Counted from the stretch's first letter, positions 1 through 64,000 are shown. The stretch: DNA of 64,000 nt from Candidatus Tectomicrobia bacterium (GCA_016192135.1 JACPUR010000016.1:1-64000), one strand, 5' to 3'. Notes: a model not told the origin generated them from the letters alone. Made by a program: numbers and translations.

Positions 1-1
1 C

Positions 2-223
2 CTGGACGCCACGCGCATGACCCGGAAGGACGTGGAGGTGGTGGTCCGCCAGGCCCTGGGAGTCTCCCCGCGGGAGTGCGTGGACTGGTTCCTGGAGCGG
101 GCGCCCCACGCGGTGGGACACTACCGCTTCATCGTCAACCACTGCCGGCTGGCCAAGCAGCTCGCCCAGGACCGGGGGGTGACGGCGGCGCACCTGGAGA
201 TGGCGGGGAGGATGATGGGGTGA
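2..223 (+). CDS. C-terminal fragment of an unrecognised protein (runs off the left edge)
   Basis: The frame is open from the first complete codon of the window to a TGA at 221-223, so this is the C-terminal part (about 73 residues) of a gene that starts outside. It is a helical, Arg/Lys/His-rich segment with alternating acidic and basic residues (VEVVVRQALGV, YRFIVNHCRLAKQLAQDRG, VTAAHLEMAGRMMG). The final helix, introduced by 'VTAAHLE', resembles the small C-terminal helical domain of AAA+ ATPases that accompany transposition or type II secretion (MuB/ExeA type), but this is only an impression. A degraded excisionase-like gene follows within 50 bp, which would suit a mobile-element context. 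Codon use looks like genuine high-GC coding sequence. Confidence 0.5.
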   Translation: MDATRMTRKDVEVVVRQALGVSPRECVDWFLERAPHAVGHYRFIVNHCRLAKQLAQDRGVTAAHLEMAGRMMG

Positions 224-266
224 AGCAGAACGAACTCTCAGAGTCCTGCCCTAGGTCCCATCGAAT

Positions 267-466
267 TTGGCAATAGGAAAACCGCATCAACTCGTAATTA
301 AGTCTGGGAATTTCCGGATCTCCCGGGTAACGATCTATCGACTGATGGGCCGGGGGCTCCCCTATCTCAAGGTGGGGGGCAGCGACGCGGTTTGCCTCGG
401 TGCGGGGGCATGGGATAGCTGGAGAAAAATAGCGAAGCCGACGGGGAGACGGAAACCATTCTGTAG
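267..466 (+). pseudogene. Excisionase/AlpA-like helix-turn-helix pseudogene with frameshifts
   Basis: Three consecutive pieces in different frames rebuild one small DNA-binding protein of the excisionase/HTH_17 type. Frame 1 gives an 'ISRVTIYRLMGRGLPYLKVGG' helix-turn-helix (from about 318 to 380), the next frame gives 'ATRF' directly after it, and the third frame gives 'LEKNSEADGETETIL' ending at TAG 464-466. In intact relatives these follow one another as recognition helix, GG-x-x-RF wing and 'W-L-E-K-N' tail. No single frame is open across the gene, so the product cannot be made. Such proteins direct excision of integrated elements; this one marks an old, dead mobile element next to the left-edge gene. 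The family assignment is from the motif pattern only. Confidence 0.6.
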
Positions 467-976
467 CGCGGGAACTTTAGGTACATGGGGTGCGAGTGGA
501 TCGGGCACGTGCCTGAGCCGAGGCCATTGAGCGGGATTTGGTGCCCGAAGTGCAGGGCTGTGAGAAACGTAAAACAGGGTCTAAATCCACCTGGTTGAAA
601 GTAGCTAGACTCCCACTTTTCTGCGAATGCTGCACGCGCAAAACCCATTAAAATCCGCCGTACCATCGAACATCGCCTGACCGCTTTGCCCCCCGCTTCG
701 CCCCTGCGGCCCCCGGGAGCGCTCTGGCGTCGCCAGCATCCATGGAGCAAAAACGGGGCTCCCGCGCCTGCGCCAGGCTCCCAATATCGTAAAGTCATAA
801 CAAACAACTCATTAACGAAAAATTAAGCCCGGATACGTCAAAATGTTGACAACGGATTTTTAGGGCCTCATATTATGTCATGCTTTTGACGAATTTTTGT
901 GGCCATCCTGTGAGAAGTCCCCAGGAAACCGGCCCAAATCCCCCTCTGGGAGGCGGGCACCTCTGAGGGTCCGCCC
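467..976. other. Non-coding gap with no recognisable gene
   Basis: No frame shows protein-like composition here; the open frames on either strand are short and rich in unlikely residue strings. The stretch 800-900 is AT-rich compared with its surroundings (for example TTAACGAAAAATTAAG near 812), as expected for a promoter region for the gene at 977, but I cannot place a convincing -35/-10 pair or a sigma-54 site. Confidence 0.4.
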
Positions 977-1978
977 ATGCGTTCTTCTTCATTGATCCCA
1001 AGACAGGCCCAAACGCGCGGCAGCCGAGAAACCGGAGGGGATCGATCCCCCTTGTGGGTTGTGCTCCTGGCCTGCGGACGCGTGGGGGCGGAGGGCGAGA
1101 CCCCCGCTCCTCGCGCGGGCGACCACCCTTCGTCCCTTCTGCTGCAGGTCCATTCGCTCTCCCTCCGTTACGCCGAGCCCGAGCGAATCCTCGTCGTCGC
1201 CGCCGACCCGCCGCGCGCCATCGCGGCGAAGCTGCTCTGGCAAATTCCCGAGAGCAACGTCATCAGCCAGCCCAAGGATCTCGACACCGCCCCCGCTCTC
1301 TCGCTCGCGCTCGCCCACATCCTGAAGCTCGAGCCGGACGCGTCGATCCTCGGAATCTCCTGCGGCCACATCTTTTTGCCGGAGTGCATGCTGTCCGACG
1401 TGGTTTCCGAGACCCTTCAGGCGCTGGACGATCTCCATCACGTCAGCGCGGTGGTGTTCGGCATCCCTCCGGACAAGCCGCGCAGCGACAGGGGCTGGCT
1501 GTTGCCGGACCCGGGCATGAACAAGGAATGCGCCGAGCCGTATCCGCGGAGGCTGGCCAGGTTCATCGAGCAGCCCCGTCACGACGTCGCGCAGAAGCTC
1601 TTTGGCAGCGGCGGCCTGTGGAACACCTTCCTCTTCGCCGGAAAAGCGAGAGCGCTTTGGTACCTGCTGGGCAAACGCATGTCGGACACCCTGTCGCTGG
1701 TGGCCCGGCACTTTGGACTGCTCAAGTCGGGCGACAAGGGAAATTCCCTTGCCGATCTTTACGACCGGATCCTGCCCGCGAGCTTCTGGTCGCAGATCAT
1801 GGCCAGGGAGCCAGCGGAGTTCCTTCTGGTCCCGCTTCCGGCCATCCGACAGGTTCGCCTTCGCCTCGGGCAAGCGGCGGGCACAAACCCGGAGAACGAG
1901 GCCACCACCCGGGCCCTTTCGTCATGGGACGAAGGCGCGGAAGAACGCGCAGGGGCTGGCCATAGGCCGGTTGCTTGA
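977..1978 (+). pseudogene. Degenerate mannose-1-phosphate guanylyltransferase-like protein
   Basis: The 333-residue frame follows the layout of the ManC/GMP family of sugar nucleotidyltransferases, which join a sugar phosphate to GTP. Family-like stretches are 'PERILVVAADPPRA', 'NVISQPKDLDTAPALSLAL' (usually 'QPxNRGTAP'), 'GLWNTFLFAGKARALWYLL' (usually 'G-x-W-N-x-F') and 'LYDRILPASFWSQIM'. The catalytic signature at the N-terminus, normally A-G-G-x-G-x-R-L, is replaced by 'LLACGRVGAEGE', and the 'PSDHF' metal/substrate site reads 'SCGHIF'. The protein is therefore unlikely to be active. It could be a decaying gene whose N-terminus has drifted or shifted frame, or a pseudoenzyme. A GAGG ribosome site precedes the ATG. 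Recognised from family knowledge; moderately sure. Confidence 0.5.
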
Positions 1979-2154
1979 CGGTGACCGGGAATCGGCCTGT
2001 AATGCTTCCTCTGAGCTGGGAAGGCGCGATTTCGCGCCCATGAGGCGACATCGATTCCGGCAGAGACGGGTCGCCAGGACCGTTCGACCGGCGGAAGGCT
2101 CCCTCGGTTCCTCTTCGCGGGTCAGCGTCGCCTGTCGCGCCTCCCATACAAGCG

Positions 2155-3036
2155 ATGACCGAACAATACGAGCTGGCGCCTCTGACCAATTTTGTCTGGG
2201 ACGGGACTCGCTTCGAGCTTCCGCGGATCGGCGCGATTCAACGCCTCGACCTCCCGATTCATCTGGAAAAATTCAAGAAAATCCTCTCCGAGGTCGAGAT
2301 TCAAAGGCTCAGCGCGTGCCCCTTTTGGCTCGTCTTCCGCCCATCGGCCGAGTCGAACCTCCAGCCGGCGGCCATCCTGTTCGTCTTCCAATTCCTGCTG
2401 TGGCTCGTCGTGCCGACGAGAACGCAAATCGAATTCCGTTTCATTTCAACCGATGGGGCCGACCCGACCCTCGCAAACCGCGCCTTCCGGATCCTCGATC
2501 AATTCCATTGGCTCGAGAAAATTGTGCAGGAGAGGGTCTCAACGGGCCATCTGGAGGAAATCCGGCGATACACCGACAACCTGCTGTGGATCGTCACTTC
2601 GAGTGAGCGCCTCTTGAACAGCCTCCAGTTGACGTACTCGGGCATCACCTCGCTCATGTGGCAGGCCCGGTTCATCTGCTTCAGCGCCACGATGGAAGGG
2701 CTGCTCACTTACAGCTCGGAGCCCGGAATCGCGAAAAGGCTGGCGGGATCATTCGCCTGCCTGGTGGACCGCGACCCCGAGCGAAGGCTGCGCCTGTACC
2801 ACGAGTTCAGGCGTCTGTATGACATCCGTTCCGATATCGCCCACGGGCGCGCGAATCATCTCAAGCAGCCGGAGAAGAACATCGAGGAGCTCATCGCATA
2901 CGAGAACCTCGTGCGGCTGCTGTGGAAATCCATCCTGGCCGAGCCGACCACCGCGCGGGAGCTGGAAAAAACCGACAACCACAGAAGAACGTTTATCCAA
3001 TCACTCATGGAGGGCTTTCACCCGCCCGAGAACTGA
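2155..3036 (+). CDS. ApeA-like HEPN domain protein
   Basis: A 293-residue soluble protein. The C-terminal half (about 165-270) has the helical layout of ApeA-type HEPN domains: a long helix 'RFICFSATMEGLLTY', then 'LYHEFRRLYDIRSDIAHGR' carrying the R-x4-H signature (Arg225, His230). HEPN domains with R-x4-6-H are often metal-independent RNases used in phage defence or toxin-antitoxin systems; in ApeA they act with a sensor part. The N-terminal half (1-160) is mixed alpha/beta with 'FQFLLWLVVPTRT' and has no motif I can name. No antitoxin or other defence gene is adjacent, so it may act alone or be a remnant of a defence island. The start has only a weak ribosome site. Confidence 0.65.
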   Translation: MTEQYELAPLTNFVWDGTRFELPRIGAIQRLDLPIHLEKFKKILSEVEIQRLSACPFWLVFRPSAESNLQPAAILFVFQFLLWLVVPTRTQIEFRFISTDGADPTLANRAFRILDQFHWLEKIVQERVSTGHLEEIRRYTDNLLWIVTSSERLLNSLQLTYSGITSLMWQARFICFSATMEGLLTYSSEPGIAKRLAGSFACLVDRDPERRLRLYHEFRRLYDIRSDIAHGRANHLKQPEKNIEELIAYENLVRLLWKSILAEPTTARELEKTDNHRRTFIQSLMEGFHPPEN

Positions 3037-3052
3037 CCCTCCTTCCGTCCCG

Positions 3053-4513
3053 TCAGTTGGATGCCGGCAAGGGGCTTCGCTCAGCCTCTTCCTTGGCGCC
3101 CTCAAGCCCGGTCGGATTGCCCTTCGGCGCGGGAAGCGGATCAAGGACGCGTCTGTAAACGCTTACTTCATCTTCAAGGCTGCGCAAGGCGACCGCGAGC
3201 TCGGCCACCTGTTTCCTGAGCAACTCGTTCTGCTGCGCGACCCCGGGGGGATCCCCGCCCCCCGCGCCTTGAGGCGCCACCTGACCCAAGGCCGCCCAGA
3301 GCGCCTCTCTCCTTGCCAGCTCCTTTCTCGCCGCCGCGAGCTCCCGCCGGATTTCTCGGAGCTGGCCCTTCAACCGGCCGTCGTTTTCTTGGGCTCTCCG
3401 GAATTCCTCCTGAAGCTTGGCCTTCTCCGAGCGATCCCGGGCCTGCACGGCTCTGAGCGCCTCGAGTTCCTCGAGATATTCCGCAAGCCTGACGCCTGCC
3501 TCTTCTCCTTTCTTGAGCAATTCCGCCACTTTCGCTCGATGTGCCCGCTCACGTTCGACGGCGGCCTTGTGATCGGCGGCTCCCCTCTCCAGGCGCTCCC
3601 GTAACGCGGCCCGCTCGCCGTCCGCCTGCCTGAGACGGGAGCGCAGCGACCCGTTTTCCTCCCGCAGGCTCTCCGACCGTGCGGCCTGGGCACGCAACTG
3701 CTTCCCCATCTCGGCGTTGGCGAGACGCAACTGCGCGACTTGGCTTTCGAGGGACGCTGAGATTTCCTTGAATTCCTTCGATTTCCTTTCTTGCTCCCGT
3801 TCGCCGGCAAGGGCACTCCTGTAGTCCTCCTCCAGTTTTCTCCAACGGCCCTGCAACGAGGCCAACGCATGGCTTGCCTGGGTGAGCCGGGCGTGCAGCG
3901 CCTCGTTCTCCTTGCGCAGCCTCTCCGACCGTGCGGCGTGGGTGCGCAGCTGCTTTCCCATCTCGGCATTGGCGAGACGCAATCTTGTGGTTTCCTGCCG
4001 CGAGGTGGAGGCCTCCGCCGTAAGCGCTTTCAGACGGTTCTGGATCTCCTCCGCCGATACATCACCCGCAGGCGCATGGGCTCGTGGGGTGGAAGGCGAT
4101 TTGTCCTCCCGGCGTTCCTTGTCTCCGCCGCCTTCAGCCGGCTGGGTTTCTCCTTTTCCCGGCCCACCCTGGGAATGATCCTTGGACCCGAGCGGGGCTC
4201 GCCCCCGCGTTTTGTCCAGCGTCCGGCTCAACCTCTGCAGTTCCTCGCTGCGCTTTTCGCCAAGAATGTGCACTTGCGCCTTCGCCTCGCTCAGCCTTTC
4301 ATACAGCGACTCGATGAGCTGGTCCTTCCGGCGGAGCTCCCCGGCCTGGATGACGACGGCTTGGCTTGCTTCCCAGAGATTCTTGAAGAGGTAGACGACT
4401 TCCATTCCGATGACGAGGGCCAACAAGGGGATGAGGATTCGCAGTCCCCTGTATAGCCACAGCAAATCTGAATTGTGCAGCCGTGCGATTGATCGGAACC
4501 GCAGGAATGCCAT
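3053..4513 (-). CDS. Membrane-anchored coiled-coil protein with internal duplication
   Basis: ATG at 4513 is preferred because AAGGA lies 8 nt upstream; the open frame continues further 5' without support. The product is about 486 residues. A single membrane segment near residues 21-43 (LRILIPLLALVIGMEVVYLF) is followed by a low-complexity Gly/Glu/Lys linker (about 100-160) and by long Glu/Arg/Ala/Leu-rich coiled coil to near residue 470. A unit beginning 'LRLANAEMGKQL' and ending 'LR-x-EN' occurs twice, about 85 residues apart, showing an internal duplication. The topology suggests a rod-like protein anchored in the inner membrane. No enzymatic motif is present and I do not recognise a named family. 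It converges on the HEPN gene, with 16 bp between the two stops. Confidence 0.7.
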   Translation of the reverse strand: MAFLRFRSIARLHNSDLLWLYRGLRILIPLLALVIGMEVVYLFKNLWEASQAVVIQAGELRRKDQLIESLYERLSEAKAQVHILGEKRSEELQRLSRTLDKTRGRAPLGSKDHSQGGPGKGETQPAEGGGDKERREDKSPSTPRAHAPAGDVSAEEIQNRLKALTAEASTSRQETTRLRLANAEMGKQLRTHAARSERLRKENEALHARLTQASHALASLQGRWRKLEEDYRSALAGEREQERKSKEFKEISASLESQVAQLRLANAEMGKQLRAQAARSESLREENGSLRSRLRQADGERAALRERLERGAADHKAAVERERAHRAKVAELLKKGEEAGVRLAEYLEELEALRAVQARDRSEKAKLQEEFRRAQENDGRLKGQLREIRRELAAARKELARREALWAALGQVAPQGAGGGDPPGVAQQNELLRKQVAELAVALRSLEDEVSVYRRVLDPLPAPKGNPTGLEGAKEEAERSPLPASN

Positions 4514-5503
4514 TGGGGTAATCCTTAGCGCAAGCTTGTCATTGCTTACTGATGAACGTCCCTGCACACAACGTACCCTGGAAGACAACGGGCCGCCTTC
4601 TCTTCTGACATTTCGGTGGACGTCCATGCGTCGTTGGCGGCGTTAACACCGCCAACGGACAATCTCGCAAATCATCTTCTCGGCTTTCCATAATCAGCAA
4701 GCTCCGGTTTCGCCTATCCCTCCATGAAGCAACTCTCCGCATCCCACGAATTGCAAGAATTCACGCCCGGCGGGCGCAGCCGCGCGGCTCCAGCCCCGCG
4801 CCCTGTAATGATTCGTGTAATGGTGACAACGCGTGCAACATTCCCTTTCCAAACCACCCTTTCCGCACGCCAGCGGCTGGATGCTGCCGGCACACCGTGT
4901 CCCGTGTTTTTCATCCGCTGCACAAGGGCATCCGAACGCCCGCATGGCATCCCAGGGGCAAAATCGCTGACAAAGAAAATACAATGCGCATTCCCGGAAC
5001 AGAAACACATATCAGAAAATCGAGCGAGATTGCAGGAAATTCCCGTCTGTCATTCGGCACGGGCCTTGGCCTCTAGTTTGCAAGGCCATCATCCGAGCCC
5101 GACGGGAACGGCTCCATCCGGCGGGAAAGACCCATTCCGGCCGGCATTGAGAATCAAAGGATGTCGCGTTCCACCGTTGACGGCGCGAGATTTCCGGCCT
5201 CCGCGGGCAGGCCGTTCTAAAGTGGAGATTCGCTCTTTCATTCCAATTGGAGCCCCGATCCCTGAAGGGAACGGCTCGGCGACCGCGAATCAAAGGCGCT
5301 TCCCGCTAGCCCGCTTCTTATTTTCCACTTGAACAAGGGATCCTTCGAAAGGTGCTCCTCTGCCCGACTCTCCGCCAGGAACAAATCGGTAAAATTATAA
5401 CGAGCCATTTGGCAAATCGCTTTACGCCTTTCCCGTCCGCTCTGCCCAGGGCTCATTTCGCCAAACCCTTGTCACCGAACGCATTAGGATTTCTCCGCGC
5501 GCC
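4514..5503. other. Long intergenic region, no supportable gene
   Basis: About 1 kb without a convincing gene. Several open frames exist on both strands, but none has a ribosome site with protein-like composition. A cysteine-rich minus-strand frame near 4700-5000 contains one C-x-x-C-H string but no cytochrome-like surroundings. Repeated words 'GGGAACGGCT' and 'GAATCAAAGG' occur near 5102-5160 and again near 5269-5295; they may be remnants of a duplication. The region ends in the sigma-54 promoter at 5504. Confidence 0.4.
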
Positions 5504-5519
5504 TGGCCTGACCTTTGCT
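5504..5519 (+). promoter_or_regulatory. Sigma-54 (-24/-12) promoter for the receiver/pseudo-peptidase pair
   Basis: TGGCCTG-ACCT-TTGCT matches the consensus TGGCACG-N4-TTGCW with the essential GG (5505-5506) and GC (5517-5518) exactly ten bases apart. Transcription would start near 5530, about 140 bp before the gene at 5673. The same arrangement recurs at 9924 and 15312, which makes chance less likely and ties the three transcription units into one regulon. Confidence 0.65.
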
Positions 5520-5672
5520 ATCGGAGAAATGCGGTTTCCCGGCAGGCAAGAAATCCGACGTGTCTTCCGGAGGGCATCGGGCACTCACGGGGGAGTCTGC
5601 AACCCCATTGGGCCGAATCGCGGCAGCCAAGTCGCGGAAAAAAATCGCGCCCTTCGGCGAGAAAGGAAGAAC

Positions 5673-6134
5673 ATGCGAGGCTATGCGGTCCACCGGTCAC
5701 GTACGATGAACATCTATGGCGAACCCATTCTCATCGCCTTGCAGGATTCCGCCATACGGGAATTCGTCTACGAATCCCTATGCCGTTTCGGATTGTGCAA
5801 CTGCACGGTCGTCGAGAATGAAATGGCCGCCTTCTCCTGCATTTGGGCGGGCATCGCCGAATCGCCCTGCGCTCCGTACACCATGGTCATCGGGGATGAT
5901 CCGCGGGCGGGAAACACCACCCTCGATCTGCCGCAGATTCTTCAATATCACCGGCTGTTCCGTAATATCGGGATCATCCTTCTGACCGACCACGAGCGAA
6001 AGCTAGGCTCACGGGATTATCGGATGCTCGTCGAATACCTTCCTGTAACCTTGACCTTTTCCCAGCTCGTCTCATCTGTGTATTCGGTGTGGCGGAAGTT
6101 GCAGCTATTCAGAGAAGGCGATTATGTCCATTAA
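5673..6134 (+). CDS. Small receiver-like protein
   Basis: ATG at 5673 has a clear AAGGA five bases upstream; a second in-frame ATG at 5706 is possible. The ~153-residue product has the alternating strand/helix layout of a response-regulator receiver: 'PILIALQDSAIREFVYESL' at the start, 'TMVIGDD' in the middle and 'IGIILLTDHE' near the end. The acidic pocket, phosphoryl-accepting Asp and Lys-Pro of true receivers are not clear ('VIGDD' and 'EYLPVTLTFSQL' take those places), so it may be a pseudo-receiver that binds partners without phosphorylation. It overlaps the next gene by 11 bp, implying translational coupling, and lies 3' of a sigma-54 promoter. Confidence 0.6.
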   Translation: MRGYAVHRSRTMNIYGEPILIALQDSAIREFVYESLCRFGLCNCTVVENEMAAFSCIWAGIAESPCAPYTMVIGDDPRAGNTTLDLPQILQYHRLFRNIGIILLTDHERKLGSRDYRMLVEYLPVTLTFSQLVSSVYSVWRKLQLFREGDYVH

Positions 6135-7365
6135 ACTCGATTCTCTCATTGCGGAAACGGGCACCAAGTTCCAAGTGTTTGTGCTTCCGCGCCACCTGAA
6201 GTCGTTCTCGTTGCCGGAGCTCATCCAGGTATCCGTCGCCCCCCAAGGCATCCGGCCGGGCCCCCGGGACGACCGGATGTATGTGTGCAACGCCGTCTCC
6301 AAGCGCCCCTACACCAAGGACTACCTTCCCCCGTTCCAGGGGCCGGTCCATCCCCCGGTGGGACCGGGGGAAGATGGCCATTTTAATCATCTTTCCGTTG
6401 ATTCGCCTGAATTCGTCTGCGCCGCCGCTTACGCATCGGCGCGCAGGACGCTGGACATTTGGGAAGATTATATGGGGCGCAACATCGCCTGGCCGTTCCG
6501 CTTGGAGTTTGAAATGCTCGAGATCATCCCGCTGGCTCGCATGCCGGGCGCGAGGATCGGATGGGGATTCTTGGAGTTCGGCTTCGCCGGAAGGAGCAGC
6601 GACGAATTGGATCTGTCGCACCCATACGCCCTGAATATGGAAGCAACCGCGCGGGGAATCGGCCGCGACATCTTCCTCTCGGAAGTCGGCATCCCGCTCC
6701 GCTCGCAGCTCACGCCCGAGCTCGTCGGCGTGGTGAAAACCACCGAGGATATCTCCGCCCTTCTGGCCGTGCTGCATTCCCACAAGATTTTGAATCATCT
6801 GCTCGATGCGACCTCGGGTGACCTCTTCTCCCCCGACGTCATCGGGCGAATCGGGGAATTGTCCGAGGTGCCCTTCTTCCGTCTCGCGCTGAATCAGGAA
6901 ACGATGTCCAGCGTGCCCACCAAACCCAGGTTCCACATGCCTCTCACGGGGGCCCTCGTGGAGCTACTGATCCAAGTGTTCAAATATGAATTGATATCAT
7001 TGCAGATCATCGACCCGGAGCTGTTCGGGCGGCTCGAGAAGCTCTCTTATCCGGATAAAACCGACTATATGGTCCAAACGGAGTTCGACATCGCTTACCT
7101 TCGCTATAAGCCTGAATTTAAGATCTGCTTTCAAAAGGCGCGCGATTATTTGGGCATGCTGATCGCCCGTGCCTGGCCGGGACTTTCGTGCGAGTCCCTC
7201 ACCTTCTTCGACGTCGGCTTGGCGCTTCTCTCGGCGGACCAATTCGTATCGGGCGGAAAGCACATTGCGACCTTGAGGCGATGCTTTTCACGGCGTGAAA
7301 TCGGCCTCCCAAAAGCCACGATCGCCCTTGAACCCGCCAACCTAGTCCCCTCTCCAAACGTGTGA
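6124..7365 (+). CDS. Metallopeptidase-like protein lacking the zinc-binding residues
   Basis: The 413-residue protein resembles a family of uncharacterised gluzincin-type metallopeptidases in layout: 'FNHLSVDSPEFVCAAAYASA' and 'DIWEDYMGRNIAWPF' near 88-125, 'GFLEFGF' near 148-154, then the helix that should hold H-E-x-x-H. Here that position reads R-G-I-G-R (177-181, after 'NMEATA'), and the downstream helix that should supply the glutamate ('H-E-S-A-A-D') reads V-K-T-T-E-D (204-209) followed by 'ISALLAVLH'. The fold-determining residues are kept while both histidines and the glutamates are lost, so it is probably a pseudoenzyme. It is coupled to the receiver-like gene. The alignment is from memory of the family and needs checking. 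Confidence 0.55.
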   Translation: MSIKLDSLIAETGTKFQVFVLPRHLKSFSLPELIQVSVAPQGIRPGPRDDRMYVCNAVSKRPYTKDYLPPFQGPVHPPVGPGEDGHFNHLSVDSPEFVCAAAYASARRTLDIWEDYMGRNIAWPFRLEFEMLEIIPLARMPGARIGWGFLEFGFAGRSSDELDLSHPYALNMEATARGIGRDIFLSEVGIPLRSQLTPELVGVVKTTEDISALLAVLHSHKILNHLLDATSGDLFSPDVIGRIGELSEVPFFRLALNQETMSSVPTKPRFHMPLTGALVELLIQVFKYELISLQIIDPELFGRLEKLSYPDKTDYMVQTEFDIAYLRYKPEFKICFQKARDYLGMLIARAWPGLSCESLTFFDVGLALLSADQFVSGGKHIATLRRCFSRREIGLPKATIALEPANLVPSPNV

Positions 7366-7474
7366 GCGGATTTTTGAGATTCCGGGCTCTCCGTCACTTC
7401 CAAAAATCAAAGCCCATCCAGGGGAGGGATTGCCGCAACCCGGCAAGGGCATATGACCAGGCATGCCAACCGTT

Positions 7475-7888
7475 CTACCCCCAGGTATCGATGATCTTTC
7501 CACGTGCAGGGAGTTTTGTGTCTGCGCGCAGGCTTTTCTCCGGCGGGCTCATCCCGGCCGACGGAACCGTCCCGAAGACCGGAAAATCTTCCCGAAAAGG
7601 CACTATCGTGATCACCTCGGGCTCGATGGGTTGTTGATATTCCGGCCATCGCTGCCTGCGGTTCCGCTTGTCCACGTCCACCACCTTGTCTCGCGTCCTT
7701 GTCGGATTTCCAACCCGAATGACATTCAGATTCCAATGCTGGCGTCGCCTGATATCCTCGCACCCAACGAGAGTGGGCCCGTTCTTTGAGTCTGCGCAGG
7801 AGCCTGCGCCGTTGGTGAACCTCCCAGCGGCGCGGCCGCCAATTCGGGCGCCACAATCACATCCGGCGCACCGTCGAGACCGCCCGCC
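7475..7888 (-). pseudogene. Possible frameshifted remnant of an unknown secreted protein
   Basis: A minus-strand frame open from 7888 to TGA at 7475 shows protein-like sequence ('GCEDIRRRQHWNLNVIRVG', 'NPTRTRDKVVDVDKRNRRQ', 'EPEVITIVPFREDFPVFGT') but has no start codon until an internal GTG at 7684. An overlapping frame upstream (7740-7880) also looks protein-like ('VIVAPELAAAPLGG'), suggesting that one gene has been split by a frameshift. I do not recognise the family. Confidence 0.3.
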
Positions 7889-7990
7889 TTACATGCTTGA
7901 CTCCGATCGCGCCTTCGCTCGTTCTAGCCCTCCTCCACCTTGATTTTGCATGCACCCGCCTCCGTGTTCCACAAAGGCCCCGCCGAGGCA

Positions 7991-8320
7991 TCATCCCGGC
8001 CCTGGTGCCAGTTGCCCTAGGAGAAGGTGAGCCAGTTCATGTCAGAGATAGCGGTCCGCCGCATAGGGATCGACATCCTTCGCGATCAGGATGATCCCCT
8101 CTTGCCGGAACGCGCATGCTTGAATTTGTCCGCCGGGATGCTGCACGGCGGTCCCCGCGTTCCGGCAGGCCCTGTCGACCTGGGCTTGGTGGGTGCGTAC
8201 GACGCGGATACCCTGAATTTCCCTGGCGTTATACGGCGGCGAGGCGGCGCATCCCGAAAGCAGAACGGTCAGGATCAACGCGGCTTGACGGACCCGCCGC
8301 GTGTTTATACGCTCGCGCAA
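7991..8320 (-). pseudogene. Lipoprotein with HELAH motif, interrupted by an in-frame TGA
   Basis: ATG at 8320 starts a signal peptide 'RRVRQAALILTVLLSGC' with a lipobox L-S-G-C, so the product would be an outer-membrane or periplasmic lipoprotein. The frame runs for 92 residues to TGA at 8042-8044, ending 'PYAADRYL'. Reading straight through the TGA gives H-E-L-A-H-L-L-L-G, a perfect zinc metallopeptidase H-E-x-x-H, then a second TGA at 7991-7993. Small lipoproteins that end in such an H-E-x-x-H segment are common, so a single CGA (Arg) to TGA change best explains the structure. If the short form is made it lacks the metal site. Two conserved cysteines (C-R-N-A-G and Q-A-C-A-F) remain. Confidence 0.6.
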
Positions 8321-8442
8321 CCCTGATCCCTCCGTTGACCCGGTGCGGTTTTAGGGTAGCCCTCGGTCGGGATTCACGGTCCCGGCTGAGGGCGCTGGTT
8401 CTCGTTTGTGCTCCTCGCATGCAGCGGACCATTCGTCTTGAT

Positions 8443-9198
8443 TTACCAAACGAGGCGGAAATAATGGTTTCCGCATTTGAACCGGCCATCCACTGACCTT
8501 CGGATCCCCGCTCCGCGAAGGCAATAAAGTTGTTCCGAGGTGGCCCCCGCGGGGATTCTCACCACGATGATTCCCCAGATGGTCAAGACATTGATGCTGA
8601 ATTCACGTCCCAAGTGCGCGCTGGGAACCCTCACTTCGCTGAACACGTCCAATTCTTTCCGAATCAGAAGAGGATGGGGCTTGTATGAAATGACCAGTCT
8701 CAAATCCTCTCCGTCGTCCTGGGGGATTCGAATTTCTTCTCCGTCCTCCAGGCCGGGAGGCAGCAAGATCTTTCGGAAGGCCCAGCTCCGAATCTCACCG
8801 CTTCCGTCGCAAATCACGCATGTGCCGCCGCCCTGGCCGTGGCATATCGGACACTCTTCGGAGATCTGGAACCGGATCGCCACCTCTCCTCCCCGGATGC
8901 CCTTGATGAACTCGAGTGGCAGGAAATAGCGGCGGCCCTGGGCGGCCGCGCCGGGATCCTCCCGTGCGGCTTCCTCGGCGGGCCTGCTGGCGACGTGGTC
9001 CATCAGCTCCCGGTAGGCGCTGCTCAGGATCAAGAATTTTCCTTCCATCTTCGGGTCGCCGCCGTGGCGATCCGGATGGTATTCGAATGCCAATTGCTTG
9101 AATCGCCGCCGGATCTTCTCAGCGTCCGCGTCGGCCGTAATCCCCAAGATTCGACAAGTCTCCTCCAATCGCTCCTTCGGCATAGCCAACATGCTCAT
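8443..9198 (-). CDS. Diverged DnaJ/Hsp40 co-chaperone with a reduced zinc region
   Basis: Residues 11-70 form a J domain with the HPD tripeptide (41-43) that stimulates the ATPase of DnaK. The middle region has only two C-x-x-C pairs (Cys116/119 and Cys127/130, in 'CPICHGQGGGTCVICDGSG') instead of the four C-x-x-C-x-G-x-G repeats of DnaJ, so one zinc centre at most is formed. Residues 140-251 match the beta-sandwich substrate-binding domain ('PPGLEDGEEIRIPQDDGED', then 'EFSINVLTIWG'). The family usually has about 370 residues; this one has 251 and no Gly/Phe linker. It lies upstream of the repeat-protein cluster on the opposite strand and could chaperone those proteins, but no sigma-54 site was found for it. 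Confidence 0.8.
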   Translation of the reverse strand: MSMLAMPKERLEETCRILGITADADAEKIRRRFKQLAFEYHPDRHGGDPKMEGKFLILSSAYRELMDHVASRPAEEAAREDPGAAAQGRRYFLPLEFIKGIRGGEVAIRFQISEECPICHGQGGGTCVICDGSGEIRSWAFRKILLPPGLEDGEEIRIPQDDGEDLRLVISYKPHPLLIRKELDVFSEVRVPSAHLGREFSINVLTIWGIIVVRIPAGATSEQLYCLRGAGIRRSVDGRFKCGNHYFRLVW

Positions 9199-9923
9199 CC
9201 CTCATCGCAAGGAACCAGTATTCAATGTTTCCGCAGGAATCCGGACAGCAATCACATCAAGTCCCGCTGAATACAGTTCACCCTAACTTTTTCTTTTCCT
9301 AACAAATTGCATACCAATCGAGGCGCACGGGAAAAATGACATGCCCGCAACGGAAGATGTAAACATAACGATCGATGTTCGAGCCGCTGGACGCGGCCTG
9401 GAAGACACCGAACTGGCAGGCACAAACGGCGCAGGTTCCCCAAAAAATGTTTCATCCTGCACTTCGCGAAGTTTCTTTCACTATATCCGCCTGCGCATCC
9501 ACGTCGGCCGTGATGCGAGGGGAAATTGCGTAAATTCCCACAATCTCTGCAAACGTTGTTTCCAACCCCGCCGGGATGGCCTGCGCGGTGCGGGCTGAGG
9601 CGATTTACTGACTCACGGCATGTAAACCTTGCGGACAGAAACCATTCCAGCGCCGAGAGGAAAGACGGGTTTCGAAGCCCAGCGACGAAGCCATTTCTTA
9701 TAGATTGACCCAGAGCGGTACGAGGTATCGGAGCAAAACAAGAAAATCTACGACACCGGAATGACAAATCAGGCAACAGCCACTCATCCCGTTTCGACCC
9801 TCAATCCCCAAGGCATGCCAGCGCAGCGGAGGATTCTTCGCGAGTCATCGGAGTTGTATCCCATCCGCATCGATCGTTTGCGCCGATTTCTTTCCGCGCC
9901 TCCGTCCATCCATCGCCCTCCTT
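9199..9923. other. Intergenic region between DnaJ-like gene and repeat-protein cluster
   Basis: No convincing gene on either strand; open frames of up to 174 codons exist but have atypical composition and no ribosome sites. It must hold the promoter of the DnaJ-like gene and, near its right end, binding sites for the sigma-54 activator of the promoter at 9924. I could not identify a clear palindromic enhancer. Confidence 0.4.
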
Positions 9924-9939
9924 TGGCATCCCCCTTGCT
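9924..9939 (+). promoter_or_regulatory. Sigma-54 (-24/-12) promoter of the NNQ-repeat protein cluster
   Basis: TGGCATC-CCCC-TTGCT has GG (9925-9926) and GC (9937-9938) separated by exactly ten bases and differs from the TGGCACG-N4-TTGCW consensus at two tolerated positions. Transcription would begin near 9950, leaving a 5' untranslated leader of about 240 nt before the first repeat-protein gene at 10192. Two sigma-54 activators are encoded in the same cluster (15513, 19810). Confidence 0.65.
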
Positions 9940-10191
9940 CTATCCATCAACGACCGAGAGACAGGTGGCCGGATCGTTGACATTGCCCAGGTCACCCAGT
10001 GCCCACACCCGGCGCCTCACCCGAAAGTTGAAGACGAGACGCTCAAGCCGGGCGTGCCGGAGCCCACCCATTCGGGACGTGCTCCGGCAGGCTGGAAAGG
10101 AGGTGACACCCACACGCAGTCGGGAACCCGCAGAAGCAGGCAGCACCAGAAACAGCACGAAATCGGGTCCAACATCAACGGAGGCAAAAAA

Positions 10192-11163
10192 ATGCGTAGA
10201 TGGAGTTGGGTAGCTCCAGCATTGGCCACCTCCCTCATGCTGGGAGCGGGGCCGGCGTTCGCGGACGTCTTTGTGGCCGTGGACGTCTTCAAGCGCAAGG
10301 ATATTGACATCGTCGAGCGGATCGAGATCGCCAAGGCCGTGACCGTGAGTGCGTTTTTTGCCGGGGCGGTGGAAAAGGCGGCCGAGTCGGATGTCATCGT
10401 CGATCAGGTGAACCTGGGCAACCAAGCCTGCACCAACTGCGACGAGAAGACCGACACCCTTGTCAATTCCGGCAACAGCAACTCCGGCGTCCTGAGCATC
10501 AACCAGGCGGCGGGCAACATGAACAACCAGGGCAACGTGGTGAGCGCCGCTGTGGACGCGGTCGTCGGCAACGGCGGCGGCACTCCGCCGACCCCCTCCG
10601 ATCCCACGGGCGTCGCCAATTCCCAGTCCGCTCTCGAGCAGGAGAACGGCGTGTTTGTGAAGTTCGCCTTCGACGTGACCGTCACGCCGGCCCGGCCGCT
10701 CGATGAGCGTTTTGAGAGTGACGTCGACTTCACCAACCTGTTCATCGTGGCCAACGGCAACACCGTGACGACGGTGGACATCATCTTCCGCGATGCCACC
10801 CTCCAGAACGCGGTCAACGGCAACAGCGGCATCGCCCAGGTGAACCAGAGCCCGGGCAACATGAACAACCAGGCGAACTCCCTGTCACTCGCCGTGTCTC
10901 TCGCCGGCAACGGCGTGGCGCTGGCCGAAGCGGACCTGGGGCAGATCAACGCCGTGAACCAGGTGTTCGAGTCCGACGTGGTGGGGTCGAGCATCGGCGT
11001 CAATGGCGACGATGTCCCGGCCGCGGTCGGAATCAACAAGAACGCGACCATCACGGGCTCGATCCTGGGGAACACCGGCATCGTCGGCGTGAACCAGTCG
11101 GCCGGGAACATGGCGAACCAGGCCAACAACGTGAGCTTCGCCGCTGTGACTCCAGGAAACTAA
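10192..11163 (+). CDS. Secreted N/Q-repeat protein 1, putative amyloid-like fibre subunit
   Basis: ATG at 10192 is chosen over longer frames because GGAGG lies 8 nt upstream and a signal peptide follows at once (WVAPALATSLMLGAGPAFA, cleaved before DVF). The mature protein (~300 residues) has three copies of a 28-30 residue unit, consensus G-[IV]-x-x-[VI]-N-Q-x-x-G-N-M-N-N-Q-x-N, near 'GVLSINQAAGNMNNQGN', 'GIAQVNQSPGNMNNQAN' and 'GIVGVNQSAGNMANQAN'. Between them lies a second motif, 'ADLGQINAVNQ'. The evenly spaced Asn, Gln and Gly resemble the strand-turn-strand repeats of curli and Fap amyloids, though the repeat itself is different. One C-x-x-C ('CTNC') is present. First gene of a sigma-54-driven cluster; function inferred from repeats and neighbours. 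Confidence 0.75.
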   Translation: MRRWSWVAPALATSLMLGAGPAFADVFVAVDVFKRKDIDIVERIEIAKAVTVSAFFAGAVEKAAESDVIVDQVNLGNQACTNCDEKTDTLVNSGNSNSGVLSINQAAGNMNNQGNVVSAAVDAVVGNGGGTPPTPSDPTGVANSQSALEQENGVFVKFAFDVTVTPARPLDERFESDVDFTNLFIVANGNTVTTVDIIFRDATLQNAVNGNSGIAQVNQSPGNMNNQANSLSLAVSLAGNGVALAEADLGQINAVNQVFESDVVGSSIGVNGDDVPAAVGINKNATITGSILGNTGIVGVNQSAGNMANQANNVSFAAVTPGN

Positions 11164-11193
11164 AGGCGAGCGAATTCAAGGGAGACCTGACTA

Positions 11194-12114
11194 ATGACAA
11201 GGAAACTTCTGGGCATTGCCCTTGGCCTGTCGATGATCGCCTTGGCGCCTCCAGCGTATGCTTTCCTGGACAACACGGCGATCATCCTCAAGGACAAAGA
11301 CATCGAAGTACTCGAGCACGTCCGCGTACTGAAGCGGATCGTGATCGCCCCGAGGCTTGAGCGCCGCGATTTCACGGGAGCGGCGGAGGCCCAGGCTTTC
11401 ACGAACCAGGCGAATGTCCTGAACAGCGATGACGCCGTCCCGGGGACGCCTCCCGGTGACTCCGAATTCGACCCCATCTCGGGGCAGCCCCAGGATCTGG
11501 TCGGCTTCGGCTGGCTGAAAGAGGCACTGATCACCGGCTCGGTGAACGCCAACACCGGTATCGTGGGCGTCAACCAGGACGTCGGCAACATGGTGAACCA
11601 GGCCAACAACGTCGCCTTCGCCCTGACCACCGCCTCCGCTGCGATCGCCCATTCGCAGGCGGACAGCGATCAGTTCAACCTGGGGAACGAGCACCGTCAC
11701 ATCGAGGTCCTTCCGCGGAATCCCGACGGGAGCCTCGATCTCGCCACGATCAACGATCCCAACTTCGGGCATCTCAAGGCGACGATCACCGGGTCGGTCA
11801 ACACCAACTCCGGCATCGTCGGAGTGAACCAGAACGCCGGCAGCATGAACAACCAGAGCAACACCCTGGCCCTGGCCGTCGCTCCGGGCGGCTCCGTGGC
11901 CCTCTCCGAGTCCGATCTCGGGCAGGTGAATGCCTTCAACGAGGTGGTGGAGGTCGAGACCGTCAAGCGCGATCTCATCACCGGCTCGGTGAACGGCAAC
12001 ACAGGCGTCGTCCAGGTGAACCAGAGCACCGGCAACATGAACAACCAGGCGTCGGCCGTCAGCATGAGCGTGCTCACCAGCGCGGTCAGAGTGAACGTCG
12101 TCGGCGCTCCGTAG
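11194..12114 (+). CDS. Secreted N/Q-repeat protein 2, putative amyloid-like fibre subunit
   Basis: Paralogue of the preceding gene, 306 residues, 30 bp downstream with GGAGA as ribosome site. The signal peptide 'LLGIALGLSMIALAPPAYA' is followed by a short segment shared with protein 1 ('ILKDKDIEVLEHVRVLKRI' against 'FKRKDIDIVERIEIAK'). Three repeats follow: 'GIVGVNQDVGNMVNQAN', 'GIVGVNQNAGSMNNQSN' and 'GVVQVNQSTGNMNNQAS', plus the linker motif 'SDLGQVNAFNE'. 'ITGSVNxNTG' precedes each repeat. The shared order of motifs shows that the two genes arose by duplication. Likely a co-assembling subunit; a major/minor subunit or nucleator relation, as for CsgA/CsgB or FapC/FapB, is a guess. Confidence 0.75.
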   Translation: MTRKLLGIALGLSMIALAPPAYAFLDNTAIILKDKDIEVLEHVRVLKRIVIAPRLERRDFTGAAEAQAFTNQANVLNSDDAVPGTPPGDSEFDPISGQPQDLVGFGWLKEALITGSVNANTGIVGVNQDVGNMVNQANNVAFALTTASAAIAHSQADSDQFNLGNEHRHIEVLPRNPDGSLDLATINDPNFGHLKATITGSVNTNSGIVGVNQNAGSMNNQSNTLALAVAPGGSVALSESDLGQVNAFNEVVEVETVKRDLITGSVNGNTGVVQVNQSTGNMNNQASAVSMSVLTSAVRVNVVGAP

Positions 12115-12151
12115 TCTCTAGCGGGAGGGAACGACCCCTCTCAAAGGGGCG

Positions 12152-12184
12152 CCGGTGGGGCGGGGGCGACCCCGCCCCACCCGG
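12152..12184 (+). promoter_or_regulatory. GC-rich stem-loop between repeat-protein genes 2 and 3
   Basis: CCGGTGGGGCGGGG pairs with CCCCGCCCCACC(C)GG around a GCGA loop, a nearly perfect 14-bp stem with one bulged C. No U-run follows, so it is not a standard terminator. It could stabilise the upstream mRNA or reduce expression of downstream genes, giving more of proteins 1 and 2 than of the processing genes. Confidence 0.55.
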
Positions 12185-12267
12185 CCCCTCCTCCGGCGGG
12201 GCAGAGAAAAAGTCCACGCGATAAGCGGGGTCCAGGTCGGATGGACATCACACGAAGAGGGCCTCTG

Positions 12268-13065
12268 ATGAAGGCGATGGGACGAAAGACATACCGATGG
12301 CTGGCCGTCCTGGCCGTCGCCGCGGCGGCGGTGGGAGCTCCCTTGGGGGCGCAGACGGCGTCCGCCCAAGAGAAAGCGGCCTTCGAATCGACCGAGACCG
12401 GCTTCAAGTATTCGGTGACCGGCGCCGGGGATGTCGAGGCGATTGCGAACAGCCTCGGCATGGCCATCGCCGAGACGACCGTGAGCCAGGCCCTAATCGG
12501 AAACTATGTCGAGCAAAATAACGTCAACAGCCGCACCCTGATCCGTGATTCCGTCAGGAACAACGCCGGGATCATCACGATCAACCAAGAGTCCGGGAAC
12601 ATCAACAACCAGGCGAACTCCATCGCGGTGGCTCTGATCGAGAGGAGCGGGCCCACCTTCGTCTCCTTGAACAACACGAGGATGGCCATCAGCGCCGGCA
12701 ACACCCTGCTCGTGAGGGGAGGCCACCGGGAGGACCGCATCGAGAACAGCCTACAAAACACGCGAGGCATCGTAGCCGTCAACCAGACCTCCGGGAACCT
12801 GAACCAGCAGTCCAACGCCCTCGCCCTGGGCGTCGGTCTCCGGCTCGGGACCGAGGCGGTCAGCGTCGCCGACGGCGATCTCGGCCAGATCAGCCTGAAA
12901 AACAGCATGGTCAAAGACGAATCGGATTCCCGCACGAGAATGGACATCCTGGTGGACTCGTTCGGCGGTTTCTTCGGCATCGCGCAGATATCCCAATCGG
13001 CCGGAGATTCGAACATCGTGAGCAACACGGCCGCGGTTTCCATCACACGGCTGGAGGCCCGATGA
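12268..13065 (+). CDS. Secreted N/Q-repeat protein 3, putative fibre subunit or nucleator
   Basis: ATG at 12268 has GAAGAGG 7 nt upstream; an upstream in-frame ATG (12241) lacks a good site. A signal peptide (WLAVLAVAAAAVGAPLGA...ASA) is followed by about 230 residues with three diverged repeats: 'GIITINQESGNINNQAN', 'GIVAVNQTSGNLNQQSN' and 'GIAQISQSAGDSNIVSN'. The linker motif 'GDLGQISLKNS' matches those of proteins 1 and 2. Repeats decay towards the C-terminus, as in nucleator-type subunits of amyloid systems. The stop overlaps the start of the C39 peptidase (ATGA), so the two are translated together. Function inferred. Confidence 0.7.
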   Translation: MKAMGRKTYRWLAVLAVAAAAVGAPLGAQTASAQEKAAFESTETGFKYSVTGAGDVEAIANSLGMAIAETTVSQALIGNYVEQNNVNSRTLIRDSVRNNAGIITINQESGNINNQANSIAVALIERSGPTFVSLNNTRMAISAGNTLLVRGGHREDRIENSLQNTRGIVAVNQTSGNLNQQSNALALGVGLRLGTEAVSVADGDLGQISLKNSMVKDESDSRTRMDILVDSFGGFFGIAQISQSAGDSNIVSNTAAVSITRLEAR

Positions 13066-13775
13066 ATACGTGCGCAAAAACCGCCGTCGCGTGCGCGGCT
13101 TGCCTGCTCGCACTGACGCTGAGCATGCCGGCTGGAGAGGCCAGCGTCGTGGCGATTCCTGGCGCCGGAGGCGGAATCCGCCTGAACAACATCCACGTGA
13201 AGACGCTGGTGGACATGCGCTTCAAGCAGATCGTCCGGCAGCAGTACGACGTCAGCTGCGGCGCCGCGGCGGTCGCGACCCTGCTCAAACATTATTTCGG
13301 CCGGGAGCAGGCGACCGAAGAAGACGTTCTGAGAAGCATGATCAAGATCGGCGATCAGGAGAAGATCCAGCGCTTCGGATTCTCCCTTCTGGAAATGAAA
13401 AAATATACAGAAATGCTGGGATACACCTCGCGTGGATTTCGCCTCAAGAACATCGATGTGCTGACGCGCCTGAAGGTCCCCGTAATCACCCTGACCAATG
13501 TCAGGGGATATGCCCACTTCGTCGTCGTCAAAGGGGTGCGGGGGAACCGCGCCTACATCGCGGATCCTGCGTTCGGGAACCGCGCCGTCCCGCTGGATGA
13601 GTTCGAAGCGTCATGGAACCAGGTGATCCTGATTGTGATAGGAAATTCGGTCACGGCTGACAACACGTTCGAACTGCAAGACGCAGTGAAAACGGAGAAC
13701 TCGACCCTGGCGTCAATCCTGAGCAGAGTGTCGTTCATCCACACGACGGTGACGCCCGGCGTCGGAGAATTCTAA
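13062..13775 (+). CDS. Periplasmic C39 cysteine peptidase (FapD-like)
   Basis: A 237-residue C39-family peptidase with its own signal peptide (ACAACLLALTLSMPAGEA) and no ABC-transporter domains. Catalytic residues are visible: Gln60/61 and Cys66 in 'RQQYDVSCGAAAVATLL', His152 in 'GYAHFVVVKGV' and Asp168 in 'AYIADPAFG'. C39 enzymes cut after double-glycine leaders; stand-alone secreted members occur in Fap amyloid operons (FapD). Two genes immediately downstream encode Sec-exported proteins with a matching L-x-x-[LV]-x-G-G motif, so they are the obvious substrates. ATGA overlap with repeat protein 3 couples translation. The C39 assignment is secure; the Fap link is inference from context. Confidence 0.85.
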   Translation: MNTCAKTAVACAACLLALTLSMPAGEASVVAIPGAGGGIRLNNIHVKTLVDMRFKQIVRQQYDVSCGAAAVATLLKHYFGREQATEEDVLRSMIKIGDQEKIQRFGFSLLEMKKYTEMLGYTSRGFRLKNIDVLTRLKVPVITLTNVRGYAHFVVVKGVRGNRAYIADPAFGNRAVPLDEFEASWNQVILIVIGNSVTADNTFELQDAVKTENSTLASILSRVSFIHTTVTPGVGEF

Positions 13776-13794
13776 CCTCGGGAGACAGAACGAC

Positions 13795-14286
13795 ATGAAA
13801 AAGGCTTTTGTTCTGGGGTCCATTTTGGCTCTCCTTCTGGCTCCCGTCCAGAGCGTCGCGGGCGAGCGCGGGAAGCGCCCTTCCTTTGCGGAAGCGCAGC
13901 TCGTCATGCTGCAGCAACACGCGAATCCGCTGCCGGACGAACAGTTGAGCGATTTGCGCGGTGGCTTCAACGGTTTGGCCTTCCGGGTCATCTTCGAGGG
14001 ATTTGCGAACTCCAACGGCGACCGCAACTTCAACCTCCAGGTGAACAGCAACACCGAGCCCTCCTCCAACGGGGGCCAGGTGACCACCACCGGCCAGGGA
14101 GACGGCGAAGCCAAGATCATCGCGTCGGTCGGCGGGTTTGGGGCGGCCCGAGGCGTATTCCAACTCGCGCAGGTCCCGGGGAACAACAATGTGATCACGA
14201 ACAATCTCTTTATCCAGCTCGTTCTGCTCAACACCGGCGGAACGGAAGTCCTGCGCCTCTCGGACATCTTCGGGCCCGGGCAATAG
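13795..14286 (+). CDS. Secreted protein with internal double-glycine motif and one N-rich repeat
   Basis: 163 residues. Signal peptide 'KKAFVLGSILALLLAPVQSVAG'. After the signal comes 'LPDEQLSDLRGGF': Gly56-Gly57 with Leu at -4 and -7, the spacing of double-glycine leaders cut by C39 peptidases. The C-terminal part is rich in Asn and Gly and contains 'GVFQLAQVPGNNNVITNN', which parallels the N/Q repeat of the three upstream proteins. Predicted path: Sec export, then cleavage at R-G-G by the adjacent C39 peptidase, then release or assembly of the ~106-residue C-terminal part. Small 'LRGGF' proteins accompany Fap-like clusters in other bacteria as I recall, but they are unnamed. Confidence 0.7.
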   Translation: MKKAFVLGSILALLLAPVQSVAGERGKRPSFAEAQLVMLQQHANPLPDEQLSDLRGGFNGLAFRVIFEGFANSNGDRNFNLQVNSNTEPSSNGGQVTTTGQGDGEAKIIASVGGFGAARGVFQLAQVPGNNNVITNNLFIQLVLLNTGGTEVLRLSDIFGPGQ

Positions 14287-14305
14287 GGGAATGTGAGGAA
14301 CCGGG

Positions 14306-14887
14306 ATGATGCGCCTGGAGAAAATGAGGACGCTCATACGCATCTTGTGCTTCATGCTGCTTGCGTCGCCCTTTGGTCTGGAGCGGGCCGGCGCGGAAAA
14401 TCCCGCCTTGCTGAAGTCGGATTGCAGTCCGAGAGAGGCGCCCTGGCATTCTACGACGGTTGAAAACCTGCGCCTGGAATCATCCATCCTGCATGAACGG
14501 GTTATGACGATAGCGACCCACGGCTGTTCGGATATGCAGTCCATTTCGGAGTTGGAACTGGGCAGCGTGCGAGGCGGGGAATCCGGCGACGCCAGTTTCA
14601 CTCCGCCCGAGGCCGCAAAAGAGCAGGACCCCTCCCTCGGCGGCGCGGACGCTGCGCCCGAAAGCTCCATTTCCGAGGTTCCGCCAGCCAACGGCGAAAA
14701 GAAGCGCGTCCGCGTCGAGATCAAACGGAACACCGCATCGGTCCGCAACGAGGAAAGGAATACCCGCCTCTCCACCTTTCGAGACGTCGCTCTCGTGCCG
14801 ACATTCGGACCGTCCTTCGGTACCGGCTCCCCCACCCCCAACGGATTCTCTTCCCGCCTGATCCAGAATACCGCGCCGACAAGGTAA
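14306..14887 (+). CDS. Secreted or anchored protein with double-glycine motif, disordered C-terminus
   Basis: 193 residues; signal-like hydrophobic stretch 'TLIRILCFMLLASPFGLERAGA'. At Gly90-Gly91 it carries 'SISELELGSVRGGE', which fits the double-glycine leader rule very well: Glu -8, Leu -7, Val -4, Gly -2, Gly -1. The part after the GG is hydrophilic, Pro/Ser/Glu-rich with 'EKKRVRVEIKRNTASVRNE' and a Gly/Pro/Ser tail, probably disordered. It lies 20 bp after the other GG protein and closes the cluster. Likely a second substrate of the C39 peptidase, perhaps a regulator or linker; the role is unknown. Confidence 0.65.
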   Translation: MMRLEKMRTLIRILCFMLLASPFGLERAGAENPALLKSDCSPREAPWHSTTVENLRLESSILHERVMTIATHGCSDMQSISELELGSVRGGESGDASFTPPEAAKEQDPSLGGADAAPESSISEVPPANGEKKRVRVEIKRNTASVRNEERNTRLSTFRDVALVPTFGPSFGTGSPTPNGFSSRLIQNTAPTR

Positions 14888-15311
14888 CATGCCCCAAGGC
14901 GCCGCCTCGAGAGATACCTCACAAACCATCTCGTCCACCCTGTCCACCTGTCACTAGCCCCATCGAGGAACCCTTCTCCGCCGCAGCCTCCTGTATCCGC
15001 TCGGGCTCCCGCTCCCTTCCATAAGTACAGGCCGAAAGAAGCACAGCCCGAAGGAAGTCGCAAAAGGAGACGCGGGATCATCCTCCTTCAAAATATCTCC
15101 AGATAACGTCACATGATGAACAAAAGGTCATGTTTCTTAACACCGCGTTTCATAAAAGCGTATACAGCCTTACACCCGAAAATCCTTCGCCCGTATGGGT
15201 GTTCCGCCGCTTCACAAATCGGCTGTCTTTGGGATTTACATAAGCGGACCACACCCCCATCCCCTTCTCCCAATTCAAGCCGCAATTCCGACATGATCTT
15301 AGAATTTCACT
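14888..15311. other. Intergenic region before the receiver-less activator
   Basis: No gene supported on either strand. Sequence becomes AT-richer towards 15100-15300. It separates the fibre cluster from the activator gene and contains the upstream side of the sigma-54 promoter at 15312, so activator-binding sites are expected here, though none stands out. Confidence 0.4.
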
Positions 15312-15327
15312 TGGCCCGTAATTTGCT
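15312..15327 (+). promoter_or_regulatory. Sigma-54 (-24/-12) promoter of the receiver-less activator
   Basis: TGGCCCG-TAAT-TTGCT keeps GG (15313-15314) and GC (15325-15326) ten bases apart and matches TGGCACG-N4-TTGCW at all but one position. Start of transcription would be near 15338, about 175 bp before the ATG at 15513. The driven gene itself encodes a sigma-54 activator, implying auto-activation or control by the NtrC-type regulator at 19810. Confidence 0.7.
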
Positions 15328-15512
15328 TTTTCATAGGCGGACTGCCAGCGGGATTCCCGGCGTGGATCGCATCGCAGGAAGCGGAGGGTGAGACTCTTGC
15401 GCCTTCTTGAGACGAGGCGAGAGCTAGCCCAAGGGGAAGTCCAAAGAACTCCACGCGTTGCCGATCTGGGAATCCTTGCAAACCGGCGGCAACGAAACGC
15501 CCGAGGGGAGAC

Positions 15513-16559
15513 ATGCCATATTCCGCCCATGATTTGCCTGACACCTGCTTTTCCGATGGCACCCCAAACCAGTCCGACGCACCCGGCTTTACGCCTCCCG
15601 TCCACGTCCTGGAAAGAGGAAAGCACCCGAAGGAAATCATCGCCGACAGCCCGGGGATGCAGGAGGTCTTCCAGCAAATTGAGAAATTTGCCTCCTCATC
15701 GGATGCCTCGATCCTCATCACAGGGGAGACCGGCACAGGCAAGGAAGTCGTCGCGGCCTTGATTCACAAGAAAAAGCTGCGGCGTGCCGATGGTCCCTTC
15801 GTTGCGGTCAATTGCGGCGCGATACCGGGCCCGCTCCTCGAGTCCGAGCTATTCGGGCACGAAAAGGGGGCATTCACGGGGGCGTATGCCCTCAAAAAGG
15901 GGAAGGCCGAGCTCGCGCACGGAGGCTCGCTGTTCCTGGATGAGGTCGGGGAACTGCCCCTGACGCTCCAGGTCAAATTGCTGCGCTTCCTGGAGACGCG
16001 CCAGATCGACCGGGTCGGCGGGACCAGCGCCAGGAACATCGACGTCCAAATCATCAGCGCGACCAACAAAAACCTGTTCGAGTCCGTCAAGAAGAAAGAG
16101 TTCCGAGAGGATCTGTACTACCGCCTGGCGGTCTTGTGCATACATCTGCCGCCTCTCAGGGAACGCGGCGACGACGTGCATCTCCTCGCCTACCAATTCC
16201 TCGAGAAGTTCGCGCGCGAGTTGGGCCGGCCCGTCAAAGGCTTCACGCCCGAAACCTTGCGGGCCATGGAGTCATATCCCTGGCCGGGCAACATCAGGGA
16301 GCTGCTCAACAAACTCCGCAGGGCGGTCGTGATGGCGGAAAACGAGTGGCTCTCGCCCTCGGACCTGAGCCTCGATCCGGAGAAGGACACCCCTGACCTC
16401 TTGAATCTCCCGGAGGCAAAGGAAAAAGTCGAACATGAATATCTGCAAAAGGCGCTCTCGCTCAGCAAAGGCAATATCTCGCGCGCTGCCAGGCTGCTGA
16501 AAATCAGCCGTCCGCATCTTTACACCCTGATGCGGAAGTACCGCATAAAAAAGGGATGA
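15513..16559 (+). CDS. Sigma-54 activator lacking a receiver domain (AAA+ and Fis-type HTH)
   Basis: 348 residues. After ~45 unique N-terminal residues the AAA+ sigma-54 interaction domain starts: Walker A 'GETGTGKE', the sigma-54-contacting loop 'GAFTGA', Walker B 'LFLDEVGELP', sensor 'ATNKNL' and R-finger region 'FREDLYYRL'. The C-terminus is a Fis-like helix-turn-helix ('GNISRAARLLKISRPHLYTLM'). No phosphoryl-acceptor or ligand domain is present, as in PspF, so activity would be set by expression or a protein partner. The gene has its own sigma-54 promoter and sits directly after the fibre cluster, making that promoter (9924) the obvious target. GGGGAG precedes the ATG. Confidence 0.9.
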   Translation: MPYSAHDLPDTCFSDGTPNQSDAPGFTPPVHVLERGKHPKEIIADSPGMQEVFQQIEKFASSSDASILITGETGTGKEVVAALIHKKKLRRADGPFVAVNCGAIPGPLLESELFGHEKGAFTGAYALKKGKAELAHGGSLFLDEVGELPLTLQVKLLRFLETRQIDRVGGTSARNIDVQIISATNKNLFESVKKKEFREDLYYRLAVLCIHLPPLRERGDDVHLLAYQFLEKFARELGRPVKGFTPETLRAMESYPWPGNIRELLNKLRRAVVMAENEWLSPSDLSLDPEKDTPDLLNLPEAKEKVEHEYLQKALSLSKGNISRAARLLKISRPHLYTLMRKYRIKKG

Positions 16560-16623
16560 CATGGCACTTCACGCGAAATGCCGGGCCTTTATTGCCGGCG
16601 CTTTTCCTCCAAGGAGATCGTCC

Positions 16624-17652
16624 ATGAGACCGGCAAGAATATTCTGGGCCGCCGCAGCTCTTCTCCTGGCGATGGCCTCTCATTCGGCCGCCGCAGAATT
16701 GCGCGTGGTCCGCCTTTCCTTCACGAACGGATGGAACGCCCTGCCGGCCCTGGTGGCCATCGAGCGGGGCTTCTTCGCCCAAGAGGGCCTCGTCGTCAGC
16801 GGCTTGGCGGTCCCCTCGGTGAACGCCATCGGCAACTCTTTGCTGGCCGGCTCGTCGGATCTCGCCATTCTGCCCCAGCGCAACTTTCTGAAGATGGCGC
16901 AGCTGAAGATGCCGATCCGCGCCATATCCATAAGCGGCTGGGACACCCAGATGCAGCTCGTAGTGCCCGCGTCGGACGCTCGCACCAAGTCATTGAATGA
17001 TCTCAAGGGGAAAAGCATGGCCCTGGGCGTCGCCTCGAACGCCTTGCCCGCGTTCATCCGGCTGCTCAACCAAAGCAACATGACCCTGAAGGATGTGGAG
17101 ATCCGATTCTTGGACTCCTCCAAGCTCACCCAGGTGTTTCCGGCGAAAATGGCGGACGCCATTTTCGAGACCCGGCACTTCACCGATGTGATGACGATGA
17201 AAAAACTGGGAAGGGTCGCCGTAGGACACGAGGAAATCAAAGAGAAGATCGGCCTAATCCAGAGCGACCCTCTCCTCGCACGCCAAGAGTTCATCGAGAA
17301 GGAGCCGGAGACCGTCCAACGGTTCGTGAACGCGTGGGTCAAGGCGCTTCAATACATTCAACAAGACTCCAAGGATGCCTCCCGCGTCCTGACCATCTTC
17401 TTCCACCGCCTAGGGGTGGCCTCGGTGGACGAGAAGCTCGCCCATTCGTGGGTCACGTATTCCCGCCACGACCGGTATTTTTGGTCGGAGAGCGACATTG
17501 CCGACGCGAAGTATAACGCCTGGGGCCTCAAGGAGGCCGGCCAACTGAAGGCGGTGCCGGAGGATCTCGAAAAATACATTGACAACCGGTTCGCCCGGAA
17601 GGCGATGGAGAAGTTGAAGGCGGAGTTGCCTCCCTCCCCGGCGGCGAAATGA
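16624..17652 (+). CDS. Orphan periplasmic binding protein of the NitT/TauT/SsuA type
   Basis: ATG at 16624 has AAGGAG 9 nt upstream and starts a signal peptide (IFWAAAALLLAMASHSAAA). The ~320-residue mature protein shows the type II binding-protein pattern of the SsuA/TauA/ThiY family: 'LPALVAIERGFFAQEGL', 'SSDLAILPQ', 'DLKGKSMALG', 'RQEFIEKEPETVQRFVNAW'. This family binds sulfonates, taurine, bicarbonate/nitrate or thiamine precursors and delivers them to an ABC transporter. No permease or ATPase gene lies nearby. It follows the activator by 64 bp and probably shares its mRNA. It may therefore act as a sensor or as part of the fibre system rather than in uptake; the ligand is unknown. Confidence 0.8.
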   Translation: MRPARIFWAAAALLLAMASHSAAAELRVVRLSFTNGWNALPALVAIERGFFAQEGLVVSGLAVPSVNAIGNSLLAGSSDLAILPQRNFLKMAQLKMPIRAISISGWDTQMQLVVPASDARTKSLNDLKGKSMALGVASNALPAFIRLLNQSNMTLKDVEIRFLDSSKLTQVFPAKMADAIFETRHFTDVMTMKKLGRVAVGHEEIKEKIGLIQSDPLLARQEFIEKEPETVQRFVNAWVKALQYIQQDSKDASRVLTIFFHRLGVASVDEKLAHSWVTYSRHDRYFWSESDIADAKYNAWGLKEAGQLKAVPEDLEKYIDNRFARKAMEKLKAELPPSPAAK

Positions 17653-17659
17653 GCGTCCC

Positions 17660-17687
17660 CATCCGGGCCGGACGACCGGACCGGATG
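17660..17687. terminator. Bidirectional hairpin between convergent genes
   Basis: CATCCGGGCCGG pairs with CCGGACCGGATG around an ACGA loop (one mismatch), placed exactly between the stops of the convergent binding-protein and barrel genes. No clear U-tract follows, so it may act as a weak terminator or as an mRNA 3'-end stabiliser for both genes. Confidence 0.55.
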
Positions 17688-17707
17688 CTGGGCGCATGCA
17701 TGACCTC

Positions 17708-18973
17708 CTACCTGAACAGATTGAACGTGATGGGAAAGCTGATCGTAAGTTGAAAGTCGGGCGACTGCTCCGAGAGGCCGATGGCGACCGCCATCAGGAG
17801 CGACATGTTGGGAGCGATGGTAACGGAGGTTCCGAAGGAGAGCCTTGCGTCCGTAAAGTCCGTCCCTCTCACCTTCACGCCGTTCCGCTCCGTCTTCGCC
17901 TGATCCTGGATGATGAATGACATATTCATCGAAACCCGTTCGTTGATCGCGAAGTTCAGGCCGGCGAACAAGTCGACGACATCGCCCGGATCGATGTCGC
18001 CCGTCGCTCCGCCGATGGAGCGCTCGAGATTGAACGTATAGCCCCCTCCCGCGAACAAAACGACGGGATCCGTTCTCCAGACAAACGTGACGCCCGGTCC
18101 CGCGCTATAGAAGCCCGAGCCCGTGGGCGCCTCGGTCAGACGCACATCCCCCGCGCCGACCGTCTCGGTGCTAATATCGAAGGAGTCCTTGCCGGTGCGG
18201 GATTTCCCGCGTAAGCGCAAGATGACATCGGGAATCGCCCCCTGCCCGATGATGGGCTGGTAAAGGATCGAACCCTCGACGTCGCCGATGCCCGAGCCAG
18301 TGATGGTTCTGCTGCTTTCAGCGTTGGTTCCAACCTGGATGATTTCCTCGTCCTTGCGCTGAATGAAGGGAACCCGCGTTTCGAGTTGCACGCGCGGGAG
18401 CAGGCCGTAACGGAGCGTCACCGCCTCGGTGTATATGTCGCGATCCAGCCGGTCGACCCGGATCGAGCCGATGACGATCGCCTCGAACACGGTGAAGCCG
18501 TTGATCACGACGCGGTTCGCGGTAAACCGGGACCACTCGAAACTCGGCTCGATCTGAAGCGTCCCGGGGGCCAGGAGGATGGCCCCCCGCTCCAGCAGCA
18601 AGGCCTCGCGCGGTTTTTCACTCGCCGGGCGGTCACCCTGGGTGGGGCCGGAAGGTGGCGTCGTCGGCGCAACCGGGGTCACCTCCCTGGGGGGCTTGGG
18701 GGCGGGCTCCGGCGCCTGCGCAAGGAGCAGGTCTCCTGCCCCCCTCTCCGCATATAGGTCGGGGCGCTCCAGGGTCAGCCGATCCAACAAGCCGCCCGAT
18801 CCGTGCAGGCTGATCCCCAGGCCTGGCCTCCAGCCTTGCGCTGGCTGGCCGTAGGCCAAACCGTGCAACAAGATGAGCACCACAAAGCTGCCAACGCCCA
18901 CCAGCGCCGAAATCACGAATTTGCCGACACAGCCGGCTGCACGGCCCGACGAAGTACGCCATCGAATTTTCAC
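17708..18973 (-). CDS. Outer-membrane beta-barrel transporter, FapF-like
   Basis: 421 residues with an N-terminal signal anchor (VISALVGVGSFVVLILLHGLAYG), a Pro/Thr/Lys-rich segment (about 88-125) and a beta-barrel from about 135 to the end. The barrel begins 'APGTLQIEPSFEWSRF', continues with 'VEARVPF'-like strands ('VQLETRVPFIQRKDE') and shows alternating polar/hydrophobic strands to 'FQLTISFPITFNLF'. This pattern matches the transporters that export Fap amyloid subunits, in which a plug or coiled-coil precedes the barrel. The linker here is proline-rich rather than coiled-coil. It lies within the cluster of N/Q-repeat proteins, C39 peptidase and sigma-54 regulators. Assigned from sequence pattern and context; the substrate is inferred. 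Confidence 0.7.
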   Translation of the reverse strand: MKIRWRTSSGRAAGCVGKFVISALVGVGSFVVLILLHGLAYGQPAQGWRPGLGISLHGSGGLLDRLTLERPDLYAERGAGDLLLAQAPEPAPKPPREVTPVAPTTPPSGPTQGDRPASEKPREALLLERGAILLAPGTLQIEPSFEWSRFTANRVVINGFTVFEAIVIGSIRVDRLDRDIYTEAVTLRYGLLPRVQLETRVPFIQRKDEEIIQVGTNAESSRTITGSGIGDVEGSILYQPIIGQGAIPDVILRLRGKSRTGKDSFDISTETVGAGDVRLTEAPTGSGFYSAGPGVTFVWRTDPVVLFAGGGYTFNLERSIGGATGDIDPGDVVDLFAGLNFAINERVSMNMSFIIQDQAKTERNGVKVRGTDFTDARLSFGTSVTIAPNMSLLMAVAIGLSEQSPDFQLTISFPITFNLFR

Positions 18974-19809
18974 GGCTTATTCCTCTCCCCTGAGAAAAAT
19001 GGAAATGATTCCATCCATCCCGGCGAAAATTGTTCGTCCCGCCCAAAGCGCCCGCCAAGGAATGGGAACGAGAAAGAGCAAACCGTAAATTACATTTACA
19101 CAAGTAAATTCCTTGAATACGCGACATTCCCCGAATCAACAGAACAAATTCCCTCATCACGAGGGATGTCCGCTTTCAAATTTTCCTCACCGGCCAATCT
19201 TCATCCCTCCCAGTCCCCATCCCGCCGCGATGAATGCTTCGAAACGGGGACCGCTCGGGCACATCCTCTCCATTCCGCCACGATGAATGCATTCACCTCC
19301 TGTGTGCATGCTCTCCTCAAGCAAGCACATCGCATGCCGCCATTTTTGATCGGCCCACGGCAGACGCAGGGAAGGAGCCGTACCTCCCTCCACGGCTTTT
19401 CGTTACAGGTGATCTGGGATTTGAGACTACGGAAAATCCAAAATATAATTAATAGTCTACCTTCGACTCATATGAGAACAGTCCGGGAATTGGCCATCTA
19501 CAAAGGAATGCACGACCTCCCCGGACGCTTTATCCGCAAACCCTGGCATCTTTCTTTCAGAATACCCTATGTTGGAATATCTAATATCCCCTTGGAGCAA
19601 GGAGAATTGATCGAAAATTCTCATATGCCTAAAAAGATAACTGAATATTGTAAAATTTGCTTACGGGTATTTTAAGTTGATTTTTCTAGTCTTAAAGAGC
19701 ACGAAGGGATATAATAATTCTGATATGGATATACTTTGATAAGGGTTACGGAAAATATTGCAAATAATTCAGGAATATCCTGATATCGCTTTTTTGCGGA
19801 GGTATTCAG
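18974..19809. other. Divergent regulatory region between barrel gene and response regulator
   Basis: More than 800 bp with no supportable gene; AT content rises sharply (19430-19800), as expected for promoter DNA in this GC-rich genome. It holds the promoters of two divergent genes. No sigma-54 site of the quality of those at 5504, 9924 and 15312 was found on either strand; a near miss is TGGCATC-TTTC-TTTCA near 19544. Confidence 0.4.
19222..19290. repeat. 16-bp direct repeats, possible activator sites
   Basis: CCGCCGCGATGAATGC (19222-19237) and CCGCCACGATGAATGC (19275-19290) differ at one base and start 53 bp (five helical turns) apart. They lie about 250-320 bp upstream of the barrel gene's start. 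Same-face spacing is typical of enhancer sites for bacterial activators, but a chance or old duplication cannot be excluded. Confidence 0.4.
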
Positions 19810-21210
19810 ATGATCGCCCGAATCCTTCTTGTGGAAGATTGTGTGAAACAACGCACAATGATCCGGCATGGGCTCAACGAATTCGGCTTCGAGATCATCG
19901 AGGCCGACAATGTTGAGAATGCGAAGGAAAAACTGCGGCATCATATCCCTGATATTTTCGTGATCGATCTGCACCTTCCCGGCCGCGACGGCTTCGATTT
20001 TTGCGTCGACATTCAACAAGATCCCGCGCTGACTTCCATCCCGCGGCTCATGCTGACGGGGGATTCGACGATGGATAACCAGCTTCTTGGACTCTCGGAG
20101 TATGTCGACGATTACGTCACGAAGCCCTTCCGGCTGGAGCTCCTTAACGCGCGCATCAAGGCCCTGCTCCGCCGGTACAACCCTTATCTGCTATCTGACA
20201 ACACCAGTTCCGTTGACCTTCAGGCGCTTCCCGAGAGCAACGACGCCTATCCGACTTTTGGCAGCGGGATCATCGGAGCATCGAAACCCATGCTGGATGT
20301 GTTCGCCTCGTTGAAAAAATTCGCCCAGGCGAACGCGCCAGTCCTGATCACCGGAGAGAGCGGCACTGGGAAGGAGCTTGCCGCACGCACCATCCACGAA
20401 CGAAGCAGCCGTTCGGGCGGACCGTTCGTCTCCATCAACTGTGGGGCCATCCCCGACAACCTGCTGGAAGCCGAACTGTTCGGCTACGAGCGGGGCGCCT
20501 TCACCGGCGCCCACGCCCGGAAAAAAGGCAAGGTGGAAATGGCCCATGGCGGAACGCTGTTTTTCGACGAGATTGGAGAGTTGTCCTTGTCGCTCCAAGT
20601 GAAGCTGCTGCGCTTCCTCGAGACATACAGGTTCGAGAGGCTCGGGGGGATGGAATCCCTGAAAGTGGACGTTCTCTTCGTCGCGGCCACGAACAAAAAC
20701 CTTCAGCGGGCCATTGAAGCAGGAACATTCCGCGAGGATCTATATTTCCGCCTCGCCGTTCTCTCGCTCGAGCTTCCGCCTCTTCGCACGCGGGGAGAGG
20801 ACAAGATCATCATCTCGAACGCGCTCCTGAAGCGTTTTTCGCAGGAGGCTCGCATCAAGGTGGAGGGCTTTGCGCCGGATGCGCTGAACGCTATCCGCAT
20901 GCACCACTGGCCCGGCAATGTGCGCGAGCTGGCCAATTGCATCCGGAGGGCCCTTGTGATGACGGATCACAGATGGATCCGAAAGGAAGACCTCAATCTG
21001 TCGAAAGGGAGCGATGGAATGAGGGTGGAAGTCCCCGGCTCGTTGCATGAGGCCAAAGAACAAACCGAGCGCATGTTCCTGGAGGAGGCCATTGCTCGTC
21101 ACAAGGGCAACCTTTCCAGGGCCGCCCGTGAACTGGGCATCAGCCGTCCCACCCTGTACGGCCGGATCAAGAAATACAACCTGCGCCCCGATGCATTGGG
21201 CAATTCATGA
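19810..21210 (+). CDS. NtrC-type sigma-54-dependent response regulator
   Basis: 466 residues. Receiver domain 1-120: acidic Asp10, phospho-acceptor Asp53 in 'FVIDLHLPG', Thr83 and Lys105 in 'VTKPF'. AAA+ domain ~150-390 with Walker A 'GESGTGKE', 'GAFTGA' and Walker B 'LFFDEIGEL'. Fis-type HTH at the C-terminus ('GNLSRAARELGISRPTLYGRI'). The AAA+/HTH part is closely similar to that of the receiver-less activator at 15513, and the two could compete for or share DNA sites. The ribosome site is GGAGG. The histidine kinase gene starts 31 bp downstream, forming a two-component pair. Predicted to open sigma-54 promoters of the fibre system when phosphorylated. Confidence 0.92.
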   Translation: MIARILLVEDCVKQRTMIRHGLNEFGFEIIEADNVENAKEKLRHHIPDIFVIDLHLPGRDGFDFCVDIQQDPALTSIPRLMLTGDSTMDNQLLGLSEYVDDYVTKPFRLELLNARIKALLRRYNPYLLSDNTSSVDLQALPESNDAYPTFGSGIIGASKPMLDVFASLKKFAQANAPVLITGESGTGKELAARTIHERSSRSGGPFVSINCGAIPDNLLEAELFGYERGAFTGAHARKKGKVEMAHGGTLFFDEIGELSLSLQVKLLRFLETYRFERLGGMESLKVDVLFVAATNKNLQRAIEAGTFREDLYFRLAVLSLELPPLRTRGEDKIIISNALLKRFSQEARIKVEGFAPDALNAIRMHHWPGNVRELANCIRRALVMTDHRWIRKEDLNLSKGSDGMRVEVPGSLHEAKEQTERMFLEEAIARHKGNLSRAARELGISRPTLYGRIKKYNLRPDALGNS

Positions 21211-21241
21211 GCGGTGGAGATGAGCATCACGCTGCACGGCA

Positions 21242-23329
21242 ATGCGTTCGCCCCGCATCCGTCCGATGCGATCTTCTTCATTCCGTATGAGAATGTCATC
21301 CATCAAGACGCCCAATCCTGAACTCGCCAGGGTCCTCCATCCGGTCAGCGAGGAGGCGCGAGCCGCCTTGCGGGGCGACACGGTCATCATGCTGCTGATG
21401 GACCTCACGGGCAGCACCCCCGCGAGCGTTCTGTACCAGGCTGGATTGCCCTTCGTTGCGGCTCTTGACGAGAGTCTCAACGAGCACATGAGCTTCCTGC
21501 TTCAACGCGCCCTGATGCACGGGCGACCCGAAGTGACCAATTGCCTGGCTCCCGGGGCCATTTATGAAAAAGTCTTTCGGAAGATGGGCTTCACAACCTT
21601 GCTCGTCATCCCGTTTCACGCCGACCCCAAGACGATCATGGGGTTGTTCATATGCTCCAAAGAGCGGCAGGAATACTCCTCGGCCGACATACAGCTCGCC
21701 GAGCTTTACGGCCGGCTCATTGCGTCCCTTCTGGAGACATTCGAGCTTGGGAAGCTGTACGAAATCAGCAGCCGGACCATGCAGTTCATGCCCGGGGCCT
21801 TGCGAAAGTTGAGAGCCCAGGAAGACTTGCTGGAGATCATCCAGGCCGCCTTCCGCGAGTGCAAGCCCGTCATGGGCACGGATCGCAGCGTCCTCATCCT
21901 GCTCGATCCGGACACGAACGAGCTCCTCTTTTTCAAGTCCGATGCCGTCTCCGCCCGGTTCATAACCCGCCTCAAGAATTTTCCGGTGCCACACCCCTTT
22001 TTCCATCGCATGCTTCCTCAACCCAACCTGGGCGGGTCCGTTGTTTTCCCTGACGCCACCAAGGATCCGGAATGGGGATGGGTGCAGGTAGAGGAGGGGC
22101 ACCAATCGTTCATTGGCTACCCACTTTGCTGTCAGAACCGGACCTCGGGTTTTCTTTTCTTCTACTGGACGAGCCCGCAAAGGCTGGACGACATCCGATA
22201 TCTGATGGGAGAACTTTTCGCCGACCAGGTCGCCTGCTCCATCGCTCAAGTCCAGGCCAAGAACAGACAAGATGGTTTCCGGCGGATCACGGATAACGCC
22301 GCCGATCCCATTCTGGTCCATGACCTGAACGGAAAGATTCTTTACGCCAACCCGAGCGCCTGCCGCGCGCTTGGCTATTCATCCGAGGAGATCCTCGGCC
22401 TCTCCGTGGACGCTGTTGACCTGTACTGCCAGATCGCCACCTCGCGGCTGGAATGGGATCGGACGCGAGAGAATGAAGCGAAAACCGCCGAGGGGTTCTT
22501 CCGACGGAAGGATGGGAGCACCTTCCCCGTCGAGATCAGCCGCAACCGCCTGGACAGGCGTGGAAGCCCCGCCCTCATTGCATTCATCCACGATGTCGCG
22601 CGGTACAAGGAAATCGAGGACAAACAAAAAAAGATGATCGATGAGGCACACGCCACCAACAGGGCCAAGAGCTTCTTCCTCTCTACGGTCTCCCACGAAC
22701 TGAGGTCTCCGCTCAATCAGATTATCGGCTACTGCGACATCATGATGATGGAGTCCCCCGATAAGGCCGAGATGCTCAAATCCATTCTGAATGCGGCGGA
22801 GCATCTGATGAAGCTTGTCGAGGACCTTACCGACATTGCGAATCTGGGCCGTCACAACATGCAGCTCCACTTGCAGGAGGTCCCCATCAACGAGTTGGTC
22901 AAGCATCTGACCGAAAGCCGGAGAGAGTCCTTCCCCGGCAAATTCCATCTTTCGCTCCGGCTCGACCCCTCCAACCCGCGCTGCATCTGCGATCCCACCC
23001 GGGTGAACCAGATCCTCACCAACCTTCTCGACAATGCCATCAAGTATTCGCCCAATGGGGGAACGATTTCCTTCGGCTCGCAGGAATATCCGACCGAAGT
23101 GTGGGTCTCCGTCAGCGACGAGGGGATCGGGATTGACGAAGCCGACAAAGAGGTCATCTTCGAGCCTTTCTACCAGGGGGACAGCGGCTTCTCCCGGCGC
23201 TTCGGCGGCCTGGGAATTGGCCTGAGTCTGGTCCGTTCCATGGTCATCATGCAGGGCGGTCGCATCTGGGCCGAAAAAGGCGAATCGGGAAAAGGCAGCA
23301 CCTTCACGTTTTCCCTGCCCAAGTTTTAG
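21242..23329 (+). CDS. Sensor histidine kinase with GAF and PAS domains
   Basis: Up to 695 residues; in-frame ATGs at 21287 and 21293 are alternative starts. There is no signal peptide or membrane segment, so the kinase is soluble. GAF-like domain(s) cover about 30-340 ('SFIGYPLCCQNRTSGFLFFY'), a PAS domain about 350-470 ('GFRRITDNAADPILVHDLNG', 'ANPSACRALGYSSEEILGL'). The kinase core has the H-box 'FFLSTVSHELRSPLNQ', N-box 'NLLDNAIKYS' and G-boxes 'DEGIGI' and 'GLGIGLSL'. The partner is the NtrC-type regulator immediately upstream. Signals could be cytoplasmic redox state, small molecules or another protein; sequence alone does not say. Confidence 0.9.
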   Translation: MRSPRIRPMRSSSFRMRMSSIKTPNPELARVLHPVSEEARAALRGDTVIMLLMDLTGSTPASVLYQAGLPFVAALDESLNEHMSFLLQRALMHGRPEVTNCLAPGAIYEKVFRKMGFTTLLVIPFHADPKTIMGLFICSKERQEYSSADIQLAELYGRLIASLLETFELGKLYEISSRTMQFMPGALRKLRAQEDLLEIIQAAFRECKPVMGTDRSVLILLDPDTNELLFFKSDAVSARFITRLKNFPVPHPFFHRMLPQPNLGGSVVFPDATKDPEWGWVQVEEGHQSFIGYPLCCQNRTSGFLFFYWTSPQRLDDIRYLMGELFADQVACSIAQVQAKNRQDGFRRITDNAADPILVHDLNGKILYANPSACRALGYSSEEILGLSVDAVDLYCQIATSRLEWDRTRENEAKTAEGFFRRKDGSTFPVEISRNRLDRRGSPALIAFIHDVARYKEIEDKQKKMIDEAHATNRAKSFFLSTVSHELRSPLNQIIGYCDIMMMESPDKAEMLKSILNAAEHLMKLVEDLTDIANLGRHNMQLHLQEVPINELVKHLTESRRESFPGKFHLSLRLDPSNPRCICDPTRVNQILTNLLDNAIKYSPNGGTISFGSQEYPTEVWVSVSDEGIGIDEADKEVIFEPFYQGDSGFSRRFGGLGIGLSLVRSMVIMQGGRIWAEKGESGKGSTFTFSLPKF

Positions 23330-23783
23330 GCCAACCGGAAAGGGCAGGAGACGGCTCTTGCTGACCCTCCTTCTCGCCCCAAAGGGTGGCCGGGGGTGCC
23401 GGCCCGCATCCGTGCGGAAGCTTGCGGCACGAGGTCCCGCATAGGCTTCATGAAGCCATCGACTTTCTTTGAGGACCTAACCGGGACGTGGATGGTGTTG
23501 GCGGGGACAACACATCGCATTCCCCCATTTTCACAGGCGTTTCACCTCAACTTGATATCCTTTTCCGCTTTTTTACGGAGTTTTACGCCCTTTCACGCCC
23601 ATTTTCGGCCAATTTAAACCGAAAAATCCGCCAAATCATTTCGCAAATAACACGGGAGGCTCAAACGGCTCAGGCGCCCTCGACGGCGCGGGCCTCTACA
23701 GCATCGGAATTGGCCCGCCGGCGGGGAGCATCCGTCACCGCCATCGATCTCGGACCCGCGGTATTCGCGCCCGGCGCGTTTCC
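23330..23783. other. Intergenic region, nothing recognised
   Basis: No supportable gene. It contains an AT-rich segment around 23520-23660 with several T-runs ('CCGCTTTTTTACGGAG'), perhaps transcription end or promoter DNA. It separates the regulatory pair from the small membrane-protein block. Confidence 0.4.
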
Positions 23784-24017
23784 TCATCCTTTGTCTTTTT
23801 TCTGCTTTCCACCCTTCTCCTCCGGCTCCCTCGGAATGGCCCCGGACAAGGCGAACGGAATCCCTCCCCCGCTCGTGCCGCCACCCTCGTCTCCCACCAC
23901 ATCCGGCAAGTGCCTGGCATCGAGGCCGGGTTTCGTTTTGTCCTCATTTTTCTTTCGCGCGCCCGGGCCGCCGGCCGCCTCAGCCGTGCCTTTCCGTCTC
24001 GCATCTTCTCGATTCAT
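23784..24017 (-). CDS. Small hydrophilic protein of unknown function
   Basis: 77 residues, supported mainly by a very strong ribosome site TAAGGAGG six bases before ATG at 24017. The product begins 'MNREDARRKGTAEAAGG' and is rich in Gly, Lys, Glu and Asp with no hydrophobic core, so it is probably disordered. A short hydrophobic-aromatic patch 'GIPFALSGAIP' is the only feature. Small basic-acidic proteins of this kind are often stress-related, but no family is recognised. Confidence 0.55.
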   Translation of the reverse strand: MNREDARRKGTAEAAGGPGARKKNEDKTKPGLDARHLPDVVGDEGGGTSGGGIPFALSGAIPREPEEKGGKQKKDKG

Positions 24018-24166
24018 TTTGGCCTCCTTAAGGCTTGAAAATTTCACCTTCAAGCAATATGGGCGGCTGGTTTTCCCGGATCAATGAAATGCCTGGAGGC
24101 GTGGGAGAGGCGGATGCCGCTAGAATCCCCTTTGATTTCGTTTCTCGCCGCTGGGGGCTTTTCCGC

Positions 24167-24652
24167 ATGCTTCGAAGAGAAATGGTGAACGAGGACTTTC
24201 GGGCCCAACTGCGCGAATGGCGTGTCCAGCGGGCGCTGTGGATTCTTCTCATCCTGATTTTGATCAGCGCCCTCGCCGGAGCCTTCGGCGGGGGGCCGCT
24301 CAGCCGGGCGGTGGCGGGAGACGCGGCGGAGTCTTTCTGGCTGGAGTATGAGAGATTCGGCCGCTACAAGTCGACGAGCCTTCTGAAGGTGCATGCGGGG
24401 GAAAGGACGGGGCGAACCATCGCGCTCCGCCTCTCCAACGATTACCTGGATCAAATCGAAATCGAGAGAATCACGCCGGAACCGGCGTGGACCGAGACAT
24501 TCTCCACCCACACCGCGTTTCATTTCGCGGCGGGCGCCGGCAGTACGCTCCTCGCCACCATCCAATTCCGGCCGAAGCGCATCGGCCGCATCCATGGGGC
24601 GGCCGGAGCGGGCGGAGCGTCCCTGCCGTTCGCGCATTGGGTATACCCGTAG
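24167..24652 (+). CDS. Membrane-anchored protein that accompanies DUF421
   Basis: About 161 residues from ATG 24167 (24182 is also possible; the frame is open further 5' but without support). One membrane segment (ALWILLILILISALAGAFGGG) near the N-terminus is followed by a periplasmic beta-rich domain with 'VEYERFGRYKSTSLLKVHAGE'-like sequence ('LEYERFGRYK', 'RIGRIHGAAGAGG'). Proteins with 'FGGGPLSRA...YERF' next to DUF421 genes are common in proteobacteria in my recollection. It lies 54 bp upstream of the DUF421 gene and probably forms a membrane complex with it. No enzymatic motif. Confidence 0.65.
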   Translation: MLRREMVNEDFRAQLREWRVQRALWILLILILISALAGAFGGGPLSRAVAGDAAESFWLEYERFGRYKSTSLLKVHAGERTGRTIALRLSNDYLDQIEIERITPEPAWTETFSTHTAFHFAAGAGSTLLATIQFRPKRIGRIHGAAGAGGASLPFAHWVYP

Positions 24653-24706
24653 GGAATTGCCCCGCCGGCACACATCCCCCTTTGGCCAAGCTGCCTCGAG
24701 GCGATC

Positions 24707-25207
24707 ATGGAACCCGTCCTTCGCGCCACGGCGATTTACCTCGTGCTGATGATCCTCTTCCGGGTGATGGGCAAGCGCTCGCTGGCCCAGATCACGCTGT
24801 TCGATTTCGTCTTGCTGCTCATCATCGGGGAGGCGACGCAGAACGCCTTGCTTTCGGACGATTATTCGGTAACCAACGGCGTCCTTGTCATCATCACGCT
24901 GCTGATGGTGGATTTGGGCTTCAGCCTGTGGAAGGAATACTCCCCTCGCATGGAAAAGGCCGCCGAGGGGACGCCTCTCGTCCTGGTGGAGGACGGCAAA
25001 CCGCTCGACGACCGCATCCAGAAGGAACGCGTCAACAACGAGGACATCATCGAGGCGGCCCGGCACCAATACGGACTATGGAAGATGAGTCAGATCCGGA
25101 TGGCGATTCTGGAGAAGAACGGGGGCATCACCATCATCCCCATGGAATTGCCTTACGTGACGGAGACGATTCGGCGAGAGCTGGACGCCCGCTTGGGCCG
25201 CTCCTGA
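24707..25207 (+). CDS. DUF421/YetF family membrane protein
   Basis: 166 residues. Three N-terminal membrane helices ('AIYLVLMILFRVMGKRSLAQ', 'DFVLLLIIGEATQNALL', 'GVLVIITLLMVDLGFSLW') are followed by the cytoplasmic YetF domain with 'TPLVLVEDGKPL', 'EDIIEAARHQYGL' and 'IRMAILEKNGGITII'. This matches the family closely in length and motif order. YetF proteins are linked to spore or envelope stress functions in Bacillus; the biochemical role is unknown. The gene is paired with the upstream YERF protein and converges on the next gene with 9 bp between stops. Confidence 0.88.
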   Translation: MEPVLRATAIYLVLMILFRVMGKRSLAQITLFDFVLLLIIGEATQNALLSDDYSVTNGVLVIITLLMVDLGFSLWKEYSPRMEKAAEGTPLVLVEDGKPLDDRIQKERVNNEDIIEAARHQYGLWKMSQIRMAILEKNGGITIIPMELPYVTETIRRELDARLGRS

Positions 25208-25216
25208 GCCTGCTGA

Positions 25217-25495
25217 CTAGCGGCGCCATTTTCCCCGGAGGCGCCCGCCCAGGCGGTTCAGCCGCTCCATCAGGCGCTTTGCGGGAGGAAAATCGACGGC
25301 GAGGAGGGAGAGCCCCAGGGGAATCATCCAGAAGCCGACGATGGGCAGGAACCCCGCGAATCCGGAAATCGTCAGCAGCAAGCCCAGGGGAACGCGCAGC
25401 CAGAACAAGGAAGGCTTCTTCAGCCATTCGAAACCGCGCCGGAGCCCTCCGGCGGGGCCGCTTTCGCCGGAACGTGATTGCCGATGCGGGGGCAT
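25217..25495 (-). CDS. Small two-helix membrane protein of the PGPGW type
   Basis: 92 residues with two close membrane helices 'RVPLGLLLTISGFAGFLPI' and 'GFWMIPLGLSLLAVDFPP', flanked by basic segments and ending 'LGGRLRGKWRR'. The 'LPIVGFWMIPLGL' hairpin is typical of putative transmembrane proteins of the PGPGW group. Function unknown. It is on the opposite strand to DUF421 and upstream of nothing obvious. Confidence 0.7.
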   Translation of the reverse strand: MPPHRQSRSGESGPAGGLRRGFEWLKKPSLFWLRVPLGLLLTISGFAGFLPIVGFWMIPLGLSLLAVDFPPAKRLMERLNRLGGRLRGKWRR

Positions 25496-25628
25496 GAGAT
25501 TTGGATGGCCCTGTCAGGGATGCCTATTGAACAGCGGACCGCAGGAGGAGGGCGGCGTGATCCGCGCCCGCCGCCGGAGCGCCGGCCGCCATCCTCCTGA
25601 TGAGAGGATGGCGGCGCGGCCGGCTCAG

Positions 25629-25769
25629 CTATCTCCCTTGCATTCCCTCTCCGGCCCGTTCGATATCCCTGCCCATGCCTCTCCACGTCTCGCACCCGGA
25701 GAGCGCGAAGCTTCCCGCGAGAAGAACCGCGGCAAGGAACACCCTGAGCATCCAATTCGCCTTGATCAT
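25629..25769 (-). CDS. Entericidin-like lipoprotein 1
   Basis: 46 residues: signal peptide 'MLRVFLAAVLLAGSFALSGC' with lipobox L-S-G-C (Cys26), then 'ETWRGMGRDIERAGEGMQG'. This is the entericidin A/B pattern: short secreted lipoproteins with a 'C-[EN]-T-x-x-G-x-G-x-D-[IL]-x-x-x-G' mature part, linked to envelope stress or programmed lysis in enterobacteria. Translation could also begin 21 nt earlier at 25790 (M-K-Q-R-E-N-E). It is the last of three tandem copies and nearly identical to copy 2 (only about five residues differ). Confidence 0.8.
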   Translation of the reverse strand: MIKANWMLRVFLAAVLLAGSFALSGCETWRGMGRDIERAGEGMQGR

Positions 25770-25850
25770 CTCGTTCTCTCTCTGTTTCATGGGGAATGAA
25801 GCGGCGTGTCTCTTTTTCAGCCCGGAGCGGCATGGCGCGGCCGGCTCGCC

Positions 25851-25991
25851 TCATCTGCCTTGCATTTCTTCTCCGGCCCTATCGAGATCCCGGCCCATGC
25901 CTCTCCACGTCTCGCACCCGGACAAAGCGAAGCTTCCCGCGAGAAGGACCGCGGCAAGAAACAACCTGAGCATCCAATTCGCCTTGATCAT
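25851..25991 (-). CDS. Entericidin-like lipoprotein 2
   Basis: 46 residues with AGGAGG 6 nt before ATG 25991. The signal peptide and lipobox (F-A-L-S-G-C) are the same as in copy 1; the mature part is 'CETWRGMGRDLDRAGEEMQ'. About 80% nucleotide identity with copy 1, extending into the leader, indicates a recent duplication. Same family and likely fate: lipidated and anchored in the outer membrane. Confidence 0.82.
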   Translation of the reverse strand: MIKANWMLRLFLAAVLLAGSFALSGCETWRGMGRDLDRAGEEMQGR

Positions 25992-26056
25992 CTCGTCCTC
26001 CTGTCGTCTCATGGGGAAATGGAGCGGCGAGCGTCGTCTTTGGCCCCATCAGGCTC

Positions 26057-26197
26057 TCAGCGCCCCCGAATGGCATCTCCGAGGTTTTCCATGTCCCGCC
26101 CGAATCCTCTCGCGGTTTCGCAGCCCGTCAACGAAACCGAGCCCGCCAAGAGAGCGGCCGCCAGAAACAATCTGAGAATCCAGTTCGCATTGTGCAT
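26057..26197 (-). CDS. Entericidin-like lipoprotein 3
   Basis: 46 residues and the most diverged copy, with AAGGAGGTGA before ATG 26197. It starts 'MHNANWILRLFLAAALLAG', lipobox L-T-G-C at 26, mature part 'CETARGFGRDMENLGDAI'. It is the first gene of the array on this strand, and its better conservation of the family's N/L residues suggests that it is the ancestral copy from which copies 1 and 2 arose. Confidence 0.82.
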   Translation of the reverse strand: MHNANWILRLFLAAALLAGSVSLTGCETARGFGRDMENLGDAIRGR

Positions 26198-26549
26198 TCG
26201 TCACCTCCTTGCCTAACCACGAACCAGAGAAAAATTCTCCCAGTTCTTGAATTAACGTACCATTGGCCGGGGCCCGCTCCATTGAGCCCCTCTCCTGAAA
26301 TCTGCGTCTTTTTCCGCTGAACTCCGTCCGGAAGAAACCTGAACTTTCGCTTCGAATGCGAACCCGCTCATGCCTGGGAGCGCATGCGAAAGCGGGGGCA
26401 GGGCTCTTCAGCCCTCGGGTAAAAAGCCGTGCGAATCCTTGCCCGCCAGCGCGACGGTCCCTAGATAGAAAAAAGGAGAAAAAACGCCGGCCGGTTCTTA
26501 CCACGTTGAAAAGAGGGAGAGGTCGCCAGCTCACTTAAGGAGATCTTCT
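26198..26549. other. Divergent promoter region
   Basis: About 350 bp between the entericidin array and the divergent membrane-protein gene. No gene is supported; AGGAG sites for both flanking genes lie at its ends (AAGGAGGTGA near 26200, AAGGAG at 26536). An imperfect inverted stretch 'TTCGCATGCG'/'CGCATGCGAA' occurs near 26380-26393. Confidence 0.4.
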
Positions 26550-27077
26550 ATGGCCGTATTCACCAAGCCGCATCCTCCCAAGACCACCCGTGGCGTCTCC
26601 CGGAAGACCCGGCTGGGCTCGGGGGCGCTGCAAGAAGGCGTGCTCGCGGGTTTGATAGGGGCCGCTATGATCGCCGTCTGGTTCCTGCTGGTCGATACGC
26701 TGCAGGGCCGGCCGTTCCACACGCCGGATATGCTGGGAAGGGTCTTGTTCCAAGGCGCGTCCCCGCTCGCGGCGGGGCCCGTTTCGTTCCAGACGGTGTT
26801 CCTCTTCACCTGGATCCACACGTTCGCCTTCATGGCGATCGGCGTGGCGGCGGCCTTCCTCATCCGGTTGGCGGGCCGGAACCCGAACTATGGGTTCGGG
26901 GTGCTGCTCCTGCTCGTCATCGTGGCGTTCGAGTTCACCGCCTTCTCCCTCGCCTTCGCCCGCGAAGTGATATACGCGATCACCCTTCCCTTCATCCTGA
27001 TCGGGAATTTCCTGGCGGCGGGGGCGATGGCGTATCACTTCTGGCGCTGTCACCGCGGGATGAGGGTCTACCCTTGA
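26550..27077 (+). CDS. Four-helix integral membrane protein of unknown function
   Basis: 175 residues with AAGGAG eight bases before the ATG. After a basic Lys/Thr-rich start ('KPHPPKTTRGVSRKTR') there are four predicted membrane helices: 'VLAGLIGAAMIAVWFLLVD', 'FLFTWIHTFAFMAIGVAAAF', 'GVLLLLVIVAFEFTAFSLAF' and 'YAITLPFILIGNFLAAGAMA'. No motif points to a transported substrate. I do not recognise a named family. Divergent from the entericidin genes; convergent with thpR. Confidence 0.7.
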   Translation: MAVFTKPHPPKTTRGVSRKTRLGSGALQEGVLAGLIGAAMIAVWFLLVDTLQGRPFHTPDMLGRVLFQGASPLAAGPVSFQTVFLFTWIHTFAFMAIGVAAAFLIRLAGRNPNYGFGVLLLLVIVAFEFTAFSLAFAREVIYAITLPFILIGNFLAAGAMAYHFWRCHRGMRVYP

Positions 27078-27098
27078 CGCGCCCGAATCCGGGCGAGC

Positions 27099-27674
27099 TC
27101 AGGAGAACGGAGCGCGGCGGATGAGGGTGTAGATGGCGCCGCCGGGGCGGAGGGCGCTGCGGAAGAGCCCCGCCTCTCCCATCCGGAACCGGGGCGGAGG
27201 AGAGAGCCAGCGGCCCTCGGCGGCGGCGAGCTCTCCCTCGAGTCCCGCGGGCGGGCGCCCTTTCACGCGGCGGCGGGCGAGGGTCAGGTGCGCGCGGAAG
27301 GGGCGCTCCTCGGCCGGGAATCCGGCCGCGTCCATTTCTTCCAATAGCCTCTCCGCGAAATCCGCCAGCGGCCCGGGGGTCCGCTCGGGCCCTCCCCACA
27401 GCACGCTCGGGCTCCGCAGGTGGGGGAATACACCGAAGCGGTCGAGAGGCATCTCGAAGGGGCGGCACCGCGCCGCGGCGGCTTCGAGTACATCGCCGGC
27501 CCGGGCTGCCTGGGATTCGCCGATATCGCCCAGAAAGCGCAGCGTCAGGTGGATGTTCTGGACGGGTGTCCAGCGGAATTCGCCGAGCGCTGGAAGGGAG
27601 GTCAGGGATTCCTGGAGCGCGCGGAGCTTCCCCGCTTCCTCGGGCACCAGGGGGATCGCCAGGAAAGCGCGCAT
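27099..27674 (-). CDS. thpR: RNA 2',3'-cyclic phosphodiesterase (LigT/ThpR family)
   Basis: 191 residues, the normal family length. Two H-x-T-x motifs, 'HLTLRFLG' and 'HLTLARRR', form the 2H phosphoesterase active site that opens 2',3'-cyclic phosphates on RNA ends. The start 'MRAFLAIPLVPEE' is typical ('R-x-F-[IL]-A-[IV]'). It lies 20 bp after pncC at the end of the long minus-strand run. Bacterial members are also called 2'-5' RNA ligase for an activity seen in vitro. A PncC-ThpR pair (often with recA downstream) is frequent in proteobacteria; recA is not in this window. Confidence 0.9.
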   Translation of the reverse strand: MRAFLAIPLVPEEAGKLRALQESLTSLPALGEFRWTPVQNIHLTLRFLGDIGESQAARAGDVLEAAAARCRPFEMPLDRFGVFPHLRSPSVLWGGPERTPGPLADFAERLLEEMDAAGFPAEERPFRAHLTLARRRVKGRPPAGLEGELAAAEGRWLSPPPRFRMGEAGLFRSALRPGGAIYTLIRRAPFS

Positions 27675-27694
27675 GGGAGTCCCCTCGGAGCGGG

Positions 27695-28177
27695 TCACGC
27701 CCCTCCTTCCAGGACTTCGCGCAGGAAGCGGAGCGCCGCTTCGGCCGTCTGCACCTGGATCGAAATGCGATCCCCTTGGAAGTGCTGCTCCCGGCAGCGG
27801 GTGCCCGAGGGAAGGGACACGGCCATGAAAACCGTCCCCACCGGCTTCTGCGGCGTCCCCCCCGAGGGCCCGGCGATGCCGGTGACCGAGAGGGCGGCTT
27901 CGCTGGCCGCCGCGCGGCGTGCGCCCTCGGCCATGGCTTGCGCGCATGGCTCGCTCACCGCTCCATGGGCGGCCAGGAGATCGGCCGGGACCCCGAGCTC
28001 CTCCATCTTGGCTTCATTGCTGTAGGTGATGAAGCCCCGGTCGAAGTAGCCCGAGCTCCCCGGGACGTTCGTGATGCGGTGCGCGATGAGGCCCCCCGTG
28101 CAGCTCTCGGCGGTGGCTATCTTCCACTCCCTCCGGAGCATCTCGGGGCCCAGCCACTCTTCCAGCTTCTCGGCCAA
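27695..28177 (-). CDS. pncC: Nicotinamide-nucleotide amidase (CinA C-terminal domain)
   Basis: 160 residues, TTG start at 28177 after AAAGGAA. The stand-alone CinA-C domain hydrolyses nicotinamide mononucleotide to nicotinate mononucleotide plus ammonia in pyridine nucleotide salvage. Motifs: 'IATAESCTGGLIAHRIT' with the catalytic Ser/Cys region, 'SGYFDRGFITYSNEAK', 'GAVSEPCAQAMAEGA' and 'VTGIAGPSGGTPQKPVGTV'. All family landmarks are present. It is transcribed from the upstream pgpA side, 23 bp apart. Confidence 0.93.
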   Translation of the reverse strand: MAEKLEEWLGPEMLRREWKIATAESCTGGLIAHRITNVPGSSGYFDRGFITYSNEAKMEELGVPADLLAAHGAVSEPCAQAMAEGARRAAASEAALSVTGIAGPSGGTPQKPVGTVFMAVSLPSGTRCREQHFQGDRISIQVQTAEAALRFLREVLEGGA

Positions 28178-28200
28178 AAAAATTCCTTTCCTTCAATCGA

Positions 28201-28677
28201 TCAAAAGAGAGAAGTGGCCCGCGCGACGGCCAGAAGAACCCATCCGGCCGCGCCCGCGGCGAGGTCGTCCGCCATGATGCCCCACCCGCCGGGCAGGGAC
28301 TCCAAGCGCCTCCAGGGCTTCGCGATGTCGAGCGCGCGGAAAACCACCAGGCCCGCGGCCAGGAGGGCGAGGGAAGGCTCCGCCCCCAGGAGGCAGAGCA
28401 TCTGCCCCGCCGCTTCGTCGACCACCACCTCGGGAGGATCCTTCCGATCCACCTCCCGCTCCACCGCGCCGGCCGACCAGAGGCCGGCCGCCGCGACGAG
28501 GATGAACAGGACGAAGGGGAGCCAGGCGCCGGCCTGATAGGCCGCCCAGTAGAGCGCCAGACCCGCCGCCGACCCGGCGGTGCCGGGGGTCAGCGGGAAC
28601 CGCCCGAGGCCCCCCAGGGTGGCGACCATCCAGGCCGGAGACGCCCCGGCGCGCCGCTCCGCCGCCCGCGCGTTCAC
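28201..28677 (-). CDS. pgpA: Phosphatidylglycerophosphatase A
   Basis: 158 residues from GTG 28677, whose bases overlap the dxr stop (GTGA), so translation is coupled. Dephosphorylates phosphatidylglycerophosphate to phosphatidylglycerol in the inner membrane. Motifs: 'LGGLGRFPLTPGTAGSAAG', 'RKDPPEVVVDEAAGQ' (metal-binding acidic residues) and 'RALDIAKPWRRLESLPGGWGIMADDLAAG', i.e. the 'F-D-[IL]-x-K-P-x-P' and 'G-[IV]-M-x-D-D' signatures. An internal ATG at 28629 is possible but would remove conserved N-terminal residues. Sits with cdsA in a phospholipid set. Confidence 0.92.
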   Translation of the reverse strand: MNARAAERRAGASPAWMVATLGGLGRFPLTPGTAGSAAGLALYWAAYQAGAWLPFVLFILVAAAGLWSAGAVEREVDRKDPPEVVVDEAAGQMLCLLGAEPSLALLAAGLVVFRALDIAKPWRRLESLPGGWGIMADDLAAGAAGWVLLAVARATSLF

Positions 28678-29849
28678 CGCCGCCGCGCCCGGGCGGCTTG
28701 GCCGTTCAGGCAGGTCCGCGCGAATTCGCGCGCCCAATGGTCCGCCGCCAGGACGGCCTCCACGCCGGAGGCGGGGGCTCCGGCGTGGGCGTCGAGGGCG
28801 GCGCCCACCACGGCGGGGATGTCCATGAACCCGACTTCTCCCGCGAGGAAGGACGCCACCGCCTCCTCGTTCGCCGCGTTCAAGACGGCCGCCGCCGTCC
28901 CTCCCTCGCGCAGGGCCGCCTTGGCCAGGCACAGGCAGGGGAAGCGGTCGGAGTCGGGCTCCTCGAAGGTGAGCGTCCCCACCTCCGCCAGGTCCAGCCG
29001 GCGGACCGACAGGGGGATCCGCTCGGGATAGCTGAGCGCCTGCGCGATGGGGATCCGCATGTCGGGCTGGCTCATCTGGGCGATGAAGCTCCCGTCCACG
29101 AACTCCACCATGGCGTGGACGATGCTCTGCGGGTGCACCACCACGTCCACCCGCTCGGGCGCCAGGCCGAAGAGCCAGTGCGCCTCGATGACCTCGAGGC
29201 CCTTGTTCATCATGGTGGCCGAGTCCACCGTCACCTTGGGCCCCATCTTCCAGGTCGGGTGGCGCAGCGCCTCCTCCGGCGTGATGCGGGCCATCGCGTC
29301 CAGCGGCAGGCCCCGGAAGGGCCCGCCCGAGGCGGTCAGCACCAGGCGTCTCACCTCCTCCGCCGGCCGCCCCTGGAGCGCCTGGGCGATCCCGGCGTGC
29401 TCGCTGTCCACCGGGAGGAGGGCCGCCCCCCGGGCCCGCGCCCGCCGGGTGACGATCTCCCCCGCCATCACCAGCACTTCCTTGTTGGCGAGGGCGACGG
29501 CCACGCCCGCGTCGATGGCGGCCAGCGTGGGATCGAGGCCCGCCGCCCCCACCAGGGCCGAGACCACGACGCCGGCGCCCACTCCCGCGGCCACCTCGCG
29601 GAGCCCTTCCGCCCCGCTCAGGACCGCGGTTCCCTTCGGCACGATGCCCTCCAGGTGCGCGGCGTCCCGGGGATCGGCCACCGAGACGACCGCCGGCCGG
29701 AAAAGCCTGGCCTGCTCCGCCAGGCGCTCCCATCCCTTCCCGGCGGCCAGGCCCGCCACCTGGAAGCGGTCCGGATGCTCGGCCACGATGCGGAGGGCGT
29801 TCTCCCCGATGCTTCCCGTGGACCCGAGGATGGAGATGCGGCGCGGCAT
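28674..29849 (-). CDS. dxr: 1-deoxy-D-xylulose 5-phosphate reductoisomerase
   Basis: 391 residues from ATG 29849. Second step of the MEP isoprenoid pathway: rearranges and reduces DXP to 2-C-methyl-D-erythritol 4-phosphate with NADPH. Motifs: NADPH-binding 'ILGSTGSIGENALRI', 'ALANKEVLVMAG', metal/substrate sites 'PVDSEHAGIAQAL', 'LTASGGPFRG', 'HPTWKMGPKVTVDSATMMNKGLE' and the C-terminal 'VLNAANEEAVASFL'. Full length with all active-site residues. It lies 21 bp downstream of cdsA, as in many bacteria; the usual neighbours rseP and bamA are replaced by pgpA. Confidence 0.97.
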   Translation of the reverse strand: MPRRISILGSTGSIGENALRIVAEHPDRFQVAGLAAGKGWERLAEQARLFRPAVVSVADPRDAAHLEGIVPKGTAVLSGAEGLREVAAGVGAGVVVSALVGAAGLDPTLAAIDAGVAVALANKEVLVMAGEIVTRRARARGAALLPVDSEHAGIAQALQGRPAEEVRRLVLTASGGPFRGLPLDAMARITPEEALRHPTWKMGPKVTVDSATMMNKGLEVIEAHWLFGLAPERVDVVVHPQSIVHAMVEFVDGSFIAQMSQPDMRIPIAQALSYPERIPLSVRRLDLAEVGTLTFEEPDSDRFPCLCLAKAALREGGTAAAVLNAANEEAVASFLAGEVGFMDIPAVVGAALDAHAGAPASGVEAVLAADHWAREFARTCLNGQAARARRR

Positions 29850-29870
29850 GGCGGTCACCTGGAGACGGTC

Positions 29871-30665
29871 CTATCGGCTCGCGAGCCAGTGCAGGAGATA
29901 GTAGAACGGCGGAGCGGAGAGGAGCAAACCATCGATCCGATCCAGCACCCCGCCATGGCCGGGGATGATGCCCGAGGCATCCTTCATCCCGGCGGCCCGC
30001 TTGAGAAGGGACTCGCACAGATCCCCCACCTGGGCCAGGAGCCCCAGGAGAAGGCTCGCCCCGACGGCGCCCGCGAAACCCAGCGCCGGCAGCGGGAAGA
30101 AGGCCGCGAAGAGCGCCCCCACCGCCGCGCCGGCGGCCAGCCCTCCGGCCGCGCCCTCCATCGTCTTGGCCGGGCTGATGACCGGGGCGAGCCGCCTCCG
30201 GCCCAGCCTGCGGCCCACGAAGTAGGCCGCCACATCGTTCGCCCACACCACGGCGAAGAGGAAGAGCACCGCCGCCCGCCCGCCCGGGAGCGCGCTCGTC
30301 ATGGACAGGAGCATGCCCGCGCCGCCGATCCACACGATCCCGAGGAGGGAGGCGCCCGATCCGGCGATGCCGAGGCGCGGCTCCGCCGCCCCCAGCGAGC
30401 GCACCAGGAGGCGCAGGAGGATGAGGGTGAGCGCCAGGCCCGGAAGCGCCCCCCCGGCCCACCCCGCGAGCAGAAGCGCCCCCGCGTCGAGCGCCGTCTC
30501 CCACTCCCGGCCCGGCCAGCCGCAGGCGGCCATGAGCCCCTGATACTCCCAGGCCGCGAGGAGGACGAACAGGAGCACGAGCCAGATGAAGGCAGTGGGG
30601 GGAGCGAACCACACGACAAAAACGGCGGGGATTCCGAGCGCGAGGGCGCTCAGGAGGCGGGCCAC
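29871..30665 (-). CDS. cdsA: Phosphatidate cytidylyltransferase
   Basis: 264 residues, GTG start, eight or so membrane helices. Makes CDP-diacylglycerol from phosphatidate and CTP. The family signature is complete near the C-terminus: 'SLLKRAAGMKDASGIIPGHGGVLDRIDGL' spans it (S-x-x-K-R-x-x-x-x-K-D-x-x-x-x-x-P-G-H-G-G-x-x-D-R-x-D), with metal-binding Asp residues. Seven base pairs separate it from uppS. Confidence 0.95.
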   Translation of the reverse strand: MARLLSALALGIPAVFVVWFAPPTAFIWLVLLFVLLAAWEYQGLMAACGWPGREWETALDAGALLLAGWAGGALPGLALTLILLRLLVRSLGAAEPRLGIAGSGASLLGIVWIGGAGMLLSMTSALPGGRAAVLFLFAVVWANDVAAYFVGRRLGRRRLAPVISPAKTMEGAAGGLAAGAAVGALFAAFFPLPALGFAGAVGASLLLGLLAQVGDLCESLLKRAAGMKDASGIIPGHGGVLDRIDGLLLSAPPFYYLLHWLASR

Positions 30666-30672
30666 GGCAGGC

Positions 30673-31431
30673 TCACGCCTTCCGGCCGGCCAACTGCTCC
30701 TCGGTCAGGCCGAATTTCCGCACCCGGGACTGGAAGTCGAGGATGGCTTCCTCCAGCTCCCGCTCGCCGAAATCGGGCCAGTAGAGGTCGGTGAAGTAGA
30801 GCTCCGCGTAGGCGGCCTGCCAGAGGAGGTAGTTGGAGAGGCGCAGCTCCCCGCTCGTCCGGATGAGGAGATCGAGCTCGGGCAGGTTCGCCGTGTAGAG
30901 ATGCCGGGCGAGGTCCGCCTCGTCGATGTCCTCGGGATCCAGCTTGCCCGCCGCCGCCTCGCGCGCCAGGGCGCGGGCGGCGTCGGCGATCTCGCGGCGG
31001 GACCCGTAGCTCAGCGCCAGGGTCAGCACCATGCCCCGCTGGTCGGCCGTGTCGCGCATGGCGTCCGCGACCATCTTCTGGGCGAAGGGCGGGAGATCCT
31101 CCAGATGGCCGATGGCGTTGAAGCGGATCCCCTCTCGGAGCATGCGCCTCAGCTCGCGCTCGAGGTACTCGGCGAGGATGCCCATCAGGGCCTCCACCTC
31201 CTCGCGCGGCCGGCTCCAGTTCTCGAGGGAGAAGCTGTAGAGAGTGAGGGCCTGGACGCCCATCCGGCGGGCGTGGGCGACCACGCGGTCCACCGCCTTC
31301 ACGCCCTCGCGGTGGCCGGCGATGCGGGGCAGGAACCGCTTCTTCGCCCACCGGCCGTTGCCGTCCATGATGATGCCGATGTGGCGCGGCAGGCGCCCGA
31401 GGTCGACCCGCGGATCGATGCGAGGTTCCAT
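30673..31431 (-). CDS. uppS: Undecaprenyl diphosphate synthase (cis-prenyltransferase)
   Basis: 252 residues. Condenses isopentenyl diphosphate units into the C55 lipid carrier for peptidoglycan and polysaccharide synthesis. Motifs: 'HIGIIMDGNGRWAKKR' (catalytic Asp of P-loop-like start), 'GHREGVKAVD', 'LTLYSFSLENWSRP' and 'LLIRTSGELRLSNYLLWQ', 'YFTDLYWPDF'. Its product is also the acceptor for the WecA-type transferase encoded at 62108. It follows frr by 16 bp. Confidence 0.97.
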   Translation of the reverse strand: MEPRIDPRVDLGRLPRHIGIIMDGNGRWAKKRFLPRIAGHREGVKAVDRVVAHARRMGVQALTLYSFSLENWSRPREEVEALMGILAEYLERELRRMLREGIRFNAIGHLEDLPPFAQKMVADAMRDTADQRGMVLTLALSYGSRREIADAARALAREAAAGKLDPEDIDEADLARHLYTANLPELDLLIRTSGELRLSNYLLWQAAYAELYFTDLYWPDFGERELEEAILDFQSRVRKFGLTEEQLAGRKA

Positions 31432-31447
31432 GAGCCGCCTCCCGGAC

Positions 31448-32002
31448 CTACACCTCGAGGATTTCTTTTTCCTTGGACGCCAGCAACCCGTCGATCTGGG
31501 AGATGAACTGGTCGGTCATCTTCTGTATCTCGGCTTGGCCCTTCCGGGACTGATCCTCGGTGATCTCCTTGCTCTTCTCCCGGGCCTTCAATCCCTCGTT
31601 CCCGTCCCGGCGGACGTTGCGGACCGCGACCTTGTTGTCCTCGGCCATCTTCTTGAGCATCTTGACCATTTCCTTGCGCCGCTCCTCCGTCAGGGGAGGG
31701 ACGGGCACGCGGATCACCTTGCCGTCGTTCGCGGGGTTCAGGCCGAGGTCCGCCTTCTGGATGGCCTTCTCGATCTCGCCCAGCGCGTTGCGGTCGAAGG
31801 GCTGGACCACGAGGAGCTGGGGCTCGGGCGCGCTCAGGGTGGCGAGCTGGTTCAGGGGCGTCGGATTGCCGTAGTAGGCCACCTTCACGTGGCTGATGAG
31901 GCCGGTCGAGGCCCGGCCCGTGCGCACGCGGGAGAGCTCCTGCTTGAAGCTCTCCACCGTGGCCGTCATCCGCTTCCTTACGTCGGCCGCTACGTCGTCC
32001 AT
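31448..32002 (-). CDS. frr: Ribosome recycling factor
   Basis: 184 residues, normal length. Works with EF-G to split post-termination ribosomes. Typical sequence: 'VESFKQELSRVRTGRAS', 'LNQLATLSAPEPQLLVVQPFD', 'GKVIRVPVPPLTEERRKEMVK' and 'RDGNEGLK'. Lies between pyrH and uppS in the classical rpsB-tsf-pyrH-frr-uppS order. Confidence 0.97.
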   Translation of the reverse strand: MDDVAADVRKRMTATVESFKQELSRVRTGRASTGLISHVKVAYYGNPTPLNQLATLSAPEPQLLVVQPFDRNALGEIEKAIQKADLGLNPANDGKVIRVPVPPLTEERRKEMVKMLKKMAEDNKVAVRNVRRDGNEGLKAREKSKEITEDQSRKGQAEIQKMTDQFISQIDGLLASKEKEILEV

Positions 32003-32036
32003 GAGGCGCGCCCTCCGTTCCCGGTCCCGTCCCCGC

Positions 32037-32762
32037 CTAGGCGGTCGCCGCCACCAGGGTCCCCACCTCCTCCCCCATCACGACGCGGCGGATGTTCCCC
32101 GGTTTGTTCAGGTTGAAGACGATGATCGGGAGGTTGTTGTCCATGCAAAGGCTGATGGCCGTGGTGTCCATCACGCTCAACTGGCGGTTGAGGACCTCGA
32201 TGTAGGTCAGCCGGTGGATGAACTCGGCCGAGCTGTCCTCGTGCGGGTCGGCGGTGTACACGCCATCCACCTTGGTGGCCTTGAGGATGCACTCGCAGCC
32301 CACCTCGACCGCCCGCAGGCTGGCCGTGGTGTCGGTGGTGAAGTAAGGGTTCCCCGTGCCCCCGGCGAAGATCACGACGCGCCGCTTCTCCATGTGGCGG
32401 ATGGCCCGCCGCCGGATGTAGGGCTCGCACAGCTCGGCCATGTGGATGGCGCTCAGGACGCGGGTGACGAGGCCGGCCTTCTCGAGCGCGTGCTGCAGGG
32501 CCAGGGCGTTGATGACGGTGGCCAGCATCCCCATGTAGTCGGCGTTGGTGCGCTCCATGCCCATCTCCGCCGCCTCGCCGCCGCGGAAGATGTTGCCGCC
32601 GCCGACCACGACGGCGATGTCCACGTTGAGCTTGTGGACCTCGGCGATCTCCTGGGCGATGTTGTCCACGGTGGCGTGGTCGATGCCGTAACTGCGCTTC
32701 CCTCCGAGGGCTTCCCCGGACAGCTTGAGGAGGATCCGGCGGAACCGCGGACGCTGGGCCAT
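32037..32762 (-). CDS. pyrH: Uridylate kinase
   Basis: 241 residues. ATG at 32762 with AAAGGAG five bases upstream is chosen; the frame is open for another 29 codons without support. Phosphorylates UMP to UDP. Motifs: '[13 protein letters not shown]', '[13 protein letters not shown]', '[14 protein letters not shown]', '[12 protein letters not shown]' and '[16 protein letters not shown]'. Hexameric bacterial UMP kinase family; essential. UDP made here feeds UDP-sugars used by the polysaccharide locus. Confidence 0.97.
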
Positions 32763-32796
32763 TGCAGCTCCTTTCCCCGGAGCGCCTCCCGGAGGG

Positions 32797-33687
32797 CTAA
32801 TTTCCTTCGCCGGGCTGGGACGCGGTCTCGCCCAGCTGGTACCGCACAAAACGCACGACAGCGATGCTATCGCCGAGGGCCTTGCCCCGGCTCGCGAGCA
32901 TGGCCCGGACGGTCTGGTCCGGATCCTTCACGAAGGGCTGCTCGAGCAGGCATATCTCCTTCTTGAACTTGGCGAGCCGTCCCTCGACGATCTTGGCGAG
33001 GATATTCTCGGGCTTGCCCGAGTCCTTCTGCTGGGCGAGCAGGATCTGGCGCTCGTTGTCGAGGAGCGACTGGGAGATCTCGCCCGGCTCCAGGAACTGG
33101 GGCGCGCTCGCCGCCACGTGCATGGCGACGTCCTTGGCCACCTCGGCGAACTCGGGCGACGCTGCCTTGGCTTCCGACTGGACGGCCAGCACGGCCAGCA
33201 CCCCGATGCGGCCGCCCGGATGCACGTAGCTCACCACCCGGCCCGCCTGGCCGGACGGCAGCTCGACGCGCTCCCCGCGGGCCACGATGATGTTCTCGCC
33301 CAGCTTCGCGATGGCGGCGCTCACCGCCTCCTGGACGGGCCCGCCGTCCGGCGCCGGCGGAAGGCTCTCCGGGCCCTTCTCGGAGACGTGCCTGGCCACG
33401 CGGGCGAGGAGCGCCCGAAAGTCGTCCGTGCGGGCGACGAAATCGGTTTCGCAGTTCACCTCGACGATGACGCCCTTGCGGCCGCCGGACTCCAGCATGG
33501 TGTACACCTGTCCGTCGCTGGCCGCGCGGCCGGCCTTCTTCGAGGCGCTGGCCAGGCCCTTCTCGCGGAGGTAGCGGACCGCCTCGTCGAAATCGCCCGC
33601 CTTCTCGCGGAGGGCCTCCTTGCAGTCCATGATCCCCGCGCCCGTCTGGGAGCGGAGCTCCTTGACCATCTGTGCCGTAACTTCCAT
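32797..33687 (-). CDS. tsf: Elongation factor Ts
   Basis: 296 residues. Guanine nucleotide exchange factor for EF-Tu. N-terminal '[19 protein letters not shown]' and 'AVRYLREKG' identify the UBA-like domain; '[14 protein letters not shown]' and '[14 protein letters not shown]' are the core signatures. 41 bp downstream of rpsB, the standard arrangement. Confidence 0.97.
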
Positions 33688-33728
33688 CCCCGCACGTTCT
33701 CCCTGTCAAGGCGGGCCGGGCCCGCCGG

Positions 33729-34538
33729 TTATGCTTCCCCCTTCCCGCCTTCGCCGGCCGGCTGGGGCTGCTTTTGGGCCGCGGCCATGATCTCGGCCGC
33801 CACCTTGTCGCCCGACGCCATCACGGCCTCCACCTCCGCGATTCCGCCCTCCTTGCGGAGCGTGGCCCCCTCGCCGATGGCCTCGGCGGAGCGGGAGAGG
33901 AAGTAGCGGATGGAGCGGAGAGCGTCGTCGTTGCCCGGCAGCACGTAATCGATCCCCTCGGGGTCGGAATTCGTGTCCACCAGCGCGATGACGGGAATAC
34001 CCAGCTTGCGGGCCTCGCGCACGGCGATCTGCTCGTGGCCCGCGTCCACCACGAACATGGCCTGGGGCAGGCGTTCCATGTTCTTGATGCCGCCCAGGAA
34101 TTTCTCGAGGCGCTGGCGGTCCTTCTCCCGGCGGACGGATTCCTTCTTGGCCAGGAGATCGAAGGTTCCGTCCGCCTTCATGACATCAAGGTCCACAAGC
34201 CGGGCGATGGACTTCTTGATGGTGGCGAAGTTCGTCAGGGTGCCGCCCAGCCAGCGCTTGGTCACGTAGGGCATGCCGATCCCGCCGGCCTCCTCGGCCA
34301 CGATGTCCTGGGCCTGCTGCTTGGTGCCCACGAAGAGTATCTTCCCGCCCTTGGCGGCCACCTCGCGCATGAACTCGCGCGCCTGGTTGAACAGGCGGAC
34401 CGACTTCTGCAGGTCGATGATGTAGATGCCGTTCCGGGCCCCGAAGATGTAGGGGCGCATCCGGGGGTTCCAGCGGGTGGTCTGGTGCCCGAAGTGGGCA
34501 CCCACTTCCAGAAGCTCGCGCAGCGAAATGGGGGTCAA
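33729..34538 (-). CDS. rpsB: 30S ribosomal protein S2
   Basis: 269 residues. Motifs '[19 protein letters not shown]', 'YIIDLQKSV', '[11 protein letters not shown]' and '[19 protein letters not shown]' identify S2. The C-terminal extension is Ala/Gln/Pro-rich and ends 'GKGEA'. First gene of the rpsB-thpR run; the 195-bp gap upstream (34539-34733) must carry its promoter and any S2-binding leader, although I see no clear structure there. Confidence 0.98.
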
Positions 34539-34733
34539 AGACGCTCCTCCTGCTCCGCCTTTCTCCGAGGCGGAGCCTTGCCAGCATCCCGGTGGACGGG
34601 GGCTGAGATTGAGAAAACCCAGGATTTACCGAGATTCACCGCGCCGGCCCGCTCCAAGGAGGCGAGCCGCCACCGCGCGGCGGCATGAATGTCTCACAAG
34701 CCGGGGAAGGATTCAACCCCGCCCCGGAACCCG

Positions 34734-35951
34734 TCAGGTCCGATAATCCGCGTTTATCTTGACGTATTCATAGCTGAGGTCGGTGGTCCAGACGGCCCCC
34801 TCGGCCCGCCCGGCGCCCAGGTGCAGATTGACCATAAACTCCGGGCGCTTGAGGACGGGAGCGAGCGGCCCCTCCCAGCCCTCGACCGGGGCCCCATACC
34901 GGACGACCGGCACCCCCCCGATTTCGAGAGACATCCGCTCGGGCGCGATGCGCGCCCCGCTCCGTCCGGCCGCGGCGAAAATGCGGCCCCAGTTGGGCAG
35001 GCCCCCGAAGAAGGCCGTCTTGACCAGGAGGCTCTCGGCCACGGTGCGCCCCGCCCGCCTGGCGTCCGCCGGGCTCGCGGCGCCCCGGATCCGTATCTCC
35101 ACCACCCGCGTCACTCCCTCCCCGTCCCGCAGGATGGCGAGGGCGAGCGCCCGGCAGACCTTGTCCAGACCCGCCCGGAAGCGCTCCAGCGCCCTTCCGC
35201 CGGCGATCCGGACGCCCGAGGCCCCGGTCGCGGCCAGGATGGCGGTGTCGTTCGTGGAGGTGTCCCCGTCCACCGTCACGCAGTTGAACGTGAGGTCCGC
35301 CGCCTTGCGGAGGGCCGGCAGGAGGACCCGGGAGGGGACGGCCGCGTCCGTCGTCAGGAAGGCCAGCATGGTCGCCATGTTGGGAGCGATCATGCCCGCG
35401 CCCTTGGTCATCCCCCCCAGGCGCACGCGCTGGCCGCCCCCAAGGTCGATCTCGACCGCGTGCTCCTTGGGGCGCGTGTCGGTGGTCATGATCGCGGCCG
35501 CCGCCTCGCGGCCCTTGCCAGGGGCGAGGTCCCGAACAAGCCCGCCCAGCGCCCGCTCCATGAGGTCCACGGGCAGCCGCTGGCCGATGAGCCCGGTCGA
35601 GCACATCGCCACCCGGGCCTGGGGGCAGCCGAGCTCTTTCGCGAGGGCCTGGGTGATCCGGCGGGCGTCCTTGAGGCCCTGCTTGCCGGTGCAGGCGTTG
35701 GCGTTGCCGCTGTTGACCAGGATGGCCCGCAGCGGCCCCTTGCCCACCCGTTCCCGGCAGAGCACGACCGGGGCGGCGCACACCTTGTTCCGGGTGTAGA
35801 CGCCGGCCGCCTGGGCCGGGGAGTCGAAGGCGAGAAGAGTCATGTCGGGCCGGCCGGATTCCTTGATGCCGGCCGTGGCGGCGGAGGCCGCGACGCCCTG
35901 GGCGGCGCAGACTCCGCCCTCGATTTCCCGCAGGAAGGATTCCGCGCTCAC
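34734..35951 (-). CDS. argJ: Bifunctional ornithine acetyltransferase / N-acetylglutamate synthase
   Basis: 405 residues from GTG 35951, overlapping the argC stop (GTGA), so coupled. Transfers acetyl from N-acetylornithine to glutamate in the cyclic arginine pathway. Motifs: 'VNSGNANACTGKQGL', 'STGLIGQRLP', 'IMTTDTRPKEHAV' and the autocleavage site 'KGAGMIAPNMATMLAF' with the nucleophile Thr in 'MATM'; the chain splits into alpha and beta parts there. The C-terminus '...DYRT' is usual. Whether it also uses acetyl-CoA cannot be told from sequence. Confidence 0.96.
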   Translation of the reverse strand: MSAESFLREIEGGVCAAQGVAASAATAGIKESGRPDMTLLAFDSPAQAAGVYTRNKVCAAPVVLCRERVGKGPLRAILVNSGNANACTGKQGLKDARRITQALAKELGCPQARVAMCSTGLIGQRLPVDLMERALGGLVRDLAPGKGREAAAAIMTTDTRPKEHAVEIDLGGGQRVRLGGMTKGAGMIAPNMATMLAFLTTDAAVPSRVLLPALRKAADLTFNCVTVDGDTSTNDTAILAATGASGVRIAGGRALERFRAGLDKVCRALALAILRDGEGVTRVVEIRIRGAASPADARRAGRTVAESLLVKTAFFGGLPNWGRIFAAAGRSGARIAPERMSLEIGGVPVVRYGAPVEGWEGPLAPVLKRPEFMVNLHLGAGRAEGAVWTTDLSYEYVKINADYRT

Positions 35952-36985
35952 ATCCAGAACCCGGGATGGGCGAGGCCCCGCGTCTCCGGGAGCCCCAGCA
36001 TGAGGTTCATGTTCTGGATGGCGGCGCCGGAGGCGCCCTTCACCAGGTTGTCGATGGCGGTCACGACGATGAACCGCCCCGTCCGCTCGTCGAGGGTGAA
36101 GCCGATGTCGAGGAAGTTGCTCCCGGCCACCTGGCTCACGTCCGGGAAGGCCCCCTCCGGCATGAGCCGCATGAAGGGCTCGCCGTCGTAGGCGTCCCGG
36201 TAGGCCTGCCGCGCCCGGGCCGCCGTCGCGCCCGGGCCCGCCTCGGCGTAGATGGTGGAGAGGATGCCCCGCGTCATGGGGACGAGGTGCGGGGTGAAGG
36301 AAACCTTCACCGCCTCCCCCGCCATCGCGGAGAGTTCCTGCTCGATCTCGGGGGTGTGCCGGTGGGTGGCGATGCCGTAGGCGCGGAAGCGCTCGTTCAC
36401 CTCGGAGAACTGGAGGCTGAGCTCGGCCTTCCGCCCGGCGCCCGAGACGCCCGACTTGGAGTCCACGATGATGGAGCCCGCCCGGATGAGCCGCGCCTTG
36501 AGCAGCGGATAGAGGCCCAGGATGGCGCCCGTGGGATAGCACCCCGGGTTGGCCACGAGGGAGGCCTTGCGGATTCTCTCCCGGTACAGCTCGGGGATGC
36601 CGTAGACGGCCTGGGGGATGCGCTCGGGGCAGATGTGGGCCGTCTTGTACCAGGCGGTGTAGACCGAGGGGTCCTGAATGCGGAAGTCCGCCGAGAAATC
36701 CACCACCTTCAGATCCTGATCCAGCAGGCCCGGCACCGAATTCATGGCGACCCGGTGGGGAAGGCAGCAGAAGACGAGGTCCACGCCCTTGAATGTCCCG
36801 GGTGCGAATTTCTCGAAGCGCCCCCGCACCACCCCGGCGAGCGCGGGAAAGACCTCTCCCACCTCCTTGCCGGCGTAGCTTTCGGAGGTCAGCGGACCGA
36901 ACTCGATTTCCCCGTGGGAGGCCAGCAGGCGGAGGAGCTCAAAGCCGGTGTAGCCCGTGGCCCCCATCACACCGACGCGGTGCAT
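35948..36985 (-). CDS. argC: N-acetyl-gamma-glutamyl-phosphate reductase
   Basis: 345 residues. NADPH-dependent reduction of N-acetylglutamyl phosphate in arginine synthesis. Rossmann start 'RVGVMGATGYTGFELLRLL', catalytic Cys in 'VANPGCYPTGAIL', 'VDSKSGVSGAGR', and 'HRHTPEIEQEL' with the active-site His. Type I (short Rossmann plus dimerisation) ArgC. It lies 45 bp downstream of rpsI and overlaps argJ by 4 bp. Confidence 0.97.
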   Translation of the reverse strand: MHRVGVMGATGYTGFELLRLLASHGEIEFGPLTSESYAGKEVGEVFPALAGVVRGRFEKFAPGTFKGVDLVFCCLPHRVAMNSVPGLLDQDLKVVDFSADFRIQDPSVYTAWYKTAHICPERIPQAVYGIPELYRERIRKASLVANPGCYPTGAILGLYPLLKARLIRAGSIIVDSKSGVSGAGRKAELSLQFSEVNERFRAYGIATHRHTPEIEQELSAMAGEAVKVSFTPHLVPMTRGILSTIYAEAGPGATAARARQAYRDAYDGEPFMRLMPEGAFPDVSQVAGSNFLDIGFTLDERTGRFIVVTAIDNLVKGASGAAIQNMNLMLGLPETRGLAHPGFWM

Positions 36986-37030
36986 GGAAACCTCCCCCCG
37001 GAGGACGGGGCGCGGTGAGCGCGCGGACTG

Positions 37031-37426
37031 TTAGCGCTTGGAGAACTGGAAGCTCTTCCGGGCGGCCGCCCGGCCGTACTTCTTCCGTTCCTTGACGCGG
37101 GAGTCGCGGGTGATGAGGCCCGCCTTCTTCAGGATGCCGCGGAAGGCAGCGTCCACTCCGAGAAGCGCCTTGGAGATTCCGTGCCGGACGGCGCCCGCCT
37201 GGCCGGAGAGGCCTCCCCCCTGGACGCTGACGCGCACGTCGAAGCGCCCCCACGTGCCGGTCAGGTCGAACGGCTGCTTGATAATCATGAGGGAGGTGTC
37301 GCGCAGGAAATACTCGTCGACGGGGGTGTTGTTGACGAGGATGCGCCCGTCGCCGGGGAACATCCACACGCGCGCGATGGAGGTCTTCCGCTTGCCGGTT
37401 GCGTAGTAGGTGGTCGGGGTCGCCAT
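37031..37426 (-). CDS. rpsI: 30S ribosomal protein S9
   Basis: 131 residues. '[16 protein letters not shown]', '[20 protein letters not shown]' and the basic tail ending 'KSFQFSKR' are diagnostic; the C-terminal Arg contacts P-site tRNA. 47 bp after rplM, the universal rplM-rpsI order. Confidence 0.98.
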
Positions 37427-37473
37427 CGTCAGGGTCCGCTTCGTTCCTTCGACGCGCGGCCGGAGGGGCCGCG

Positions 37474-37923
37474 CTAGCTAAAAGAGAGAGCCTCGGGCTT
37501 TTGGGCGGCGTGCGGATGGCTGCTTCCGCTGTACACCTTGAGCTTCTGCATCATGGCCCGGCCCAGCTTCGTCTTGGGGAGCATTCCCCGGATCGCGAAT
37601 TCCACGAGCCGCTCGGGATGGGTTTCGAGGACCCGCCGGGCGGTGACTTCCTTCAGGTGACCCGGGTACCCGGAGTGGCGGTAGTACTTCTTCTGGTCGA
37701 GCTTCCGGCCGGTGAGGACCACCTTCTCGGCGTTCACCACCACGACGTAGTCGCCCGAGTCCACGTGGGGCGTCCAGTCGGGGCGGTGCTTCCCGCGCAG
37801 GACCACGGCCACGCGCGAGGCCAGCCGCCCCAGGGTCTGGCCCTGGGCGTCCACCACCACCCACCGGCGCTTCCCGGGGGCCTGCTCCTTCGTGAGCATC
37901 ACGCTTTTCTGATACATCCTCAC
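37474..37923 (-). CDS. rplM: 50S ribosomal protein L13
   Basis: 149 residues. '[20 protein letters not shown]', '[17 protein letters not shown]', '[16 protein letters not shown]' and '[11 protein letters not shown]' identify L13. Translation starts at 37923 or at the internal Met in 'MLTKEQ'. First gene of the rplM-rpsI-argC-argJ run; the 124-bp gap upstream (37924-38047) probably holds the promoter. Confidence 0.98.
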
Positions 37924-38047
37924 GCCTGATTCCTCCGGTCCGCCCGGCGGGGCGGCGAATCGCCCAAAATCCGCCCGGAACGGCGGAAGCGGCGATTAAA
38001 GCCCCAAAAAAGGCCCGGTGTCAACTCAGGGGGAGGATTTCGCGGGG

Positions 38048-39352
38048 TTACAGCTTGTAGAGCCGGCCGTCCGGCCGGGCGCCGGGATAGGCGTTCCGGG
38101 TGTCCACGATGCAGGGGGCGTGCTCGCGGACCAGCGCCAAGTCGATTTCCCCGTGGGCCGTGAGGATGACGGCGCAATCGATGTTCCGGAGGGAATCCGC
38201 CTCGACCGCCTGCGAAACGTGGCGCCGCCCCAGGAACTCGAGCTCCGGCACGTGGGGGTCATGGTAGCTGATCTGGGCGCCCAGCTCGGAGAGCAGGTGC
38301 CACACGTCCAGGGCCGGGCTCTCGCGGATGTCGCTCACGCCGGCCTTGTAGGCCACCCCGACGAGGAAAATCCTGGCCCCGTTCAGGGCCTTTCCGCGGT
38401 CGTTCAACGCTTTCAGCACCAGATCCACCACGAACTGGGGCATACTGATGTTGATCTTGCTGGCCAGGCTGATGAACTGGGCCTCGAAGCCCACCTGCCG
38501 GGCCTTCCACGACAGGTAGATGGGGTCGATGGGGATGCAGTGTCCCCCCAGCCCGGGCCCGGGATAGAACGGCATGAAGCCGAAGGGCTTGGTCTTCGCC
38601 GCGTCGATGACCTCCCAGATGTCCACCCCGAGCTTGTGGCACATGCGGGCCAGCTCGTTCACCAGCCCGATGTTCACGCTCCGGTAGGTGTTCTCCAGGA
38701 GCTTCACCATCTCGGCCACGCGCGGGGAGCTTACCGTCACGACGCTCTCGATGCAGTTGGAATAGAGCGCGGCGGCCACCTCGGAGCACCGGGCCGTCAT
38801 CCCTCCCACCACCTTCGGGATGTTGCGGGTGTTGTATTGAGGGTTCCCCGGATCCACCCGCTCGGGCGAGAACGCCAGGAAGAAGTCTTCTCCGACCTGG
38901 TAGCCCGTCCGGCTCAGCACGGGCAGGAGCGCCTCCTCGGTGGTCCCCGGGTAGGTGGTGCTCTCCAGGATGTAGAGCTGGCCCCGCTGCTGGTTCGACG
39001 CGATGGACTGGACGGCGGACTGGACGTAGGAGAGGTCCGGATCGCCGGACTTGCTAAGGGGAGTGGGCACGCAGATGTTCACCGTCTGGACCTCGGCGAG
39101 CACATCCGGGTCCGTGGTGACGTGGAAACGCCCCGTGTCCAGCGCCTCGCGCAGGTGCCCATCGGCCACGTCGGTGATGTAGGACTGCCCGTCCCGCATC
39201 CGCCGTACCCGGCCATCGTCCGCGTCCAGGCCCACCACCTGATAGCCCGCGCGAACGAACTCGAGCGCCAGCGGGAGGCCCACGTAGCCGAGTCCCATCA
39301 CGCAGGAGCGGACCCGCCGGTTCTGGATGTCCTCGAGCAAGGTCGTGAACAC
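38048..39352 (-). CDS. UDP-N-acetyl-sugar 6-dehydrogenase (WecC/WbpA family)
   Basis: 434 residues from GTG 39352 ('VFTTLLEDIQNRRVR'); an upstream extension is open but unlikely. Oxidises the C6 hydroxyl of a UDP-HexNAc to a uronate with two NAD. Motifs: 'VMGLGYVGLPLALEF' nucleotide fold, 'SGDPDLSYV', 'LESTTYPGTTEE', 'SPERVDPGN', and the catalytic Cys in 'GPGLGGHCIPIDPIYL'. It resembles UDP-GlcNAc/ManNAc dehydrogenases more than UDP-glucose dehydrogenase. It belongs functionally with the polysaccharide locus that begins at 40125 on the other strand. Confidence 0.9.
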   Translation of the reverse strand: MFTTLLEDIQNRRVRSCVMGLGYVGLPLALEFVRAGYQVVGLDADDGRVRRMRDGQSYITDVADGHLREALDTGRFHVTTDPDVLAEVQTVNICVPTPLSKSGDPDLSYVQSAVQSIASNQQRGQLYILESTTYPGTTEEALLPVLSRTGYQVGEDFFLAFSPERVDPGNPQYNTRNIPKVVGGMTARCSEVAAALYSNCIESVVTVSSPRVAEMVKLLENTYRSVNIGLVNELARMCHKLGVDIWEVIDAAKTKPFGFMPFYPGPGLGGHCIPIDPIYLSWKARQVGFEAQFISLASKINISMPQFVVDLVLKALNDRGKALNGARIFLVGVAYKAGVSDIRESPALDVWHLLSELGAQISYHDPHVPELEFLGRRHVSQAVEADSLRNIDCAVILTAHGEIDLALVREHAPCIVDTRNAYPGARPDGRLYKL

Positions 39353-39441
39353 TGAGAGGCTTCCCCCCTTCTCTCGTTCTCCGTGGAAAAACCACAGCTT
39401 TTTATATTCGCCCCGAAACGCTGTCAATGATATCGGGTGTT

Positions 39442-39852
39442 TTACCGACCGCCGCCCTTGGCTTTACGGGCGCCGAACTCCTTCTGGATCATGTCCCGAA
39501 GCTCCTTCTGCATTTCCCGCTCGCGCTCGGGGGAGATATAGGGATCGGTCGTCCCAAAGAGGAAGAAGCTGGCGACATCCATCATCGTGACGCGCTGGAC
39601 GACAGCGAACAGGAAGGCCGCCAGGGCGCACACGGCCACCAGGGAAGCGATGGCCTTCCAGGACATCCGGCTTCGGCGGGCGCGCGGGCTGCGATGTTTC
39701 CCCTTTTCCAGGGACCCTTCCGATCCGAACCGGAGCCATGAGCGGGCGCTCGTTTTATCCTTGGCGGAGCGCCTTTTTCTCTTCCGGGAGCGGCCGGCAA
39801 GAGCGCCGGTCCCCTTCCCGTCCCCTGGCGCGGAATGCCTCGGACCTCTCAT
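39442..39852 (-). CDS. Small single-span membrane protein with basic N-terminus
   Basis: 136 residues if translation starts at ATG 39852 (GGGGGAG just upstream); ATGs at 39882 and 39666 are alternatives. A very basic segment (RSRKRKRRSAKDKTSAR, then 'RSPRARRSR') precedes one membrane helix 'AIASLVAVCALAAFLFAVV' and a charged tail 'SPEREREMQKELRDMIQKE'. The topology is inside-to-outside with the helix near residue 65-85. Function unknown; divergent from the exopolysaccharide operon and upstream of the dehydrogenase gene. Confidence 0.5.
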   Translation of the reverse strand: MRGPRHSAPGDGKGTGALAGRSRKRKRRSAKDKTSARSWLRFGSEGSLEKGKHRSPRARRSRMSWKAIASLVAVCALAAFLFAVVQRVTMMDVASFFLFGTTDPYISPEREREMQKELRDMIQKEFGARKAKGGGR

Positions 39853-40030
39853 GGATGGCTCCCCCGAGCGGACGCCAATCATCCGCCGAGGGCCCAGCTT
39901 GCCACAAACGGCGGAAGTCTTCCCATTGAAATTTCATCCCCTTCCGCCCCCGGGGCCCCCAAGGCGGCCACCGCATGTGGGGGCCACATGCGGATTCTGG
40001 GCCCAAAATCATGTAACACTGCAAAATCAA

Positions 40031-40060
40031 TTGATTATTGACCTAATATTATTGTAAAAT
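40031..40060 (+). promoter_or_regulatory. Sigma-70-type promoter for the exopolysaccharide operon
   Basis: TTGATT (40031-40036) and TAAAAT (40055-40060) are 18 bp apart in the only strongly AT-rich stretch before the first exopolysaccharide gene. Transcription would start near 40067, about 58 nt before ATG 40125. In this GC-rich region the AT-rich patch itself supports a promoter. Confidence 0.5.
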
Positions 40061-40124
40061 CATAGCTTGGTCCGGAGCCCTTTGGCGTGGAATTGTTTGT
40101 CTCTTTCGTGAGGCGAAGCCGGGG

Positions 40125-42416
40125 ATGCGCAAGTGGGCGCTGGGGATCATGGCGGCGTGCCTGGCCGCCGGGATGGCCGGGACGGATTTCCGTCTGGCCG
40201 CGAGAGCCGCCTTCGGGGCTCCGGGGCCCGCCGCGGACGCCCTCCAGCCCAAGGGGCCGGTCGGGAAAGGCTACTTCCGCGGGCTCGTCGCGGCCGACCT
40301 GGACGGCGACGGCAAGCGCGAGCTCATCTCCAGCGACTTGGCCTCGGGCCAGGTATTGATCTGGCGGCCCCGCCCGGACCCCGGGTGGACCGAGCCCATC
40401 GCATTGGGGACTGGCGCGGAGGTGCGTTCCATCGCGGTCGCCGACCTGGACGGGGATTCTCTGCCGGAGATCATCGTCGCCCTCCGCGGCCAGGAAAAAG
40501 ACGGGATCGAGATTTGGAAGAACATGGGGGGCCTCCGCTTCCAGCGGACGGCCGGCCCCGGCCAGGGCGAGGTGTTCTCGGACGTGGCCGTGGCCGATTT
40601 CAACTACGACGGGAGGCCGGACATCATCGCCTCCAAGGAGGAGGCGGGCGCCCAGGGCGGCCTCCGGGTCTGGCTGAACCTCGGCACCGACAAATGGCAG
40701 GAGGCGGCCGCCCCTCCGGCCGAAGGGCCCTTCCACAGCCTCGCCGTGGTGGACCTGAACCAGGACGGGATTCTCGACGTCGCCGCCGCCGGCACCGGCC
40801 CCTCGGGCGGCCTCCGGGCGTGGCTGGGCCGCGACAAGCACCTGAATTGGGGGAGGCCCAACCAGCTCTCGCAGGGGGACTTCTGGGGCGTCACCGTCGC
40901 CGACCTGAACGGGGACGGCCTGCCCGACCTCCTCGCCGCCGGCAGGAACACGGGCATCCAGGTCTGGCAGGGCCTGGGAAAGGGCACGTTCAATCAGATG
41001 GCCAGCCCCACCCCGGAGGGCAGCTTCTTCCGCGTGGTGCCCGTCGACCGGGATTCGGACGGCCGCGCCGATCTGGTGGCCAGCACGATGGACGGCAAGG
41101 GCTTGCGCTATTGGCGGCAGGACCAGGCGCTGGGCTGGGTGGCCCATCGCCTCCTCGCCGAGTCGGGGATATTCCACCACCTGCTGGTGGCGGACCTCGA
41201 CGGCGACGGCCGGCTCGATTTGGGCGCCGCGACCCACGGCGAGGGCGTCGCCGTCTGGCCCGGTTTCGGAAAGCCCCTGCCCGGCCAGGTCCCGGGCGAG
41301 AAAACCGCCAAACACGATCTCCCGCTCCCGCCGGGCGCCCGCATGCCCGACCTGCGGACGGGCCGCCCCGCCCCTCCCCGCCAGCCCAAACAGCCGGCGC
41401 GGATCGAGGGGGCCTTCCCGGAGAAGCGGGTCCCGGGCGAGTACCTCATCGGCTCCGGCGACGTGCTGACCGTCAGCGTGTGGCGGGGGGTCATCTCCCA
41501 GAAAGAGCAGGTCCAGGTGAGCGAGCGGGGCGTGGTCAGCATCGGCCTCATCGATGACGTCCAGGCGGCGGGCCTGACCGTGAAGGAGGTGACCGACCTC
41601 CTCAAGGAGAAGCTGAGGAAGTTCATCAAGAACCCGCGGGTGGACGTGGTGGTGTCGAGATTCGGGAGCAAGATCGTGCGGGTGATGGGCGCGGTGGCGC
41701 GGCCCCAGACCTATAACGTGTCCGCGACGGTCACCCTGCTGGACGCCATCCTCCTCGCCGGCGGCCACCTGCCCACGACGCCCGAGCGTCCCGGCGGCGA
41801 CCTCACCCACGTCTCCCTCCGGCGAGGAGGAAGGACGCGGACCGTGAACATCCTCCGCTACATCTCGGGAACCACGGGCGAGACCGACAACCCCGAGCTC
41901 CTGGACGGCGACCTGGTCTTCGTCCCGGAATCCAGCTCGGAGCTGGTCGAGCAGAAGCGCGTGTACGTATTCGGCGAGATCCGGTCGCCGGGCGTGCACC
42001 CCCTGACGTTCAACATGCGGGTGCTCGACGCCATCGCCAGGGCGGGAGGCTTCAACGAGTTCGCCCAGCAGGACGAGGTCCGCATCATCCGCGGCGACGC
42101 GGAGCGGCCCGAGGTCATCCACGCCGACATCAAGGCCATGCTCCGCCGCGGCGATCGCCGCGGGGATCACCTCCTGAAGCCGAACGACGTGGTGTTCGCC
42201 CCCCGGACCATCATCGGCGACCTCAACGAGTTCGCCCGCCACATGTCGCCGATTCTCGACTTCCTGTTCTACCCCTCCCGGTTCCGCGAGTCCTACTCGA
42301 TCAACTCGAACCTCCTGAAGTTCGACCTGGGCGGCCCGAGCCGCACCACCGCGGAGCGGGGAGGCGAAGGCACATTCACCCCGGGCACGCGCACCGTCAC
42401 CCTCATAGGGCAGTAG
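40125..42416 (+). CDS. Beta-propeller (VCBS/FG-GAP) fused to polysaccharide export protein (Wza-type)
   Basis: 763 residues with a signal peptide (WALGIMAACLAAGMAG). Residues ~50-385 hold seven FG-GAP/VCBS blades, each with a calcium-binding D-x-[DN]-x-D-G motif ('AADLDGDGKRELI', 'VADLDGDSLPEII', 'VADFNYDGRPDII', 'VVDLNQDGILDVA', 'VADLNGDGLPDLL', 'VDRDSDGRADLV', 'VADLDGDGRLDLG'). A Pro/Arg-rich linker leads to the Wza-type export domain ('GEYLIGSGDVLTVSVWRG', 'RVDVVVSRFGSKIVRVMGAV') and two SLBB-like repeats to about 700. Wza proteins form the outer-membrane channel for capsule; this one lacks a clear lipobox. Probably the exit channel of the locus, with the propeller facing the periplasm or surface. 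The fusion is unusual. Confidence 0.88.
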   Translation: MRKWALGIMAACLAAGMAGTDFRLAARAAFGAPGPAADALQPKGPVGKGYFRGLVAADLDGDGKRELISSDLASGQVLIWRPRPDPGWTEPIALGTGAEVRSIAVADLDGDSLPEIIVALRGQEKDGIEIWKNMGGLRFQRTAGPGQGEVFSDVAVADFNYDGRPDIIASKEEAGAQGGLRVWLNLGTDKWQEAAAPPAEGPFHSLAVVDLNQDGILDVAAAGTGPSGGLRAWLGRDKHLNWGRPNQLSQGDFWGVTVADLNGDGLPDLLAAGRNTGIQVWQGLGKGTFNQMASPTPEGSFFRVVPVDRDSDGRADLVASTMDGKGLRYWRQDQALGWVAHRLLAESGIFHHLLVADLDGDGRLDLGAATHGEGVAVWPGFGKPLPGQVPGEKTAKHDLPLPPGARMPDLRTGRPAPPRQPKQPARIEGAFPEKRVPGEYLIGSGDVLTVSVWRGVISQKEQVQVSERGVVSIGLIDDVQAAGLTVKEVTDLLKEKLRKFIKNPRVDVVVSRFGSKIVRVMGAVARPQTYNVSATVTLLDAILLAGGHLPTTPERPGGDLTHVSLRRGGRTRTVNILRYISGTTGETDNPELLDGDLVFVPESSSELVEQKRVYVFGEIRSPGVHPLTFNMRVLDAIARAGGFNEFAQQDEVRIIRGDAERPEVIHADIKAMLRRGDRRGDHLLKPNDVVFAPRTIIGDLNEFARHMSPILDFLFYPSRFRESYSINSNLLKFDLGGPSRTTAERGGEGTFTPGTRTVTLIGQ

Positions 42417-42422
42417 CCGAAA

Positions 42423-45400
42423 ATGGGCCAGTATGACATCAACTTGCGCGACTATTGGCGGATCATCCGCAAGCGCAAGCTCATCATCATCTTCACCGTC
42501 GTCATCCTGGGTTTCTTCAGCTTCGTCTTCGCGAAGCTGAACGAGCCGCCCCCCATCTACTCGGCTTCCAGCGCCGTCCGGCTCGAGCCGAACACGGCCC
42601 TCTCCGGCCTGGTGAGCGACCCCGGAGCCCTCGGCACGACCGCGGAGATCACCACCCAGACCGCCGTCATCCGCAGCTACCCGGTCATGGAGCAGGTGGC
42701 CAAGGAGATGGGGATGGTGGACAAGTCCCTCTCCTCGGAGGATATCGCCAAGAACAGCCGGCTGGTTTCCATCATCAACGGCCTCGCGGGCCAAGTGAAC
42801 ACCGGCCAGGTGGGCGACACCAACATCATCTCCATCACGGTCATCTCGGGGGATCCCGACCAGGCGGCGCGGATGGCCAATACCACCGCGTCCGTTTTCC
42901 GGCAGTTCGACTACGAGAACCGGAACCAGACGGTCCTGCGCCAGCACGACTTCATCAAGACCCAGCTCACCCAGAGCGAGGCCCGCCTCAAGGAGGCCGA
43001 GCGCATCATCAAGGAGTTCAAGGAGTCCAAGAACTTCCTTTCCATCGCCGTGGAGGCCGCCTCCATCGGGCGGCTGATGGAGCGCCTCCAGGAAGTCGTC
43101 GCGCAGCAGCAAGGGATGCTCAAGCGCGTCCGCGAGGCCATCGAGCAGGTCCGCAACATCCGTGACGTCCGGGCCGGCAGGACCGAGCGCGTGCCCGTGG
43201 ACGACATCGATCCCGGCCTGGCCCGCCTCAACCAGCAGCTCGTGGAGCTCCAGGTCCAGCGCGACAACCTGCTCCAGGAGTTCACCCCGGAGCATCCCGC
43301 GGTCAACGACATCATCCAGCAGATCAACAACGTCGTCCGGCAGATGCTGCTCATCCTGCAGGGCCGGGAGCAGACCCTGGCGGCGCTCGCGAAGGCCCGC
43401 GAGGACGAACTCAACCAGATCGAGTCGCGCAACAAGGAGATCCCAGACCTCTCCCTCCAGCTCCAGCGGCACGAGCGCCAGCTCGCCACCAACCAGGAAG
43501 TCCACAACCTCCTGCGCCAGAAGTTCGAGGAGGTCAGCATCCGGCTCGCGGGCACCCAGCACCTCGTTCGCATCGTGAAGCCCGCCTTCCGGCCGCTGTG
43601 GCGCGACAACCCGCCGCAGATCTTCCTGAACACCTTCGTGGGCGCGCTCCTGGGCCTGGTGGTGGGCCTGGCGTTCGCCCTGGTGCTCGAGACGATGGAT
43701 ACCTCCATCGGCACCATCGAGGACGTGGAGTCCTATCTCGAAGTGCCCGTCCTGGGAGTCATCCCCATCCTCGACAACGAGGAACTCGAGCGCCAGTACA
43801 TCGAGAGCAACCCGGAACGGGCGGGCCGCTTCACGCCCGACATCTACGGCCGGCTCGTCACGCACTTCGTCCCGCGCTCGCCCATCGCCGAGGCCTACCG
43901 CTCCTTCCGCACGCAGATGGAGTTCGTCTCCGTCGAGAAGGGCGGCAACACCTTCGTCATCACGAGCAGCACGCCGGGCGAGGGCAAGACGACCACCTCC
44001 ATCAACTTCGCCATCACCTGCGCCCAGTCCAACAAGCGCACCCTGCTCATCGACGCCGACATGCGGAAGCCCGTCATCTACCGCATCTTCGGCATCGACC
44101 GGGAGCCCGGCCTCACCGATATCCTCCTGGGCAACAACACCTGGACGGACTGCGTCCGCACCATGACCGACATCATGCTCGGCAAGTTCGACATGGAAGA
44201 CATCATGCTGACGCCGGGCCTCGACAACCTGAACCTCCTGACCTGCGGGCACATCCCGCCGAACCCGGCCGAGCTCCTGAACTCCACGCGCATGACTCAG
44301 TTCCTCGAGGAGATCCGGCAGGAGTTCGACGTGATCGTGATCGACACGCCGCCCCTCCTGCCGGTCACGGACGCGGCCATCCTCGGCACGCGCGTGGACG
44401 GCTGCGTGCTGGTCTACCGGGTGGGGGCCATCGCGCGGGGGGCGCTCAAGCGGGCGAAGATGCAGCTCGACAACGTGCACGCGAAGGTGTGGGGCGTGGT
44501 CCTTAACTCGATGCGCCCCGAGGCCACCTCCGACATCGACTCCATCCGCTACCAGTCGACCTACTACTACGGCGGCTATACGGAAGAGCACGCCGAGGAA
44601 AACCTGGCCGAGCTGCCCTTCTATCAGCGCTGGTACCGCTCCGCGGTCGAGCTCGTCGCCCCCGCCGAGCGGGACGACGTGACCGAGGAAGCATCCTCCC
44701 TGGCCAAGACGCTCGCCGGCGTGGCCCTGGTCCTCTCCTTCTCCCTCATCGCTGCCAGCGCGGCCTGGCAGATGGGCGTGCGGCTCCCGTTCGTCGGCTC
44801 CCTCGCGGCGCGGGATCAGATGGTCGGCATGCCGCCGAAGGACTCGCTGGCGCCGCTGGGCGCGATCTGGAAGAGCACCCAGGAGGCGCCCGTGACCCCC
44901 GCGTCCGCCCCCGCCAGCCCCGCGGCCCCCGAGGGGAGCAAGGACGCGCCCCAGGCCCCCGCGAAGCCTCCCGCGCCCGCCCAGGGCGGGTCGCCCCCGC
45001 CGCAAGCTCCCGCCCGTCCCGGGCCGGGCGCCTCCCTCCTCCCGGGGCGGCGCTTCGCCTCGGCGCCCCCGGCCGCGCCCCGGGAAGACCTGACGGAGGC
45101 CGCCGCCGTCCGGCGGGCCGTCATGCGCCTCGCGGGCCAGACGCTCCCCGGCGGGCTCCTCCGCGAGGAGGAGAGCCGGAAGCCCTTCAGCGTCGTATTC
45201 AGCCACAACCGCCGCCGCGAGACGACGCGGCACCACCTGTCGATCCTGCGCCAGGCGGGGCTCGCCCCCTCCTTCGCCCCCGTCCGGGGGATCGAGGGCT
45301 CCGCCGACCGCGTCTTTCTCGGCGCCTTCGCCTCCGAGCGGGAGGCCAAGGCCTTCATCGAGAAGCGGCTCAGGCCCCTCCTCCAGCCGGGCGAGGAACC

Positions 45401-45632
45401 CTACGCGGACCGCCTGCCCTACACGCTCGAGGTGGGCCGCGATCTCGCGCCGGGCGAGGCCGACGTGATGCGCGTCATCCTGAAGGCGGCCGACCTCTAC
45501 CCCGCCTTCGAGGAAACCTCGAGCGGCAAGGGCCGGCTGCTGGTCGGCGCCTTCCGGTCGCCGTCCGAGGCCGAGCACGCCGCCATCCTCCTCCAGCGGG
45601 AGAAGATCCCCTTCCAGCTCGTCACCCGCTAG
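42423..45632 (+). CDS. Wzc-like chain-length regulator and tyrosine autokinase with SPOR-like tail
   Basis: 1069 residues. Wzz-type N-terminus with TM1 'LIIIFTVVILGFFSFVFA', periplasmic coiled coil (~150-395), then TM2 'FVGALLGLVVGLAFALVLE'. BY-kinase domain ~470-690 with Walker A 'SSTPGEGKTTTSINFA', A-prime 'LLIDADMRKP' and Walker B 'VIVIDTPPLLPV'; a Tyr cluster 'YQSTYYYGGY' follows. Unusually, a third membrane helix (LAGVALVLSFSLIAASAAW) leads to a Pro/Ala-rich linker (~800-900) and two SPOR-like repeats (~910-1069; 'RVFLGAFASEREAKAFI', 'GRLLVGAFRSPSEAEHAA'). SPOR domains bind denuded peptidoglycan, so export could be tied to the cell wall. Six bases after the Wza-type gene, so coupled. Confidence 0.88.
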   Translation: MGQYDINLRDYWRIIRKRKLIIIFTVVILGFFSFVFAKLNEPPPIYSASSAVRLEPNTALSGLVSDPGALGTTAEITTQTAVIRSYPVMEQVAKEMGMVDKSLSSEDIAKNSRLVSIINGLAGQVNTGQVGDTNIISITVISGDPDQAARMANTTASVFRQFDYENRNQTVLRQHDFIKTQLTQSEARLKEAERIIKEFKESKNFLSIAVEAASIGRLMERLQEVVAQQQGMLKRVREAIEQVRNIRDVRAGRTERVPVDDIDPGLARLNQQLVELQVQRDNLLQEFTPEHPAVNDIIQQINNVVRQMLLILQGREQTLAALAKAREDELNQIESRNKEIPDLSLQLQRHERQLATNQEVHNLLRQKFEEVSIRLAGTQHLVRIVKPAFRPLWRDNPPQIFLNTFVGALLGLVVGLAFALVLETMDTSIGTIEDVESYLEVPVLGVIPILDNEELERQYIESNPERAGRFTPDIYGRLVTHFVPRSPIAEAYRSFRTQMEFVSVEKGGNTFVITSSTPGEGKTTTSINFAITCAQSNKRTLLIDADMRKPVIYRIFGIDREPGLTDILLGNNTWTDCVRTMTDIMLGKFDMEDIMLTPGLDNLNLLTCGHIPPNPAELLNSTRMTQFLEEIRQEFDVIVIDTPPLLPVTDAAILGTRVDGCVLVYRVGAIARGALKRAKMQLDNVHAKVWGVVLNSMRPEATSDIDSIRYQSTYYYGGYTEEHAEENLAELPFYQRWYRSAVELVAPAERDDVTEEASSLAKTLAGVALVLSFSLIAASAAWQMGVRLPFVGSLAARDQMVGMPPKDSLAPLGAIWKSTQEAPVTPASAPASPAAPEGSKDAPQAPAKPPAPAQGGSPPPQAPARPGPGASLLPGRRFASAPPAAPREDLTEAAAVRRAVMRLAGQTLPGGLLREEESRKPFSVVFSHNRRRETTRHHLSILRQAGLAPSFAPVRGIEGSADRVFLGAFASEREAKAFIEKRLRPLLQPGEEPYADRLPYTLEVGRDLAPGEADVMRVILKAADLYPAFEETSSGKGRLLVGAFRSPSEAEHAAILLQREKIPFQLVTR

Positions 45633-45652
45633 CTCGACAGGACCGCCGCCGC

Positions 45653-47248
45653 ATGGAGCCGAAGCCGGAGCCCCACCGTCCATCCGGATCCGCCGCGGCG
45701 CTCTTCGTCGCCCTCGCCACGGCCCTTTTCCTGCTGGGCGTGTCGCTGAAGCTCCAAACCCCCTTGACTTACTGGGACTCGGCGCTGCTGGAATGGGCGC
45801 GGAGCCCTTCGCCCTCGCCCGCTCCGGCGGGAACGTCTCCCTTCTTCCTCATCCTCCTCAAGGCGCTGGCCTCGGCCGGATGGCTCGAATCCGGTTTGCT
45901 GCGGTGGATCCAGGCGGGCGGATCCGTTCTGTCCGCGGCGGCGGCTTTTCTGCTCGCGCGCCGCCTCTGGGGGAGCCCCCGGGCCGGCGTCCTCGCCTAT
46001 TGCCTTTACCTCCTCCACCCGGCCGTGGTGCAGGGAGCCCATAGCCTGGACATGGCCGACGCCTCCTACTACCCCGCCTTCGCCTCGTTCTGGCTCCTCG
46101 CCTTTCTCGCCCCCGGCCCGGATGGGTGGCGGCGGGGCTTCCGTCTCGCGGCCTGGAGCGCGCTGGCCATGGGCTGGAAAATCACCTCGTCCCTGGGCCT
46201 CCTCCTCTTCGCCTTCCCCGCCGCCTGGCGCCGGAAGGGCGGGTGGCGGGACTTCCTCGCCACCGGCGCCGGGCTCGCCCTCTTCGCGCTCCTCTGGTGG
46301 TCCCTGCAGAGCTGGGAGCGAGCCGGGGACTCGGCGGGAACCGCGGCGGAGTCCATCCTGGCGGGGCGGACGCCCGCGGCGGCCGCCTTTCACCTGATGC
46401 TGGGGATGGCCTGGCTGGGGCCTTTCCTCGCCCTGCTGGCGGCCGGGGGGGCCCTCGCCCTGCGGGCGCGGGGGGCGCCGCGCATGGGCCCGCTCCTCTG
46501 GGGGACCGTCCTCTATCTCGGGGGGTACTGGGCCGCGGGGGGCATGAACTACGGCTTCCCGCGCTACTACGTGGCCCTCCTGCCCCTCCTGTGCGCCTTC
46601 GCGGCGAACCCGGAATGGATCCCGCGCCCGGGCGCCCTCTCCCTGGCCCTCCTGCTCCTCCCGGCCCTGGCGCTCGCCCTCTGGATGCCCGACCCCCTCC
46701 TGGCCCTGAACGCCGGGCTGCGGGAGGCCTACGCGGCCGGGGGGGCCGCACCCGCCCTGGCGGAGCTGATCCTCCCCTGGGCGGCCGGGATCGGGCTGGC
46801 GGCGGGGGCCGCCTGGGCATTTCGTATCCCCTGGGCGAACCTTCTGGTATTATTGGCCTTGGCCAACGCCTTGGGACTCGGAGCGGCGCAGGGGCGCGCC
46901 CCCTACGCCACCTCGTACGGCTACGGCGAGCGGGGGCGCGCGGAGGCGCTCGGGTGGCTGGCGGAGAACGTGCCCCCCGGGCGGGCCGTCCTGGCTCCGC
47001 CCAACCTGGAGCCCGGGCTCCGCGAGCGGGGCCTGCGGGGCGCGGGCCACGGGGCATGGAGGTCGCGCGAGGCCGTCCTCGCGTTTCTCCGCCGGGAACG
47101 GCCGGCGGCGGTGGTTCTGGGCTCGACGGAGAATTCGGTATGGCAGCTTCGATGGCTCCTGCTCGAGCCGCCGATCGAGTTGGAGGCCTGCCGGGAGCGC
47201 TTCCGGCGGATCGGAACCTACCGGCTCTGCCGGCTTCCTCCCGGATGA
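45653..47248 (+). CDS. GT-C type membrane glycosyltransferase (PMT/ArnT-like)
   Basis: 531 residues with about ten hydrophobic helices. The first periplasmic loop contains an acidic residue after TM1 ('PLTYWDSALLEWAR'), the position of the catalytic Asp in the ArnT/PMT (GT39/GT83) fold. 'LHPAVVQGAHSLDMADA' and 'GGMNYGFPRYYVALLPLLC' are compatible with that family. It would transfer a sugar from a lipid-linked donor. The donor and acceptor are unknown. It follows the Wzc-like gene by 20 bp. Confidence 0.7.
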   Translation: MEPKPEPHRPSGSAAALFVALATALFLLGVSLKLQTPLTYWDSALLEWARSPSPSPAPAGTSPFFLILLKALASAGWLESGLLRWIQAGGSVLSAAAAFLLARRLWGSPRAGVLAYCLYLLHPAVVQGAHSLDMADASYYPAFASFWLLAFLAPGPDGWRRGFRLAAWSALAMGWKITSSLGLLLFAFPAAWRRKGGWRDFLATGAGLALFALLWWSLQSWERAGDSAGTAAESILAGRTPAAAAFHLMLGMAWLGPFLALLAAGGALALRARGAPRMGPLLWGTVLYLGGYWAAGGMNYGFPRYYVALLPLLCAFAANPEWIPRPGALSLALLLLPALALALWMPDPLLALNAGLREAYAAGGAAPALAELILPWAAGIGLAAGAAWAFRIPWANLLVLLALANALGLGAAQGRAPYATSYGYGERGRAEALGWLAENVPPGRAVLAPPNLEPGLRERGLRGAGHGAWRSREAVLAFLRRERPAAVVLGSTENSVWQLRWLLLEPPIELEACRERFRRIGTYRLCRLPPG

Positions 47249-47285
47249 GGCCGCGCCGGCCCGTCCGCACCCGGGAATCCTGAGA

Positions 47286-49052
47286 ATGGCCCGAACCTCG
47301 CGCGCGATCGGCGGAGGCGGCTTGGCGGGCAGGGGCAGCCTGCTCCCCGTGGTGGCCGTGCTCGGCTTCCTCATCCTCAGCCTGGGCCTGTCCTACTCCC
47401 TCACGCAGACCTCGGCCTTCGTCGTCCTGGGGGGCTTCGTCGGCGCCATCATCCTCGGCGCGAGCTTCATGAGCCCGATGTTCGGCGTCGCGCTGCTGAT
47501 CATGTCCATGCTCCTCTCGCCCGAGTTCGGGGCCGGGGGCGGAGGCGGGGGCGGCACCGACGCCGGGCGCTCGGTCGTGGTGCGGATGGACGACGTCCTC
47601 CTCGCCATTCTCTCCATCGCCTGGTTCGCCCGCACCGCCGTCCACAAGGAGCTGGGCTTCATCCTCAAGAACCCCCTCAACCGCCCCATCGGCTTCTACA
47701 TCCTGAGCTGCATCATCTCCACCATCCTGGGCTTCATGACGGGCGGGGTGCGGGGGCTGATCGGGACCTTCTTCGTGATCCGCTACTTCGAGTATTTCGT
47801 CGTCTTCTTCCTCGCCCTCAACTTCATGACCGACCTCAAGGTGATGAAGCGCTTCATGAAGCTGGCCTTCTTCACCTCCATCTGCATCGCCCTCTACGGG
47901 ATGGTGCAGATCCCGCTCGGGGTGCGCGTGTCGGCTCCCTTCGAGGGGGACTCGGGCGAGCCCAACACCATGGGCGGCTACCTCCTCCTGATGATGTGCA
48001 TGGCGGGGGGCCAGCTCCTCTTCGCCCGGGGCCTGCGGGCCATCCTGGGCTGGGGCTCGCTGATCGCCCTCTTCTTCATCCCGCTGCTGTTCACCGGGAG
48101 CCGCGCCTCGTGGCTGGGCATCCCGGCCGTGATCGCGGCCTTCTTCATCTTCTCCCACAAGAAGAAGCAGATTGCGCTTTTCACCGTCGCCTTCGCCTTC
48201 TTGTCGATCGTCGTGCTTCCACAGTCGGTCAAGGAGCGCGTCCTCTTCACCTTCCAGCAGAAGAAGCAGCTCCACGCCAAGCAGATCCAGGTGGGCGCGG
48301 TCCGCCTGGACAGCTCCACCAGCGCCCGGCTGGAGAGCTACGCCGAGTCGGTCGGCGGCTGGATGAAGAAGCCCATCCTGGGCTGGGGGGTGACCGGCTA
48401 CATCTTCGTGGACTCGCAGCCCATCCGGACGCTGGTGGAGACGGGGCTGGTGGGGATGGTGGCCTTCCTTTGGCTTGTGTGGGTCTATTTCCAGGCGGGA
48501 CGGAAAGCGATGCGGACCTCGACGGACGCCTTCCAGCGGGGGATCGCCGTCGGCTACATGGCCGGCCTGTTCGGCCTCCTCACCCACAGCAGCGGCTCCA
48601 ACACCTTCATCATCCTGCGCATCATGGAGCCGTGGATGCTCTTCACCGCCATGGTGGTGCGCATCCCCACCCTGGCCAAGGAGCGCCAGAAGCAGTGGGA
48701 GGAGCTGGAGCGCGAGGAGGGAAAGCTCATCGAGGCGCCGCCCGAGCCCCAGCCCGAGCCGGCGGAAGGCGAGGAGGCCCCCGGCGAGAAGCGCTTCGAG
48801 AAGAAACTCTCCGAGTACGAGGAATTCCTCGAGCGCGAGCGTGTAGAGATGGCGCGGCGGGAGGTCGAGGCCAGGCGCCGGGAGGCCGCCAAGCCCAAGT
48901 TCCGGAAGGAGTTGCTAGCCGCGGCCCGGGCGGGCGGGCCGCCCGCCGCCCCCGGGCCGGAGCCGGCGGCGGGCTCGTTCCCCAAGGCGCCCCGGAACGT
49001 CGACCTGATCCGAGAGCCCGCGTCCGGCCCCTTCGGCAGGCGCCCCCGCTAA
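47286..49052 (+). CDS. O-antigen ligase / polymerase (Wzy/WaaL family) with long cytoplasmic tail
   Basis: 588 residues. About eleven membrane helices are followed by the family hallmark: 'LFTGSRASWLGIPAVIAAFF' (the R-[SA]-x-x-[WL] motif), a periplasmic loop with 'TSARLESYAESVGGWMKKP' and 'ILGWGVTGYIFVDSQ', then 'LVETGLVGMVAFLWLVW'. The last 130 residues are a highly charged Glu/Arg/Pro-rich tail (from 'RIPTLAKERQKQWEELERE') not usual in the family, perhaps binding the Wzc-like kinase. Polymerises or ligates the undecaprenyl-linked repeat units. Starts 37 bp after the GT-C gene. Confidence 0.85.
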   Translation: MARTSRAIGGGGLAGRGSLLPVVAVLGFLILSLGLSYSLTQTSAFVVLGGFVGAIILGASFMSPMFGVALLIMSMLLSPEFGAGGGGGGGTDAGRSVVVRMDDVLLAILSIAWFARTAVHKELGFILKNPLNRPIGFYILSCIISTILGFMTGGVRGLIGTFFVIRYFEYFVVFFLALNFMTDLKVMKRFMKLAFFTSICIALYGMVQIPLGVRVSAPFEGDSGEPNTMGGYLLLMMCMAGGQLLFARGLRAILGWGSLIALFFIPLLFTGSRASWLGIPAVIAAFFIFSHKKKQIALFTVAFAFLSIVVLPQSVKERVLFTFQQKKQLHAKQIQVGAVRLDSSTSARLESYAESVGGWMKKPILGWGVTGYIFVDSQPIRTLVETGLVGMVAFLWLVWVYFQAGRKAMRTSTDAFQRGIAVGYMAGLFGLLTHSSGSNTFIILRIMEPWMLFTAMVVRIPTLAKERQKQWEELEREEGKLIEAPPEPQPEPAEGEEAPGEKRFEKKLSEYEEFLERERVEMARREVEARRREAAKPKFRKELLAAARAGGPPAAPGPEPAAGSFPKAPRNVDLIREPASGPFGRRPR

Positions 49053-49078
49053 GCCCGCCCGCCTAAGCTGTCCCGCCC

Positions 49079-50299
49079 CTACCGCTGCCGCAGGAGCGCC
49101 CTCCCCGCCAAAATCCAGAACACGAGCGGCCCGAAGAACTTCGAGGAGCGGATCAGCTCCGGCCAGAAACCCGGCCCTTTCCAAAGTGAGTGGGGGTAGT
49201 GCTCCACCCCGATCAGCAGAAGGGCGGCGAGAAAGAGCCCCGCCTGGAGGCGCCCCTCGCGCACCGCCGGATCCGTCATGGTGAGCAGCAGGGGAGCGGC
49301 GAGCCAAGCCAAGTGGTGCTCCTCGCTCAGGGGCGAGAGCATCCAGACGGAGAGGAGCAGGAAACCCGTCTCGAGCCAGGGCGCCTCCCGGCGCTTCCGC
49401 CCCGCCCAGAGAACCCAGAATGTGACCAGGGCGATGGCCGCCGTCAGAACGGCATTCAGGGTTGCGGCGAAGAGAGGCTCCGTCCAGGGCTGCACGGCCC
49501 GCGCCAGGAGCCCGCTCAGCGCGTAGTTCACGGAGTCCGGGTTCAGCCCCCCGCCCAGGTGGTCCCGGAGAAACCCCAGGTAGCCCGTCACCGATCCGGG
49601 GCCGAAGGCGGCGGCGGTGACACCCAGCCAGACCAGGCCGAAGATCGCCGTGGCCCACAGCCCCCGGCGCATCCGGCCCATCCAGGCGAGGAACACGATC
49701 ACGGCCCCGAGCTGGATCTTCATCCATCCCATGAGCAGGGCGAGAACCCCCGCCCAGGCGCCCCGTCCCCGCGCCAGCGCCAGCCCCATCCCCGCGGCGG
49801 CCAGCCCGAGGAGGAGGTCCATCTGCCCCAGCGTCGTGGCCTGCTTCGCCGGGTAGAACACGGCGAGGAAGGCCGCCGCCCCCAGGGCGCTCTCCAGGCG
49901 GGGCAGGCCCCGCCGCGTCATCTCGCGCCAGGCGATCCAGCCGATCCCGGCCAGGGCCGCCTGGGAGAGAAGCGTCCAGAGCGCCTTCGCCGCCGCCCAG
50001 GGCAGGAGGGCGGCCGGCAGGAACAGGAAATAGAACGTGGGCGGGTTCAGCCCCCGGAGGGCCCTCAGGCCCAGCCGCCGGGCGTATTCTTCGAGCGCCG
50101 CGGCATCGGCGGGATTCGCCCCCTCCCAGAGCATCCGCGCATGGACGTAGTAGGTGCTCAAGTCCACCGGGTCGGTCAGAACGACCGTCCGCAACACCAG
50201 GACGATGTGCCTCCCAACCAGGAGCAAGACCAGGACCAGGAAGAGCGGGCGCAGCGGGTATTCGAGCCCGCCGGAGCGGCCTTTTTCGGGGGCGTTCAT
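49079..50299 (-). CDS. GT87/DUF2029 polyprenol-phosphate mannosyltransferase-like protein
   Basis: 406 residues from ATG 50299, four-base overlap with the YdjC gene. Ten or so helices; the first loop carries 'DPVDLSTYYVHARMLWEGA' with the acidic motif of GT-C enzymes, and 'QATTLGQMDLLLGLAA' is the [GQ]-Q-x-[ND] motif typical of GT87. Such enzymes transfer mannose or arabinose-like sugars from polyprenyl phosphate donors; the GT2 protein encoded upstream could make that donor. Confidence 0.78.
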   Translation of the reverse strand: MNAPEKGRSGGLEYPLRPLFLVLVLLLVGRHIVLVLRTVVLTDPVDLSTYYVHARMLWEGANPADAAALEEYARRLGLRALRGLNPPTFYFLFLPAALLPWAAAKALWTLLSQAALAGIGWIAWREMTRRGLPRLESALGAAAFLAVFYPAKQATTLGQMDLLLGLAAAGMGLALARGRGAWAGVLALLMGWMKIQLGAVIVFLAWMGRMRRGLWATAIFGLVWLGVTAAAFGPGSVTGYLGFLRDHLGGGLNPDSVNYALSGLLARAVQPWTEPLFAATLNAVLTAAIALVTFWVLWAGRKRREAPWLETGFLLLSVWMLSPLSEEHHLAWLAAPLLLTMTDPAVREGRLQAGLFLAALLLIGVEHYPHSLWKGPGFWPELIRSSKFFGPLVFWILAGRALLRQR

Positions 50300-51153
50300 C
50301 CCGCCCGCACCTCCCCGGCCAGCTCCCGGAAGCCGATGAGCCTCAGCCGCGGGCTGGCGAGGGCCGCCCGGATTTCGTCGCAGCGTAGGGCGCGCATCTC
50401 CTCCTCCCGCCGGGCCTGATAGGAATCGAACGATGGGACGGCATAGCCCGGGTGGAGGGCGATCTCCGTCACGCCCGGCCCCGCGCTCTCCAGCGCCGCC
50501 TGGAGCGCCCGAATGAAGTCGCGGCCCCGGGTGAGGCCCGTGGCATAGAAGGCGTCGGGGCGGCGCAGCCCGGCCGCCGCGATGCGCCCGGGAGCCTCCC
50601 GGGCGAGAGTGCGCAGCAGGAGCGCCTTCCAGGAGGGGACGCTCCCGGGAAGAAGGTCCTCGCGCGGGTTGCGGAGGGCGGGGATCTGGAATTCCCGCGC
50701 CAGCCGGATGAGCACCTCCAGTAGCGCCGGGAAGCCGTGCAGGTGATGGTGGACGTCGAGGTGCCACACCCGGCCCGCCCCCGCCCCCAGCACCCGCTCG
50801 ATCTGCGCCCGGGCCTCCCGCTCCAGGGCCTCCATGAGCGCGCGCCCCCCCGCCGCCAGCCGGAGGGCGGCGGCGGCCAGGCCCGGGAAGCGGCTCCCGC
50901 GCCCGGCGAGGGCCCGGGCGTCCGCGCCCTTCAGGAGGGGCTCGCCCAGCGTGAAGTTCAGATGCACCCCCAGGCTGCCCGGCAGGCCGCCGCGCAGCCT
51001 CGCGCAGGCGTCCTCGAAGCCCGGCAGGTTCGCCATGAGCGAGAAGCTCGTGACGGCGCCCGCCCCGGCGCACTCGGCGATGCCCCGGTTGGTCTCGGGC
51101 GCCATGCCGAGATCGTCCGCGTTCAGGATGATTCGGGCCGGTCCCGCTTCCAC
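50296..51153 (-). CDS. ChbG/YdjC-family carbohydrate deacetylase
   Basis: 285 residues, GTG start 51153 with GGAGGGG upstream. Motifs: 'ILNADDLGMAPETNRGI' (metal-binding Asp-Asp), 'GVHLNFTLGEPLL' (His), 'HLDVHHHLHGFP' (metal His) and 'EIALHPGY'. These enzymes remove acetyl groups from GlcNAc-type di- or oligosaccharides, sometimes as membrane-linked hopanoid or lipid-sugar deacetylases. The start overlaps the GT2 gene by 31 bp, so the two probably act on the same lipid-linked sugar. Confidence 0.85.
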   Translation of the reverse strand: MEAGPARIILNADDLGMAPETNRGIAECAGAGAVTSFSLMANLPGFEDACARLRGGLPGSLGVHLNFTLGEPLLKGADARALAGRGSRFPGLAAAALRLAAGGRALMEALEREARAQIERVLGAGAGRVWHLDVHHHLHGFPALLEVLIRLAREFQIPALRNPREDLLPGSVPSWKALLLRTLAREAPGRIAAAGLRRPDAFYATGLTRGRDFIRALQAALESAGPGVTEIALHPGYAVPSFDSYQARREEEMRALRCDEIRAALASPRLRLIGFRELAGEVRAG

Positions 51154-51914
51154 GTCCCCTCCCGCTCCCAAATCTTGATTCGGACGAGGTCGCGGATCAT
51201 CCGGAAGGAATCGGCCGCGAACTCCACCGTGGTGAGCTCGGACTCGTAGTGAAAGACGACGGGGATCTCCACGATCCGGAAGCCCGCGACCTGGGCGATC
51301 CGCAGCACCTCCGGGTCGTAGGAGAAGCGGTTCAGCCGCTGGCGAGAGAAGATGTGGAGCGCGGCTTCCTTGCTGAATCCCTTGAGGCCCGCCTGGGTGT
51401 CGAGGACCCCGGGGACGACGAGGCGGATGATGCGGTTCCCGAGGCGGCTCAGCCAGTGCCGGGTGACGAGCTTGGAGAACATCCGGGGGCTGATGAGGTA
51501 GCGGCTCTCGGGGTGGACGCGGGAGACGATGACCGCGTCCGCCCCGGATTCGAGAAGGCGGAGCATCTGCCCAACCGTGTCCAGCCCGTAGGGCAGGTCG
51601 GCGTCCATCGTGATCCGGTAGAGCCCCTCCGCCGCGAGCATGCCCTTCCGGACGGAGGCCCCCTTGCCCATGTTCCGGTCGTTCCGGAGGAGGCGGATGA
51701 TGCCCCCCCGCTGGCCCTCCACCTGCTGGATGGCGGCGACCGTGCCGTCGTCGCTGCAATCGTCCACCACGATAAGCTCGAAGGGGTGCCCGGAACGGCT
51801 CAGCCAGGACAGGAGGTCTTCCAGCGACCGGCGGATGAAGCCCACGCTCCGGTAGACCGGCAGGATGACGCTCAGGCGCGGCGAGGACGGCAAAGACCCG
51901 CTCGGGCTGCGCAC
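51123..51914 (-). CDS. GT2 glycosyltransferase, dolichyl-phosphate mannose synthase-like
   Basis: 263 residues. GT-A fold: 'SVILPVYRSVGFIRRSLEDL', 'ELIVVDDCSDDGT', 'RNDRNMGKGASVRKGM', 'MDADLPYGLDTV' (D-x-D) and 'DTQAGLKGFSKEAA' (the Q-x-G-F-K motif). This set is typical of polyprenol phosphate mannose/glucose synthases, which make the donor for GT-C enzymes such as the neighbour at 49079. No membrane helices, so it is a soluble or peripheral form. Confidence 0.88.
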   Translation of the reverse strand: MRSPSGSLPSSPRLSVILPVYRSVGFIRRSLEDLLSWLSRSGHPFELIVVDDCSDDGTVAAIQQVEGQRGGIIRLLRNDRNMGKGASVRKGMLAAEGLYRITMDADLPYGLDTVGQMLRLLESGADAVIVSRVHPESRYLISPRMFSKLVTRHWLSRLGNRIIRLVVPGVLDTQAGLKGFSKEAALHIFSRQRLNRFSYDPEVLRIAQVAGFRIVEIPVVFHYESELTTVEFAADSFRMIRDLVRIKIWEREGTWKRDRPESS

Positions 51915-51948
51915 CTCATCCCCCTTGGTCCCGCCGGCCGCCGGGCGA

Positions 51949-52605
51949 TCAGGTCTTGCGGCAGCGGAAGAGAAAATGCGCGTAGGGCTTCCCGCGGTGG
52001 AAGGGAACCGTCTCGACCGCGAATCCGCACGCCCGGAGAAGCCCCTCGTTCTCTTCCTTCGACGCGTAGTGGATCCCGCGGCCGGCCGTGGTGCGGAGAA
52101 CGTTCAGGGCGAGCCACTCCTGGAGCAGCGCCACTCCGTACTTCCAGGCGGGCCGCGTGGTAATCTCATGCACCAGGAGCAATCCTCCCGTCCGGATGGC
52201 CCGCCGCGCGTTCTCCACGATCCGCCGTTTCTCCTCCCCCGGCCACAGGTAGAGCACGTCCAGCAGGAGGGCCGCGTCGAACCCTTCCTCCGGCTCGTCC
52301 AGCGCCAGGAGGTCTCCCCGCCGGAAGGAGAGGTTCCCCAGCCCCTCCCCCGCACGGCGGGCGGCCTCCACCTTGCGCGCCTCCCGCTCGATCCCCACCA
52401 CCGAGCGGCCCGGGGCCGAGGCCGCCAGCATGACCGCGGCGAGACCCTGCCCGCAGCCGAGGTCCGCCACCCGGCCCTGCCGGGGGACCTCCGCCTCGAG
52501 AAGCCAGAGGTTCATCATCCGGCAGCGGAGCGCCACGTGGAAGCGCTCCCGCGGCGGGCAGAAGCGGTAGCGCGCGAGAAGCGACCGGGAATCCCCCCTC
52601 TCCAA
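51949..52605 (-). CDS. Class I SAM-dependent methyltransferase
   Basis: 218 residues. 'VADLGCGQGLAAVMLA' is motif I, 'VVGIEREARKVEAARRA' motif post-I, 'FDAALLLDVLYLWPGEEK' motif II and 'LLLVHEITTRPAW' motif III. The substrate is not evident; it may methylate a sugar or lipid-linked intermediate. First gene of a four-gene minus-strand operon (methyltransferase, GT2, YdjC, GT87) inserted in the polysaccharide locus. Confidence 0.82.
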   Translation of the reverse strand: MERGDSRSLLARYRFCPPRERFHVALRCRMMNLWLLEAEVPRQGRVADLGCGQGLAAVMLAASAPGRSVVGIEREARKVEAARRAGEGLGNLSFRRGDLLALDEPEEGFDAALLLDVLYLWPGEEKRRIVENARRAIRTGGLLLVHEITTRPAWKYGVALLQEWLALNVLRTTAGRGIHYASKEENEGLLRACGFAVETVPFHRGKPYAHFLFRCRKT

Positions 52606-52764
52606 GCGCCTCCTCCGGCCTCATGTGCTCGGGCATCCGTATTCTAGCCGGAGGGGAGGAAAAAGGGCAGGAGAGAGGGCCTCAATCCCAGGCCCCTTTC
52701 AGGCCTTTTTTCCCCGGGGGCCAAGTGCTAGGTTGTCCCGGCGGCTCCCACGGGCGGGGGATCA

Positions 52765-53895
52765 ATGCACACGATTCTCTACTGCCACCATTACACCCGG
52801 ATCAGCGGCGGGGAAACCAGCCTCCTCGAATTGTTCCGCCGCCTGGACCGCGGCCGCTTCCGCCCCCTCCTGGCGGCGCCGCCTGAGGGGCCCTTCCCGG
52901 ACGCGGCGCGGGAACTGGGGGTCGAGGTCATCCCGGCCCAGTACGGCCCCCTCCGCCGCCTGGACCTCCTGGCCCGCGCCGCCCGCCGCCTATGGGGGGT
53001 GGCCCGCGCCCGCGCCGTCTCGCTCCTCCACGCGAACGGCCCCCTCACCAACATCCCCGCCGCGCTGGCCGGCCGCCTCGCGGGGCGCCCCGTCGTCTGG
53101 CACGCCCGCAACCTCATCGTCCCGGGGGAGGAGATCGACCTCGACCGCCTCCTCCTGCCCCTCGCCTCCCTCCTCATCGCCAACTCGGACGCCATCCGGG
53201 AGCGCTTCCGCTTCCGGGGCGGGCTCTCCCCGAAGACGATGACCATCATCAACGGCGTGGACGTGGAGCGCTTCCACCCCTCCGTCTCGGGCGAGGAGGT
53301 GCGCGCCCGCTACGGCGCGGGGCCGGGGGATCTGCTCGCCGGGGTGGTGGGACGGATCTCCCCCATCAAGGGCCAGCGCACCTTCATCGAGGCGGCGGAG
53401 CGGCTCGTCCCGCGCTTCCCGAACCTGCGCTTCCTCATCGTGGGGGCGGGGCTCTTCGAGGGCGAGAAGAAGTGTGAAGAGGAGCTCCGGGCGCTCGTCG
53501 CCGCGCGCAACCTGGGCGGCCGCGTCTTCTTCTCGGGCTACCAGCGCGATGTGCGGGCCCACACCGCCGCCCTCGACATCTGCGTCATCCCCTCGGACGC
53601 CGAGCCCTGCGGCCGCGTCATCTTCGAGGCCATGGCCATGGCCAAGCCGGTCGTGGGCACCGCGGCGGGCGGCACGCCCGAGATCGCCGCCGAGGGCGAG
53701 ACGGGCCTCCTCGTCCCGCCGCGCGACCCGGAGGCCCTCGCCGCCGCCATCGCCCGCCTCGCGGGAGAGCCCGGTCTCAGGCGGCGCATGGGCGAGGCCG
53801 GCCGGCGGCGGGTGGCCGAGCGGTTCACCATCCAGGCCCACGTCGGCCGGACCGAGGAAGCCTACCTCCGCCTCCTGGGGGAGCCCCGTGGCTAG
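52765..53895 (+). CDS. GT4 family glycosyltransferase
   Basis: 376 residues, GT-B fold. N-terminal 'YCHHYTRISGGETSLLELF' is the glycine loop; 'NGVDVERFHP', 'GVVGRISPIKGQRTFIEA', 'FSGYQRDV' and the E-x7-E motif 'PSDAEPCGRVIFEAMAM' are GT4 signatures. Retaining transferase; nucleotide sugar donor unknown. Its last 8 bases overlap the start of the AsnB-like gene. Confidence 0.9.
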   Translation: MHTILYCHHYTRISGGETSLLELFRRLDRGRFRPLLAAPPEGPFPDAARELGVEVIPAQYGPLRRLDLLARAARRLWGVARARAVSLLHANGPLTNIPAALAGRLAGRPVVWHARNLIVPGEEIDLDRLLLPLASLLIANSDAIRERFRFRGGLSPKTMTIINGVDVERFHPSVSGEEVRARYGAGPGDLLAGVVGRISPIKGQRTFIEAAERLVPRFPNLRFLIVGAGLFEGEKKCEEELRALVAARNLGGRVFFSGYQRDVRAHTAALDICVIPSDAEPCGRVIFEAMAMAKPVVGTAAGGTPEIAAEGETGLLVPPRDPEALAAAIARLAGEPGLRRRMGEAGRRRVAERFTIQAHVGRTEEAYLRLLGEPRG

Positions 53896-55558
53896 CCTTT
53901 CGGGCGCGCTCCGGCGGGAGAACGGCGCCGCCAGCCTCGCCTGGGGCGAGGACTGCCGCTTCCAGGCGGCCGGGGACGCCCAGGCCGCCGTCCTGGGCCC
54001 GGCCCGCCGGGAGCTGCCCGCCGAGGCGCTCGCCCTGGCCGCCCGCCCCGGGGACGCGGAGGCCATCCTGCGGGCCCACCTCCTCGCCGGGATGGGCTTC
54101 TCGTTCGCCGTCTGGGAAGGGGGAAGGCTCACCCTCGGGGCGGACCCCTGGGGGCTCCAGACGCTCTACTACCGCGAAGCGGACGCCGGGGTGCGCTTCA
54201 GCGACCGCCTCGCCGACCTCGCGCGCCCGGGGGAGGAGAAGCTCCACCTCGCCTCCTGCGAGCACTACATGCGCTACTTCACCGTCCCCCCCGGGCGCAC
54301 CCTGCTGGGAGGGGTGCGGCGGGTCTGCCCGGGCGAGCGGCTCGTCGTTTCGGCGGAAGGGATCACGGCCGAGCCCTTCATCGTCCTCGGCGGGGAGCGC
54401 CTCCAGGACCCCATCGAGGCCCGGTGGCAGCTCAGGGAAAGCGTCGAGGAGGCGGTGGCCGCGGCGGCGGATCTCCCGCCGGGAGAGGCCGTGGGGCTCC
54501 TCCTCAGCGGGGGAGCGGACAGCACCGCCCTCCTCGCGCTCCTCCGGCAGGTTCGGGGCAGCGGCCCCATCGTCGCCATTCACGCCGGGGACGAGGGAAG
54601 CCCGGATCGGGACTTCGCCCGGGCCGTGGCGGAGCGCCACGCGGCGAAGTTCGTGGACCTGACCCTCACCGGCCGCGACGCCTGGGAGAGCCTCGTCTGG
54701 ATCGTGGGGAGCATGGAGGCCCCCGGCGGCAACGCCTCGGCCGTCGCGAGCTGCCGGGCGTTCTCGCAGGCGCGGGAGATGGGGCTTCGGCGGGTGATCT
54801 CGGGCCTGGGCGCGGACGAGGCCTTCGGCGGCCACGGCAAGCATCTCCTCGCTCCCTGGTGGCCGTGGATGAGCCGGCTCCCCCTCTCCCTCCGGAAGCC
54901 GCTGGCGCGCTGGGGCCGCACCCCCGCCCTCCGGGCTGCCCTGGCGGCCGAAGGGGGTCCCGCCGAGATGCACCGGGCGATGTACTGCCTGATGGAGGAG
55001 GAGGCCGCCGACCGCTTGCGGGGCGGGCTGGCGCGGTTCGCCCAGCCGCGCCCGGAGGGCGGCCCGGGGCATCCCCCCGATTATTCCTCCGCCCTCCTCC
55101 AGGTGGACCTGGATCAATGGCTGCGGGCCGCTCTCGCCCCCATGGCGGGCGCCCTGGCGGCCGCGAACGGGCTGGAGCTGGCCCTCCCGCTGGCCTCCGT
55201 CCCCCTGCTCAGGCTCTCGGCCGCGATGCCGCTCTCCTGGAAGGTCCGCGGGCGCTCGGGCAAGCACATCTTCCGCCAGGCCCTGGAGGACCTGCTGCCC
55301 GCCGAGATTCGGGTCCGCTCCCGCAAGGGCTTCACGGTGCCTTCCTCGGAGTGGCTGCGCGGCGGCTTGGGGGAGACGGCGCGCCAGCTCCTGGACCCGG
55401 GCCGGGTGGAGCGTTGGTGCCTGCTCGACAAGGAGGGGCCGGGGCGGCTCCTGCAGGACCACCTGGCGGGCCGGGCCGACTGGGGGCTCGTCCTGTGGGG
55501 CTGGATGACCTTCTCGGAGTGGCACGACCGTTTTTTCCCTCCGAAGGGGGGGATGTGA
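53888..55558 (+). CDS. Asparagine synthetase-like amidotransferase without the glutaminase Cys
   Basis: 556 residues from GTG 53888, overlapping the GT4 stop. The synthetase part has the PP-loop 'LLLSGGADSTALLALL', 'GSMEAPGGNASAV', 'VISGLGADEAFGGHGKHL' and 'GRSGKHIFRQALEDLLP...RSRKGFTVP'. The N-terminal part keeps class II glutaminase remnants ('GFSFAVWEGGRLTLGADPWG', 'GVRFSDRLADLA') but starts V-A-S-L-S, so the essential Cys2 is absent. It therefore cannot use glutamine itself and may use free ammonia, or adenylate a non-asparagine substrate, as in relatives found in exopolysaccharide clusters. Probably modifies a sugar acid with an amide. Confidence 0.85.
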   Translation: MASLSGALRRENGAASLAWGEDCRFQAAGDAQAAVLGPARRELPAEALALAARPGDAEAILRAHLLAGMGFSFAVWEGGRLTLGADPWGLQTLYYREADAGVRFSDRLADLARPGEEKLHLASCEHYMRYFTVPPGRTLLGGVRRVCPGERLVVSAEGITAEPFIVLGGERLQDPIEARWQLRESVEEAVAAAADLPPGEAVGLLLSGGADSTALLALLRQVRGSGPIVAIHAGDEGSPDRDFARAVAERHAAKFVDLTLTGRDAWESLVWIVGSMEAPGGNASAVASCRAFSQAREMGLRRVISGLGADEAFGGHGKHLLAPWWPWMSRLPLSLRKPLARWGRTPALRAALAAEGGPAEMHRAMYCLMEEEAADRLRGGLARFAQPRPEGGPGHPPDYSSALLQVDLDQWLRAALAPMAGALAAANGLELALPLASVPLLRLSAAMPLSWKVRGRSGKHIFRQALEDLLPAEIRVRSRKGFTVPSSEWLRGGLGETARQLLDPGRVERWCLLDKEGPGRLLQDHLAGRADWGLVLWGWMTFSEWHDRFFPPKGGM

Positions 55559-55627
55559 TAGATTGACCGGCGCCCATCTCCGTCGTCCCGCCGGCGCGGG
55601 CCGCCGCTCCGCCGCGAGGAGTTTTCA

Positions 55628-57403
55628 TTGAAGAGCCCGGCTTCGCGGCTTCGCGCGCCCTCGGAACGAACCCAGGTCGTCGAGACCGACGTCCTCGTGG
55701 TGGGCGGGGGCGTGGCCGGCTGCCTCGCCGTGCTCGGCGCCGCCGAGGCCGGGGCCAGGGTCGCGGTGTGCGAGAAGGGCGGCATCATCGAGCGCTCCGG
55801 GAGCGTCGCCGCCGGGGTGGACCACTTCTTCTCCATCCTGGAGGAAGGCCCGGAGTGGGACACGCCGGATTATCTCCTCCGGCACGTCCCCCGCCTCACC
55901 GACGGCATCGCCGACCTCGACTCGGCGGCCCGCCTGCTCCACGGCCTCAAGCCCATGGTCCACTACCTCGAGAAGCTGGGGGTGGACTTCACCGACCCCG
56001 AGACGGGGCGCAGGTACTACCGCCACCGCTCCTTCGGGATGCCGGGCGAGTACACCATCAACTTCGACGGGCGCGACTTCAAGCACCACATCGGCCGCGC
56101 GGCCCGGAACACCGGCGCGCTGGTGCTCGAGCGGGTGATGGTGCCCGAGATCCTGGTCGAGGACGGCCAGGTGCGCGGTGCCGTGGCCTTCCACATCCGC
56201 CACGGCACCTTCTACTTCATCCTGGCGCGCGCCGTGGTGATGGCCACCGGCGAGACCAACCGCATGTCCCGAAACGCCTCGGGCGTCCCTTTCGACAGCT
56301 GGCACACTCCCTACAACACGGGGGACGGCCAGGCCATGTCCCTGCGCCGGGGCGCCCGGCTGGCCAACATGGAGTTCTTCGACTGCACCCTCTGCCCGAA
56401 GGGCTACTCCACCCAGGGCACCAACGCCTTCGTGGGCGGGGGCGGGCACCTCAAGAACCGCCTCGGCGAGCGCTTCATGTTCAAGTACCACCCGGACGGA
56501 GAGCGCGCCCGCCGGGGGGACCTCATCCTCGGCATCGTCACCGAGATCATGGCGGGGCGGGGGCCCATCTGCTGCGACTGCACCCATCTGCCCCCGGACG
56601 AGATCCACCGCCTCAAGGAAACCCTCGGGGTGGACCGCCCGGCCATGCCCGCCTTCTTCGAGCAGAAGGGCATCGACATCGCCAAGGCCCCCTTCGAGAT
56701 CACGGTGTCGGAGCTCTCGAGCCGCCACGGCGGCACCTTCTTCCGATCGAGCGGCATCCTCATCGACCCCGAGACCCGGACGAACGTGGAGGGCCTCTTC
56801 GCCGCGGGGGACTGCTCCACCATGAGCGCGGGCATATCGGGTGCCGCGGTGATGGGCAGGGTCGCGGGCGAGGAGGCGGCGCGCCACGCCCTGGCCTCCC
56901 CCCGGCCCCGTCCGCTCGGGGACAAGGAAACCGCCTCGATCCGGGACTCCATCCTCCGTCCCCTCCGGAGGCCCGGGGGCTGCACCTTCTCCGAGTTCGA
57001 GGACGAGGTGCGCGCCGTCGTGACGGATTACGTCGGCTTCTACCGGGACGAGCCCCACATGCGCGAGGGCCTGCGCCGGCTCAAGGCGCTCCGGGCGCGC
57101 GAGGCCGAGATGACCGCCGGGGACCACCACGGGCTCATGCGCGTCCACGAGGCGCGGAACATCCGGGCGGTCGCGGAGGCCATGGCCGCGAGCGCCGTCG
57201 AGCGGCGGGAGACGCGCGGGGGCGGCGCCCACATCCGGGCGGACTACCCACGCCAGGACGACGCCAAAGGGCTGAAGATGATCATCGTGGAGCTCGACGG
57301 GGAGGACCTCCGCGTCTCCTCCAGGCCCACGGGCATCACGCCCGAGGACATCCGCTCCACCGCCGCGCTCGGGGAGGCGAGGGCCCATGCCCATCCTGAT
57401 TGA
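55628..57403 (+). CDS. FAD-dependent oxidoreductase, fumarate reductase/AprA-like
   Basis: 591 residues. TTG at 55628 is chosen for the GAGGAG eight bases upstream. FAD-binding 'DVLVVGGGVAGCLAVLGA', 'VAVCEKGGIIERSGSVAAGVDH', 'RAVVMATGETNRM' and 'GLFAAGDCS' with the isoalloxazine-site 'SAGISGAAVMGRVAGEEAA' place it in the succinate dehydrogenase/fumarate reductase/adenylylsulfate reductase alpha group. The order of motifs and the partner ferredoxin resemble AprAB, but 'HTPYNTGDGQAMSLRRGA' and other parts differ from true AprA. Substrate unknown. It overlaps the ferredoxin gene by 17 bp, so the two form a complex. Confidence 0.87.
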   Translation: MKSPASRLRAPSERTQVVETDVLVVGGGVAGCLAVLGAAEAGARVAVCEKGGIIERSGSVAAGVDHFFSILEEGPEWDTPDYLLRHVPRLTDGIADLDSAARLLHGLKPMVHYLEKLGVDFTDPETGRRYYRHRSFGMPGEYTINFDGRDFKHHIGRAARNTGALVLERVMVPEILVEDGQVRGAVAFHIRHGTFYFILARAVVMATGETNRMSRNASGVPFDSWHTPYNTGDGQAMSLRRGARLANMEFFDCTLCPKGYSTQGTNAFVGGGGHLKNRLGERFMFKYHPDGERARRGDLILGIVTEIMAGRGPICCDCTHLPPDEIHRLKETLGVDRPAMPAFFEQKGIDIAKAPFEITVSELSSRHGGTFFRSSGILIDPETRTNVEGLFAAGDCSTMSAGISGAAVMGRVAGEEAARHALASPRPRPLGDKETASIRDSILRPLRRPGGCTFSEFEDEVRAVVTDYVGFYRDEPHMREGLRRLKALRAREAEMTAGDHHGLMRVHEARNIRAVAEAMAASAVERRETRGGGAHIRADYPRQDDAKGLKMIIVELDGEDLRVSSRPTGITPEDIRSTAALGEARAHAHPD

Positions 57404-57677
57404 CGAGAAGACCTGCCTCTCCGGGTGCACGATCTGCGACTTCTTCTGTCCGGGCGACATCATCTGGCGCGAGTCGCGCGAGAAGCCGCCCGAGGTGAAG
57501 TACCCGGACGAGTGCTGGTACTGCGGCGCCTGCGAGGACCACTGCCCCGTCGACGCCGTCAAGGTGATCTTCCCGCCCGAGATGCTCAACTGCCAGACGC
57601 CGGTCGAGACCCTCATGGGGCTCCCCGCCCGGGGCCTGGCCCGGCCCGACGCGGGAGAGGCAGGCGCAACCAATTGA
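57387..57677 (+). CDS. Two-cluster 4Fe-4S ferredoxin, AprB-like
   Basis: 96 residues. 'CLSGCTICDFFCPGD' and 'CWYCGACEDHCPVDAV' supply two 4Fe-4S clusters (C-x3-C-x2-C-x3-C-P and C-x2-C-x2-C-x3-C-P). The short C-terminal tail 'EMLNCQTPVETLMGL' resembles the partner-wrapping tail of AprB. It would pass electrons to or from the flavoprotein with which it overlaps. No AprM or QmoABC gene is near, so the membrane link is unknown. Confidence 0.9.
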   Translation: MPILIDEKTCLSGCTICDFFCPGDIIWRESREKPPEVKYPDECWYCGACEDHCPVDAVKVIFPPEMLNCQTPVETLMGLPARGLARPDAGEAGATN

Positions 57678-57696
57678 TTTAATTGGAAGTCTTGCC

Positions 57697-57725
57697 TTTA
57701 CCGCTCTTCGTTCGCCTGATATGAT
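57697..57725 (+). promoter_or_regulatory. Possible sigma-70 promoter before the second GT4 gene
   Basis: TTTACC (57697-57702) and TATGAT (57720-57725), 17 bp apart, in an AT-rich gap. A start near 57732 would leave a leader of about 33 nt before TTG 57765. The -35 box is poor. A small palindrome CAATT-GATTT-AATTG just upstream (57671-57685) could end the ferredoxin mRNA. Confidence 0.4.
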
Positions 57726-57764
57726 TTCCGCCCTGGGGCCGATGGAGGGCCGGGGAGCGCCGGC

Positions 57765-58919
57765 TTGAGAGTTCTCCACATCATCACCCGGCTCGACCGG
57801 GGGGGCTCGGCCGACAACACCCTGCTCTGCTGCATCGGCCAGCGGCGGAGCGGCCACGAGGTGGTGCTCGCCGCCGGAAGCGGCATGACCGGGGAATCGC
57901 CCTTGCTGCCCCGGGCGGAGGCGGAGGGCGTAGCGCTGGTCCGGATCCCGCCGCTCGTCCGCGCCATTCATCCCGCGAGGGACGCGGGCGCGCTGTGGGC
58001 CTGCTACCGCCTGATCCGAGGGGGAAGGTTCGACCTCGTGCACACCCACACCTCGAAGGCCGGGATCCTGGGCCGCGCCGCCGCCCGCCTCGCCGGGGGC
58101 TGCCGGGTCGTCCACACCCCGCACGGCCACGTCTTCTACGGCTATTTCGGCCCGTGGAAGACCCGCCTGTTCGTCTGGGCCGAGCGCCTGATGGCCCGCT
58201 GGACCGACGCCATCGTCACCCTCACCGACCGGGAGGCCGAGGAGCACCTCGCCCTGGGCGTGGGGCGCCCCGGCCAGTTCGTCACCATCTTCAGCGGCAT
58301 CCCCCTCCCCCCGGCTCCTCCCGCCGACCGGGCCGCCCGGCGGAGGGCACTGGGCCTTCCCGAGGACGGCCCGCTCGTCGGCTCGGTGGGCCGCCTCGAC
58401 CCGGTGAAGGGGCACGGGCTCCTCATCCGCGCCTTCGCCCGGCTCCGCGACCCCAAGGCGCGGCTCGCCCTCGCCGGGGACGGGGAAAAGCGCGGGGAGT
58501 ACGAGGCCCTGGCCCGGGAACTGGGAATATCGGAGCGCGTCCATTTCATGGGCTGGCGCGAGGACGTGGATGATCTGCTCGGGGCGCTCGACCTCTTCGT
58601 CTTCCCCTCTCTGAACGAGGGCATGGGCCGGGCGGCGGTCGAGGCCATGGCGGCGGGGCTCGCGGTGGTGGCCTCCCGCACGGGGGGCCTGCCCGAGGTG
58701 GTGAGGGACGGGGAGACGGGCCTGCTCGTCCCGCCCGGCGACGCGGAGGCCCTCGCCTCGGCCATGGAGCGGCTCCTGGCGCGGCCGGAGGAGCGCCGGG
58801 CCATGGGCGAGGCCGGGCGCAGGCTGGCCCGGGACTACGGCGCCGAGCGGATGTGCGAGAGGCTGGAGGCTCTCTACGCGAGACTTCTGGCGCCCTCCGC
58901 CGCGGGGGCCGCCCGGTGA
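57765..58919 (+). CDS. GT4 family glycosyltransferase
   Basis: 384 residues, TTG start with GGGGAG upstream. 'RVLHIITRLDRGGSADNTLL' and 'LVHTHTSKAGILGRAAARLA' plus 'HTPHGHVFYGYFG' resemble WbpH/BplE-type and UDP-GlcNAc-adding transferases. Donor-site 'GSVGRLDPVKGHGLLIRAFA' and 'FPSLNEGMGRAAVEAMA' give the E-x7-E pair. Possibly adds a sugar early in repeat-unit synthesis. Its stop overlaps the next start (GTGA). Confidence 0.9.
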   Translation: MRVLHIITRLDRGGSADNTLLCCIGQRRSGHEVVLAAGSGMTGESPLLPRAEAEGVALVRIPPLVRAIHPARDAGALWACYRLIRGGRFDLVHTHTSKAGILGRAAARLAGGCRVVHTPHGHVFYGYFGPWKTRLFVWAERLMARWTDAIVTLTDREAEEHLALGVGRPGQFVTIFSGIPLPPAPPADRAARRRALGLPEDGPLVGSVGRLDPVKGHGLLIRAFARLRDPKARLALAGDGEKRGEYEALARELGISERVHFMGWREDVDDLLGALDLFVFPSLNEGMGRAAVEAMAAGLAVVASRTGGLPEVVRDGETGLLVPPGDAEALASAMERLLARPEERRAMGEAGRRLARDYGAERMCERLEALYARLLAPSAAGAAR

Positions 58920-60394
58920 GGCTCGCTCTCCTCCTGGCCGCCGCTCTCGTGCTCCTGCCGCCCGCTGCGCCCGCCCAGCCGGCCCGGCCCGCCCAGCCCC
59001 AGGCCCCCGCCTCCCAGCGGCAGAGCGGGCTGACCCCCCACCGGGCCGTCATCCACATCCACACCACCTTCAGCACCGGCGAGTTCACCGCCGAGGAGAT
59101 CGTGGCCAAGGCCAAGGCGGCGGGCATCACGGTCGTCGTCTTCACCGACCACGACTACGTCCGCATGGCCTGGGGGCCGCCCCCCTTCCGCCACCTCTTC
59201 AGCTACAGCGTGGACTACCGGCCCTCCGTCCTGCGCATCGGGGTGGACGAGTACTACAACACCATCGAGAAGCTCCAGCGCGAAAACCCGGGGATGGTCC
59301 TCATCCCCGGCATCGAGAGCGCGCCCTTTTACTACGTCACGGGCGGCCCCCTGGCGGGCGATCTCGAGATCCACGACTGGCGCCGGCACATCCTCCTCCT
59401 CGGGATGGGCCGCCAGGCGGTGAAGAAGCTGCCCATCCAGAACAACGGCCTGAGCACCCGCTACTTTTCCGTCCTGCTCCCGGGCTGGCTGATGTACCTG
59501 GGGGGCATCTTCCTCTCCCTCGTCCTCCTCATCTTCCCGGGATGGCTCCGGTGGACGGGCGCCGCGCTCTTGCTCCTCAACGTGATGGGGGCCATCGACG
59601 CCCACCCCTTCAAGTCGAGCCCCTTCAGCCCCTACCTGGGCCCGCGCGGCATGCGCCCCTACCAGGAGATCATCAACTACACCGAGGAGAACGGGGGGTT
59701 CGCCCTCTGGGCCCACCAGGGCTCGCTCCTCGGCCGCGAGAAGACCGGCACGGCCGCCATGCGCACCGCGCCCTACACCCAGGTGCTCCACGAGACGGTC
59801 AACTTCTGGGGCTTCGACGCCATCTACGAGGACAACTTCAAGGCCAGCCTGCCCGGCCAGGAGTGGGACCAGTACCTCGTCGGCTACGTCAACGGCCTCA
59901 GGCCCAGGCCCATCTGGGGCTACGGCGGGCTCGACTTCCACGCCGAGAGCGAGCTCGGGGGGCGCAAGCGGCTCACCGACATCCAGAACGTCTTCCTCCT
60001 CGAGGAGGCCTCCGAGGACGCCTTCTTCCGCGCCCTGGTGAACGGCCGCTTCTACGTCTCCCGGGGCTACACCCCGGCCCGCCTCCAGATGAACGCCTTC
60101 CAGGTCGCATCGCCCGACGGCAAGGCCGCGGCGACCTACGGCGGGGAGGCGCAGTTCGGGGGGGCGCCCCGGATCACCTTCGAGGTCGCGGCCCAGGACG
60201 GCAGCGCGGTGAGCGTGAAGGCCCAGCTCGTCCGGATGGGGAAGGTGATCCGCACCTTCGAGGGCAAGACGCCGCTCAAGGTGGACTTCACGGACGGCGA
60301 CAACTTTCCCTTCAAGCGGTTCTACTACCGCGTCGACGCCCAGGTGGACCGGAGCAACCACGTCATCACGAACCCCGTTTTCGTCCGGCGCTGA
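58916..60394 (+). CDS. Secreted PHP-domain phosphoesterase with two internal membrane helices
   Basis: 492 residues from GTG 58916 with a signal peptide (LALLLAAALVLLPPAAPA). PHP metal-site motifs: 'AVIHIHTTFSTGEFTAEEI' (H-x-H), 'VVFTDHDYV', 'IPGIESAP' and 'IYEDNFKASLPG', 'GLDFHAESELGG'. Between them, at ~180-230, there is a hydrophobic insertion with two helices ('YLGGIFLSLVLLIFPGWL', 'TGAALLLLNVMGAI'), so the catalytic domain is split by a membrane hairpin. The C-terminal ~110 residues are a beta-sandwich. PHP proteins in polysaccharide loci (as CpsB) can be tyrosine phosphatases, but this one is extracytoplasmic and may cleave a phosphorylated glycan or lipid. Confidence 0.75.
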   Translation: MRLALLLAAALVLLPPAAPAQPARPAQPQAPASQRQSGLTPHRAVIHIHTTFSTGEFTAEEIVAKAKAAGITVVVFTDHDYVRMAWGPPPFRHLFSYSVDYRPSVLRIGVDEYYNTIEKLQRENPGMVLIPGIESAPFYYVTGGPLAGDLEIHDWRRHILLLGMGRQAVKKLPIQNNGLSTRYFSVLLPGWLMYLGGIFLSLVLLIFPGWLRWTGAALLLLNVMGAIDAHPFKSSPFSPYLGPRGMRPYQEIINYTEENGGFALWAHQGSLLGREKTGTAAMRTAPYTQVLHETVNFWGFDAIYEDNFKASLPGQEWDQYLVGYVNGLRPRPIWGYGGLDFHAESELGGRKRLTDIQNVFLLEEASEDAFFRALVNGRFYVSRGYTPARLQMNAFQVASPDGKAAATYGGEAQFGGAPRITFEVAAQDGSAVSVKAQLVRMGKVIRTFEGKTPLKVDFTDGDNFPFKRFYYRVDAQVDRSNHVITNPVFVRR

Positions 60395-60415
60395 ACGCCG
60401 GGCCAGGGAGCGGCC

Positions 60416-61030
60416 ATGAACATCCTCGCCATCGGGTCCCATCCGGACGACATCGAGTTCGGCTGCGGGGGCGCCCTCGCCCGCTACGCCGAGTCCGGCC
60501 ACCGGGTGATCATGCTCGTGGTGACAGGCGGGGAGCAGGGGGGCGTCTCGGCCACCCGCCGGAAGGAGCAGCAGGCCGCGGCGGACATCCTGAAGGCGGC
60601 CGAGGCCATCTTCGGGGCCTACGAGGACACGCGGGTGCCCCTCACCCGGGAGTTCATCTCCTACCTGGAGGACATCCTCCAGAGGACCCGGCCGCACATG
60701 ATCTTCGTCCACCACGGGGAGGACACCCACCAGGACCACCGCACGGTGCACACGGCCATCCTCTCGGCCGCGCGCTACGTCCCCAACCTCCTTTTCTACG
60801 AAGGCCCCACGACCATCGACTTTCAGCCCACGATCTACGTGAACATCCAGGGAACGCTGGACAGGAAGCTGCGCGCCCTCGAGGCCCACGCTTCCCAGGT
60901 CCAGAAAACGAACATCCCCAACACCAACATCCTGGAGATGGCCCGGGCGACGGCCGTGTTCCGGGGCACCCAGGGCCGCGTCCCCGCCGCCGAGGCTTTC
61001 CGCTCGGCCCGCCTCTTCCTCGAGCCCTGA
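60416..61030 (+). CDS. PIG-L family N-acetylglucosamine deacetylase
   Basis: 204 residues, normal family length. 'ILAIGSHPDDIEFGCGGAL' contains the zinc motif H-P-D-D; 'VHHGEDTHQDHRTVHTA' supplies the third ligand H-x-D-H. These enzymes remove acetyl from GlcNAc-containing small molecules such as GlcNAc-malate, GlcNAc-inositol or lipid-linked sugars. Placed between the PHP protein and the DegT aminotransferase, it may form a free amino sugar for the polysaccharide. Confidence 0.92.
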   Translation: MNILAIGSHPDDIEFGCGGALARYAESGHRVIMLVVTGGEQGGVSATRRKEQQAAADILKAAEAIFGAYEDTRVPLTREFISYLEDILQRTRPHMIFVHHGEDTHQDHRTVHTAILSAARYVPNLLFYEGPTTIDFQPTIYVNIQGTLDRKLRALEAHASQVQKTNIPNTNILEMARATAVFRGTQGRVPAAEAFRSARLFLEP

Positions 61031-61035
61031 CCGCC

Positions 61036-62100
61036 ATGGCGCCCGCCGCCATCCCCCACTCCCGGCCCACGCTGGGCGAGGAGGAGGCCCGCGCCGCCGC
61101 CGAGGCGGTGCGCTCGGGGCAGATCGCCCAGGGCCCCCGCACGGCCGCCTTCGAGGAGGCCGTGGCCCGCTACGCGGGCAGGGCCTGGGGCGCGGCGGTG
61201 AGCAGCGGCACGGCGGCCCTCGGGCTCGCGCTCCACGCGATGGGGGTGGGCGCGGGAGACGAGGTGGTGGTCCCGAGCTACAACTGCCCCGCCCTCGCCC
61301 ACGCCGTCCGCCACCTGGGCGCCCGGCCCCGCCTGTGCGACGTGGAGCCCGCCACCGGGAACCCGACCCCCGAGACGGTGGGCGCGGCGGCCCGGGGGGC
61401 GCGGGCGATCATCGCCGCCCACCTGTTCGGTTTGGCCGCCGACGCGGCGGGCATCGCCGCCCTGGGGGTCCCGCTGGTCGAGGATCTCGCCCAGGCGCTC
61501 GGAGCCCGCCGCGCGGAAGGCAAGGCGGGAGGATTCGGGAGGCTCGCCATCTGCAGCTTCTACGCGACGAAGCCCCTCGCGGCGGGCGAGGGAGGGATGG
61601 TGCTGGGGGACGAGGAGGCCCTCCTCGCCCGGATCCGGGACGCGCGGGACTACGACGAGCGCGACGACCTCGCCCCGCGCTGGAACTGCAAGCTGACCGA
61701 CGTCCAGGCGGCGATCGGCCTCGTCCAGCTCTCCCGCTACGAGGGCTTCATCGCGCGCCGGAGGGAGATCGCCGCCCGCTACGCCGAGGGGCTCGCCGGG
61801 ACCCCGCTGGAGCTGCCCGGCGACCCGCCCGGCGGCCGCCACATCTACCACCGCTACGTGGTGCGCCTGCCGGAGGAATACGCCCGGCGGGGCGGCCCCG
61901 GGGCGGCGGAGGAGGCCCTTCAGGCGAAGGGGATCGGGGCGCGGCGCCCCATCTACCGCCCCCTCCACCGCCTCATGGGCGAAGCGGGCTTCCCGGGGGC
62001 CGAGGAGGCGTGGGCCCGGCATCTCTCCCTCCCGATCTATCCATCCTTGACGGAGGGGGAGATCGAACGGATCATGGGCGCCGTTCGCTCCCTGTTCTGA
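61036..62100 (+). CDS. DegT/DnrJ/EryC1/StrS family aminotransferase
   Basis: 354 residues. PLP-dependent sugar aminotransferase. 'PHSRPTLGEEEARAAAEAV', 'AVSSGTAALGLALHAMGVG', 'EVVVPSYNCPA', 'LVEDLAQALGA' and the PLP-Lys region 'CSFYATKPLAAGEGGMV' are all present; 'NCKLTDVQAAIGLVQL' is also diagnostic. Would convert a keto-sugar nucleotide to an amino sugar. The start is 6 bp after the PIG-L stop. Confidence 0.93.
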   Translation: MAPAAIPHSRPTLGEEEARAAAEAVRSGQIAQGPRTAAFEEAVARYAGRAWGAAVSSGTAALGLALHAMGVGAGDEVVVPSYNCPALAHAVRHLGARPRLCDVEPATGNPTPETVGAAARGARAIIAAHLFGLAADAAGIAALGVPLVEDLAQALGARRAEGKAGGFGRLAICSFYATKPLAAGEGGMVLGDEEALLARIRDARDYDERDDLAPRWNCKLTDVQAAIGLVQLSRYEGFIARRREIAARYAEGLAGTPLELPGDPPGGRHIYHRYVVRLPEEYARRGGPGAAEEALQAKGIGARRPIYRPLHRLMGEAGFPGAEEAWARHLSLPIYPSLTEGEIERIMGAVRSLF

Positions 62101-62107
62101 GGAGAAG

Positions 62108-63298
62108 ATGGCCACGGCGGACCGCGGCACGACCCCTGCCCAGGAGACCGGCGGCGGCTTCGCCTTCGCTTATCTCTATGGGGCCGCCTTCATCATCCTG
62201 GGCTTCATCCTCATGCCCCAGGTGAGGGGCTGGATGAAGGACCACGGCCACCGCTGGGCCTACGTCCCCGCCATCTCCCTGCTCGCCTCGTTCCTGGTCA
62301 CCCCCATCGTCCGGGCCATCGCCGTCAAGATGGGCGTGGTGGACGTCCCCGACGCCCGGAAGATCCACGCCTCCCCCACGCCGCTCCTCGGGGGTCTGGC
62401 CGTCTTCTTCGGCTTCGCCTTCTCCGTCTTCGTGAACAACCTCTACTCGCCGGAGATGATGGGCGTGGCCGTGGCCGCCGCGATCCTCCTCATCGTGGGG
62501 GCCTGGGACGACATGCGCCGGGTCCGCGCGACCGTGAAGATGGCCGCCCAGCTCCTCGCCTGCGCCATCGTCGTCTACTCGGGCGTGCGGCTCTCCTTCT
62601 TCCCGCCGGGCATCCTGGAGGACACGGTCGAGATATTCCTCACCTTCCTCTGGCTCATCGGCATCTCGAACGCCCTCAACTTCCTCGACGGCATGGACGG
62701 CCTCGCCTCGGGCCTGGGGGCCATCGCCGCGCTCTTCTTCGGCGTCTCGGCGCTCCAGACCAACCAGCCTTTCGTCATGTTCCTGAGCCTGGGGCTGATG
62801 GGCGGGTGCCTGGGCTTCCTGCCCTACAACCTGCGTTCCGGCAAGCCGGCCGCCATCTTCCTGGGGGACGCCGGGAGCACCTTCATCGGCTTCACCCTGG
62901 CCTCCCTCGGCGTCATGGGCACATGGGACGTGAACGACCCCATCAAGGCCTTCGCGATGCCCATGCTGATCCTGGGGGTGCCGATCTTCGACACGACCTT
63001 CATCACCGCCTCCCGCGTCGTCTCGGGCCGGGTCGCCTCGGTGCGCGAGTGGCTGGAGTACGTGGGCCGGGACCACATCCACCACAAGCTGGTGGACGTG
63101 GGGCTCTCGCGGCGCCAGACCGTCTTCTTCATCTTCCTGGTGGCCGCCTCGCTCGGCATCTCGGCCCTCGTCCTCAGGAACGGCCGCACGGTGGACGCCC
63201 TCCTCCTCCTCATCCAGAGCTTCAACATCCTCTTCCTGCTCGTCATCCTGATGCAGAAGGGCGCCGACACCCGCCGCCGCAACGGGGACCCTTCCTGA
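62108..63298 (+). CDS. WecA/TagO-type undecaprenyl-phosphate sugar-1-phosphate transferase
   Basis: 396 residues with about eleven helices. Motifs of the MraY/WecA family: 'DVPDARKIHASPTPLLGGLA', the Asp-rich 'WDDMRRVRATVKMAAQ', 'ALNFLDGMDGLASGLG' (catalytic D-x-x-D-G), 'FLGDAGSTFIGFTLA' and 'RDHIHHKLVDVGLSRRQTV' (cytosolic HIHH). Loads GlcNAc-1-P or a related sugar phosphate onto undecaprenyl phosphate, the first step of repeat-unit synthesis. Last gene of the locus. Confidence 0.93.
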   Translation: MATADRGTTPAQETGGGFAFAYLYGAAFIILGFILMPQVRGWMKDHGHRWAYVPAISLLASFLVTPIVRAIAVKMGVVDVPDARKIHASPTPLLGGLAVFFGFAFSVFVNNLYSPEMMGVAVAAAILLIVGAWDDMRRVRATVKMAAQLLACAIVVYSGVRLSFFPPGILEDTVEIFLTFLWLIGISNALNFLDGMDGLASGLGAIAALFFGVSALQTNQPFVMFLSLGLMGGCLGFLPYNLRSGKPAAIFLGDAGSTFIGFTLASLGVMGTWDVNDPIKAFAMPMLILGVPIFDTTFITASRVVSGRVASVREWLEYVGRDHIHHKLVDVGLSRRQTVFFIFLVAASLGISALVLRNGRTVDALLLLIQSFNILFLLVILMQKGADTRRRNGDPS

Positions 63299-63307
63299 CC
63301 CGTCCTG

Positions 63308-63358
63308 GGGAAAAAAATTTTTTCCCTTGAAGCCGGGGAGGGATGCGTATCCTCCCTC
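63308..63358. terminator. Inverted repeats after the polysaccharide operon
   Basis: GGGAAAAAAATTTTTTCCC (63308-63326) is a perfect palindrome with A/T arms placed 10 bp after the WecA-type stop. A second one, GGAGGGATGCGTATCCTCC (63338-63356), follows. The first gives an A-run/T-run stem typical of bidirectional intrinsic terminators. Confidence 0.5.
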
Positions 63359-63403
63359 CGCCCGTCCAGTTCCGGGAGGCTCCCCTTCGGGCAGCGCCGT
63401 TTT

Positions 63404-63705
63404 TTTTGCCTCGTATATAGGTGAAGATTGGTGAAAAACAGGGAAAGACGGGACTTTTTTAAAAGGAAGCGGGGGGTGCTTCCCCCGCCCGCCCCGGCGG
63501 GATTCAGGCCCGCCCGATGAAATTTTTTGGCTAGAATATCGGTGAATATCGTAGACAGCCCAGGAAAGACGGGCTTTTTACGCCGAAACTCCCGACCCTG
63601 CGAACCCTTTGTCCCTCCGTCCGCGTCCGCCCCCGTCCCGAGAAATTTTTTGCCTGGAATATCGTGAAATATCGTAGACAGTCCAGGAAAACGGGGCTTT
63701 CTTAG
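63404..63705. repeat. Three imperfect ~60-bp repeats spaced by ~122 bp
   Basis: Related blocks at about 63404-63465, 63520-63580 and 63643-63705. Each shows TTTTTTTGCCT-like start, ATATCG(G)TGAA-ATATCGTAGACAG, and (CC)AGGAAAgACGGGcTTT. The shared GGAAAGAC core starts at 63442, 63563 and 63686. The DNA between them is GC-rich and unrelated. Copies 2 and 3 are closest; copy 1 is more diverged. Each ends in a short ACGGGCTTTTT-like terminator string. They may be repeated regulatory or mobile small elements; no protein is implied. Confidence 0.6.
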
Positions 63706-63944
63706 TGAAATTCCTCTCAGGTCCGAAATGCCCTTCCATCCCCGGCATCTCCCCGGCCGGAAACCGGGCGGGCGAGGCCGGCTCTCCTTGAAGATAGGCC
63801 GGGAGAGGGAAACCTCCGCTACCGCAATTTCGTCCAATTTCGCGCACGTTCATGCTTGGTCCTCAGGGGGAGCAGATTTTCAAACTTCAAAGTGGGGGAC
63901 GAGGGAGGCCCGGGTATTGGAGTTCCCCCCATGTTCCCTCCCCC

Positions 63945-64000
63945 CTGCCACCTCCGCCTACGCGGGCCTCAGCCCTCTCGCCTTCGAGAAGCTCGCTTCG
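63945..64000 (+). pseudogene. Possible IS3-type transposase C-terminal remnant (runs off the right edge)
   Basis: The last bases read T-S-A-Y-A-G-L-S-P-L-A-F-E-K-L-A-S in one frame. That resembles the 'H-S-x-L-G-x-L-S-P-x-x-F-E' end of IS3-family OrfB transposases. The preceding 100 bp does not continue the protein in this frame, so it is probably a 3' scrap of an old insertion. Weak because only 17 residues are visible. Confidence 0.3.

Follow-up and report, generated by a model that had tools for sequence, protein, structure and literature searches.

We found that the DNA between positions 10,192 and 14,887 of a 64,000-nucleotide stretch from Candidatus Tectomicrobia bacterium (GCA_016192135.1 JACPUR010000016.1:1-64000; the window, taken at its full length) very probably carries a true, if divergent, operon of the functional-amyloid system Fap, by which bacteria form amyloid fibres at the cell surface. 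A preliminary description had proposed a Fap-like system here, and we uphold it because of matches to the NCBIfam FapB, FapC, FapD and FapF models, matches to PDB structures of FapF and FapC, synteny with a second genus, co-occurrence of the parts within the phylum, and linkage of FapF to FapD across loci. Six genes run on the plus strand in the order A, B, C, D, GG1, GG2, the stop codon of C overlapping the start codon of D as ATGA, and the barrel gene lies 2.8 kb past GG2 on the opposite strand, close by as had been described. The fapBCDEF order within about 5 kb is found as subunits, then D, then E, with F detached. All frames of the locus are open, and Pfam labels were limited to the C39 domain and to regulator and transport proteins. 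The features are as follows, with signal peptides called by a simple hydrophobicity rule and by eye.

9924-9939, plus strand: sigma-54 (-24/-12) promoter match TGGCATCCCCCTTGCT, 5' of the operon; score 28/30
10192-11163, plus strand: repeat protein A, predicted Fap subunit with three repeats; NCBIfam FapC E=8.8e-13, FapB E=2.6e-8; repeat cores at 10486, 10828 and 11077, DLGQ linker at 10933
11194-12114, plus strand: repeat protein B, predicted Fap subunit; NCBIfam FapC E=3.4e-16, FapB E=5.4e-11; PDB FapC 9nqd E=0.0056; repeat cores at 11557, 11812 and 12004, DLGQ linker at 11914
12115-12207, plus strand: strong RNA hairpin in the B-C gap; -65.5 kcal/mol, z=-3.6
12241-13065, plus strand: repeat protein C, FapB-like; NCBIfam FapB E=4.3e-13, FapC E=3.6e-12; repeat cores at 12568, 12766 and 12976, DLGQ linker at 12877
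13062-13775, plus strand: FapD, predicted Sec-exported C39 cysteine peptidase; NCBIfam C39_FapD E=3.8e-45, Pfam PF03412 E=5.5e-23; codons of Cys66 at 13257-13259, His152 at 13515-13517, Asp168 at 13563-13565
13795-14286, plus strand: FapE (GG1), from its position after FapD, the FapE-leader profile (E=1.1e-4) and the FapB-repeat profile (E=5e-4)
13930-13965, plus strand: FapE double-glycine leader LPDEQLSDLRGG, predicted FapD cut after 13965; shuffle frequency 0.0006
About 14152-14205, plus strand: single Fap-like repeat at the C-terminus of GG1
14306-14887, plus strand: GG2, a second protein with Sec signal and double-glycine leader motif, of low complexity
14543-14578, plus strand: GG2 double-glycine leader ISELELGSVRGG; shuffle frequency 0.00025
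15312-15327, plus strand: sigma-54 promoter match TGGCCCGTAATTTGCT, 5' of the activator gene; score 28/30
15513-16559, plus strand: sigma-54-dependent activator with AAA+ and Fis-type HTH domains; PF00158 E=3e-67; BrfA-like in position
16561-17652, after the activator: NMT1-type substrate-binding protein (SBP)
17708-18973, minus strand: FapF-type outer-membrane barrel; NCBIfam FapF E=5.8e-46, PDB FapF 5o65/5o67 E=1e-35

The three tandem secreted proteins each carry three N/Q repeats, as had been claimed, with cores starting at residues 99, 213 and 296 in A, 122, 207 and 271 in B, and 110, 176 and 246 in C, where the third repeat is degenerate (GIAQISQSAGDSNIVSN). A, B and C each contain the core G[IV]xx[IV][NS]QxxG three times; 5000 shuffles gave a mean of 0.0002-0.0006 and a maximum of 1, and no window ORF besides these three was found to have it. 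The linker DLGQ[IV]xxxN, also read correctly beforehand, stands once per protein ahead of repeat 3, where by eye Aeromonas FapB has an FGQLNQ stretch. Searches for relatives of the N-terminus common to A and B returned none.

The preliminary description had called this repeat distinct, and here we disagree: by NCBIfam and reciprocal profile searches it is the known Fap repeat, of the FapB type. A lineage profile of 12 repeats, drawn only from the window and its nearest relative and run against every ORF in the FapD loci, matched FapB (best E=2.0e-15) and FapC in the genes immediately 5' of FapD, reaching 34 of 84 loci with the window and relative counted, usually with two or three repeats each. 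Small repeat profiles of FapB and of FapC, built from few sequences of other loci, were compared, and 12/12 lineage repeats scored better as FapB; among the NCBIfam models, by contrast, FapC is the one that gives A and B their highest scores. Written as a consensus, the repeat is VALGDQALSNSKGLVGVNQVAGEGNQQVNLFALSLSGA in FapB and EDLITGSVNGNTGIVQVNQSAGNMNNQANVLAVAVTLA in the window lineage, and no typical FapC repeat was found at the window locus. In C, the degenerate third repeat is similar both to the third repeat of a Pseudomonas-type FapB (GVVQMSQSAGVGNRIAN) and to the published FapB repeat-3 consensus (PMC12392863). In published surveys, 94.5% of clusters have a pair of fapBC genes (PMC12392863), so that three subunits, a number rightly described as unlike Pseudomonas, are unusual, yet known.

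Structure prediction had been suggested as a check. The AF2 model of C (22-row alignment, pLDDT 54, low confidence) has one strand pattern occurring three times, and its top Foldseek match in the PDB was the FapC fibril 9u4u (E=1.2e-5, probability 1.0), followed by FapC 9nqd and then a CsgA fibril. As far as a model of that confidence allows, this speaks against a globular fold, which had been named as a refuting outcome. The resemblance of the modelled fold to the FapC fibril is an indirect sign that the proteins may form extracellular amyloid fibres. B has a weak PDB match, in the repeat register, to FapC fibril chains (9nqd).

The catalytic residues of the C39 peptidase, C66, H152 and D168, are all present, as first read, and are invariant in the alignment. 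In a FastTree phylogeny of 90 FapD sequences (all supports are FastTree values), the canonical Fap clade (0.967) excludes the window and its relative, as does a sister clade (0.999) whose subunits are different; the grouping of these two with the sister clade has a support of only 0.377. All Fap proteins of the window miss the NCBIfam equivalog cut-offs, which are drawn narrowly around Pseudomonas-like members, and FapB, FapC, FapE and FapF of Aeromonas caviae likewise fall below them; Aeromonas is an accepted Fap-bearing genus (PMC3792158).

Two GG-motif proteins follow FapD, in agreement with the preliminary description, which had also stated that FapA and FapE were not seen. The first half of that statement stands, as no LWDE-type protein was found at the window locus; the second does not. 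GG1 lies directly 3' of FapD, combines a Sec signal with the double-glycine stretch, and ends in a Fap-like repeat. From the leader regions of 73 proteins that occupy the FapE position elsewhere, with the window and its relative excluded, a FapE-leader profile was built, and it ranked GG1 best among all window ORFs, with the relative's homologue second (E=0.044). Position, leader profile and C-terminal repeat identify GG1 as FapE; the NCBIfam FapE model did not match it. An AF2 model of FapE (pLDDT 46) was too poor for use. FapA, a chaperone, is dispensable and often absent (PMC3792158). GG2 was considered as a possible FapA; it has neither the LWDE motif nor homology, and no GG2 homologue was found in the Fap loci examined.

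The leader recurs beyond the window. Of 81 FapE-position proteins, 35 have a strict RGG in the leader register; for the remaining secreted-looking genes in these loci the figure is 4 of 426. The Fisher p of 4e-27 describes an enrichment and is no blind test, the motif having been picked by eye from the same related loci; the four other carriers belong to the same Fap-type gene clusters. The leader-profile test of the window's GG1 is independent of this p-value. Across proteobacterial loci the last Gly of the FapE leader is often Lys or Arg, and a Pseudomonas-type FapE above the NCBIfam cut-off (L112) reads LKDQELAQLRGKY. Among FapA-like proteins with the LWDE motif, 22 of 25 have a leader of the FapE kind. 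As read from these motifs, a double-glycine-type leader is carried by FapE, and by FapA where present, across Fap loci.

The FapD substrate has been given as unknown (PMC5557850, PMC6173800), and FapD was later "thought to" act on FapE and FapF (PMC12822426). The first of these papers reported canonical C39 sites as absent from Fap proteins, proposed FapE as the substrate, and by mass spectrometry found FapE, and not FapA, without its N-terminus (PMC5557850), which supports FapE and argues against a FapA cut in Pseudomonas UK4. In the Fap literature searched we found no description of a conserved FapE leader with an exact cut site. The textbook double-glycine leader on the window FapE, with the same leader across loci, gives an exact predicted cut site, and its presence on FapE, and on FapA where present, makes the question of the FapD substrate directly testable.

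The barrel matches the FapF crystal structures, and the NCBIfam FapF match spans only barrel residues 134-417. By inspection, no heptad pattern of the FapF periplasmic coiled coil was seen in its Pro-rich N-terminus; a deltaproteobacterial MAG with FapC-type repeats (L034) also seems to be without the coiled coil. This element has been described for Pseudomonas FapF and does not define the family. Separation of fapF from the rest of the cluster is a known variation (PMC3792158).

When 500-nt stretches of the window were drawn at random, 1% reached a sigma-54 score of 28/30, and a sigma-54 activator was present within the fetched flank of 60 of 79 FapD loci. Sigma-70 promoters were also looked for, and none were found. 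The fapA-E genes of P. fluorescens PF07 are served by an RpoN promoter and require the adjacent activator BrfA (PMC9207406); by analogy, the two promoter matches and adjoining activator of the window are consistent with RpoN/BrfA-type control. The hairpin between B and C is possibly a point of mRNA processing or attenuation, and one might guess that it sets subunit ratios.

Two of 18 genomes from the phylum have a strong FapD, the repeat and FapF are likewise found in just those two, and a FapF barrel lies within the fetched flank of 75 of the 79 FapD loci retrieved with FapD alignment, bearing out the co-occurrence that had been proposed as a check. The second genome is an uncultured Nitrospinae MAG (CAMYJL010000075.1; locus L030) of the same family and another genus, and we therefore call the window a Nitrospinota relative. 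In L030 the genes C-D-E-F are contiguous on one strand, and the SBP, a 413-aa protein and a DnaJ-like gene are kept in both places. Fap has already been reported in Pseudomonadota, Desulfobacterota, Nitrospirota and Bacillota (PMC12822426), so the extension of its range is modest. A literature search for Nitrospinota with FapC gave nothing relevant.

We propose that the operon would be turned on by sigma-54 with the adjacent activator, and that Sec would carry the proteins into the periplasm. There FapD would cleave behind the LRGG leader of FapE, and probably behind VRGG in GG2 as well, and this leader cleavage may license export. A, B and C, one of them presumably the major subunit, would exit unfolded via FapF, and at the surface their repeats would pile up in cross-beta layers to give fibres, for which C or cleaved FapE is the putative nucleator or anchor. 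A broader reading, to which we give about even chances, is that the lineage forms a separate deep Fap branch with fibres of FapB-type subunits only, and that FapD as a general rule acts on the Sec side, in the periplasm, as a double-glycine leader peptidase, with FapE as a substrate and with FapA or some other small leader protein as a further one in loci that have it, each being cut after [L]xxxxLxx[LM]RG[GKR].

Three other explanations were weighed. The locus could encode a putative pilus like Fil (FilA-F, Acinetobacter), or another C39-plus-barrel exporter of a non-amyloid repeat adhesin. The C39 protein does match FilB (2.2e-36) and the barrel FilC (7e-19), distant relatives as these are, and some other FapD-like loci bear different subunits. 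However, the FapD and FapF models outscore FilB and FilC, the subunits have the Fap repeat, and the C model matches the FapC fibril. The Acinetobacter system (filABCDEF) has other subunits and another gene set, from which only the distant FilB and FilC were matched; FilD was not found, and FilA, FilE and FilF were unmatched among the neighbouring genes scanned. We consider this explanation improbable.

Slightly less probable still is that the Fap locus has degenerated or been repurposed and has stopped making fibres. Retention in only 2/18 genomes of the phylum, the missing FapA and a barrel apart from the operon would fit such decay, but open frames, intact catalytic residues, conserved repeats and synteny kept in a second genus speak against it. 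The N/Q-rich proteins could also be a globular secreted family, unrelated to Fap and alike by composition only, as their low complexity and the low confidence of the C model would allow. This is very unlikely, given a position-specific Fap register with G, N and Q columns invariant over 22 proteins, profile matches that fall at the correct gene positions of Fap operons, and the Foldseek match of the C model to the FapC fibril.

Among the closest known systems, L030 has C, FapD, FapE and FapF homologues in order. It differs in a FapE leader ending RGK, in having no GG2, and in a Pro-rich FapF N-terminus of roughly 640 residues; its contig ends 5' of C. Sister proteobacterial loci (such as Marinobacter L038 and Geotalea L031) share FapD, a FapE with an LRGG-type leader, FapF and a sigma-54 activator, whereas their D/N-rich subunits are without the Fap repeat.

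With Pseudomonas Fap (fapABCDEF; PMC3792158, PMC5557850, PMC12392863) the window shares subunits that each have three imperfect repeats, set in the FapB register, a periplasmic C39 FapD followed by FapE, a FapF barrel, and sigma-54 promoter matches with a neighbouring activator. Pseudomonas has one FapB and one FapC, while the window has three FapB-type subunits, and fibres might be built from such subunits alone. The window also differs in lacking FapA and having a second GG-leader protein, in a FapF that by inspection is without the coiled coil and whose gene is detached, and in a FapD that falls outside the canonical Fap clade. The locus places Fap in a little-studied lineage related to Nitrospinota, and its FapE retains a full GG leader, so that it shows the probable target of the protease and the predicted cut position more clearly than Pseudomonas Fap does.

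A charged N-terminal stretch (KDKDIxVxExVxV type) is common to two of the three tandem repeat subunits of the window, A (10252-10416) and B (11254-11418), and was absent from the other Fap proteins examined. A very strong hairpin (-65.5 kcal/mol, z=-3.6) was also observed between the B and C genes, at 12112-12215. Three neighbouring genes adjoin the Fap genes in the window and likewise in L030, the Fap-like locus of an uncultured Nitrospinae MAG from the same family. Their window positions are:

6124-7365, 413-aa protein without a Pfam match
8443-9198, DnaJ-like protein
16561-17652, NMT1-type substrate-binding protein

The interval 19810-23329, directly past the FapF-type barrel, encodes a GAF/PAS histidine kinase together with a further sigma-54 response regulator, the second one here and of the PEP-CTERM type.

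Two additional FapD/FilB-like C39 genes were found in the Nitrospinae relative G010, at loci L022 (4025-8918) and L024. These genes adjoin other N/Q repeat proteins, of the VNASQSNVANQAN type, whose leader-like stretches terminate in AA or AG (VLSDGDLDSITAAN; LLSDREMGGVFAGD). Among the FapA-like proteins, which are marked by an LWDE motif and occur at L047, L059, L079, L072, and other loci, 22 of 25 have a double-glycine-type leader. In Paraburkholderia, FapA reads RQRGG, whereas the FapE counterpart is a degenerate QTGK.

FapD also has a well-supported sister clade, with members from L031 (Geotalea), L036, and L038 (Marinobacter). Alongside this FapD, a FapE with an LRGG-type leader, a FapF, and a sigma-54 activator are present, but the subunits are D/N-rich. 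In loci of this type, a short protein is encoded upstream of FapD and likewise contains a leader-like stretch, one example being LTDEQLAGASGR. Such loci possibly represent a sister system of Fap, undescribed so far.
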